This document shows, piece by piece, positions 1 to 40,598 of a stretch of DNA of 40,598 nucleotides; the first letter of the stretch is position 1; every line of letters begins with the position of its first letter. This DNA comes from Thiohalobacter sp. (GTDB lineage: Bacteria; Pseudomonadota; Gammaproteobacteria; Thiohalobacterales; Thiohalobacteraceae), in the NCBI RefSeq assembly GCF_027000115.1, contig NZ_JALTON010000047.1, positions 1 to 40,598 of the forward strand, written 5' to 3'. Made by a program: the position numbers and the translations under genes. Below the pieces are notes generated by a model. That model made no database searches. It was not told the origin of the DNA and saw only the letters and a list, made by a program, of their open reading frames with translations.

Positions 1-283
1 CGGCATCCGTGCGGTCGTTCTTGTCCCGCTTCCGGTAGGGCCGCACGTACTGGGGCGCCATCAGCCGAGCCTCATGCCCCAGCTTCTGCAGCTGCCGGGC
101 CCAGTGGTGCGCCCCGCCACAGGCCTCTATGCCCACCAGACAAGGGGGCAACTTCGCAAAAAACTTCAGAAACCGCCCCCGGGTCAACCGACGCCGCAGC
201 ACCACCTCGCCCTGCGCATCCACACCACAGACCTCGAACACTTTCTTTGCCAAATCTACGCCAACTCGGTTAATCTCGCTCAT
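1..283 (-). CDS. IS110-family transposase, N-terminal part (cut by window edge)
   Basis: The reverse strand encodes 94 residues from an ATG at 283 and runs off the window start. The protein opens MSEINRVGVDLAKKVFEV, the typical start of IS110-family transposases, whose N-terminal DEDD (RuvC-like) domain cuts DNA. Visible acidic residues of that domain are D10 in VDLAK, E53 in GIEAC and the D90/D93 pair in DKNDRTDA. The C-terminal serine-containing domain would lie outside the window, so intactness cannot be judged. A strong ribosome binding site (AGGAGG) lies about 8 bases before the ATG. Family assignment is firm from the motifs; the IS name is not known. Confidence 0.9.
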   Translation of the reverse strand, partial: MSEINRVGVDLAKKVFEVCGVDAQGEVVLRRRLTRGRFLKFFAKLPPCLVGIEACGGAHHWARQLQKLGHEARLMAPQYVRPYRKRDKNDRTDA

Positions 284-370
284 GGACTCTTCCTCCTCTG
301 TTCGATTGGACTTAATCACTACCAATCTGGCACATCGATGCCGTTTAGGGGGAGGGGGAGTCCATACCAT
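1..370 (-). mobile_element. IS110-family insertion sequence, 5' end
   Basis: The element carries the transposase above. Its leader from 284 to about 370 contains the ribosome binding site and a G-rich stretch near 347-360. IS110 elements lack clear terminal inverted repeats, so the outer end is only an estimate; I place it before the palindromic repeat that starts at 410. The other end is outside the window. Confidence 0.5.
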
Positions 371-409
371 TACGGCAATCCGGGCGGCATCCGTGTTTCC
401 ACTGAAGTC

Positions 410-486
410 GCCCGGATGAAACGCAGCGAAATCGGGGAAAGCGGTGCCATGAATCCCGGATTCCGGCCTGTGGCCTGCATCCGGGC
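410..486. repeat. REP-like palindromic dispersed repeat
   Basis: The ends are perfect 9-base inverted repeats, GCCCGGATG at 410-418 and CATCCGGGC at 478-486. Inner segments AATCGGGG and ATCCCGGATT are also partly complementary. This looks like the two-unit palindromic (REP/BIME) repeats that occur many times in gammaproteobacterial genomes, but only one copy is in this window, so the dispersed nature is inferred from resemblance. The rest of 284-543 holds no gene that I can support. Confidence 0.6.
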
Positions 487-498
487 TACCTGCTGTGG

Positions 499-554
499 GT
501 GAGGCGTGAGGAGACGGATGATGGCATTCTGACGCCTGATCCCTCACCCCTCAC
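499..554. terminator. Long inverted repeat overlapping the end of cysZ, possible terminator
   Basis: GTGAGGCGTGAGG at 499-511 pairs with CCTCACCCCTCAC at 542-554 with one central mismatch, leaving a loop of 30 bases. The right arm covers the cysZ stop codon (544-546). Read on the minus strand the structure forms at the end of the queF-kinase-cysZ transcript. There is no U-tract, so it is not a classical intrinsic terminator; it may instead be another dispersed repeat, since GTGAGG units recur within each arm. Confidence 0.3.
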
Positions 555-1281
555 TCCCACGCAGCTCGCGTACCCACAGCGAGGTCGCGCCCGCCACGCC
601 GGCCGGCATGGCGATGAAGTTGACGACGGGGATCATGGTCAGCAGCAGCAGGCCGCTGCCGAAGCCCAGCCCCAGCATGCGGTGCCGGTGCAGTGTCCGG
701 CGCTGCACGCCGAACAGCAGGCGGTGGTTGGCCATCGGGTAGTCGAGGTACTCCAGCGCCAGCATCCAGGCACTGAACGCCAGCCAGAGTGCCGGGGCGG
801 CCAGGTTGAGGCCGGGGATCAGGAAGGCGAGCCCGAACGGAATCGCCCAGAGCAGGAAATAGCCGAGCTTCTGCACCTCCGCCCAGATACTGGGCAGGAT
901 GTCGGCGAGGATCTGCTTCCAGCCGCCGGTATCTTCCAGAGACTGGCCGGTGAGGTGGCGTTCCACCGCCTCGGCCAGCACCCCGTTGAAGGGTGCGGCA
1001 ATCAGGTTGGCGAGCACCGAGAAGCCATAGAACACCACCAGCAGCACGGCGCCCGCGAACAGCGGCCACAGCAGGTACTGCAGCCAGTCCAGCCAGTCCG
1101 GCAGCCAGCCGAGGAGCTGCGTCATCAGCGCATCGAAGGCGTGCCAGGCGTAGCCGATCAGCCCGCCGAAGACCAGCAGGTTGACGGCCAGCGGGATGAG
1201 CACGAAGCGGCGCAGGCGCGGCTGGCGAATCAGCCGCAGACCCGCCAGCACGTGTCCCCAGCCGCGGAGAAAGGACTTCAT
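544..1281 (-). CDS. cysZ: CysZ-type sulfate transporter / EI24-domain membrane protein
   Basis: The product is a 245-residue inner-membrane protein of the CysZ/EI24 family, which takes up sulfate for cysteine synthesis in enteric bacteria. Hydrophobic segments lie near residues 20-45, 65-100, 145-185 and 205-235, the usual four-block pattern, and length is close to E. coli CysZ (253). The start MKSFLRGWGH at 1281 is chosen because homologs begin this way; an upstream in-frame ATG would add 41 arginine-rich residues read from inside the kinase gene. The start codon overlaps the kinase stop (ATGA), implying translational coupling. The two upstream genes have no sulfur link, so a sulfate role is inferred from the family only. 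Confidence 0.8.
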   Translation of the reverse strand: MKSFLRGWGHVLAGLRLIRQPRLRRFVLIPLAVNLLVFGGLIGYAWHAFDALMTQLLGWLPDWLDWLQYLLWPLFAGAVLLVVFYGFSVLANLIAAPFNGVLAEAVERHLTGQSLEDTGGWKQILADILPSIWAEVQKLGYFLLWAIPFGLAFLIPGLNLAAPALWLAFSAWMLALEYLDYPMANHRLLFGVQRRTLHRHRMLGLGFGSGLLLLTMIPVVNFIAMPAGVAGATSLWVRELRGSEG

Positions 1282-2558
1282 GCCGCGGCTTCCTCGAGCG
1301 CGACCAGGGCGCGACAGGCGAGGCGGGCGGTGCCGAAGGCGGCGTCGTTGTGGGCCGCGCGTTCCACCGGGATGCCGAGGATGCGCTCGCGGATGGCCAG
1401 CCATGCGGGATTGCGTGCACCGCCGCCGAGGCTGATCACCCGCTTCGGCCAGGGCGCGCCCAGTTCGGTGAGGCGGCGATAGCCGAGGCGCTCGATGCGT
1501 GCCAGGCCTTCCAGCAGCCCCTGGAAGAAGCGCGCGTCGTCCTTCGGGCGCGGGGTCAGGCGGGGCGACAGGTCGGGATCGGGAATCGGGAAGCGTTCGC
1601 CCGGTGCGCGCAGCGGGTAGTAGTCGAGGCAGACGCCGCGCGAGGGGTGCAGGCGAGGGGTCAGCGCCTCCATTTCGGCATCGGTAAAGAATGCCTGCAG
1701 CACGGCGCCGCCGGCGTTGGAGGCGCCGCCGGCCAGCCAGACGTCCCCCAGCCGGTGGCTGTAGACGCCCAGTTCCGGGGCGAACAGGGGCTCGGGGGAC
1801 AGCAGCTTCATGACCAGCGTGCTGCCGAGCACGGTCACGGCATCACCGGGCCGGTGGGCGCCGGTGGCGATGACCGCCGCGGTGCTGTCGGTGGTGCCCA
1901 CGAACACCCGGGCCGTTTCCGGCAGTCCCCAGCGCTCGGCCAGCATGGCGCCCACCGTCCCCAGCAGGGTGCCGGGCTCGACCACCTCGGGCAGCAGGGG
2001 GCGTGCCTCCGGCAGGGCTTCCAGCCACTCGGGCCAGGTACCGGCCAGCGGATCCCAGCCGAGCTTGAGGGCGTGGTGGGCGTCGGTGATGCCGTAGCGG
2101 CCGCTGAGACGTCCCAGGATCCAGTCGGTCTGGTGCAGGGCGTGGCGGGCGTCGGGCATTTCCGCCGCCAGGTCGAGCAGGCGGGCCAGGCTGGAGGTGG
2201 GCGTGGCGGCCGGGCTGTCAGGCGCCAGTGCGGCGATACGGGCCGCGGCGTCGCGGGCGGCGCTGTCGTTGTACATCCGCGCCGGGGTCAGCGGCTGGCC
2301 GGATTCGTCGGCCAGCAGCAGGGTGCCCGCGGTGCCATCGACCGAGAGGGCGGCGACATGGCCAAGGAGGTCCGGTCCCAGTGCCTGCATCACCGCGTCC
2401 AGCGCGTCCCACCAGTCTGCTGGCTTCTGGGTCACCCGGTTGTCCACGACATGGGAGGGCGGCAGCGGTGCCTCGGCACGACCCACCGGCCGGTCGTCCT
2501 CGATGACGATGCCGCGTACCCCGGAAGTGCCAAAGTCGAGTCCGAGGCAGAGTCCCAT
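1278..2558 (-). CDS. FGGY-family sugar kinase, probably D-ribulose kinase-like
   Basis: This 426-residue protein has the two-domain FGGY carbohydrate kinase fold. The N-terminal phosphate loop is LGLDFGTSGVRG (residues 5-16) and the second ATP-binding half begins about residue 215 (VFVGTTDSTAAVIATGA). The C-terminal FGGY signature is seen in ISLGGGARNPAW followed by a PVERAAHNDAAFG segment. At 426 residues it is shorter than typical xylulokinases (about 480-500) and resembles the short cyanobacterial and plant group shown to phosphorylate D-ribulose; that substrate is an inference from length and the DFGTSG start. It lies 11 bases after queF and overlaps cysZ by 4 bases, so the three are probably one operon. 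A GAGGGA ribosome binding site precedes the ATG. Confidence 0.8.
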   Translation of the reverse strand: MGLCLGLDFGTSGVRGIVIEDDRPVGRAEAPLPPSHVVDNRVTQKPADWWDALDAVMQALGPDLLGHVAALSVDGTAGTLLLADESGQPLTPARMYNDSAARDAAARIAALAPDSPAATPTSSLARLLDLAAEMPDARHALHQTDWILGRLSGRYGITDAHHALKLGWDPLAGTWPEWLEALPEARPLLPEVVEPGTLLGTVGAMLAERWGLPETARVFVGTTDSTAAVIATGAHRPGDAVTVLGSTLVMKLLSPEPLFAPELGVYSHRLGDVWLAGGASNAGGAVLQAFFTDAEMEALTPRLHPSRGVCLDYYPLRAPGERFPIPDPDLSPRLTPRPKDDARFFQGLLEGLARIERLGYRRLTELGAPWPKRVISLGGGARNPAWLAIRERILGIPVERAAHNDAAFGTARLACRALVALEEAAA

Positions 2559-2569
2559 GGCGCGATCCC

Positions 2570-2959
2570 TCAGGGCAGGGTGACGGGTGGCGGCGGCGTC
2601 CAGTCCGGCGCCCGATGCTCGGCCACCACCGTGGTGTAGATGCCGCCGCGGACGTTGAAATCCGCGGTCAGTCGCATGAAGCGCGGGGCGCAGGCGGCGA
2701 CCAGATCGGCGAGGATGCGGTTGGTCACCGCTTCATGGAAGGCCCCTTCCTCGCGGAAGGACCAGACGTACAGCTTCAGCGACTTCAGTTCCACGCACAG
2801 CCGGTCCGGCACGTACTCGATGTGCAGGGTGGCGAAGTCGGGCTGGCCGGTCTTCGGGCACAGGCAGGTGAATTCCGGCACCCGGATGCGGATGCTGTAG
2901 TCGCGCTCGGGGTTCGGATTGTCGAAGGTTTCCAGGGAACGGGAAGGGCGGGTGCTCAT
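2570..2959 (-). CDS. queF: NADPH-dependent 7-cyano-7-deazaguanine reductase QueF (short form)
   Basis: QueF reduces the nitrile of preQ0 to the amine of preQ1 with NADPH, a cytosolic step in making the tRNA base queuosine. The protein has 129 residues, the unimodular form as in Bacillus subtilis, not the two-domain form of E. coli. The catalytic cysteine is C34 in [12 protein letters not shown] with D41 as its partner; the QueF motif is at 57-64 (ELKSLKLY), and F74-H75-E76 follow. No preQ1 riboswitch is evident in the short upstream region. It is the first gene of a likely operon with the kinase and cysZ, and diverges from smc. A second queuosine gene, queA, begins at 40243. Confidence 0.95.
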
Positions 2960-2965
2960 CCGGCC

Positions 2966-3126
2966 AAGATACAGGATTCATGATGCAAGATACAAGTAAA
3001 CCAGTGAAAACAGGGGGGTTGCGCCGGTTTCTCGGGCGTGTTCGAGCTCGTTGCGAGCGACGGGCGGCGATCCCGCTTTCAGGGTTGCTGTCAATCCTTG
3101 TTCGACCCGGATGCATCTTGTATCTT
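2966..3126. promoter_or_regulatory. queF/smc divergent region with three AAGATACARG repeats
   Basis: The 175-base gap between queF and smc holds AAGATACAGG at 2966-2975, AAGATACAAG at 2987-2996 (same direction, 21 bases apart, about two helical turns), and the inverse CTTGTATCTT at 3117-3126, just before the smc start at 3135. They could bind a regulator of one or both genes, or be remnants of a repeat. I found no convincing -35/-10 pair. Confidence 0.3.
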
Positions 3127-3134
3127 CGCGCCCC

Positions 3135-6100
3135 ATGCGCCTCACCAAGCTCAAGCTCGCCGGCTTCAAGTCCTTCGTCGATCCGACCACCATCCCCATT
3201 CCCAGCAACCTGGTCGGCATCGTCGGCCCGAACGGCTGCGGCAAGTCGAACACCATCGACGCCGTGCGCTGGGTCATGGGCGAGAGTTCCGCCAAGCACC
3301 TGCGCGGCGACTCCATGGCCGACGTCATCTTCAACGGCTCCAACACCCGCAAGCCGGTCGGCCAGGCCAGCGTCGAGCTGGTGTTCGACAACAGCGACGG
3401 CAAGCTCACCGGGCAGTATGCCCATTACAACGAGATTTCCATCAAGCGTCAGGTGACGCGCGACGGCCAGTCGCAGTATTTCCTCAACGGTACCCGGTGC
3501 CGACGCCGCGACATCACCGATATCTTCCTCGGCACCGGTCTCGGCCCGCGCAGCTATTCGATCATCGAGCAGGGCATGATCTCGCGTCTCATTGAGGCCA
3601 AGCCCGAGGAACTGCGCGTGTTCCTGGAGGAGGCCGCGGGCATTTCCAAGTACAAGGAACGCCGTCGGGAGACCGAGAACCGCATTCGGCACACGCGGGA
3701 AAATCTGGATCGTCTCAATGACCTGCGGGAAGAAATCGAGAAACAGCTCGACAAGCTGCAGCGCCAGGCCCGCACCGCCGAGCGTTACAAGGAACTGAAG
3801 CAGCAGGAACGCCGGCTCAAGGCCGAGCTGATCGCCCTGCGCCATCGTGCGCTGCATGCCGACATCGCCGCCCGCGAGCAGGACATCGCCCGGCGCCAGA
3901 CCGCGCTGGAGGCGGTGATCGCCGACCAGCGGGCGCTGGAGGCGGCGATCGAGAAGTCGCGCGCGGCCCAGGCCGAGGCCAACGACGCCTTCAACGAGGT
4001 GCAGGGCCGCTACTACGGCCTGGGGGCCGAGATCGCGCGCATCGAGCAGGCCATCCAGCATGCCCGCGAAACCCGCCAGCGCCAGGCGCAGGAGCTGGGC
4101 AAGGCCGAGCAGGCCTGGAACGAGATCGAGGCCCACATCAGTGTGGACGGGCAGCGGCTGGAGGAACTGGCCGCCCAGCTCGCGCTGCGGCTGCCCGAGC
4201 TGGAATCCCTGCGTGGCCGGGCGGAGGCCTCGCAGGCGGCGCTGGCCGAGGCCGAGCAGGCGATGGCCGCCTGGCAGCAGGACTGGGAGGACTTCAATCG
4301 CCGCGCGCAGGAACCGCAGCGGACCGCCGAGGTCGAGCGCACCCGCATCGATCACCTGGAGCGCCAGCAGATGCAGATCGCCCAGCGGCTGGAGCGCATC
4401 GCCGAGGAGCGCGAGCGACTGAATAGCGAGGCGCTGGAGGCCGAGATCGGCGAACTGGAGGCCGAGGCGGCGCGGCGCGCCGAGCAGGCGACGGCGCTGG
4501 AAGCGAAGCTGGAGACGGTGCGTGGCCGCATCGCCGGGTTGCGCGAGCAGGTGCAGCAGCAGTCCGCCGAACTCGACGACGCCCGCAATGCCTTCCGCGA
4601 GGCGCGTGCGCGGCTGGTATCGCTGGAGGCCCTGCAGCGGGCGGCGCTGGGCGAGGACGACGGCCTGGTGCAGGGCTGGCTCAACAGCCAGGGCCTGGCC
4701 GACGCGCCGCGGCTGGCACAGGAGATCGAGGTCGCCGACGGCTGGGAGTGCGCCGTGGAGACGGTGCTGGGGGATACCCTCGAGGCCGTCTGTGTGGACG
4801 ACCTGGCCGCAGTCGCGCCGGCGCTGGCCGGACTGGACACGGGCCGGGTGGCGCTGATCGAGCGCCGCGCCGCCGGCGGCGCCGGGGCGGGGGCATCGCC
4901 GCTGCTGGACAAGGTCCGCGCCCCGTTCGATCTGGGCGCCGTGCTCTCCGGCATTCATGTCGCCGAATCGCTCGACGAGGCACTGGCCCTGCGTGCCCGG
5001 CTGGCGCCGCACGAATCCGTCGTCACCCGTGACGGGGTCTGGCTGTCGCCGGCCTGGGTGCGCATCAGCCGCACCCAGGACGCCCGTTCCGGCGTCCTGC
5101 AAAGAGAAAAGGAAATCAATGAGCTGGAGAAGTCTTCGCAAGAGATTTCTCGGCAAATCGAAACGCTCTCCGCGGCACTGGAGTCTGCCCGCGAACGGCT
5201 GGCCGAGGCCGAGGCCGAACGCGACCAGGTGCAGGCACAGGTCAACCAGGCGCATCGCGATCACAGCGAGGTGAGGTCGCGGCTGGACGCCCGCCGATCA
5301 CGGCTGGAGCAGGCCCGCAACCGGCTCGAGGGTCTGGCGCGGGAAGCCGCCGAACTCGAGGAGCAGCGCAGCCGTGCCGGCGAGGAACACGAATCGGCGC
5401 GGCGCCGGCTGCACGAGGCGCTGGCGGCCATGGAAACCCTGGCCGAGGAGCGCACCCGCCGCGAGGCCGAGCGCGAGGAACTGCGCGCCCGGCTGGAGGC
5501 CGCCCGGGCCCAGGCGCAGGCCGACCGCGACGCGGCCCACGGTCTGGATGTCCAGATCGAATCCATGCGCACCGCCCAGGCCAGCACCCGCGAAAACCTG
5601 GAGCGCATGCAGGGCCAGCAGGTCCACCTGCGCCAGCGCCGCGAGGAGCTGCGCGAGGCCCTGGCCGGCGGCGAGGCCCCGCTGGCCGAACAGGAGGCGG
5701 AGCTGGCCGCGCTGCTGGAGAAGCGCAGCGCAGTGGAAACCGATCTGGCCGAGGCGCGGCGGCGACTGGAGGCCATCGAGCACGAGCTGCGCGAGCAGGA
5801 GCAGAAGCGGGCGGCGGCCGAGCGCGAGGTGCAGGACCAGCGCGAGCAGTTGTCGCAGGCGCGCATGGCCTGGCAGGAGATCAAGGTCCGGGCCGACACC
5901 CTGATCGAGCAGCTGGCGGAGACCGGCTTCGAACTGGAGGCACTGCAGAACGCGTTGCCCGAGGATGCCGATCTTGCGGTCTGGGAGCGCGAGGTGGAGG
6001 ACATGGAGCGGCGCATCCAGCGGCTCGGTCCCATCAACCTGGCGGCCATCGAGGAGTTCGAGGAAGAGTCCGAGCGCAAGCGCTATCTGGATGCCCAGCA

Positions 6101-6638
6101 CGCCGATCTCACCGAGGCGCTGGAGACCCTCGAGGATGCCATCCGCAAGATCGACCGCGAGACCCGCACCCGTTTCAAGGAGACCTTCGACAAGGTCAAT
6201 GCCGGCCTGCAGCGCATGTTCCCGCGCCTGTTCGGCGGCGGTCACGCCTACCTGGAACTGACCGGCGAGGACCTGCTGGACACCGGCGTGGCGGTGATGG
6301 CGCGCCCGCCCGGCAAGCGCAACAGCACCATCCACCTGCTCTCGGGCGGGGAAAAGGCGCTGACCGCTGTCGCCCTGGTGTTTGCCATCTTCGAGCTCAA
6401 TCCCTCGCCCTTCTGCATGCTCGACGAGGTGGATGCGCCGCTGGACGATGCCAACGTCGGGCGCTTCTGCGACCTGGTGCGGGAGATGTCGGAGCGGGTG
6501 CAGTTCATCTTCATCACCCACAACAAGATCACCATGGAACTGGCCAACCAGCTCACCGGCGTGACCATGCACGAGCCCGGCGTGTCCCGGCTGGTGGCCG
6601 TGGACATCGACGAGGCGGCCAGGATGGCGGCCATGTAG
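3135..6638 (+). CDS. smc: Chromosome segregation protein SMC
   Basis: SMC is the ATP-driven, DNA-clamping core of bacterial condensin, acting on the nucleoid with ScpA and ScpB. The product has 1167 residues. The N-terminal ATPase half has Walker A GPNGCGKSN (31-39); long E/A/R-rich coiled coils (about 165-500 and 660-1010) flank a hinge at about 510-640; the C-terminal half has the ABC signature LLSGGEKA (near 1067) and Walker B FCMLDEVDAPLDD (near 1092). The start MRLTKLKLAGFKSF at 3135 matches the family; reading further upstream in frame adds only unconserved residues. zipA and ligA follow in the same direction. Most gammaproteobacteria of the E. coli group use MukB instead, so this SMC argues against Enterobacterales. 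Confidence 0.97.
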   Translation: MRLTKLKLAGFKSFVDPTTIPIPSNLVGIVGPNGCGKSNTIDAVRWVMGESSAKHLRGDSMADVIFNGSNTRKPVGQASVELVFDNSDGKLTGQYAHYNEISIKRQVTRDGQSQYFLNGTRCRRRDITDIFLGTGLGPRSYSIIEQGMISRLIEAKPEELRVFLEEAAGISKYKERRRETENRIRHTRENLDRLNDLREEIEKQLDKLQRQARTAERYKELKQQERRLKAELIALRHRALHADIAAREQDIARRQTALEAVIADQRALEAAIEKSRAAQAEANDAFNEVQGRYYGLGAEIARIEQAIQHARETRQRQAQELGKAEQAWNEIEAHISVDGQRLEELAAQLALRLPELESLRGRAEASQAALAEAEQAMAAWQQDWEDFNRRAQEPQRTAEVERTRIDHLERQQMQIAQRLERIAEERERLNSEALEAEIGELEAEAARRAEQATALEAKLETVRGRIAGLREQVQQQSAELDDARNAFREARARLVSLEALQRAALGEDDGLVQGWLNSQGLADAPRLAQEIEVADGWECAVETVLGDTLEAVCVDDLAAVAPALAGLDTGRVALIERRAAGGAGAGASPLLDKVRAPFDLGAVLSGIHVAESLDEALALRARLAPHESVVTRDGVWLSPAWVRISRTQDARSGVLQREKEINELEKSSQEISRQIETLSAALESARERLAEAEAERDQVQAQVNQAHRDHSEVRSRLDARRSRLEQARNRLEGLAREAAELEEQRSRAGEEHESARRRLHEALAAMETLAEERTRREAEREELRARLEAARAQAQADRDAAHGLDVQIESMRTAQASTRENLERMQGQQVHLRQRREELREALAGGEAPLAEQEAELAALLEKRSAVETDLAEARRRLEAIEHELREQEQKRAAAEREVQDQREQLSQARMAWQEIKVRADTLIEQLAETGFELEALQNALPEDADLAVWEREVEDMERRIQRLGPINLAAIEEFEEESERKRYLDAQHADLTEALETLEDAIRKIDRETRTRFKETFDKVNAGLQRMFPRLFGGGHAYLELTGEDLLDTGVAVMARPPGKRNSTIHLLSGGEKALTAVALVFAIFELNPSPFCMLDEVDAPLDDANVGRFCDLVREMSERVQFIFITHNKITMELANQLTGVTMHEPGVSRLVAVDIDEAARMAAM

Positions 6639-6687
6639 GCAGGCGGCCGGCCACGACGGCCCGGTCCTTTCCAGGAGTCCCGACCGG

Positions 6688-9431
<2,744 letters not shown>

Positions 9432-9480
9432 GAGTCTCATAAGTCTCTGAACGCGTTCTGTCTGACCGTGGCGGACCGGG

Positions 9481-9568
9481 TAGGATGGGCAAAGGCCCGA
9501 AGGGCCGTGCCCATCGTGACGGTCACGGGATGCTGATGGGCACGTCGCTGCGCTCCTTTGCCCATCCT
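9481..9568. repeat. 88-bp palindromic dispersed repeat, copy A
   Basis: The element begins TAGGATGGGCAAAGG and ends CTTTGCCCATCCT, its near reverse complement, with inner inverted segments GTGCCCATC and GATGGGCAC. The same 88 bases occur at 24934-25021 with only a few substitutions and no gap. It sits between ligA and the broken gene on the minus strand. Transcribed, it could fold into a long hairpin and slow or stop transcription from either side. Confidence 0.85.
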
Positions 9569-9625
9569 GAGAACTGAGTCCGCACTTTGCCCCGGTGTCC
9601 CAGGCGCCCGCGCGGCCTTTGCAAG

Positions 9626-10091
9626 TCAGGCCACCGCCTCTCCGGCGTCGTCCTGTTCGAACACGGCCCGGAAGAGCCCCCGGTGGAACACCAGTCGCGC
9701 GTCCAGATTGAGGCGCACGCCCTCGCGGATGCGGGCCTGGCCAGCCTCGGTTTCGGCGTGGCGGGCAAGGGCCTCGCGCATCATGGCCGAGTGTTCCTCG
9801 TCGAGGCCCACGTGGCTGGAGAAGAGTTCGAGATCGGCCTCGGTGATGCCGGGGATGGTGCGCAGGCCCTTGAGCAGTTCCGTATACAGGTAGGGTATGG
9901 GCCATTCGCTGGCGATGCCCACGGCCGCGGCGGCGGCCAGCCAGTCGCCCGACTGTGTCAGGCGTGTCATGTGACTGACATAGAGCTCAAGTTCAGGGAT
10001 CAGCCGGCCGCAGGACAAAGGGCGCGTGCAGGCAGGGATGGGCGAGAATTTCCCTTTCCAGCGCTTGCATGAAGGTTTCGGCGCGGGACAT
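9626..10091 (-). pseudogene. Broken heme-oxygenase-fold (TenA/PqqC-like, iron-containing redox enzyme) gene
   Basis: A good start at 10091 with a GGAG site encodes MSRAETFMQALEREILAH, then LHAPFV and a stop at about residue 33. This is the usual opening of the TenA/PqqC-like iron-dependent family. In another frame, from about 10018 to the stop at 9626, about 130 residues match the second half of such proteins: the conserved segments ASEWPIPYLYTELLKGLR and HVGLDEEHSAMM contain likely metal-ligand E and H residues. About 70-80 middle residues that intact relatives carry, with the first metal ligands, are missing, and the frame changes at the junction. I infer an internal deletion with frameshift. 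A shortened protein from the TTG at 10018 is possible but would lack half of the metal site. Confidence 0.65.
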
Positions 10092-10264
10092 GCGGACTCC
10101 GTGACCTTGAACCCGGTGTGACAGTGGCCGCGCCACTTAGCATCCTGGCGCCGGATCGGCTACTGTAACCTCTTGTAGCCCGGGGTTATCCGCGCCCGAG
10201 GATAGGGTCCGGCACAGGGCCCGTCCACAGGGAATCCATCAACCAGGGGAAGGCAGCACAGAAG

Positions 10265-12559
10265 ATGACAGCCTCGCAGGAAAACCGCTCGCCGGCCGTG
10301 GCGCCGCGCTTCCGCAGCCTCATGGAGGCCTGCCGCAAGATGACCCCCTCGCATCTCGGCCCGCTGTTCGCGCGTCTGCTGGAGAACATCGAGGTCGGGA
10401 TGCTGGAGGCCGCGGACCGGGCCGAGAACAACGAACTGCAGGCGGAATACTTTGCTGTGATGAACACCATCAAGCGTGACCGCCAGCAGATCCTGCAGCG
10501 CTTCCTCAAGGAAGTCGACGAAGGCTTTCGCCAGTTTCTGGAAGGCGAGCTGGAACCGATAGGCAATGTCGATCTGGAGCACGTCAGCGCCGACAAGCTG
10601 TCGCTGGTCGACAAGGCGGACATGGACTGGGCCCTGCCCATCCAGAACATCGTCGGCCGGGCCAGCACCACCTACATCGAGGAACTCTACGGCCTCAACC
10701 AGCGCCTCGCCATCGTCAACGGCGGCGTCAAGCTGCCGCCCGAGCAGTGGCCCGGCGGGCCCTACCGCCTGGCCGAGGCCTTCGCCCGCTCGCTGGGTGA
10801 CCTGCGAGTGCAGAAGCCCGTGCGGCTGATGCTGTTCGTGTCCTTCGACCGCCACGTGATGCGCGAGCTCAAGCCCTATCTCGACGAATACAACCGGCGC
10901 ATGATCAATGCCGGCATCCTGCCCAACCTTTCCTATGAGGTACGCAAGAATCCCAGTCGTGCCCGGCCCGCTGCCGGCGGCGGGGCGGAGGCGGCAGAGC
11001 CTGCGCCCGGCACGGAAGGCGGGACCTCGCCAGATGGCGGGACGCGCGCCACGGCAGCGGCGTCCTCGGTCGAAGGCATCCCGGGGGCGGACGGCACCGA
11101 AGTGGCACGTTTCCAGCGCCTGCGTGGCCTGCTCGCCGGCCGGCGCGGAGGCGGAGGCGAAGGCCAGTTCCGCAACGAGCCCAGCGCCCAGGTCGCGGGG
11201 CTGGCCCGCGAGCGACTGGTCGGCGCCCTGTCGACGGTACAGGGGCAGGCCGGTGCCCACCCGGCAACCGAGGCATACTTCGAGGAACTGACGGTCGACG
11301 AGCAGTTGCTGGCGCGGCTGCAGGAGATGCTGGACGAGGAGCGCGAGCGCATCTACGAGCATGTCGATCGCAAGCGCATGGCCAGCGAGGATCTGGACGT
11401 CATCGACCTGGTCGGCATGCTGTTCGAGTTCATGCTGCGCGACGCCAACCTGCCCGACGTCGCCAAGGCCCTGCTCAGTCGCCTGCATACGCCGTATCTC
11501 AAGGTCGCCCTGCTGGACAAGGCCTTTTTCGTGCAGAAGCGCCATCCTGCACGCAGGCTGCTGGATACCATGGTGACGGCCGGCGAGCGCTGGATCGTCG
11601 CCGACGACCTCAAGCGCGGCGTGTTTCCCTGCATGCGCGAGATCGTCGAGCGGGTGATCGACGAATTCGACGATGACCTGGCGCTGTTCGACGAGTTGCT
11701 CGCCGCCTTCCAGTCGCGGGTCAGGGAAATCGAGCAGAAGGCCAACAAGGTCGAGCAGCGCGCAGTGGAGGCCGCGGCGGGACAGGAGAAGCTCAAGGCA
11801 GCCCGGCGCCGCGCCCATGCCAGCATGGCGCGGCTGCTCGAGGAACGCCGCATCACCGACGAGATGTTTCACTTCTTCTCCCATGTCTGGGCGGAGAAGC
11901 TGATGTTCATCCTGCTGCGCGAACCGGAAGGCGAGGAGAGCCCGGCATGGAAGCTGGCCCTGCGCGTGGCGGCGGACATCGTCGAAACCGTGGAGCCCGA
12001 GTCGGACCCGCAGCGGCAGGCCGAGCGCCGCGAACGCCTGCCCGAGCTGCGGCTGGCCATCGCCCAGGCACTGGACGATCTCAGTGCCTACGGCCGACGC
12101 GACAACGCCCGCATGCTGGCGCAGATCGAGGCCTGGCAGGAGGCGGCGTTGGCCGAGCCGGAGACAGTCGCCGAATCCGTGGCCGAGGCCCGCCACGGGC
12201 CCGATCCGGAGGCCGCGCCCGAACCCGAACCCCAGGAGCGCAAGGCGGCCGTGGCACCCGAGGTGGCGGCGCAGATGGATCGCCTGTGCGAACTCGAGTT
12301 CGGCACCTGGTTCGAGTTCTCCGATCCCGCCAGTCACCTGGTCCGGCGCCTGCGCCTGGCCTGGTACAGCAAGGTCTCGGGCCGTTTCATGTTTGTCGAT
12401 GCCATCGGCACCAAGGCGGACGAGTGGGTGTGCGACGAGCTGGCGGCCGAACTGGTCGCGGGCCGCGCGCGCATCGTCGAGCCCGAAAAGCGTCCCTTCC
12501 TGGAGCGCGCGCTGGATGCCGTGATGAGCTTTCTCGGCCGGGGTTTGGATGACGACTGA
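10265..12559 (+). CDS. DUF1631 family protein
   Basis: This 764-residue soluble protein matches the DUF1631 family, which databases sometimes mislabel thymidine phosphorylase; its function is not established. The N-terminal part is helical (ARFRSLMEACRKMTPSHL-like start at about 15; LVDKADMDWALPIQNIVG near 115-133). Residues 235-330 form an A/G/E-rich low-complexity linker. A second helical block holds the conserved ELYGLNQRL (about 139) and DVIDLVGMLFEFML (about 378) segments. An E/P-rich linker (about 625-660) leads to a C-terminal beta-rich unit, FGTWFEFSDP then VRRLRLAWYSK and FMFVDAIGTK. There is no signal peptide or membrane segment. A PilZ protein follows 78 bases downstream, suggesting a c-di-GMP or surface-behaviour link. 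Confidence 0.85.
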   Translation: MTASQENRSPAVAPRFRSLMEACRKMTPSHLGPLFARLLENIEVGMLEAADRAENNELQAEYFAVMNTIKRDRQQILQRFLKEVDEGFRQFLEGELEPIGNVDLEHVSADKLSLVDKADMDWALPIQNIVGRASTTYIEELYGLNQRLAIVNGGVKLPPEQWPGGPYRLAEAFARSLGDLRVQKPVRLMLFVSFDRHVMRELKPYLDEYNRRMINAGILPNLSYEVRKNPSRARPAAGGGAEAAEPAPGTEGGTSPDGGTRATAAASSVEGIPGADGTEVARFQRLRGLLAGRRGGGGEGQFRNEPSAQVAGLARERLVGALSTVQGQAGAHPATEAYFEELTVDEQLLARLQEMLDEERERIYEHVDRKRMASEDLDVIDLVGMLFEFMLRDANLPDVAKALLSRLHTPYLKVALLDKAFFVQKRHPARRLLDTMVTAGERWIVADDLKRGVFPCMREIVERVIDEFDDDLALFDELLAAFQSRVREIEQKANKVEQRAVEAAAGQEKLKAARRRAHASMARLLEERRITDEMFHFFSHVWAEKLMFILLREPEGEESPAWKLALRVAADIVETVEPESDPQRQAERRERLPELRLAIAQALDDLSAYGRRDNARMLAQIEAWQEAALAEPETVAESVAEARHGPDPEAAPEPEPQERKAAVAPEVAAQMDRLCELEFGTWFEFSDPASHLVRRLRLAWYSKVSGRFMFVDAIGTKADEWVCDELAAELVAGRARIVEPEKRPFLERALDAVMSFLGRGLDDD

Positions 12560-12637
12560 GGCCGCTTCAGGATCCATCGGGCGCGGCCGCTAACCGCACA
12601 GGCCGGTGGTCAGCATGCCGGCTTCCATGGGGGAATC

Positions 12638-12973
12638 ATGACCGACGAACAACGCGCCCACGCAAGGCGGCCGATGGCCCACGACCTGGTGGTCGAGGAC
12701 CTGCATACCGAGAAGGTGCTGGGCAGCCTGGTGAACCTCTCCGAGGAGGGCATGATGCTGCTGATGGACGAGCCCATCGAGCCGGCCCGCGTCATCCAGT
12801 GTCGCATCCGTCTCAATGAGCCCTGCGAGGGCATCGCCGAACTGGCACTCGGCGTGGAAAGCCTCTGGTGCCAGCCCACCGACGAACCCGGCCACTTCTG
12901 GGCCGGCTACCAGATCATCGACATCTCCGACGAGACCGCCGCCATTCTCGACAAGGTGCTGGGACGGGCCTGA
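12638..12973 (+). CDS. PilZ domain protein (canonical c-di-GMP-binding motifs)
   Basis: This 111-residue protein is a single PilZ domain, a cytosolic receptor for cyclic di-GMP. Both ligand motifs are present: RxxxR at R6-R10 (QRAHARR) and the (D/N)xSxxG motif as NLSEEG at 33-38. The conserved tryptophan and glycine of the last strands are in ESLWC and FWAGYQI. Binding is therefore expected from the motifs. GGGGA lies 5-8 bases before the ATG. It follows the DUF1631 gene in the same direction and ends 15 bases before the convergent glcF, leaving no room for a separate terminator. Confidence 0.93.
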   Translation: MTDEQRAHARRPMAHDLVVEDLHTEKVLGSLVNLSEEGMMLLMDEPIEPARVIQCRIRLNEPCEGIAELALGVESLWCQPTDEPGHFWAGYQIIDISDETAAILDKVLGRA

Positions 12974-12988
12974 GGCGGCTTCCGGGTT

Positions 12989-14221
12989 TCACCCTTCTTC
13001 CAGGCACTCCGCCACCCGCTCGATCCAGTGCTCGACCGGCACGGTGCCCTGCGCCGCGAGGTGAAGCTGGCAGCCGATGTTGGCGGTGACGATGCGGTCG
13101 GGGCCGTGGGCGGTGAGGGCGTCGATCTTGCGCGCGGCCAGCGTTTCCGACAGCGCCGGCTGCAGGATCGAATAGCTGCCGGCGGAGCCGCAGCAGAGAT
13201 GGCCTTCCTCCACCGGCACGAGATCGAACCCCAGCCGCTGCATCAGTGCGGGCAGCAGATCGGGCAACTGCTGGCCGTGCTGCAGGCTGCAGGGGACGTG
13301 GACCGCGATGCGTTCCTCCGCAATGTCAAGCCGCAATGCCGACAGGTCTTCCGCGGCCAGCACCTCGGCGAGATCGCGGGTGGCTTGGGCAATCCTGCGC
13401 GCACGCTCGGCGTAGTCGGGGTCATCGGCCAGCAGTTCGCCATATTCCTTGAGTTCGCTGCCGCAACCGCTGGCGGTGACCACGATGGCCTCGGCGCCGG
13501 CCTCGAGTGCCGGCCACCAGGCATCGATGTTGCGGCGCATGAAGGCGCGGGCCTCGTCCGGGGCGTCGAGGTGATGGCTGAGCGCGCCGCAGCAGCCGGC
13601 CCCCGGGACCGTGACCAGCTCGATCCCGAGCCGGGCCAGCACCCGGCGCGCAGCGGCATTGGTCGCCGGGGTGGCGGCGGATTGTACGCAGCCTTCCAGC
13701 ACCAGCATGCGCCGTCCGCCGGCTGTGCCGGCAGGTGCGGGTGCGGGCGGAGCCGACTGCCGTGGCGGCAGCTTGCGGCGCAGCCGCGCGGGCAGCAGAG
13801 GCGACAGCATGCGTCCCAGGCCCAGCAGCAGGCGGAAGCGGTCAGGGTAGGGGAGGGTCAGGCGCAGGGCGTGGCGCAGCAGCCGTTGTCGCGGGGGGCG
13901 CGGGTGCTCGCGTTCCATCAGCCCGCGACCGATGTCGAGCAGGCGATGATACTCGACGCCCGACGGGCAGGTGGTCTCGCAGGCGCGGCACAGCAGGCAA
14001 CGGTCGAGATGGGTGCGGGTGTGCTCGCCCGTGGGTCCGTCTTCCAGCAGTTCCTTGATGAGATAGATGCGCCCGCGCGGGCTGTCCAGCTCGTCGCCCA
14101 GCACCTGGTAGGTGGGGCAGGTCGCGGTACAGAAGCCGCAGTGCACGCAACTGCGGAGAATGCGATCTGCGGTCCGGCCTTCGGGGGTGTCGCGATGGCG
14201 GGGGCTGATGCGGGTCTGCAT
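12989..14221 (-). CDS. glcF: Glycolate oxidase iron-sulfur subunit GlcF
   Basis: GlcF passes electrons from the flavin subunit of glycolate oxidase to the respiratory chain at the inner membrane. The 410-residue protein (E. coli GlcF has 407) has two 4Fe-4S motifs, CVHCGFCTATCP (about 25-36) and CLLCRACETTCP (about 75-86), and two CCG domains, with GCCGALSHH (about 208) and LCCGSAGSYS (about 343). The start MQTRISPRHRDTPEGR at 14221 is chosen by homology; it lies 2 bases after the glcE stop. The gene is last in the glcD-glcE-glcF operon and converges on the PilZ gene. Confidence 0.95.
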   Translation of the reverse strand: MQTRISPRHRDTPEGRTADRILRSCVHCGFCTATCPTYQVLGDELDSPRGRIYLIKELLEDGPTGEHTRTHLDRCLLCRACETTCPSGVEYHRLLDIGRGLMEREHPRPPRQRLLRHALRLTLPYPDRFRLLLGLGRMLSPLLPARLRRKLPPRQSAPPAPAPAGTAGGRRMLVLEGCVQSAATPATNAAARRVLARLGIELVTVPGAGCCGALSHHLDAPDEARAFMRRNIDAWWPALEAGAEAIVVTASGCGSELKEYGELLADDPDYAERARRIAQATRDLAEVLAAEDLSALRLDIAEERIAVHVPCSLQHGQQLPDLLPALMQRLGFDLVPVEEGHLCCGSAGSYSILQPALSETLAARKIDALTAHGPDRIVTANIGCQLHLAAQGTVPVEHWIERVAECLEEG

Positions 14222-14223
14222 GG

Positions 14224-15276
14224 TCAGTCGAACAGGTAGCCGGGGTTGAACAGGCCGTCGGGATCGAAGGCGGCCTTGAGCCGGCGGTGCACGGTGAGCA
14301 GCGCCGCTGCCGGTTCCTGCAAGCGCCGCCCCGCGCAGGGGCCGCGCCACTGGCTGGCGTGACCGCCGGCAGCCCGGGCCACCGCGCGCACCTGATGCGC
14401 GGGCAGCGGGCAGTGGATCCAGCGCTGGGCACCGCTCCAGTCGATCAGCTGCGGCCCGGGCAGGTCCAGCGGCGGCGTGGCAGGGGGCACCGACAGCCGC
14501 CACAGGGCGCCCGGATGATCGAAGAAGGGGTGCCGCTGGTCGCGCAGCCGTTCCCAGAAGTCGGCGTGCGCGTCCGGCAGGGGCTCGCCACCAAGCTGGC
14601 GCGAGGCCTGGCTCACGCCGCGCTCGCTGCCGGACAGGCGCACGAACAGGTGTTCGCCGTCGTGGCAGGCAGCGGACAGCGGCAGTGGCCGGCCGGCCCA
14701 CAGGTTCATCAGCCGGATGGCATCGGCGGCATCGCGTTCCTGCACCAGCGTGATCTCCGCGGCCGGGCGCGGCAGCACCTTGAGCGAGACTTCCAGCAGC
14801 ACGCCGAGGGTGCCGAAGGCACCGCACATCAGGCGCGAGACGTCATAGCCGGCGACGTTCTTCATCACCTCGCCGCCGAAGCGCAGCGGTTCGCCGCGGC
14901 CGTTGATGATGCGGCAGCCGAGCACGAAGTCGCGCACCGCGCCGGCATGGGGGCGGCGCGGGCCGGACAGGTTGCAGGCCACGGTGCCGCCCAGGGTAGC
15001 GGCTTCGCTGAAACGCGGCGGCTCGAAGGGCAGCATCTGGCCCTCTGCGGCCAGCGCCTGTTCCAGTTCCGCCAGGGTCGTGCCGGCGCGGGCGGTGACC
15101 ACCAGTTCCGTCGGTTCGTAGTGCAGGATGCCGCGATGGCCGGAGACGTCGAGTCGTGTCTCGCCGGCCTCCGGCAGCAGGAAGGCCTTGCTGTCGCCGC
15201 CGCGGATGTGCAGCGGCTGACCCTCGCGCCGCGCGGTTTCGATGGCCTCGCGGATGGCTTCGCTGGCATCCCTCAT
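14224..15276 (-). CDS. glcE: Glycolate oxidase FAD-binding subunit GlcE
   Basis: GlcE is the second flavin-fold subunit of glycolate oxidase, required with GlcD and GlcF to convert glycolate to glyoxylate. The 350-residue protein (E. coli GlcE also 350) has an N-terminal PCMH FAD-binding domain: PLHIRGGDSKAF (about 21-32), LVVTARAGTTLAELE (about 58-72), PFEPPRFSEAATLGGTVACN (about 83-102) and VMKNVAGYDVSRLM (about 139-152). The C-terminus has FDPDGLFNPG, typical of the family. Its ATG shares a base with the glcD stop (TGATG), so translation is probably coupled. Confidence 0.95.
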   Translation of the reverse strand: MRDASEAIREAIETARREGQPLHIRGGDSKAFLLPEAGETRLDVSGHRGILHYEPTELVVTARAGTTLAELEQALAAEGQMLPFEPPRFSEAATLGGTVACNLSGPRRPHAGAVRDFVLGCRIINGRGEPLRFGGEVMKNVAGYDVSRLMCGAFGTLGVLLEVSLKVLPRPAAEITLVQERDAADAIRLMNLWAGRPLPLSAACHDGEHLFVRLSGSERGVSQASRQLGGEPLPDAHADFWERLRDQRHPFFDHPGALWRLSVPPATPPLDLPGPQLIDWSGAQRWIHCPLPAHQVRAVARAAGGHASQWRGPCAGRRLQEPAAALLTVHRRLKAAFDPDGLFNPGYLFD

Positions 15277-16736
15277 CAGAAGCGCTCCAGCTCCGGAAAG
15301 GGCAGCTTGCCGGCATGCACGTGCATGGCGCCCAGCTCGGCGCAGCGGTGCAGGGTGGGCACGGCCTTTCCGGGATTGAGCAGGCCCTGCGGATCGAAGG
15401 CGGCCTTGACGGCATGGAACTGTGCCAGCTCTGCCGCCGGGAACTGGCTGCACATGGCATCCAGCTTCTCCACGCCCACGCCGTGTTCGCCGGTCACGGT
15501 GCCGCCGACCTCCACGCACAGGCGCAGGATGTCGCTGCCGAAGGCCTCGGTGTGTTCCAGCTCGCCGGGCCGGTTGGCGTCGTAGAGGATGAGCGGATGC
15601 AGGTTGCCGTCGCCGGCATGGAACACGTTGGCGACCGGCAGGCCGTATTCCGCGGACAGTTCGCTGATGCGCGCCAGCACCTCGGGCAGGCGCTTGCGCG
15701 GGATGGTGCCGTCCATGCAGTAGTAGTCCGGTGCCAGCCGTCCCACCGCGGGAAAGGCGGCCTTGCGGCCCTTCCAGAAACGGGCGCGTTCGGCCTCGTC
15801 ACGCGCGGTACGGACCTCGATCGCGCCCATGTCCTGCAACAGGGCGCACACCTGCATCAGGTGTTCGGATACCTCCTCGTCGCTGCCATCCAGCTCGCAC
15901 AGCAGGATGGCCTCGCAGTCCGGGTAGCCGGCATGCACGAAGTCCTCGGCGGCCCGAATGGCCAGTCGGTCCATCATCTCCAGCCCGGCCGGAATGACGC
16001 CGGCGGCGATGATGGCGCCCACGGCGCGGCCGGCCCGGGCGATGTCGTCGAAGGCGGCCAGCAGAACCTGCGCGTGCTCGGGAATGGGCAGCAGCCGCAC
16101 CCGTACCTCCATGACAATGCCGAGCATGCCTTCCGAACCGGTCATCAGCGCCAGCAGGTCGTAGCCCGGGGTATCCAGTGCCGCGCCGCCGATGCTCAGG
16201 CGTTCGCCGTCCGGCAGCAGCACCTCGAGCCCAAGGATGTTGTGCACGGTCAGGCCATACTTCAGGCAGTGCACGCCGCCCGAGTTCTCGGCCACGTTGC
16301 CGCCGATGGTGCAGGCGATCTGCGAGGAGGGGTCGGGGGCATAGTAGAGCCCGTGCGGCCGTGCCGCCTCGGAAATGGCGAGGTTGCGCACGCCCGGCTC
16401 GACGCGCGCCGTGCGGTTGTCCGGGTCGATCTCCAGGATGCGGTTGAAGCGCGCCAGGCTCAGCAGCACGCCCTGTTCCTCCGGCAGCGCGCCACCGGAG
16501 AGGCCGGTGCCGGCGCCGCGTGCCACCACCGGGACGCCCTGGCGGTGGCAGTAGCGCAAGACTGCCTGCACCTGTTCCGGGGTGTGCGGCAGGGCAACCA
16601 CGGCAGGGGTGCGGCGGTAGGCCGACAGGCCGTCGCACTCGTAGGGCCGCAGTTCCTCTTCCCGCCACAGCAGCGCATCCTCCGGCAGCAGGCGGCGGAG
16701 ATCGCGGATGAGGGGGGCGCGGTCGGTGTCGGGCAT
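15276..16736 (-). CDS. glcD: Glycolate oxidase FAD-linked subunit GlcD
   Basis: GlcD is the catalytic flavoprotein of glycolate oxidase (glycolate to glyoxylate). The 486 residues include the PCMH FAD-binding domain (about 40-220), with VARGAGTGLSGGALP (about 71-85), VEPGVRNLAISEAA and CTIGGNVAENSGGVHCLKYG (about 142-161), and the C-terminal FAD-oxidase domain, with FHAGDGNLHPLI and GEHGVGVEK. It is slightly shorter than E. coli GlcD (499). It leads the operon. The 171-base gap to the divergent PilZ-like gene has a weak -10-like TAGAGT on the minus strand and a short dyad GCGCT/AGCGC at 16761-16781, a possible operator. No glcC regulator or glycolate permease gene is nearby. Confidence 0.95.
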   Translation of the reverse strand: MPDTDRAPLIRDLRRLLPEDALLWREEELRPYECDGLSAYRRTPAVVALPHTPEQVQAVLRYCHRQGVPVVARGAGTGLSGGALPEEQGVLLSLARFNRILEIDPDNRTARVEPGVRNLAISEAARPHGLYYAPDPSSQIACTIGGNVAENSGGVHCLKYGLTVHNILGLEVLLPDGERLSIGGAALDTPGYDLLALMTGSEGMLGIVMEVRVRLLPIPEHAQVLLAAFDDIARAGRAVGAIIAAGVIPAGLEMMDRLAIRAAEDFVHAGYPDCEAILLCELDGSDEEVSEHLMQVCALLQDMGAIEVRTARDEAERARFWKGRKAAFPAVGRLAPDYYCMDGTIPRKRLPEVLARISELSAEYGLPVANVFHAGDGNLHPLILYDANRPGELEHTEAFGSDILRLCVEVGGTVTGEHGVGVEKLDAMCSQFPAAELAQFHAVKAAFDPQGLLNPGKAVPTLHRCAELGAMHVHAGKLPFPELERF

Positions 16737-16907
16737 GGGTTCGGGGTCGGTGCTTGGTCTGCGCTACTCTAGCACGAGCGCCGCGGTGAAAGACCGCTCA
16801 AGGAAGGGGTTTGAACGACCCCCCGGGGCTTCACATCCCGGCCCGTTGCCGTTACAAAGGAAAGAGGGTCAGGGATGGCCGGACGCGCACCCAGGCGAGG
16901 TAAGGTC

Positions 16908-17873
16908 ATGTTCCGATTTCTGCGTGGTCGTTCTGCCGACGACGAGACCGTCACCCCGGCCCGGCTGGAACCGCCGACCGGCCCGGTGCCGGTCAGCCGG
17001 TTCGCCTCGCTGGCGGAGCTGTACCCGCTCGGGGCGCCGTTGCGCCTGTTTCCGGAATTCGAGTCCGAGGTGCAACTGGATTCGCTGCTGCTCGGCTACC
17101 GCATCGACGGGCATGAGCTGTTCGCGCCCGGCGACTATCGGCTGCAGGCCGACAATGGCGCGCCGGCGCGGCTGATGATCGGCGAAGCGCGCCTCGACAA
17201 GCTGCAATCCCTCGAGTTTCTCATCCCCTACGATCGCAGCGAGCAGGCCCGGATCGACTATGTCAGTCGTGCCGAGCTGGATCGCCTGGGCCACTTCGCG
17301 CCCGGCAACCGCTTTACGCTGATCGGTGCCACGGTCGATCGCCAGACACCTTACCTGCTCAGCGAGGTGAGGCGTGTCGAGCACCTGGACAGCGGGGTGT
17401 ACCAGAACCATTCCGTGGCCGTGCTGCGCGTGTTCCCGGATACCCTGGAGTTCCACGACCAGCGCCGCTACTACCGGATCGAGACGGCCCAGCCGGCCGA
17501 GCTGCGCGCGGCCACGGGTGGACGCGCCCATGCCTGCACCCTGGTCGACTTCTCGGAAACGGCGACCCAGATCCTGCTCGACAAGGAAGACGAGGACGTG
17601 GCTGCCCTGCGGGATGGTCGGCGGGTCATCCTTGCGCTCGACATCCATGGCAGCGGCCAGCGTTTCACCCTCGGCGGTCGCGTGCTCCGGCGTGCGGGCC
17701 GGCGGCTGGTGTTGCGGCTGGAGACCCTTCAGCAGGGCGAGACGTTCGTGACCCTGACCACGCTGTCGGTACTGGCCATCAAGGCGGCGCTGCTCAAGGC
17801 ACCGCCCGACCCTGACTGTCTCACTGGCTTCGACCCGTTGTCGGCCGATACGGAGCCCGACGATGGAGGCTGA
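16908..17873 (+). CDS. YcgR/PilZ-like protein with degenerate c-di-GMP motif
   Basis: The product is about 321 residues from MFRFLRGRSADDE at 16908 (GAGG 8 bases upstream); an earlier ATG at 16875 would add 11 residues. Residues 35-170 look like the beta-rich N-terminal domain of YcgR-type proteins (LRLFPEFESEVQLDSLLLGY). A PilZ-like domain follows from about 188: DQRRYYRIETAQPAEL carries the R-x-x-Y-R/arginine segment, but the second motif reads VDFSETAT, with threonine where the ligand-contacting glycine (D/N-x-S-x-x-G) belongs. Binding of c-di-GMP is thus doubtful. The last 11 bases overlap tpm in another frame, implying co-translation. No exact family name is recognised. Confidence 0.6.
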   Translation: MFRFLRGRSADDETVTPARLEPPTGPVPVSRFASLAELYPLGAPLRLFPEFESEVQLDSLLLGYRIDGHELFAPGDYRLQADNGAPARLMIGEARLDKLQSLEFLIPYDRSEQARIDYVSRAELDRLGHFAPGNRFTLIGATVDRQTPYLLSEVRRVEHLDSGVYQNHSVAVLRVFPDTLEFHDQRRYYRIETAQPAELRAATGGRAHACTLVDFSETATQILLDKEDEDVAALRDGRRVILALDIHGSGQRFTLGGRVLRRAGRRLVLRLETLQQGETFVTLTTLSVLAIKAALLKAPPDPDCLTGFDPLSADTEPDDGG

Positions 17874-18519
17874 TTTCTGGCGCCAGCGCTGGGAAGCCAA
17901 TCAGATCGGATTTCATCAGGACGAAGTCAACCTGCATCTCGAACGGCACTGGCCCGGGCTGGCGCTGGCGCCGGGCAGCCGCGTGCTGGTGCCGCTGTGC
18001 GGCAAGAGTCGCGACATGTTGTGGCTGGCCGGGCAGGGCCACGCGGTGACCGGCGTCGAACTGTCGGAGATCGCGGTACGCGACTTCTTTGCCGAAAACC
18101 GACTCGAGGCCACGGTGCGCGAGCAGGGTCCCTTCCGCGAATGGTACCGCGACGAGATCCGCATCCTGCAGGGTGACTTCTTCGAGCTGGACGCCCGGCG
18201 GCTCGGCGCCGTTGCCGGTGTCTACGACCGTGCCGCGCTGGTCGCCCTGCCGGCGAGCATGCGTGGCCGCTACGTCGCCCACCTCTATCAATTGCTGCGC
18301 CGCGGCACGCGGATGCTGCTGGTCAGCATGGAATACCCGCAGGACGAAATGGAGGGCCCGCCCTTCTCCGTTTCCGCAGAGGAGATCCGCGAACGCTACG
18401 GTGCGGGTTTTGCAGTGGAAGAGATCGACCGCATCGACATCCTCGACGAAAATCCCCGCTTCCGCGAGCGCGGCCTGAGCAGCCTGGTCGAGAGCGTCTT
18501 CCGACTGGTGAGACGCTGA
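17863..18519 (+). CDS. tpm: Thiopurine S-methyltransferase
   Basis: Tpm transfers methyl groups from S-adenosylmethionine to thiopurines and, in bacteria, can methylate selenium or tellurium oxyanions to volatile forms. The 218 residues equal the usual bacterial length. The family start is FWRQRWEANQIGFHQDEVN (residues 5-23). The SAM-binding core is VLVPLCGKSRDMLWLA (41-56) with GVELSEIA (65-72), then GDFFEL and YDRAALVALP (about 120-129). It overlaps the upstream PilZ-like gene by 11 bases, so its expression probably depends on that gene's promoter. The native substrate here is unknown. Confidence 0.95.
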   Translation: MEADFWRQRWEANQIGFHQDEVNLHLERHWPGLALAPGSRVLVPLCGKSRDMLWLAGQGHAVTGVELSEIAVRDFFAENRLEATVREQGPFREWYRDEIRILQGDFFELDARRLGAVAGVYDRAALVALPASMRGRYVAHLYQLLRRGTRMLLVSMEYPQDEMEGPPFSVSAEEIRERYGAGFAVEEIDRIDILDENPRFRERGLSSLVESVFRLVRR

Positions 18520-18677
18520 TCACGGCTTTCCACCAAGTCCCTGAATTCAAGGCTTTTGCCCCCGTGGCCGTTAACCTCTGACAGCCGGGCAGGCGTGCCG
18601 TCCCCATGCGGGTGGTCCTGTCCAACCGTATGAAACAAATGGGGTTTCAGGGAGTCAGCAAGAGGGAAGGACCCGAG

Positions 18678-20315
18678 ATGAAGCCAGGTTCCGGGGCAAT
18701 CGCCCGTATCAGTCTGCCACTGTGGTCGGCCGCCCTGCTGCTGCTGATCCTGTTCTCCCAGCTCGTCTGGCAGGACGCCCGTGCCGAGGAAGCCGCGGCC
18801 TCCGGCGGCGTGGATGCCGTGCTTGTCATCGACAGCTCCGGGAGCATGAAGGAAACCGATCCCCGCCGTCGCCGCGTGCCCGCCGCCAAGATGTTCATCT
18901 CGCTGCTGGGCGCATCCGACCGGGTGGGGCTGATCAGCTTCAGCGACGACGGCTATCCGGTGGTGCATCTCACCCCGGCTACGCCGGCCAACCGGGACAA
19001 GCTGTTCGCGGGCGTGGAGAAGGTGTCCGCCCGCGGGGCCTACACCAACCTCGCCGCGGCCCTGGAGAAGGGCCGCGAGATGCTGATGAAGGAAGGCCGG
19101 CCCGACCGGCGTCGCATGCTGGTGCTCATGTCCGACGGCCACATGGACACCGGCGATCACGTGCGCGATCGCGAGCTGGTGCAGGACATCCGGGAGCGCC
19201 TGATCGCTCAGCTCAGGGAGGACGGCATCGAGGTCTACACCATCGCCTTCACCGAGGCCTCCGACATGAGCCTGATGCGCGAACTGGCCACGGGCACCGG
19301 GGCGCTGTCGCGGCTGGCTTCCAACGACCGCGAGCTGCATTCGGTGTTCAGCGCCATCTTCGAGAGCGCCAAGCAGCCCGACCAGTTGCCCATGGACGGC
19401 AGCGATTTTCTGGTCGATTCGGCCGTCGAGGAGGTCACGGTCGTGGCCTCCAAGCCGACGCCGGATACCGAGATCAGCTTGCGCATGCCCGACGGCCGGG
19501 TCATCACCCGCGAAGTGGCCGGGCGCGCGGTGCGCTGGTTCCGTTCCGACCTGTTCGACATGATCACCATCCAGGGGCCGCCGCCCGGCCAGTGGCGGCT
19601 CATTTCGGATGCCGGCGATAACCGCGCCTATGTCGTCACCAACCTGGGCCTGGGTGCCCGCGTCGGTACCGACAAGGTGGTCTCGGGTGCCGAGGTACTG
19701 GCCGAGGCCTGGCTCAAGGAGGACGGGCACACCCTCCGGCGCCCGGAAATCCTGCGCGCCACCCGTTTCCGGCTGGAGATCGAGTCCCCCGACGGCAGCA
19801 AGGTGCAGGTGCCGCTGGCCGACACCGGCCAGGAAGGCGATCGCGAGGCCGGCGACGGTATCCACGCCAGCCTGATGAGTCTCACCCAGCCCGGCACCCA
19901 TCGGGTGCGGGCCATCGCCACGGGTGAAACCTTCCAGCGCGAGAAAGTGCTGTTCGTCGAGGTCGCGCCCGCCCCCGAAGGGGCATCGTTGCCGGCGCCT
20001 GCCGAACCCGAATCTGAGCAGGAACAGGCAGCCGAGCCCGAACCGCAGCCCGCCCCGGAAGCGGAGGCAGTGCCGGAACCGGAGCCGGCACCCGAGCCCG
20101 AGCCGGCGCCGATGGAAGAGAAGATTGTCGAGGACGAGCCCGAGGAGGAGGGCCCCAATATCGGGCTGATCGTATCCCTGTTCGTGCTGGTCAACCTGCT
20201 CATCGCCATGGTCGTCGCGCTGGTCATCTTCCTGCGCAAGCGCCGCGCCGCGGCAGCGAAGGACAAGGAAGAAGGGGGCGGGGAAGCCGGGGAGGGTGAC
20301 GGCCTCGAGGTCTGA
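18678..20315 (+). CDS. VWA-domain membrane protein with Pro/Glu-rich stalk
   Basis: The 545-residue protein has an N-terminal signal or anchor helix (about 14-37, ending DARA), a von Willebrand A domain (about 44-235), a beta-rich region (about 240-430), a P/E-rich stalk (about 440-490) and a C-terminal membrane helix (about 495-518) followed by RKRR and an acidic tail. The metal site is complete: D52-S54-S56 in IDSSGSM, T122 in YTNL and D153 in MSDG. VWA domains bind protein partners through a divalent metal. Topology places the VWA domain in the periplasm. The start at 18678 has GGAAGG upstream; an earlier in-frame ATG lacks one. It is followed after 11 bases by another anchored protein, probably a partner. 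No specific function is recognised. Confidence 0.75.
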   Translation: MKPGSGAIARISLPLWSAALLLLILFSQLVWQDARAEEAAASGGVDAVLVIDSSGSMKETDPRRRRVPAAKMFISLLGASDRVGLISFSDDGYPVVHLTPATPANRDKLFAGVEKVSARGAYTNLAAALEKGREMLMKEGRPDRRRMLVLMSDGHMDTGDHVRDRELVQDIRERLIAQLREDGIEVYTIAFTEASDMSLMRELATGTGALSRLASNDRELHSVFSAIFESAKQPDQLPMDGSDFLVDSAVEEVTVVASKPTPDTEISLRMPDGRVITREVAGRAVRWFRSDLFDMITIQGPPPGQWRLISDAGDNRAYVVTNLGLGARVGTDKVVSGAEVLAEAWLKEDGHTLRRPEILRATRFRLEIESPDGSKVQVPLADTGQEGDREAGDGIHASLMSLTQPGTHRVRAIATGETFQREKVLFVEVAPAPEGASLPAPAEPESEQEQAAEPEPQPAPEAEAVPEPEPAPEPEPAPMEEKIVEDEPEEEGPNIGLIVSLFVLVNLLIAMVVALVIFLRKRRAAAAKDKEEGGGEAGEGDGLEV

Positions 20316-20326
20316 GTCCGCACGCC

Positions 20327-22099
20327 ATGAACACGACCCTGCTCTACAGCCTGCTCGGTGTCCTCGAACTGGTCTTCGTGGTCAGTGGCGTGGCCATCTG
20401 GCTCTGGCTGCGCAATCGCCGGGCGGGCGCGCGCATCGTCGAACTGGAATCGGCGCTGGCCGAGGCCGCGCGCGCCGAACCCGAGCCGGTCGAGCCGGTT
20501 GCGGCCAGTGAGGGCGAGAGCGGGCCGCAGCAGCACTACGCCGACTTCCTCGGACTGGAACTCGAGGCGTCCACCCTGATGCTCGGACCGCAAACCGACG
20601 AGCAGGCTGCCGGCGAGGGCGCGGCCGGGGACGACCGCGTTCGCCAGATGCTCGCCGCCCGCCACCAGTTCCTGCAGATGGAACTGGATGCCGAGCGCAT
20701 GGGCAAGGACCCCGAGGCCAAGCGCAGGCATATCGTGGAGGGCATGGAGGCGTTGCTGGCAACCCTGTTCCCGGTCGACCAGGTCGCTGCGGGTGCCGGG
20801 GCCGAAGAAACCAGCGGGGTCGAGTCATCATCGGAGCCGGCGACCCTCGGCCGCGATCAGCAGCTCGAGGATCAGATCGCCCATCTCCGGTCGGTCATCG
20901 ACAACCAGCACGAGGTCATGCGCGACCTGCGTGAGTTGCTGGAGGAGACGTTTGACGACTCCGAGGAAGTACAGGCCATGATCCACCGCCTGGAGACGGC
21001 GGGCGAACGTGCCGAGCAGGTGCAGCGCGCGCTCGAGGCCAGCGGCATGTCCGGGTTCGAAGGCGCATCGGCAAGCCACGAGCCGGACGCCGACATGCTG
21101 CGCGATCTGGTCAGCAACCAGCAGCGCACCATCGATGACCTGAAGCGGATGCTGCACGAGGCGGTTTCCGATGGCGAGGTTGCCCAGGAACTCGAGGAGG
21201 CGATGGGCAGGATGCAGCGTGCCAACCAGGAGCTGGGCATGTGTGTCTCGGTACTGGAAGACGAGAATGCCCATCTGCGCGACGAGGTCGAGGAGCTGCG
21301 AGCGCAGGTCGAGGCGTTGCAGGACAGCGTTTCCGGGGAGGCCATCGGCGAGACCGGCCAGGTGGCGGAATCGGCCACGACAATCGCGCCGGAGGCACCG
21401 GACGGAGCCGAAACCATGGCGGAAGCGGATTCAGCGGAGGCATCGGCGCCCGGGGATCCTGTTGCCGAACAGCAGGCCAGCGAGGCGGTGAACCCGGTGT
21501 TCGAGGAGGTTCTGGCCGAGGCCGAAGCCGCCGAGGCGGAACGGGTCGAGGAGGTGAACACCGGGGACATCGGCGAAGCGGTCGACGTGGATGCCTTGCT
21601 GGAATCGGCAGGGCAGGCCGGGGGTGGCGCGGTGGACAGCACGGAAGCCGCGCAGCCGGTTACCGACGAGGACGTTGACGCCCCGATGGCGTCAGTGCCC
21701 ACGGGTGGGGAGGCCGCGCCGGCCGCGACAGACGATGATGCAGCTGAGCCCGCGGTTGCCGAGAATGACATGGAGGTCCTGTCGGAGGCGCGCCCGGCCG
21801 GGGCGGACGATGCGCCGGACGACGGCAGCGATGCGACGACTGCGCCGGGCGGAGATCAAGCGGTTTCCAGCGCGTCCCCCGAGGCGGATGCTGAACGGGA
21901 GGTGGTCATGCCGGTCGGTGCCAATCTCAATCTTGCCGAGGAGGCCGCGAAGGAAGCTGCGGGGACGGGAGAAAGAGACAAGACCGGCGAGGCCGACGCC
22001 CACGACATCGATGCTCTCATCGACGGTGCCCTGCAGGCGGGCCCGGATGCCGATCTGCGTGAGGCCGGATCCAGCGCAGCGAAATCCGGACAAAGGTAG
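20327..22099 (+). CDS. Membrane-anchored acidic coiled-coil protein of unknown function
   Basis: This 590-residue protein has one N-terminal membrane helix (about 5-28) followed by RNRR, placing the rest in the cytosol. A helical region spans about 100-345, with two similar units about 70 residues apart (IDNQHEVMRDLRELLEE near 189 and VSNQQRTIDDLKRMLHE near 261). From about 345 on it is low-complexity, rich in A, E, D, G and P, with two short motifs, VDVDALLESAGQAG (about 418) and HDIDALIDGALQAG (about 558), which resemble the EIDALL motif at the FliM N-terminus. It follows the VWA gene by 11 bases and faces the AMMECR1-like gene with a 4-base gap. No known family was recognised; the low-complexity region may evolve quickly. 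Confidence 0.7.
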   Translation: MNTTLLYSLLGVLELVFVVSGVAIWLWLRNRRAGARIVELESALAEAARAEPEPVEPVAASEGESGPQQHYADFLGLELEASTLMLGPQTDEQAAGEGAAGDDRVRQMLAARHQFLQMELDAERMGKDPEAKRRHIVEGMEALLATLFPVDQVAAGAGAEETSGVESSSEPATLGRDQQLEDQIAHLRSVIDNQHEVMRDLRELLEETFDDSEEVQAMIHRLETAGERAEQVQRALEASGMSGFEGASASHEPDADMLRDLVSNQQRTIDDLKRMLHEAVSDGEVAQELEEAMGRMQRANQELGMCVSVLEDENAHLRDEVEELRAQVEALQDSVSGEAIGETGQVAESATTIAPEAPDGAETMAEADSAEASAPGDPVAEQQASEAVNPVFEEVLAEAEAAEAERVEEVNTGDIGEAVDVDALLESAGQAGGGAVDSTEAAQPVTDEDVDAPMASVPTGGEAAPAATDDDAAEPAVAENDMEVLSEARPAGADDAPDDGSDATTAPGGDQAVSSASPEADAEREVVMPVGANLNLAEEAAKEAAGTGERDKTGEADAHDIDALIDGALQAGPDADLREAGSSAAKSGQR

Positions 22100-22103
22100 T
22101 GAA

Positions 22104-22685
22104 CTATTGCTGTTCCGCAAACGATTCCGTGGTGTAACGCCAAACCCGGACGGTCGGTGACCAGTGGCCCGGAGGCAGCCCGGCCTTGAGCTTTAGATGG
22201 GCGAGGAAGTCCTCGCGCCGCGGCAACTGCGCCCAGACCGAGGGCAGGAAGGTCCCGCGGCGACCCATGTCCTCCAGGATCAGGCCGTCGACCCCGGGGC
22301 GGATCTGGCGCAGCAGGTCGGCCTCGTCGGTGAACGCCATCGGCTCCGGCGGCGACAGCACCGAGATCTCGATCTCGAGGTCGTCGAATTCATCGACTGC
22401 CAGCGGGGGGAAGCGGGGATCGCGAAAGGCCGCGGCAAAGGCGTTCTCGGCGACATCCACCACCAGCGGGCGATGGGCCTCCAGGCTGCCGATGCAGCCG
22501 CGCAGCTCGCCCTGGCGATGCAGGGTCACGAAGGCCGCGCCCGGCGCCGCCAGCTCCGGATCGAAGTCGGCCGGATCGACCGCCAGCGGGCGACCGGTTT
22601 CCAGGCCATGGAGGATGGATGCGCGCGCCAGCCGCAGCAGCTCTGCGCGCCGGGTGCTGTCGAAACGCGGTTCAGTGGATGACAT
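22104..22685 (-). CDS. AMMECR1-family protein (AmmeMemoRadiSam system A component)
   Basis: The 193-residue protein is an AMMECR1 homolog with the family hallmark LRGCIG at 61-66, followed by VAENAFAAAFRDPRFPPL (about 77-94) and EIEISVLSPPEPM. The human relative is linked to a contiguous-gene syndrome; the biochemical role is unknown in any organism. In bacteria AMMECR1-like, MEMO1-like and a radical SAM protein are often encoded together and are named AmmeMemoRadiSam; all three are present here. The start MSSTEPRF at 22685 overlaps the upstream MEMO1-like gene by 14 bases, pointing to coupled translation. The gene ends 4 bases from the convergent coiled-coil gene. Confidence 0.93.
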   Translation of the reverse strand: MSSTEPRFDSTRRAELLRLARASILHGLETGRPLAVDPADFDPELAAPGAAFVTLHRQGELRGCIGSLEAHRPLVVDVAENAFAAAFRDPRFPPLAVDEFDDLEIEISVLSPPEPMAFTDEADLLRQIRPGVDGLILEDMGRRGTFLPSVWAQLPRREDFLAHLKLKAGLPPGHWSPTVRVWRYTTESFAEQQ

Positions 22686-23463
22686 AGGCGCCATACCCCA
22701 CCACCTGGTCGCGGGGACCGGCGGTGTCGCCCGAGTTGCGCAGATCCAGTGTCTCTGCCCGCAGGCCGCGCGCCCGCGCCGCCAGCAGGGCGCCGCCCAC
22801 CGGGATGCGGCCGCAGGCATCGTCGTAGTCCAGCGCTTCCGGCCGCAGTGATTCGATCGCCTTCGATGTGGCGCTGTCCATGGCGCGCGCGGTGGCATAG
22901 TCGTGGTAATGGCTGAGATCGGAACTGATCACGATCAGGGTTTCCGGGTCGTCCCAGAAGGCATCCAGCACCTCGCGCACTTCCTCGTAGGTGGCGTCGC
23001 CGACCACCAGCGGCACCAGTTCGAAGTCTTCCAGTACCTCCTGAAGGAAGGGCAGCTGCACCTCCAGGCTGTGTTCCCAGGCGTGGGCATCGTCGCGGAT
23101 CACGACCTGCGGCAGCCGTTCGGCGAGCGCAACGACGGCGGCCTGGTTGACGGGCACGTCGCCCAGCGGGGTACGGAAATGGGTGGCCGTGGGCGCGGCC
23201 AGCCCCCGCACAGGCACGCGGTGGGCCGGGCCCAGAAGTACCACGCGCCGCACCTGCCCGCGCAGGGGTACGAGCTGCGCATAGGCGGTGCCGGCGACCG
23301 GGCCGGAATAGATGTAGCCGGCGTGCGGCACGATCACCGCCTTGGGCGGCGGCGAGCTGATGCGGGCCGGATGCGACAGGAAGGCACGCACCTCCGCGCG
23401 CAGCCGTTCCGGCTCGTCCGGGTAAAAGGTGCCGGCGACGGCCGGCGGGCGAATCCTGCTCAT
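22672..23463 (-). CDS. MEMO1-family protein (AmmeMemoRadiSam system B component)
   Basis: The 263-residue protein belongs to the MEMO1 family, structurally related to class III extradiol dioxygenases. Residues corresponding to the metal ligands of human MEMO1 are intact: H47 in VPHAGYIYSG, H81 in LGPAHR and C217 in DDACGRIP. Other conserved segments are EHSLEVQLPFL (130-140) and ISSDLSHYH (179-187). Human MEMO1 binds copper or iron and acts in redox signalling; the bacterial reaction is unknown. It shares an upstream region of 166 bases with the divergent radical SAM gene and overlaps the AMMECR1-like gene downstream. Confidence 0.95.
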   Translation of the reverse strand: MSRIRPPAVAGTFYPDEPERLRAEVRAFLSHPARISSPPPKAVIVPHAGYIYSGPVAGTAYAQLVPLRGQVRRVVLLGPAHRVPVRGLAAPTATHFRTPLGDVPVNQAAVVALAERLPQVVIRDDAHAWEHSLEVQLPFLQEVLEDFELVPLVVGDATYEEVREVLDAFWDDPETLIVISSDLSHYHDYATARAMDSATSKAIESLRPEALDYDDACGRIPVGGALLAARARGLRAETLDLRNSGDTAGPRDQVVGYGAYVIH

Positions 23464-23501
23464 GACGACTGCTCCGCGGCTTCCCTGTCCTTCACATAGT
23501 A

Positions 23502-23597
23502 TTGAGGCAGGTCAAATTCAAGCCCGTCTGCCGTTGCGGCCGCGGCGGATCGTCCCCATATTGATCCAGCGCGCATATTGCACCAGGGCATGTGCAA
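23502..23597. promoter_or_regulatory. Candidate operators in the MEMO1/radical SAM intergenic region
   Basis: TTGAGGCAGGTCAA at 23502-23515 is an imperfect FNR/ANR-like dyad, 8 of 10 conserved positions of TTGATnnnnATCAA, with symmetric changes. At 23578-23597 TTGCAC and GTGCAA form an inverted repeat with an 8-base loop, about 30 bases before the radical SAM start. CATATTG occurs twice, 17 bases apart (23557 and 23574). None is paired with a clear -10 element, so the regulator and the affected gene are unknown. Confidence 0.25.
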
Positions 23598-23629
23598 CAG
23601 GCCTGCCCGGAAATGTGAGGAGTCGGCGC

Positions 23630-24745
23630 ATGAGCGATCAGGAACATCATCAGCCGGACTGGGATCCGCGCTACGTGAAGGAAACCCGCTACTGGCACAC
23701 GCTGGAGGATGGCCGCGTCCAGTGCGATCTCTGCCCGCGGTTCTGCAAGCTGCGGCCGGGCCAGCGCGGCTTGTGCTTCGTGCGCGCCAACCAGGATGGA
23801 AAGATCGTGCTGACGTCCTATGGCCGCTCCAGCGGCTTCTGCGTCGATCCCATCGAGAAGAAACCGCTCAACCATTTCCTGCCCGGGACCCCGGTGCTGT
23901 CCTTTGGTACCGCGGGCTGCAACCTGGCCTGCAAGTTCTGCCAGAACTGGGACATCAGCAAGTCACGCGAGATCGACACCCTTGCCGACGAGGCCTCGCC
24001 GGAGAAGATCGCTCGGGTGGCCGAGGCGCTGGGGTGCCGCAGCGTTGCCTACACCTACAACGACCCCGTCATCTTCCACGAATACGCCATCGACGTCGCG
24101 AAAGCCTGCCACGAGCGCGGCATCCGTTCGGTGGCGGTCACCGCCGGCTATATCACCGAGGAAGCGCGCAAGGAATTCTTTGCCCACATGGACGCCGCCA
24201 ATGTGGACCTGAAGGGCTTCACGGAGGACTTCTACTGGAAGCTGACCGGCGGTCACCTGCAGCCGGTGCTGGATACGCTGGAATACCTGGCGAAGGAAAC
24301 CGATGTCTGGGTGGAGATCACCACGCTGCTGATCCCCGGCTGGAACGATTCCGACGAGGAAATCGACGCCATGACCCGGTGGGTGGTGGCGCATCTGGGT
24401 CCGGACGTGCCCATGCACTTCACGGCCTTCCATCCCGACTACAAAATGATGGACACGCCGCCGACGCCGCCGCAGACCCTGACCCGGGCGCGCGAGATCG
24501 CCCTGCGCAATGGTGTGCATTATGCCTATACCGGCAACGTGCACGACGAGGCCGGCGAGAGCACCTATTGCCCGCACTGCGGCACGTGCGTCATCGGCCG
24601 CGACTGGTATGTGATCACCGACTGGAACCTGACAGCGGAGGGCCATTGCGGCCACTGCGGTGGCACCATTGCCGGCGTGTTCGAGGACAGGCCCGGCACC
24701 TGGGGTGCCAAGCGGCTGCCGGTAAGGCTGGCCGCCTTTGGCTGA
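23630..24745 (+). CDS. AmmeMemoRadiSam system radical SAM protein
   Basis: The 371-residue protein is a radical SAM enzyme: the cluster cysteines are C97, C101 and C104 in CNLACKFC. It also has an N-terminal cysteine set C32-C35-C39-C49 (CDLCPRFCKLRPGQRGLC) and two C-terminal CxxC units (C314-C317-C320 and C340-C343) that probably bind zinc or further iron-sulfur clusters. The arrangement, including YTYNDPVIFHEY and NVDLKGFTEDFY, matches the pyruvate-formate-lyase-activase-related protein found with MEMO1 and AMMECR1 homologs. Its substrate is unknown. The start at 23630 is preceded by TGAGGAG; an earlier in-frame start would reach into the divergent MEMO1-like gene. Confidence 0.95.
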   Translation: MSDQEHHQPDWDPRYVKETRYWHTLEDGRVQCDLCPRFCKLRPGQRGLCFVRANQDGKIVLTSYGRSSGFCVDPIEKKPLNHFLPGTPVLSFGTAGCNLACKFCQNWDISKSREIDTLADEASPEKIARVAEALGCRSVAYTYNDPVIFHEYAIDVAKACHERGIRSVAVTAGYITEEARKEFFAHMDAANVDLKGFTEDFYWKLTGGHLQPVLDTLEYLAKETDVWVEITTLLIPGWNDSDEEIDAMTRWVVAHLGPDVPMHFTAFHPDYKMMDTPPTPPQTLTRAREIALRNGVHYAYTGNVHDEAGESTYCPHCGTCVIGRDWYVITDWNLTAEGHCGHCGGTIAGVFEDRPGTWGAKRLPVRLAAFG

Positions 24746-24778
24746 GGCGCGACCCTCCGCCCCCGGCGCAGGGGCCGT

Positions 24779-24867
24779 GGCGTCGTCGGGGGCAACCGAC
24801 GGGACGGTTCCGGATCAGACCACCTCGGCATGCGCCGCGCCTCTGTGCGCTCGGCGTTCGTCTCTCG
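24779..24867. repeat. 89-bp direct repeat, left copy
   Basis: This segment recurs at 25060-25148 without gaps; by eye about 11 of 89 positions differ. The last 26 bases, ending in CGTTCGTCTCTCG, are identical. Here TCTCTCG at 24861-24867 also pairs with CGAGAGA at 24880-24886, so the copy ends in a small hairpin that the right copy lacks. The gap 24746-25182 holds no gene that I can support; it is filled mainly by this pair and the palindrome between them. Confidence 0.8.
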
Positions 24868-24933
24868 CCGCCCGGCCGACGAGAGATATGGGTCGTCTCA
24901 CAATTGTCTGAACATCGAAGTCCTGTGAATCTG

Positions 24934-25021
24934 TAGGATGGGCAAAGGCCCGAAGGGCCGTGCCCATCATGAGGGTCAGGGGGTGCTGATGGGCACGTCG
25001 CTGCGCGCCTTTGCCCATCCT
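24934..25021. repeat. 88-bp palindromic dispersed repeat, copy B
   Basis: This is the second copy of the element at 9481-9568, in the same orientation and of the same length. Its ends TAGGATGGGCAAAGG and CCTTTGCCCATCCT are almost perfect reverse complements, with GTGCCCATC and GATGGGCAC forming an inner stem. It lies between the two copies of the 89-bp direct repeat, downstream of the radical SAM gene and downstream of the minus-strand cluster that ends at 25183, so it may help end transcription from both sides. Confidence 0.85.
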
Positions 25022-25059
25022 ACCAGTCCGCTGAGGTATGCCCCTCAGCCGGGGGGCTT

Positions 25060-25148
25060 GGCGTCATCGGGGGCAACAGATGGGACGCTCCCGGACCAGA
25101 GCATCTCGGCGTGCCCGGCGCCTCTGTGCGCTCGGCGTTCGTCTCTCG
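25060..25148. repeat. 89-bp direct repeat, right copy
   Basis: This is the right copy of the repeat at 24779-24867, same orientation, 281 bases later. It ends at CGTTCGTCTCTCG, just before the stop codon of the small membrane protein gene on the minus strand. Confidence 0.8.
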
Positions 25149-25182
25149 TGGCCAGGCGCTGATAGCCCTGCCTTCGTTGCGC

Positions 25183-25356
25183 CTACCCGGGAAGACGAAA
25201 GGCTGCGGACAGCACGGCATAGCTGACGATGGCCATGCCGGCGGTGGCGATCCAGGCCTGCCGGCGCCAGCCGAACAGGTGCAGCATGACGACGATGGTC
25301 CAGCCCATCAGCAGTGGCCAGAGGCGAACCGGACTGTCGGTGACCAGTTCGGGCAT
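25183..25356 (-). CDS. Small membrane protein of 57 residues, unknown function
   Basis: The reverse strand encodes 57 residues starting MPELVTDSPVRLWPLL. Two hydrophobic stretches (about 12-29, LWPLLMGWTIVVMLHLFG, and 35-53, WIATAGMAIVSYAVLSAAF) are separated by the positive turn WRRQ, the pattern of a two-helix inner-membrane protein. Its ATG shares a base with the stop codon of the DUF4124 gene (TGATG), which argues for a real, translationally coupled gene despite the size. It ends close to the repeat island. I do not recognise a family. Confidence 0.6.
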   Translation of the reverse strand: MPELVTDSPVRLWPLLMGWTIVVMLHLFGWRRQAWIATAGMAIVSYAVLSAAFRLPG

Positions 25357-25928
25357 CAGGGTGCGGTGCCGCCGGAGCGCTTGAGCAGATCGGCATACCA
25401 GTCCGGCGGGAGCTGGTCGTAATCCACGGCGGGCGGCGCCTTGCCGGGCGATTCGGGGGCAGGGGTGACGTCACCGACCGATTCGGTCGGGCGCGGGAAA
25501 TCGGTGGCGCTCAGGGCGCCGAAACCGCCGTTGCGGCACTTGGCCCGGGCGAGGCGGCCCACGGCATGGGCACTGATGCGCTCGTTGTAGCGGTACTGGT
25601 TGACGAAGTTGAGCAGGTTCAGCAGGGGCGGGCTGATGTAGTTCACGCCGCCCAGGGCGTCGATCTGTTCCGGAATCTCCACGCCGGCCCTCAGTTCCTC
25701 GAAGGCACCGCTGGCGAAGGCGCGCGCGGCGTCACACGCAGCGGCCGCGCCGGCGCTCTGGGGGCGCGCGTCCATGCCATGAAGGGTGCGTGCCTGCTGA
25801 TCCGGGGGGCAGGGCGTCCGGGAATAGCTCACGTGGCCGTTGCCGTCCTGGCAGCGATAGACCGCTGCCGCGGCCGAAGCGGCCTGCAGGGCCAGGAACA
25901 GGCCCGTCACCATCGCTGCCTTGCGCAT
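25356..25928 (-). CDS. DUF4124 domain protein, secreted
   Basis: The 190-residue product has a signal peptide (about 1-22, MRKAAMVTGLFLALQ...) and then a DUF4124 segment, VYRCQDGNGHVSYSRTPC (residues 23-40), the short cysteine-containing motif seen in many periplasmic gammaproteobacterial proteins. The remainder has two more cysteines and a proline-rich tail (about 145-170). The function of DUF4124 is unknown. The start at 25928 has GGGAGG at the right distance; an ATG 21 bases upstream has no such site. It is coupled to the small membrane gene after it and lies 24 bases after another small membrane gene. Confidence 0.75.
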   Translation of the reverse strand: MRKAAMVTGLFLALQAASAAAAVYRCQDGNGHVSYSRTPCPPDQQARTLHGMDARPQSAGAAAACDAARAFASGAFEELRAGVEIPEQIDALGGVNYISPPLLNLLNFVNQYRYNERISAHAVGRLARAKCRNGGFGALSATDFPRPTESVGDVTPAPESPGKAPPAVDYDQLPPDWYADLLKRSGGTAP

Positions 25929-25952
25929 GCGTGCCTCCCTGCGGGTCATCGC

Positions 25953-26159
25953 TCAGTGTTTCAGCAGACGTTCCAGCCAGGCCTCGGCCGGATGATAGCC
26001 GAAGGCCTCGTGGAACCAGCCTTCCAGGGCCCAGAATGCCACAAGCCCGGCCACGCCGGCCAGCGGCCAACTGGAAAAGCCGGCACCGAGCAGCACGCTT
26101 ACCAGGCCGGCCACGGCGCCGGCCATCAGGGTCGCGAGGAAAAACAGCAGCACGTTCAT
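25953..26159 (-). CDS. Small membrane protein of 68 residues, unknown function
   Basis: The 68 residues start MNVLLFFLATLMAGAVAGLV and hold two hydrophobic segments (about 2-25 and 29-47), followed by an amphipathic tail with H and E residues (ALEGWFHEAFGYHPAEAW). The start has a strong GGGAGGTGG ribosome binding site, which separates it from a longer, unconvincing in-frame reading. It lies 101 bases after mog and 24 bases before the DUF4124 gene on the same strand. No family is recognised. Confidence 0.65.
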   Translation of the reverse strand: MNVLLFFLATLMAGAVAGLVSVLLGAGFSSWPLAGVAGLVAFWALEGWFHEAFGYHPAEAWLERLLKH

Positions 26160-26260
26160 GGGACCACCTCCCGTGCGCGAACAGCTCATGCTCATGAGGG
26201 TTATCGGCTGCTCGGGAGGGGCCTTGACCCGGATGTTCCGCCGGGATGCCCGGAGGATGC

Positions 26261-26800
26261 CTACTTCGCCTTCGGCCGGAAGGCCTTGATCACCTCGGGG
26301 TCGGTTTCCAGGAAAGGACCGCCGATCAGGTCGATGCAGTAGGGGATGGCCGGAAATACCGCATTCAGGCAGTCGGCGATGGCCGCCGGCTTGCCGGGCA
26401 GGTTGACGATCAGGCCCTGGCCGCGGATGCCGGCAGTCTGCCGCGAGAGGATCGCGGTGGGCACGAACTGCAGCGACACGCTGCGCATCAGCTCGCCGAA
26501 GCCCGGCATCATTTTCTCGCACACGGCCTCGGTCGCCTCGGGGGTGATGTCGCGCACCGCGGGCCCGGTGCCGCCGGTGGTGACCACCAGGCAGCAATGT
26601 TCCTCGTCGCACAGCTCGCGCAGCACGGCCTCGACCTGGGGCTGCTCGTCGGGGATCAGCCGGGCCACCGGTTCCCAGGGCGAGACCAGGGCCTTCTCCA
26701 GCCAGGCACGGATGGCGGGTCCGCCCAGATCCTCGTACTCGCCGCGGCTGGCGCGGTCGGAAACGGTGACGATGCCGATGCGTGCGGTCTGGACGGTCAT
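26261..26800 (-). CDS. mog: Molybdopterin adenylyltransferase (MogA/MoaB family)
   Basis: The enzyme adenylates molybdopterin before molybdate insertion, a cytosolic step of molybdenum cofactor synthesis. The 179 residues show the MogA order: RIGIVTVSDRASRGEYED near the start, the phosphate-binding VVTTGGTGPAVRDITPEAT (about 73-91) and LPGKPAAIADCLNAVFPAIP (about 134-153). E. coli MogA has 195 residues. MogA and MoaB are hard to tell apart by eye; PAVRD rather than the MoaB-like pattern and the C-terminal GKPAAI favour Mog. The start MTVQTARIG at 26800 is chosen by homology. No other molybdenum genes are in the window. Confidence 0.88.
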   Translation of the reverse strand: MTVQTARIGIVTVSDRASRGEYEDLGGPAIRAWLEKALVSPWEPVARLIPDEQPQVEAVLRELCDEEHCCLVVTTGGTGPAVRDITPEATEAVCEKMMPGFGELMRSVSLQFVPTAILSRQTAGIRGQGLIVNLPGKPAAIADCLNAVFPAIPYCIDLIGGPFLETDPEVIKAFRPKAK

Positions 26801-26917
26801 GGGTGTCCTCGGAATGCCGTGAAGGGGCCGGCAGTATAGCAAACGGCAGGCGCGTTTCGCGGCAGCGACGGCCAACGGTATGATGTGGCGATCATCATCC
26901 GTTTCGGGAAGCACTCA

Positions 26918-27751
26918 ATGATCGGGGTGAGTCGTCGCCACGTCGGGCGCAGCCGGTCGCTGCTTGCGATCCTGCTGGCAGCGACCCTATCATCACCGCG
27001 CGCGGCCGGCTGGGATGGCGCCTACGAGCGCCTGCTGTTCGACATCCGCTGGCTGTTCGTGCCGGCCGGCGTGGCGCTGGTCGAGGCCCGGCCGCGGGGC
27101 GAGGCACGGGTGCTGCTGCGGGTGGAGGCCTGCTCCAATGCCGCGCTGGATCTGTTCTACCGGGTGCGCGATCTCGCCGCGGTCGAGGTGCTGCGCGAGG
27201 ACGGCCACCTGCGCCCGCTGCAGTACCGCTATTCCCAGACCGAGGGCAGCCATCGCAGCGAACTGGTGAGCGACTTCTCCAGGGCGGGGGAAGTCGTACA
27301 ACACGACCGGTTGAAGGGAAGGCGCCGCGCGTTCCCGGTGCCCGAGGATGTCGCCGACATGGTGACGGCCTTTTTCCGCACCCGGGCGCTGGACCTGGCG
27401 CCGGACGCCGGGCCCTGGCGGATCCCGGTGTTCGACAAGGGCAAGAGCTATCTGCTGGAGATCGAGGTGCTGCGGCGGGAACGCATCGATACCCTGCTGG
27501 GCAAGGACACGCCGACGGTCGTGATCCGCCCGCGGCTGCAGACCGAGGGCATCTTCAAGCGCACGGGGGACATCTTCATCTGGCTGACCGATGATGCCCG
27601 GCATCTCCCGGTGCGGATGGAATCCCGGGTGCGCATCGGCAGCATCGTCAGTTCCCTGATCGCCATCGAACGCGAGCCGGTGCCGCTGCCCGCCGAGGGG
27701 CTGGCCTGCGAGGCGCTGCGCGAGACGCGCGCGGCTCAGGCGCCGAGATAG
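26918..27751 (+). CDS. DUF3108 domain protein, exported
   Basis: The 277-residue protein has a basic, hydrophobic N-terminus ([15 protein letters not shown], about 11-25) that looks like a signal peptide, then a DUF3108 beta-rich domain. Matching segments are [19 protein letters not shown] (about 40-58), [19 protein letters not shown]-like text near 105-121, [14 protein letters not shown] (about 147-160) and [17 protein letters not shown] (about 224-240). Relatives are thought to be periplasmic or envelope proteins, with no known activity. Start 26918 has GGAAG 8 bases upstream. Its last 16 bases overlap the convergent GGDEF-EAL gene. Confidence 0.8.
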
Positions 27752-30486
27752 TCGTACAGCGCCTCGACCGGCATCGGCCGGGCGATGTGGTAGCCCTGGG
27801 CCATCTCGCAGCCCATCAGCCGCAGCGCGTCCAGCGTCTGCTGGTCCTCGACGCCTTCCGCCACCACCTTGAGACCCAGGTTGCGCGCCAGGGCGATGGT
27901 GGAGCGGACGATGATGGCGTCCTGCTCGTTGCGGAACATGTCCATGACGAAGGTGCGGTCGATCTTGAGCGCATCCAGCGGCAGGCGCTTGAGATAGGCC
28001 AGCGAGGAATAGCCGGTGCCGAAGTCGTCGATGGCGACGGGATAGCCGGCCTCGGACAGGACCCGCAGGCTTTCGGCCACGCGTTCCGGGTCGCGGATCA
28101 GGGCATTTTCCGTGATCTCCAGCTCGACGGCGCCGGCGGGCATCCGTTCGCGCGCGGCCTGCTCCAGTAGGAGCTGTATGCAGTGCTGGTCGAGCAGGTT
28201 GCGCGGCGACAGGTTGATCGCCAGCGGCATATCCAGTCCGCGCCTGCGGAATTCGCGGTACTGGTCGAAGGCGAGGTGGATGATCGCCTCGGTGAGCGGA
28301 AAGATCATGTGGCCGATCTCGGCCAGGGGGATGAAGTCGTTCGGGTAGATGAGCCCCATTTCGGGATGACGCCAGCGGACCAGCGCTTCGACCCCGACGC
28401 ACCGGCCGTCCGGGCAGCGCACCTTGGGCTGGTAGTGCAATTCGATCTGGCCCGCGCGAATGGCCATGCCCAGGTCGCGGATGATGGCGATCTTGCGCGG
28501 GGTATTGGTATCCAGCTCGGGGCGGTAGAAGCAGTATTCCTTGTCCTCGGCCTTGGCCCGGTACATGGCGATGTCGGCACGGCGCAGCAGCTCGTCGACC
28601 GAATCGCCGTCATCCGGCGCGAGCACGATGCCGATGCTGGCGCCGATGTCGAGCAGCATGTCGTCGACCTCGAAGGGTGCGTTCAGGGTGGCGAGGATGC
28701 GCTGGATCAGGCGTTCCAGTTCGCCACTGTCGGTGATTTCCCGCAGCACCAGGGCGAATTCGTCGCCGCCGAGCCGAGCCACCACCGGCGCCTCGCCGAC
28801 ATCCTTCAGCAGCGGTTCCAGCCGGGGGCCGATCTGGCGCAGGATGGCGTCGCCGGCCGGGTGGCCCAGGGCGTCGTTGATCTCCTTGAACTTGTTGAGG
28901 TCCAGCAGCAGCAGGGCGCTGCGGCGCCCGTCACGCGGGGCTTGCAGGGCCTGTGCCAGCGCGGTTTGTATCGCCAGCCGGTTGGGCAGCCCGGTCAGCG
29001 TGTCGTGATAGGCCTGGTATTCGAGCCGCTCGCGGTTGCGCACATTGGCCATGGCGAGGCTGACGATATGGCCGATGGTGGCCAGGGTGTCGCGGTCGAT
29101 GTCCTCGAAGGCCGCGGGTTTTTCGTGCAGCAGGTTGAGCGCGCCGAGCGCATCGCCGCCGTGGAACAAAGGGATGACGGCGAGGCTGCGCAGGCCGAGG
29201 CGCGCGAGGACCTGGCGCAGAGAGGCCTCGACCCGGCTGTCCGTGGCCAGGTCGCTGCTGGTCAGTATCTGTTGTTGCAGCACGGCCGCGCCGCTGAGGC
29301 TGCCGCGCAGCGGCAGTCGCCAGCCGCGGGCCCGGACCGGCTCCGGGAAGTCGGACTCGTCGAAGCCGTGGTAACCGATGAGGTCCAGGTGCTCGCCATC
29401 CTCGTCGAGTGCATAGCAGGCCACGTGCGGCGCCTCGCTGTACTCCGAGAGGGCCGCGACCGTGTGCGCGGCCAGCTCGCGCAGGTCACGGCATTTCAGC
29501 AGTCGCAGATGCAAACGGTTGAGGAGGGCCAGCAGTTCGTTCGAGGCCTCCAGTCGCTCGCGGTAGCCTGCCAGCGCGGCCTCGTTCCGTTTGCGCTCGC
29601 TGACATCGCGAACGATGGCCTGCAGGTGGGGTTCGCCGTCCAGGTCGATCCGGTTGAGGGTGACCTCCGCATCGAAGGGGGTGCCATCGTGTTGAACATG
29701 GACCCATTCGAACGTCTGGGGCTCTCCGGTGAAGGCGGCGGCAATCTTCTCCAGCGCCTTTTCCCGGGAGTCGCGGCCGTCGGGCTGGCGTTCGGGGGAA
29801 AAACGGTAAGGCGGCTGCCCGATGATCTGTTCGCGGCTGCAACGAAACATTTCGAGTGTCCGCGCATTGCAGTCGACAAAGCGGTCGTCGCGCATCAGGA
29901 AAACGGCGTCGCCGCCGGCCTCGAACAGGGTCCGGTAGCGGCGCTCGGATTCCTGCAGCCGCTGGTGGGTTGCGACCAGCGAGAACTCCGCGCCGGCGTG
30001 GGACGCGGAAACCTGGAATACGCGCAGTTTCCTTTTGGCGTCGTCGACCGGTCGGCGGAACAGTGCGGCCAGGATGCCCATGGGCCGATCATCGTCGCGA
30101 TCTCTGAGCGCCGCGCCCAGATAGGCCTCTATGCCCATTTCACCGATCAGGCGGTCTCGCGGAAAGCGCTCGGCCAGCCGGCGGCCGATGGCCGCATGGC
30201 CTTCCGCGATCACCTGTTCGCAAGGCGATCCGGCCAGTGAATATTCGAAATTCTCCAGCAGGCCCTCGGGTCCGTGCAGCAGCAGGGTGCGCATGCGGGT
30301 GCGGGCATTGTCGATAAACCCCGAGATCAGTACGTAATCGGCCCCGACCAGCAGCCGCAGGTCGCGGGCCAGCACGCGCAGGTAGTCCAGCCCTCGCTGA
30401 CTGGCCAGGGTCTCGTGCAGTTTCAGCAGGGAGGCATCGAGTTCCGCCTCGCTGGCATCCGTGCGCAGAGGATCGATCGATGACAT
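27736..30486 (-). CDS. GAF-PAS-GAF-GGDEF-EAL c-di-GMP turnover protein
   Basis: The 916-residue cytosolic protein has five domains: a GAF-like sensor (about 25-175), PAS (about 185-305; [16 protein letters not shown]), GAF (about 320-485), GGDEF (about 490-655) and EAL (about 660-915). The diguanylate cyclase motif GGDEF (about 572-576) is intact, as are the phosphodiesterase motifs EAL (near 698), [25 protein letters not shown] and AEGVED. Both activities are possible by sequence; in such hybrids one often dominates, and which one cannot be read here. No transmembrane segment is evident. It is 78 bases downstream of glgB on the same strand, with a hairpin in between, and overlaps the DUF3108 gene tail to tail. 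Confidence 0.95.
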
Positions 30487-30538
30487 GCAGTCCCCCGTGG
30501 GCGATGGTGGTCAAGCATAGCCCAAACCGCGGGCGGGT

Positions 30539-30559
30539 GCCGACAGCCGGTTTGTCGGC
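30539..30559. terminator. Hairpin after glgB
   Basis: GCCGACA at 30539-30545 and TGTCGGC at 30553-30559 form a perfect 7-bp stem with a 7-base loop, 5 bases past the glgB stop. On the minus strand, the direction of glgB, no U-run follows, so termination would be weak or factor-aided; some read-through into the GGDEF-EAL gene is likely. On the plus strand CGTTTTC follows, but no gene reads into it from that side. Confidence 0.4.
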
Positions 30560-30564
30560 CGTTT

Positions 30565-32751
30565 TCAGGTCCGCTTTAGGATCAGCGCCCCCAGCGGCGG
30601 CAGGGTCAGCTCGATCGAGCAGGGCAGTCCCATCCAGGGCAGGTCCTGGCTCATGGCGCCGGGCAGGCCGGTGTTGCTGCCGCCGTAGAACGCCGAGTCG
30701 CTGTTGAGCAGCACCTGGTACCAGCCGGGGGTCGGGACGCCGAGCCGATAGCCGTGGCGCACCACGGGGGTGAAGTTGAGTACCACGATCACTTCCTCGT
30801 CACCGGCGCGGCGGCGGTAGCTGATCACCGACTGGTCGGCATCGTGGCAGTCGATCCAGGCAAAGCCCCCGGCCTCGAAATCGTGTGCATGCAGAGCGGG
30901 CTGCTCCCGGTAGAGGCGGTTGAGGTCGGCCACCAGTGACTGCACGCCCCGGTGCGGAGGATAGTCCAGGGCCTGCCATTCGAGCGGCGCATCGAAGTTC
31001 CACTCGCTGCGTTGGCCCCATTCGCTGCCCATGAACAGCAGTTTCTTGCCGGGGTAGGTCCACTGGTAGGCATAGAGCAGGCGCAGGTTGGCGAACTGCT
31101 GCCACTCGTCTCCGGGCATCTTGTGCAGCATGGATGCCTTGCCGTGCACTACCTCGTCATGGGAGAAGGGCAGCACGAAGTTCTCGGTGAAGGCGTACAG
31201 CAGCCCGAAGGTGAGCCGCTCGTGGTGGTAGTGGCGGTGGACCGGATCCTTGCTCATGTACTCCAGGGTGTCGTGCATCCAGCCCATGTTCCATTTCATG
31301 GCGAAGCCCAGTCCGCCCAGCCAGGGCGGACGCGTGACCTGCGGCCAGGCGGTGGACTCCTCGGCGATCACGAGTGCGCCGGGATGCTGCCCCTGGGTGA
31401 CCTGGTTCAGCTCGCGCAGGAAGTCGATCGCCTCCAGGTTCTCGTTGCCACCGTAGATGTTGGGCACCCAGTCGCCCGGCTCGCGGGAGTAGTCCAGGTA
31501 GAGCATGGAGGCGACCGCATCCACGCGCAGGCCGTCGAGATGAAACTCCTCCAGCCAGTAGACGGCACTGGCGATGAGGAAGTTCTTCACCTCGTTGCGG
31601 CCGTAGTTGAAGATCAGCGTGCCCCAGTCGCGGTGCTCGCCGCGGCGCGGGTCCTCGTGCTCGTACAGCGGGCTGCCGTCGAAGCGCGCCAGCGCGAAGC
31701 CGTCGCGGGGGAAGTGGCCCGGCGCCCAGTCGAGGATGACGCCGATGCCGGCCTGGTGGCAACGGTCGACGAAGCGGCGGAAGCCGTCGGGATCGCCGAA
31801 GCGGCTGGTGGGCGCAAAGTAGCCGGTCGTCTGGTAGCCCCAGGAGGCATCCAGCGGGTGTTCGGTGATGGGCAGCAGCTCGATGTGGGTGAAGCCCTGT
31901 TCGCTGACATAGGGCACCAGCCGGTCGGCCAGATCGTCATAGGAGAGGAAGCCGCCATCGGCGTCGCGTTGCCAGGAACCGGGGTGGACCTCGTAGATGG
32001 ACATGGGCCGGTGCTGCCAGGGCGCCTGGCGCCGGTCGGCGAGCCAGTCGGCGTCGTCCCAGCGATGGGATGACGGGGCCACCACCCGGGCGGCGGTGCC
32101 GGGGCGCAGCTCGAAGGCGCGGCCGTAGGGGTCGGTCTTGGTGAGCACCATTCCGCTGGCGCGGTGGCGGATCTCGAACTTGTACAGTTCGCCGGCGTTC
32201 AGTTCCGGGATGAAGATCTCCCACACTCCGCTGCCACCGCGTACCCGCATGGGATGGCGGCGGCCGTCCCAGCCGTTGAAGTTGCCGACCACACTGACCC
32301 GCTCGGCATTGGGCGCCCAGACGCCGAACAGCACGCCCTCGACGCCGTCCACCTGATGCACATGGGCGCCGAGGAAGCGGTAGGCGTGCCAGTGGCGGCC
32401 TTCGCCGAACAGATGCAGGTCGAAGTCGCTGATCAGCGGCGGGAAGTCGTAGGGGTCGTGGCCGATGCGTGCCTCGCCGCCGCGGCGCCACTCCAGCCGG
32501 TAGTGGCGCGGCAACTGCCCCGGCTGGCCCAGCCAGCGGAAGAAGTCGCTGTCGCCGAGCCGTTCCATCGCCGCATCGATATCGGGCAGGCGCACCGAAT
32601 CGGTGCCCGGGGCGTAAACCAGGACCCATTCGCGGCGGCCGTCGCCGTGGCGACCCAGCAGCTCGAAGGGGTCATGGTGGCGGGCCTCTGCAATGCGCCG
32701 CAGGGCATCGGGATCGGGCTGGAGATCGGCGTCGAGCACGGGGCTGTTCAT
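30565..32751 (-). CDS. glgB: 1,4-alpha-glucan branching enzyme GlgB
   Basis: GlgB (GH13) cuts alpha-1,4 chains and re-attaches them as alpha-1,6 branches in glycogen. The 728 residues equal E. coli GlgB in length. Catalytic residues are D411 (DGLRVDAV), E464 (IAEEST) and the transition-state D532 (SHDEVVHGK), each six positions after its E. coli equivalent. The N-terminal beta-domains are present ([10 protein letters not shown] near 25; [19 protein letters not shown] near 142). The start [11 protein letters not shown] at 32751 is chosen because an upstream ATG would add 49 residues inside the regulatory gap. It diverges from glgC; the two share 128 bases. Confidence 0.98.
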
Positions 32752-32790
32752 GGGGTCTCCCGGAGCCGGTGGCGGGGCAGCAAAAGTGTC

Positions 32791-32819
32791 ATGGTACCTG
32801 CTGGTTCCGATGGTACCAT
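32791..32819. promoter_or_regulatory. Tandem GGTACC palindromes between glgB and glgC, candidate operator
   Basis: ATGGTACC occurs at 32791-32798 and again in the perfect 10-base palindrome ATGGTACCAT at 32810-32819, a 19-base spacing. The sites lie 39 bases from the glgB start and 60 bases from the glgC start, so a bound protein could govern both directions. The regulator is unknown; no regulatory gene is in the cluster. Confidence 0.4.
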
Positions 32820-32879
32820 AGGCCTGCGGCGCACAGGTGGCGCCGCCATCACGGGGGCGGAAGCAAGGAGCAGCATCGG

Positions 32880-34148
32880 ATGTACACCGGCCAGACACGG
32901 CGTTTCGTCAGCCGACTCACGCGCAACACCCTGGCACTGATTCTGGCGGGCGGCCGGGGTTCGCGACTCAAGCATCTCACCATGTGGCGCGCCAAGCCGG
33001 CAGTGCCCTTCGGCGGCAAGTTCCGCATCATCGACTTTCCGCTGTCGAACTGTCTCAATTCCGGCATTCGCAGCATCGGCGTACTCACCCAGTACAAGGC
33101 ACATTCGCTGATCCAGCACATCCACCGGGGCTGGAACTTCCTGCGGGGCGAGTTCGGCGAATTCATCGAGCTGTTGCCCGCGCAGCAGCGGATCGAGACC
33201 TCCTGGTACGAGGGCACGGCGGACGCCGTGTACCAGAACCTGGACATCATTCGCCTGCACGATCCCGAGTTCGTACTCATCCTCGCCGGCGATCACATCT
33301 ACAAGATGGACTACGGCCCGATGATCGCCGAGCATGTCAAGCAGGGCGCGGACATGACCGTGGGCTGCATCGAGGTGGATCTGGACAAGGCGCGCGCCTT
33401 CGGCGTGATGTCGGTGGACGAGCGCGGCCAGGTGGCACGCTTCCACGAGAAGCCCGAGCAGCCCGAGCCCGTTCCCGGCAAGCCGGACACGGCACTGGCT
33501 TCCATGGGCATCTACGTGTTCAACACCCGTTTCCTGTTCGACCAGCTGATCCGTGACGCCGACGACCAGGCCTCCGCCCATGACTTCGGCAAGGACATCA
33601 TACCGCGCGTGATCGACACCCACCGGGTGGTGGCCTATCCCTTCCGTGATCCGGCCACCGGCCGGCAGGCCTACTGGCGTGATGTGGGGACGGTGGATGC
33701 CTTCTGGGCGGCCAACCTGGAGCTGATCGGCGTGACGCCCGAACTGAACCTGTACGATGCCGACTGGCCCATCTGGACCTACCAGGAACAACTGCCGCCG
33801 GCCAAGTTCATCTTCGACGATGACGACCGCCGTGGCATGGCGGTGGACTCCATGGTGTCCGGCGGCTGCATTATCTCCGGGGCGAAGGTGCGGCACTCGC
33901 TGCTGTTTTCCAACGTCAAGGTGCATTCGCGGGCCGTATTGGAGGATGCCGTGGTGCTGCCCAATGTCGATATCGGCCACGACTGCCGCATCCGGCGCGC
34001 GGTGATCGACAAGAGCTGTCGTATCCCCGCCAATACCGTCATCGGCGAGGACCCGGTCGCCGACGCCGAGCGCTTCCACATCACGCCGGAAGGCGTGGTA
34101 CTGGTCACGCCCGAGATGCTGGGTCAGGAACTGCATCATGTCCGCTGA
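32880..34148 (+). CDS. glgC: Glucose-1-phosphate adenylyltransferase GlgC
   Basis: GlgC makes ADP-glucose from ATP and glucose-1-phosphate, the committed step to glycogen. The 422 residues (E. coli 431) contain the nucleotide-binding [15 protein letters not shown] (about 20-34) with [20 protein letters not shown], the GDHIYKMDY segment (about 140) and FHEKPEQP (about 186). The C-terminal left-handed beta-helix (about 310-400) is present, usually the site of allosteric control. The start at 32880 follows AAGGAG by 10 bases. Its last 11 bases overlap the GH57 gene, implying coupled translation. Confidence 0.98.
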
Positions 34149-35856
34149 GGCGCGGCTCAACGTGGTGCTGATGTGGCACATGCACCAGCCCGACTACCGC
34201 GACGCCGGTTCCGGTGTCTACCAGCAGCCCTGGGTCTATCTGCACGGCATCAAGGACTATGTGGACATGGTCGCGCACCTGGAGGCCAATCCGCAGGCGC
34301 GCGCCGTGGTCAACTTCGCGCCCATCCTGCTGGAGCAGATCGAGGACTATGCGCGGCAGTTGCGCCGCTTCCTGGAACGTGGCGAAGGCATGCACGACCC
34401 GCTGCTGGACGCGCTCGCCTGCCCGGTGCTGCCGCCGGATACCGAGTCCCGGCTGAAGCTGGTACGGGCCTGCCTGCGCGCCAACGAGCAGCGGCTGGTG
34501 GATCGCTTCCCGCCGTTCCGGCAACTGGTCGACCTGGCCCGCTGGGTGCTGGAGCGCCCCGGTGCCGAGGGCTATCTGTCCGAGCAGTTCCTGGTCGATC
34601 TCATGGTGTGGTACCACCTCGCCTGGATGGGCGAGACGGTTCGGCGCAGTGACACGCGCATCCAGGCGCTGGAGGAGAAGGGCAGCCACTACACCATCCA
34701 CGACCGCCGCGAGCTGCTGACCGTCATGAGCGAGCTGCTCGGCGGGGTCATCGGCCGCTACCGTGCCCTGGCCGGGCAGGGACGGGTGGAGCTTTCGGTG
34801 ACGCCCTGGGCGCATCCCATCCTGCCGCTGCTGATCGACCTCAAGGTGGCGCGCGAGGCCCTGCCGGACGCGCCGCTGCCGAACGCCTCCGTGTATCCCG
34901 GCGGCATGGACCGCGCGCGCTGGCACGTGCGGCGGGGACTGGAGAGCTTCGAGCGTCACTTCGGCTTCCGGCCGCGGGGTTGCTGGCCCTCGGAAGGCGC
35001 GGTGAGCGAGGCCACGCTGCAACTGCTGGAACAGGAAGGCTTCGCGTGGGCAGCCAGCGGCGAGACGGTACTGTTCAACAGCATCGCGCGGCATCCCGAA
35101 CTCAAGTCCCTGCCGCGGGCGCAGAACCTGTACCGGCCGCACCGGCTGGGACAAGGCCAGCTCAACTGTTTCTTCCGCGATGACGGCTTGTCCGATCTGG
35201 TCGGCTTCACCTATTCGGACTGGCATGCCGATGATGCGGTGGCCAACCTGTTGCATCACCTGGAGACCATCGCCGATGGCCTCGAGGCGCCGGGTGAACA
35301 CCTGGTGCCTGTCATCCTCGATGGCGAGAACGCCTGGGAGTACTATCCCGAGAACGGCTACTACTTCCTGGAGGCGCTGTATCGGGGCCTGTCCACGCAC
35401 CCGAAGCTGCGGCTTGCCACCTTTTCCGAGGCGCTGGACGGCGGGCTTGTACCGGGTACCCTCAACACCCTGGTGGCCGGAAGCTGGGTCTACGGCACGC
35501 TCTCTACCTGGATCGGTGATGCCGACAAGAATCGTGCATGGGACATGCTGGCCGAGGCCAAGCAGGTGTTCGACGAAGTGATGGCGCAGGGCCGGCTGGA
35601 CGAGGCCGCGCGCGAGGCGGCGGAACGGCAGCTGGGCATCTGCGAGGGCTCGGACTGGTTCTGGTGGTTCGGCGACTACAACCCGGCCGGCACCGTGCAG
35701 GATTTCGATCGTCTCTACCGTCTGCAGCTCATCAACCTCTACCAGCGTCTCGGCCGCGAACCGCCCGAGTACCTGGCACATGCCTTCTCGTTCGGCGGTT
35801 CGGCCGCGGCACCCGCTCATGGCGGCGTGATGCGGCATGGTCAGGGCAGTCACTGA
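34138..35856 (+). CDS. Glycoside hydrolase family 57 protein (alpha-glucan active)
   Basis: The 572-residue protein has the GH57 signatures: HMHQPDY near the start (H14, H16-Q17-P18), GCWPSEGAV with probable nucleophile E286, and [10 protein letters not shown] with probable acid/base D395. GH57 enzymes include amylases, 4-alpha-glucanotransferases and branching enzymes, all retaining, and share a (beta/alpha)7 barrel. The HMHQPDYR form is typical of a bacterial group of unproven specificity; I would not call it a branching enzyme because glgB is next to it. No signal peptide is present, so it acts on internal glucan. It sits between glgC (11-base overlap) and malQ. Confidence 0.9.
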
Positions 35857-35862
35857 GTGGCC

Positions 35863-37311
35863 ATGAACCGGGACTGGCCACGCCGGGCCGGGCTGCTGCT
35901 GCATCCCACCTCCCTTCCGGGACCACAGCCGCGCGGCGACCTCGGGCGGGAGGCGCACAACTTCATCGACTTTCTCGCCGCTGCCGGCATGGGTGTATGG
36001 CAGATGCTGCCGTTGGGTCCCACCCACGAAGACCTCTCGCCCTACCAGTGCACCTCAGTGCATGCCGGTGATCCGCAGCTGATCAGCCTGCGGGCCCTGG
36101 TCGATGACGGCTGGCTGGGTGCGGAGGACGTGGGCCGGCCATCCACCGAGGCACTGCCCATCGCCCATGCGAGCTTCCGGCGGCAGGCCGACCCGGAAAT
36201 CCGGCATGCGTTCGATGCCTTTCGCAACACGCATGCCGCCTGGCTGCCGGACTTTGCACTGTATCAGGCGCTGCGCGAGGCCCAGGGCGGCAAGTCCTGG
36301 ATCGACTGGCCGCCGGCGCTGCGTGATCGTGCGCCGGCGGCACTGAAGGCGGCCCGCCACGACCTCGCCGGACGCATCGATGGCATCGCCTTCGAACAGT
36401 TCCTGTTCTTCCGCCAGTGGCAGGCACTCAGGGATCATGCCCGTGCCGCCGGCATCCGCCTGTTCGGCGACATGCCGATCTTCGTGGCCCATGACAGCGC
36501 GGAGGTCTGGGCGCACCGTGAGTATTTCCTCCTCGATGACGAGGGCCAGCCCACGGTGGTCGCGGGCGTCCCGCCCGACTATTTTTCCGAAACCGGACAG
36601 CGCTGGGGCAACCCGCTCTATGACTGGTCACGGATGCAGGCCGACGGCTTCGCCTGGTGGGTGGAGCGCCTGCGCACCCAGCGCGAGCTGTTCGACCTCA
36701 TACGCATCGACCACTTCCGCGGCTTCGAGGCCTGCTGGGAGATACCGGCAGAGGCCGAGACGGCCATCGGCGGGCGTTGGGTGCATGCGCCGGGGCGGGC
36801 GCTGTTTGCCCGGTTGCGCGAGGTGTTCGGAGATCTGCCGCTGGTGGCCGAGGACCTGGGTACCATTACGCCCGAGGTCGAGGCCCTGCGCCGCGAGTTC
36901 GGGCTGCCCGGCATGAAGATCCTGCAGTTCGCCTTCGGCGGCGGTGCCGACAATCCCTATCTGCCGCACTGGCACGAACCCCTGAGCGTGGTCTACACCG
37001 GTACCCACGACAACGATACCACGCTCGGCTGGTATGCATCCGCGCCACCGGAACTGCAGGCCCATGTGCGGGACTATCTGGGGTATCCGGGCGAGGCCAT
37101 GCCCTGGCCGCTGATCCGCGCGGCTCTGGCGTCGGTGGCGGTGCTGGCGGTGGTACCCATGCAGGACGTGCTGGCACTCGACAGCGCCCACCGCATGAAT
37201 CGCCCGGGCGAGACCGAAGGCAACTGGCGCTGGCGTTTCGAATGGGAGATGGTGCCGGGGGATCTGGCGGGACGACTGCGCGCGCTCAATGCGCTGTACG
37301 GGCGCATCTGA
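35863..37311 (+). CDS. malQ: 4-alpha-glucanotransferase MalQ
   Basis: MalQ (GH77, amylomaltase) moves alpha-1,4-glucan segments between chains and so recycles short maltodextrins. The 482 residues carry the GH77 motifs: FGDMPIFVAHDSAEVW (about 202-217), RIDHFRGFEACWEIP with the nucleophile D (about 283), VAEDLGTITPEVE with the acid/base E (about 331) and YTGTHDNDTTLGW with the third D (about 386). The length is near that of amylomaltases from Thermus and plants (about 500), not of the longer E. coli MalQ (694). An alternative GTG at 35857 would add two residues. It follows the GH57 gene almost directly. Confidence 0.95.
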   Translation: MNRDWPRRAGLLLHPTSLPGPQPRGDLGREAHNFIDFLAAAGMGVWQMLPLGPTHEDLSPYQCTSVHAGDPQLISLRALVDDGWLGAEDVGRPSTEALPIAHASFRRQADPEIRHAFDAFRNTHAAWLPDFALYQALREAQGGKSWIDWPPALRDRAPAALKAARHDLAGRIDGIAFEQFLFFRQWQALRDHARAAGIRLFGDMPIFVAHDSAEVWAHREYFLLDDEGQPTVVAGVPPDYFSETGQRWGNPLYDWSRMQADGFAWWVERLRTQRELFDLIRIDHFRGFEACWEIPAEAETAIGGRWVHAPGRALFARLREVFGDLPLVAEDLGTITPEVEALRREFGLPGMKILQFAFGGGADNPYLPHWHEPLSVVYTGTHDNDTTLGWYASAPPELQAHVRDYLGYPGEAMPWPLIRAALASVAVLAVVPMQDVLALDSAHRMNRPGETEGNWRWRFEWEMVPGDLAGRLRALNALYGRI

Positions 37312-37349
37312 CCGGCCACGGGCGCTTCCTCCTTGGCCGCATCGGCGCT

Positions 37350-37367
37350 GCCCGCTGTCGCGCGGGC
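37350..37367. terminator. Hairpin between convergent malQ and glgP, possible terminator
   Basis: GCCCGC at 37350-37355 pairs with GCGGGC at 37362-37367 around a 6-base loop. It sits in the 57-base gap between the malQ and glgP stops and could act in both directions. No U-tract follows on either strand, so it is a weak candidate. Confidence 0.3.
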
Positions 37368-37368
37368 C

Positions 37369-39930
37369 TTACAACCAGAGCATGCAGCCCAGCTCGAAGG
37401 GGTGGGCCAGCATGGGATGGTACGGGTACATGCGCAGCTTGTAGAACTGCAGCCCCGGCAGCGGTGGCGCGAGGCTGAGGCTGAACAGGGTCTCGCCGTC
37501 CTTGTTGGTCCCCGCCGGGCTGAACTCGAAGCGGTCGGCGGGCAGGAATTCTCCATGTTCGTCCTCGGTGCCGACCACGCACTCCACCTTCACGTCCGAG
37601 GCATTCAGGCCATCCAGCCGTGCCGCCACCCGCAGGTCGACGGTCGCGCCGGCAGCGATCTGCTGGGGCGATTCGCTCGCCAGACGCAGCGACACCTGGG
37701 GCCATGCCTTCCAGACCTTGTGTTTCCAGGTCGCAAGCGCACGCGCACCGCTGTTGTCATTGGCAGCCAGGGTGCGCGCATGCGCCGCTGCCGGACCATA
37801 GAAGCCGCGGATGTAGTCCATGACCATGCGCTGGGAGTTGAACTGGGGCAGTATGGACTTGATCGAGGCCTTGGACATGCGCACCCAGCCATCCGAGTAG
37901 CCATGGGCATTGCGGTCGAAATAGAGCGGAATGACCTGGTGCTCGAGGATGTCCAGAAGCTCGGCGCCTTCCTCCTGGTCGCGATAGGCCGGATCGTACT
38001 GGGGGCCATGTGGGGTGATGGCCCAGCCGTTCTCGCCGTTGTAGCCCTCGCCCCACCAGCCGTCCAGCACGCTCAGATTGATCACCCCGTTGATGCCGGC
38101 CTTCTGGCCCGAGGTGCCGCTGGCTTCCAGCGGATACTCGGGGTTGTTGAGCCAGACATCGACGCCGGTGACCAGCTTGCGGGCCAGCGCCATGTCGTAG
38201 CCCTCGATCATGATTATGTGGCCGATGAATTCCGGGCGGCGCGAGAACTCGTGGATGACCTGGATCAGCTTCTGGCCGGGGATGTCATTCGGGTGCGCCT
38301 TGCCGGCGAACATGAATACCACCGGCTTCCCGGCCTCGGAAATGATGCGCGCCAGGCGCTCGGGGTCGGAGAACAGCAGGGTGGCGCGCTTGTAGGTCGC
38401 GAAGCGACGTGCGAAACCGATGACCAGGACATCGGTCTCGTGCGGGTTGAGAAAGCGCGTCATGCGCTCGATATGGGCATCGGACACACCATTGCGCCGG
38501 TTCTGCAGTGTCACCCGCTGGCGGACGTTTTCGAGCAGATCGGCCTTGAGTGTCTGGCGCAGCGACCAGAAGGTGTGACTGGGGATCTCGTCGACGCGTT
38601 CCCAGTAGGTGTCGTTGAGCAGCTCGTTGCGCCACTCGCGCCCGAAGCGCATGTCATAGAGATTGGCCCAGTCGCGTGCCAGGAAGGTGGGGACATGCAC
38701 GCCGTTGGTCACGTAGCCGATGGGATTCTCGCGATGCGGAATCTGGGGCCAGATATAGCCTTCCATGCGCGAGGCGACGCCGCCATGGATGCGGCTGACG
38801 CCATTGTGGAAGCGCGAGCCGTGCAGTGCCAGCGCGGTCTGGTTGAAGCCGCCCTGAGTGGTGGGGCTGGCGCCAAGGCCGAGAAATTCGTCCATGGGGA
38901 TGCCGAGTTCCTGCACGAAGCCCTCGAAATAGCTGCGGATCAGTCCATGGTCGAAAATGTCGTGGCCAGCCGGCACCGGGGTATGGGTGGTGAATACGGT
39001 ATTGGCCGCCACCAGTTCCAGCGCGCTGGCGAAGTCCATCTGCTCGCGCTTCACCAATTCGCGGCAGCGCTCGAGCACCATGAAGGCGGCATGGCCCTCG
39101 TTGATGTGCCAGACGGTGGGCGACAGGCCCAGAGCGCGCAGCGCCCGCACGCCGCCGATACCGAGCACGATCTCCTGCTGGATGCGGGTGGTGAGATCGC
39201 CGCCGTAGAGCTGGTAGGTGATGGCACGGTCGGCCTCCTGGTTCTCGGGCAGGTCCGAGTCCAGCAGGTAGAGGGTGATGTGTCCGGCCTTCGCCTCCCA
39301 GACCTTGAGCATGACCCTGCGGCCGGGCAGATCGACGAAGACGTGGATCTCCTGGTTGCCGTCCAGGGTCGCCGGGCGGATGGCCAGATCCTCGAAGTGG
39401 GCCGGCGTGTAGCGGGCGATCTGATTGCCGTGGCCGTCGATGGTCTGGGTGAAATAGCCCTGGCGGTAGAGCATGCCCACGCCGACGAAGGGGATGCCCA
39501 GGTCGGAGGCGGCCTTGCAGTGGTCGCCGGCCAGGATGCCCAGCCCGCCGGAATAGATGGGCAGGCTCTCGTGCAGCCCGAACTCGGCGCAGAAGTAGGC
39601 GATCAGGTCCTTGTCGGGGTCGATGTACTGGTTGATGCCCGTGCGCTGGGTTTCCTGGTGATAGGTGTCGTAGTCGGACAGGGTGCGGTTGTAGTCTTCC
39701 AGGAACACCCGGTCCTCGGCGGCCTCGTCCAGGCGCTGCTGGGCGACCCGGCGCAGGAACACCTTGGGGTTATGGCCGCACTTCTCCCACAGCTCGCGGT
39801 CGAGCCGGAAGAACAGTCCGCGGACCGAGCGATCCCAGGAATAGAAAAGATCGTTGGCCAGTTCCGGCAGGCGGCGAAGTCGTTCCGGGATACGGGGTTG
39901 GACCTCGATGGAAAAACGCGTACCAGCCAT
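37369..39930 (-). CDS. glgP: Alpha-glucan phosphorylase GlgP (short-type)
   Basis: GlgP releases glucose-1-phosphate from the non-reducing ends of glycogen using phosphate and pyridoxal phosphate. The 853 residues fit the alpha-glucan phosphorylase group that starts with a DUF3417 domain (RIPERLRRLPELANDLFYSW near residues 13-32), not the E. coli-type enzyme. The PLP lysine is about K610 in EASGTSGQKAG, followed by NGVINLSVLDGWWGEGY. Other segments are AYFCAEFGLHESLPIYSGGL (about 111-130) and NEGHAAFMVLE. GAGAGG lies before the ATG. It faces malQ and, with glgC-GH57-malQ and glgB, completes a synthesis/breakdown locus, though no glgA or glgX is present. Confidence 0.96.
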   Translation of the reverse strand: MAGTRFSIEVQPRIPERLRRLPELANDLFYSWDRSVRGLFFRLDRELWEKCGHNPKVFLRRVAQQRLDEAAEDRVFLEDYNRTLSDYDTYHQETQRTGINQYIDPDKDLIAYFCAEFGLHESLPIYSGGLGILAGDHCKAASDLGIPFVGVGMLYRQGYFTQTIDGHGNQIARYTPAHFEDLAIRPATLDGNQEIHVFVDLPGRRVMLKVWEAKAGHITLYLLDSDLPENQEADRAITYQLYGGDLTTRIQQEIVLGIGGVRALRALGLSPTVWHINEGHAAFMVLERCRELVKREQMDFASALELVAANTVFTTHTPVPAGHDIFDHGLIRSYFEGFVQELGIPMDEFLGLGASPTTQGGFNQTALALHGSRFHNGVSRIHGGVASRMEGYIWPQIPHRENPIGYVTNGVHVPTFLARDWANLYDMRFGREWRNELLNDTYWERVDEIPSHTFWSLRQTLKADLLENVRQRVTLQNRRNGVSDAHIERMTRFLNPHETDVLVIGFARRFATYKRATLLFSDPERLARIISEAGKPVVFMFAGKAHPNDIPGQKLIQVIHEFSRRPEFIGHIIMIEGYDMALARKLVTGVDVWLNNPEYPLEASGTSGQKAGINGVINLSVLDGWWGEGYNGENGWAITPHGPQYDPAYRDQEEGAELLDILEHQVIPLYFDRNAHGYSDGWVRMSKASIKSILPQFNSQRMVMDYIRGFYGPAAAHARTLAANDNSGARALATWKHKVWKAWPQVSLRLASESPQQIAAGATVDLRVAARLDGLNASDVKVECVVGTEDEHGEFLPADRFEFSPAGTNKDGETLFSLSLAPPLPGLQFYKLRMYPYHPMLAHPFELGCMLWL

Positions 39931-40084
39931 GTTCGAGCCTCTCGGGTGGAAGATGGGGCCTTACCGGAAAATCGGCCCGCGCACCGTACTGGTGCGGAAA
40001 GGGCCGCGCCGGGACATTCTGTCCGACAGGCCGCAGTTGTCGTGCCAATCCGGACGGCTTGCAGGAAATCCGAATACAGGAAAC

Positions 40085-40171
40085 TGGTGCCGGGAGAGAG
40101 ACTCGAACTCTCACAGTGTTGCCACCGGGGGATTTTGAGTCCCCTGCGTCTACCAATTCCGCCATCCCGGC
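40085..40171 (-). tRNA. tRNA-Leu (CAA)
   Basis: Read on the minus strand the gene starts GCCGGGATGGCGGAATTGG and ends TCCCGGC-A-CCA, with CCA encoded. The acceptor stem (GCCGGGA/TCCCGGC) is perfect, the anticodon stem GGGGA/TCCCC encloses loop CTCAAAA with anticodon CAA (codon UUG), the long variable arm expected of a class II tRNA is present, and the T-loop is GTTCGAGTC. D-loop TTGGTAGA is normal. The length is 87 bases with CCA. Confidence 0.97.
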
Positions 40172-40189
40172 CGGGAAGTCAGGGTGGCT

Positions 40190-40217
40190 AGTATAAGGCA
40201 ACGGAACCGCGGTACAA
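40190..40217 (-). promoter_or_regulatory. Probable tRNA-Leu promoter
   Basis: On the minus strand TTGTAC (40217-40212) and TATACT (40195-40190) are 16 bases apart. The -10 matches five of six consensus bases, the -35 only three. A start near 40183 would leave a leader of about 12 bases before the tRNA. The whole gap to queA is only 71 bases, so its promoter must overlap this one. Confidence 0.45.
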
Positions 40218-40242
40218 GCGGCCTGTGTTAGGATGCCGCGCC

Positions 40243-40598
40243 ATGCAACGCCATGACTTTTCCTACGATTTGCCGCCCGAGCTGATTGCCCAGGTGCCGC
40301 TCGCCGAGCGCGGCGCCAGCCGCATGCTGGTGCTCGACGGCCGCACCGGGGCGCTGGAGGACAGCCGGTTCGCGACCCTGGACGCGCGACTGCATCCGGA
40401 CGACCTGCTGGTGTTCAACGACACCCGGGTGATTCCCGCCCGGCTGCGTGGCGAGAAGGCCACCGGGGGCCGGGTGGAGGTGCTGATCGAGCGGGTGCTG
40501 GACAGGCGACGCGCGCTGGCCCACGTCCGGGCCAGCAAGTCGCCCCGGCCGGGCAGCGAACTGCGCCTGGAATCGGCGCTCGATGTGAGGGTGCTCGG
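40243..40598 (+). CDS. queA: S-adenosylmethionine:tRNA ribosyltransferase-isomerase QueA, N-terminal part
   Basis: QueA adds the ribosyl group of SAM to preQ1 in tRNA and forms epoxyqueuosine. The first 118 residues are in the window and the gene runs off its end. Matching features are [20 protein letters not shown] at the start, the R-x-x-SRML segment (about 24-29) and [18 protein letters not shown] (about 54-71). The start at 40243 is the family start. It acts downstream of QueF, found at 2570-2959. Confidence 0.97.

Follow-up and report, generated by a model that had tools for sequence, protein, structure and literature searches.

McaA and McaB of Magnetospirillum magneticum AMB-1 are a pair of proteins that position the magnetic organelles (PMC9512821; PMC13170167). 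These papers describe mcaAB as a two-gene operon. Its genes are amb_RS23835 (mcaA) and amb_RS24750 (mcaB), and AMB-1 also has a similar pair, amb0908/amb0907. McaA (776 aa) has a signal peptide, a periplasmic VWA domain with a metal site, and one transmembrane (TM) helix, with its C-terminus inside; McaB (219 aa) starts with about four residues that precede one TM helix and a cytosolic coiled coil (PMC9512821; PMC13170167). McaA localization requires its MIDAS, and the two proteins co-immunoprecipitate. Neither two-hybrid tests nor a pull-down with the cytosolic parts gave a positive result for the pair, and a conserved cytosolic region of McaA (530–665) binds McaB. MamK interacts with both, and the 2022 paper considered mcaAB specific to magnetotactic bacteria (PMC9512821; PMC13170167). 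Here we examine a two-gene locus of Thiohalobacter sp. for which McaA/McaB appear to be the closest studied pair, the likeness being one of described architecture rather than of compared sequences.

Architecture of the two proteins

The locus lies in a 40,598-nucleotide stretch of DNA (the window). Both ORFs are present in the ORF list of the window at the place, strand and 11-base spacing (20316–20326) first described. A purine-rich site AGAGGGAAGGA precedes the VWA start at 18678 and supports it; in its longest form the ORF would begin at 18606. The features are as follows.

18678..20315, + strand: gene of the VWA protein, 545 aa (ORF list, domain searches, structure model)
18678..18800, + strand: predicted signal peptide or hydrophobic N-terminal helix of the VWA protein, residues ~1–41 (hydrophobic stretch; model helix 15–41)
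18801..19382, + strand: VWA domain, residues ~42–235, with D52/S54/S56, T123 and D153 (Pfam, conservation, model, fold search)
19389..19970, + strand: two beta regions of the VWA protein, residues ~238–431 (the part common to TIGR03503)
19971..20156, + strand: P/E-rich stalk of the VWA protein, residues ~432–493 (low model confidence)
20160..20273, + strand: predicted TM helix of the VWA protein, model helix 495–532; Asn506 at bases 20193–20195
20327..22099, + strand: gene of the partner protein, 590 aa, pI 4.05, which has an N-terminal TM helix, a helical domain, a coiled coil and an acidic tail
20333..20419, + strand: predicted partner TM helix, residues ~3–31; Glu14 at bases 20366–20368
20525..20767, + strand: partner helical domain, residues ~67–147, mostly confident in the model
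20846..21343, + strand: partner coiled-coil helices, residues ~174–339
21575..21610, + strand: FliM-like peptide EAVDVDALLESA in the partner acidic tail (motif pattern; compared with FliM)
22001..22033, + strand: second, weaker FliM-like peptide of the partner, HDIDALIDGAL (outside the FliM- and FliN-like patterns scanned)

The VWA protein is built, in order, from a signal peptide, a periplasmic VWA domain, two beta regions, a P/E stalk, a single TM helix and a short cytosolic tail. The preliminary description had placed a VWA domain with a complete metal site on this stalk, and each element is borne out. The domain matches Pfam PF00092 with 70.8 bits (E 2.2e-19; gathering cut-off 23.8). D52-x-S54-x-S56, T123 and D153, which we take to be the MIDAS ligands, are either invariant or conserved to at least 90% in 46 relatives. 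The stalk, between the beta domains and TM helix 495–532, is 59% P+E. A fold search with the VWA model returned 4fx5 (Z 25.2, rmsd 1.8, 182 aligned) and BatB, 3ibs_B (Z 22.0, rmsd 1.8, 170 aligned), and Pfam also matched a hemicentin galactose-binding-like region (E 3.9e-6). Residues 237–444 match NCBIfam TIGR03503 with 69.1 bits (E 3e-19), short of its curated cut-off of 305.6.

The partner begins with an N-terminal TM helix followed by basic residues, coiled-coil helices and an acidic tail, in agreement with the acidic coiled-coil protein first proposed; from the positive-inside rule we infer that its C-terminus is cytosolic. Pfam, NCBIfam and PADLOC gave weak coiled-coil matches and no named family, a fold search with the partner model returned nothing at E ≤ 0.001, and a profile search against solved chains found coiled coils and nothing else. 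On these library and fold results we rejected a known domain for the partner, and the PADLOC result, limited to coiled coils, led us to set aside a defence role for the pair. No FliM/FliN domain is among the Pfam matches listed for either window protein. The earlier statement that neither protein matched a known family beyond VWA thus holds for the partner and is incomplete for the VWA protein, given the TIGR03503 match of 69 bits.

The two genes form a conserved module

We assembled 161 loci (the window plus sets of 20, 60 and 80). Eight had no called VWA gene and six were repeats, leaving 147 unique loci, and dropping two weaker matches left 145; another eight stop before any downstream gene, leaving 137 usable loci. 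A neighbor was counted as partner-type if it lies on the same strand within 400 bp and has one N-terminal TM helix. The conserved-neighbor analysis suggested in the preliminary description found such a gene downstream of the VWA gene in 111/137 loci and upstream in 6/136; the pairs span Gammaproteobacteria, Nitrospirota and others, most often at a spacing of −4. By eye, a partner is present in seven of the 26 remaining rows (L158, L180, L233, L191, L192, L215 and L063), in the last immediately upstream of the VWA gene instead. Three of these partners (L158, L180, L233) have an extra hydrophobic stretch, and in three others (L191, L192, L215) the start was missed. This leaves 19 of the 137 loci without an adjoining partner.

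One of these 19 (L216, Nitrospirota) is a natural fusion in which VWA, TM helix and partner coiled coil lie in a single protein (domain E 4.6e-7), and no separate partner gene adjoins it. In two loci (L261, L262) the partner is kept although no VWA start can be recognized; the metal site is therefore dispensable in some cases. No neighbor cluster other than the partner covers more than 25 of the 99 VWA clusters. Response regulators occur near 25/99, which may be no more than their genomic frequency, and were dropped as a functional clue.

The VWA half occurs in about a quarter (76/274) of the sampled Gammaproteobacteria genomes, and also in Nitrospirota. Thiohalobacter thiocyanaticus Hrh1 (locus L170) carries both genes. 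The circumstance named at the outset as counting against a module, wide occurrence of each gene without the other, was not observed: both occur in 60 of the 274 genomes, the VWA gene alone in 16 and the partner alone in 5 (Fisher p 3e-39). Among the partner-only genomes, three are real orphans (G104, G121, G237) and one has a degenerate VWA gene beside the partner (G046). Partner paralogues away from any VWA gene also exist. The first round of an iterative partner profile, started with 8 seeds, recovered 61 partners without picking up a background protein; the final recovery of 112/115 partners is partly by construction, because only proteins from the existing partner and paralogue lists could enter the profile.

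Matched polar residues in the TM helices

A Glu lies in the TM core of 104/112 partners, as against 2/59 control N-terminal TM segments, and Glu14 is the sole invariant column in two partner alignments (A3 and A4). In the VWA proteins the corresponding residue is an Asn, present in the TM core of 131/145 (107/664 control TM segments); N506 is invariant among the 46 relatives. Glu and Asn lie within 3 residues in depth in 69/100 pairs, compared with 36% for random positions. Both residues are absent from two loci (L067 and L143). The table of Glu/Asn co-loss was compiled by hand and omits L063 and the Gln variants. Because the partner Glu and the VWA Asn are kept at similar TM depth, the two proteins probably form a hetero-complex.

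At the level of sequence, then, the two genes constitute a conserved module, and the two TM helices carry polar residues that are conserved and matched to each other. Adjacency (111/137), co-occurrence, the fusion and the TM residues lend strong support to the proposal of a single envelope module in which a periplasmic head is linked to a cytosolic coiled coil. We consider a single transmembrane complex likely, and the pair probably represents one unstudied transmembrane device.

Possible association with flagella and chemotaxis

FliM was found in 71/76 genomes with the module and in 70/198 others of the 274. With one genome per family and genomes of at least 2.3 Mb, the counts were 9/9 with the module and 8/20 without (p 0.003). 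Lifestyle and phylogeny may account for part of this association. The genome lists behind these FliM and FlhF counts, like those for co-occurrence of the two genes, were compiled by hand. FlhF exceeded its cut-off in 25/27 module genomes and 17/63 others; it does not separate flagellates by module, because 15/17 genomes that have FliM but no module also score above the FlhF cut-off, and a distinction between polar and other flagella was set aside. One genome (G091) has the module and neither FliM nor FlhF over the cut-off. No flagellar gene cluster adjoins the module in the loci examined, save for one gene that we take to be CheV-like (L062).

A FliM-like pattern occurs in 19/115 partner tails, 5/34 long VWA tails and 14/931 background proteins, and a FliN-like pattern in 6/115, 4/34 and 0/931, respectively. 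The N-termini of E. coli FliM and FliN contain the respective patterns, and the FliM of the window's own genome carries SQEEIDALLHG. EIDALL is reported to bind CheY-P (PMC9126983), and the FliM type of peptide is known to do so in the flagellar switch. Short motifs of this kind arise easily, and the window's peptides are weak.

Proposed mechanism and alternatives

We tentatively favor, as the best explanation of the whole, a transmembrane landmark or adaptor that joins an envelope-reading head to cytosolic clients. Its parts differ in strength. It is likely, judging from the conserved residues, that Glu14 of the partner and Asn506 of the VWA protein bring the two helices together in the membrane, and this pairing would join the stalked periplasmic VWA head to the cytosolic helical and coiled-coil scaffold. 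By analogy with McaA/McaB, there is a nearly even chance that the head would bind or read an envelope feature through its metal site, while the cytosolic part would hold clients in place. It is possible, with more reserve, that in most lineages these clients would be flagellar or chemotaxis proteins docked on FliM- or FliN-like tail peptides of either subunit; we offer this client identity as a hypothesis. The preliminary description had suggested periplasmic sensing; a role as landmark or scaffold accounts for the observations no less well. A bolder version seems rather doubtful: the pair would be a hitherto undescribed accessory device of polar flagellates, with a periplasmic metal-dependent head linked by the intramembrane Glu–Asn contact to a cytosolic scaffold, whose FliM- and FliN-like peptides would catch CheY-P or switch-binding proteins. 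The switching or placement of the motor would in this way respond to the state of the envelope or the geometry of the cell, and McaA/McaB would be an offshoot specialized for organelle positioning, not a system peculiar to magnetotactic bacteria.

The alternative that survives best, though unlikely, is a cytoskeletal landmark with no flagellar role, in which the VWA head would read membrane geometry and the complex would steer MreB as McaA/McaB steer MamK. The architecture matches that of McaA/McaB, both of which interact with MamK (PMC9512821; PMC13170167), and the window's genome encodes MreB (best match 5.6e-148). Against this, the MreB model matches 12/14 control genomes, a far wider spread than that of the module; nothing in the window proteins points to actin binding; and the likeness to McaA/McaB is architectural, not drawn from compared sequences. 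A second, MamK-like actin is not evident, because three weaker matches to the MreB model in the window's genome are probably other actin-fold proteins.

It is improbable that the module couples to peptidoglycan or envelope integrity by regulating or anchoring a neighboring wall synthase in the Thiohalobacter group. The synthase gene, presumably PBP1B-like, is second downstream in 11/14 loci of its neighbor cluster, but that cluster is limited to 4/99 VWA clusters, is absent beside the window pair, and other contexts vary. A MoxR-type role, with the VWA protein serving an AAA+ ATPase in the manner of ViaA–RavA, is very unlikely: genes that we take to be MoxR-like follow the VWA gene in three loci (L240, L243, L304), but such neighbors are confined to partnerless, long-tailed members, none adjoins the window pair as judged by sequence, and the head, being periplasmic, is beyond the reach of a cytosolic ATPase. 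Finally, that unrelated neighbors are held together by chance or a shared promoter is scarcely credible, since co-orientation is the one point found in its favor and it is contradicted by retention of the pair in differing contexts, co-occurrence, the fusion and the co-conserved TM residues.

None of the libraries tested assigns a function to the module, whose VWA half was found in roughly one in four of the Gammaproteobacteria genomes sampled. If the landmark or adaptor works as proposed, McaA/McaB, so far called magnetotactic-specific, would be placed in a much wider setting; a reason would suggest itself why the purified cytosolic parts of McaA and McaB failed to bind, namely that the TM helices may be required for contact; and a testable link would be opened between the envelope and the flagellar and chemotaxis machinery.

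Comparison with known systems

Several known proteins share part of this design. TIGR03503 has the post-VWA beta regions and TM helix in common with the window protein, but is a VWA-less relative: the sole genome above its cut-off (G148) has neither a recognizable VWA part nor a partner. Hemicentin-, CLCA- and BatB-like proteins share the VWA fold, on which the structure matches center, but none has the whole architecture and none has the partner. RavA–ViaA is a MoxR ATPase with a VWA partner. Like the module, it joins a VWA protein to a conserved partner gene, but that partner is an ATPase whereas ours is a membrane coiled coil, and few module relatives have a MoxR-like neighbor. With FliM and FliN the module shares DIDALL-like and DDLWADAL-EQ-like N-terminal peptides, which recur in some cytosolic tails; these peptides occur in a minority of members, and the FliM/FliN domain is absent from the module proteins.

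McaA/McaB come closest. The signal peptide, periplasmic VWA domain with intact metal site and single TM helix of McaA are all present in the window VWA protein, the window partner has the N-terminal TM helix, very short periplasmic N-terminus and cytosolic coiled coil of McaB, and the 11-base spacing resembles the two-gene layout of mcaAB. The module was first described as unassigned; this stands for the partner, unnamed in the libraries tested, but not for the pair, whose architecture has already been studied in McaA/McaB. In 398 genomes of the phylum and 385 of a class (that of G343, probably Alphaproteobacteria), outside the window's own class, we found VWA-domain matches only, and none of the loci read had a McaA-like layout. 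In McaA a long cytosolic tail follows a TM helix that ends around residue 392, whereas in the window protein the helix lies at 495–532 and the tail is short; and while mcaAB was called magnetotactic-specific, the window's module occurs in many genomes not labeled magnetotactic.

A conserved pair of membrane protein genes

The module consists of two genes that lie 11 bases apart in the window:

18678-20315, same strand as the partner gene: VWA gene, product of 545 aa
20327-22099, same strand as the VWA gene: partner gene, product of 590 aa, pI 4.05

The VWA protein scores 70.8 bits against PF00092, and its model (46 sequences; mean pLDDT 87.3) runs from an N-terminal helix through the VWA domain, two beta regions and a low-confidence stalk to a helix at residues 495–532. 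Each metal-site residue (D52, S54, S56, T123, and D153) is kept by all, or by no fewer than 90%, of 46 relatives, and DxSGSM is present in 146 of 151 full-length relatives. The partner has a confident N-terminal transmembrane (TM) helix, a helical domain (residues 67–147) and coiled-coil helices, and its acidic tail is disordered.

We dereplicated 161 loci to 145 full-length VWA genes, 137 of them with a downstream gene called. At 111 of the 137, that gene lies no more than 400 bp away on the same strand and encodes a protein with one N-terminal TM segment; the identical test on the upstream gene gave 6 of 136, and in one of the six (L063) the upstream gene is the partner itself. The most frequent spacing is -4 bases, which suggests translational coupling. 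Represented among the loci are Thiohalobacter thiocyanaticus, numerous records from Gammaproteobacteria and Nitrospirota, and a small number labelled Deltaproteobacteria or Desulfobacterales. Across 274 genomes of the window's class, the VWA protein (E <= 1e-60) was found in 76 and the partner (E <= 1e-8) in 65: 60 had both, 16 the VWA protein only and 5 the partner only (Fisher p 3e-39). Some VWA-only genomes carry a diverged partner adjoining the VWA gene, as at L160 and L167. Of the partner-only genomes, G029 probably owes its match, a 1,437-aa frame, to coiled-coil noise. The partner in G046 adjoins a degenerate VWA, and in G104, G121, and G237 no VWA gene neighbours the partner-like gene. 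The preliminary description had proposed a two-gene module, and we find that it is real and widespread.

The partners form a single family. In its first round, a profile built from eight seed partners picked out 61 partners without matching any background protein; later rounds, in a set of 1,445 proteins, reached 112 of 115 partners and matched four of the roughly 1,300 that served as background. Of these four, three are previously unlisted partner genes, and the fourth is a natural fusion in a record titled Nitrospiraceae:

L216:4217-6463: fused protein with the VWA part, a TM segment, then the partner coiled-coil region

The fusion is one 749-aa frame (partner coiled-coil domain E 4.6e-7), and no partner gene adjoins it. 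There are also orphan partner paralogues, flanked by genes that we take to be rnhB and dnaE. The TM glutamate is present in each of the three listed here:

L071:7581-8240: orphan paralogue in the window's own genome
L072:7254-7883: orphan paralogue
L074:1241-1894: orphan paralogue

Polar residues within the membrane

Defining the TM core as the most hydrophobic 19-residue window, we found Glu in the core of 104 of 112 partners; among other proteins of these loci that have a single N-terminal TM segment, the figure was 2 of 59. Counting Gln as well as Glu brings the partners to 109 of 112, and no partner core has Asp, Lys or Arg. Glu14 is the sole invariant column in partner alignments of 33 and 36 sequences. 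The C-terminal TM core of the VWA protein contains Asn in 131 of 145 cases versus 107 of 664 control TM segments, and Asn506 is invariant in 46 relatives. Counted from the first cytosolic basic residue, the partner Glu lies at depth 15 (or 18) and the VWA Asn at 14 (mostly 12–15); in 69 of 100 pairs the two depths differ by no more than 3 residues (random positions: mean 36%, maximum 53%). L067 and L143 lack both residues (p 0.0017, hand-made table). This conservation at matched depth leads us to infer from sequence that the two proteins likely form a transmembrane hetero-complex, in which a polar contact inside the membrane would join them.

Loci lacking a partner

No partner gene adjoins the VWA gene at 19 of the 137 loci, the fusion locus included. 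The median VWA cytosolic tail is 162 aa without a partner versus 24 aa in the 112 with one (p 5e-7). One group of nine loci has a small hydrophobic protein directly upstream:

L069, L222, L224, L226, L230, L238, L240, L243, L245: small hydrophobic membrane protein upstream of the VWA gene

Eight of these are without a partner and the ninth stops at a contig edge; the group's VWA genes mostly encode long acidic tails, with no partner. At many loci the small protein is preceded by genes that look like rnd, ycgL, and ycgN.

TIGR03503, an NCBIfam family matching the post-VWA beta regions and TM segment, is related to the VWA protein. Its cut-off was passed in only 1 of 185 genomes (G148), by a protein with the beta regions and TM segment; inspection of protein and locus revealed neither a recognisable VWA part nor a partner.

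L260:4736-6004: TIGR03503 protein without recognisable VWA part or partner

L261 and L262 keep the partner and lack a recognisable VWA start, so the partner is tied more closely to the beta-TM part than to the metal site.

Neighbouring genes

Genes outside the pair vary by lineage. Two genes upstream of the window's VWA gene is a 321-aa PilZ-domain protein (16908-17873), a distant homologue of which (29% identity) lies divergently beside the L068 VWA gene. A DUF1631 gene (10265-12559) followed by a small PilZ gene (12638-12973) recurs as a pair in related genomes. Three genes at 22104-24745 look like an AMMECR1/MEMO1/radical SAM set (AmmeMemoRadiSam). A 114–125 aa protein is encoded upstream in L190, L191, L194, and L215 (Nitrospirota and similar records); its start presumably resembles PilB/GspE N-terminal domains.

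Association with flagellar genes

FliM is present in 71 of 76 module genomes versus 70 of 198 others (p 7e-20), and FlhF is above cut-off in 25 of 27 versus 17 of 63. Phylogenetic correction of this co-occurrence was limited to drawing one genome per family, which for FliM gave 11 of 11 versus 9 of 34 (45 genomes), or 9 of 9 versus 8 of 20 (p 0.003) at 2.3 Mb or more.

Independently of this co-occurrence, some acidic cytosolic tails carry peptides resembling FliM or FliN N-termini. E. coli FliM starts with MGDSILSQAEIDALLNGD and E. coli FliN carries MDDLWAEALSEQ; both genes are also present in the window's genome and encode similar peptides. The FliM peptide EIDALL is reported to bind CheY-P (PMC9126983). 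The FliM-like pattern occurs 33 times in 19 of 115 partners (shuffled mean 1.8), in 5 of 34 long VWA tails and in 14 of 931 background proteins. The FliN-like pattern is absent from the 931; its 19 occurrences are spread over 6 of the 115 partners and 4 of the 34 long VWA tails. One tail, at L190, has both kinds, and one partner has six copies:

L139:2730-4064: partner whose acidic tail holds six FliN-like W-AL-EQ peptides

Most module members have neither peptide. The window's only FliM-like copies are EAVDVDALLESA and HDIDALIDGAL, of which the patterns used do not detect the second. That the module's client is the flagellar/chemotaxis system is a hypothesis that can be tested, and its support is correlative.

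Comparison with McaA/McaB

McaA/McaB, which position magnetic organelles in magnetotactic bacteria, share the layout of the window pair, a likeness of architecture drawn from published descriptions (PMC9512821; PMC13170167). In these accounts McaB has about four residues ahead of its TM segment, plus a coiled coil; McaA and McaB co-immunoprecipitate, and each interacts with the actin-like filament protein MamK. Two-hybrid tests and a pull-down of cytosolic fragments were negative, and McaA 530–665 is required for co-precipitation, which together count against a simple direct McaA–McaB contact (PMC9512821; PMC13170167). A 2022 paper termed mcaAB specific to magnetotactic bacteria (PMC9512821), and some magnetotactic strains, including gammaproteobacterial ones, have it outside the magnetosome cluster (PMC9840458); passages of PMC12748827 and PMC11344931 add nothing on this point. 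For the wider VWA–partner pair, we recognised no publication in the literature searched, which omits most subscription papers. Our best guess is that the module is a landmark or adaptor of the McaA/McaB type.
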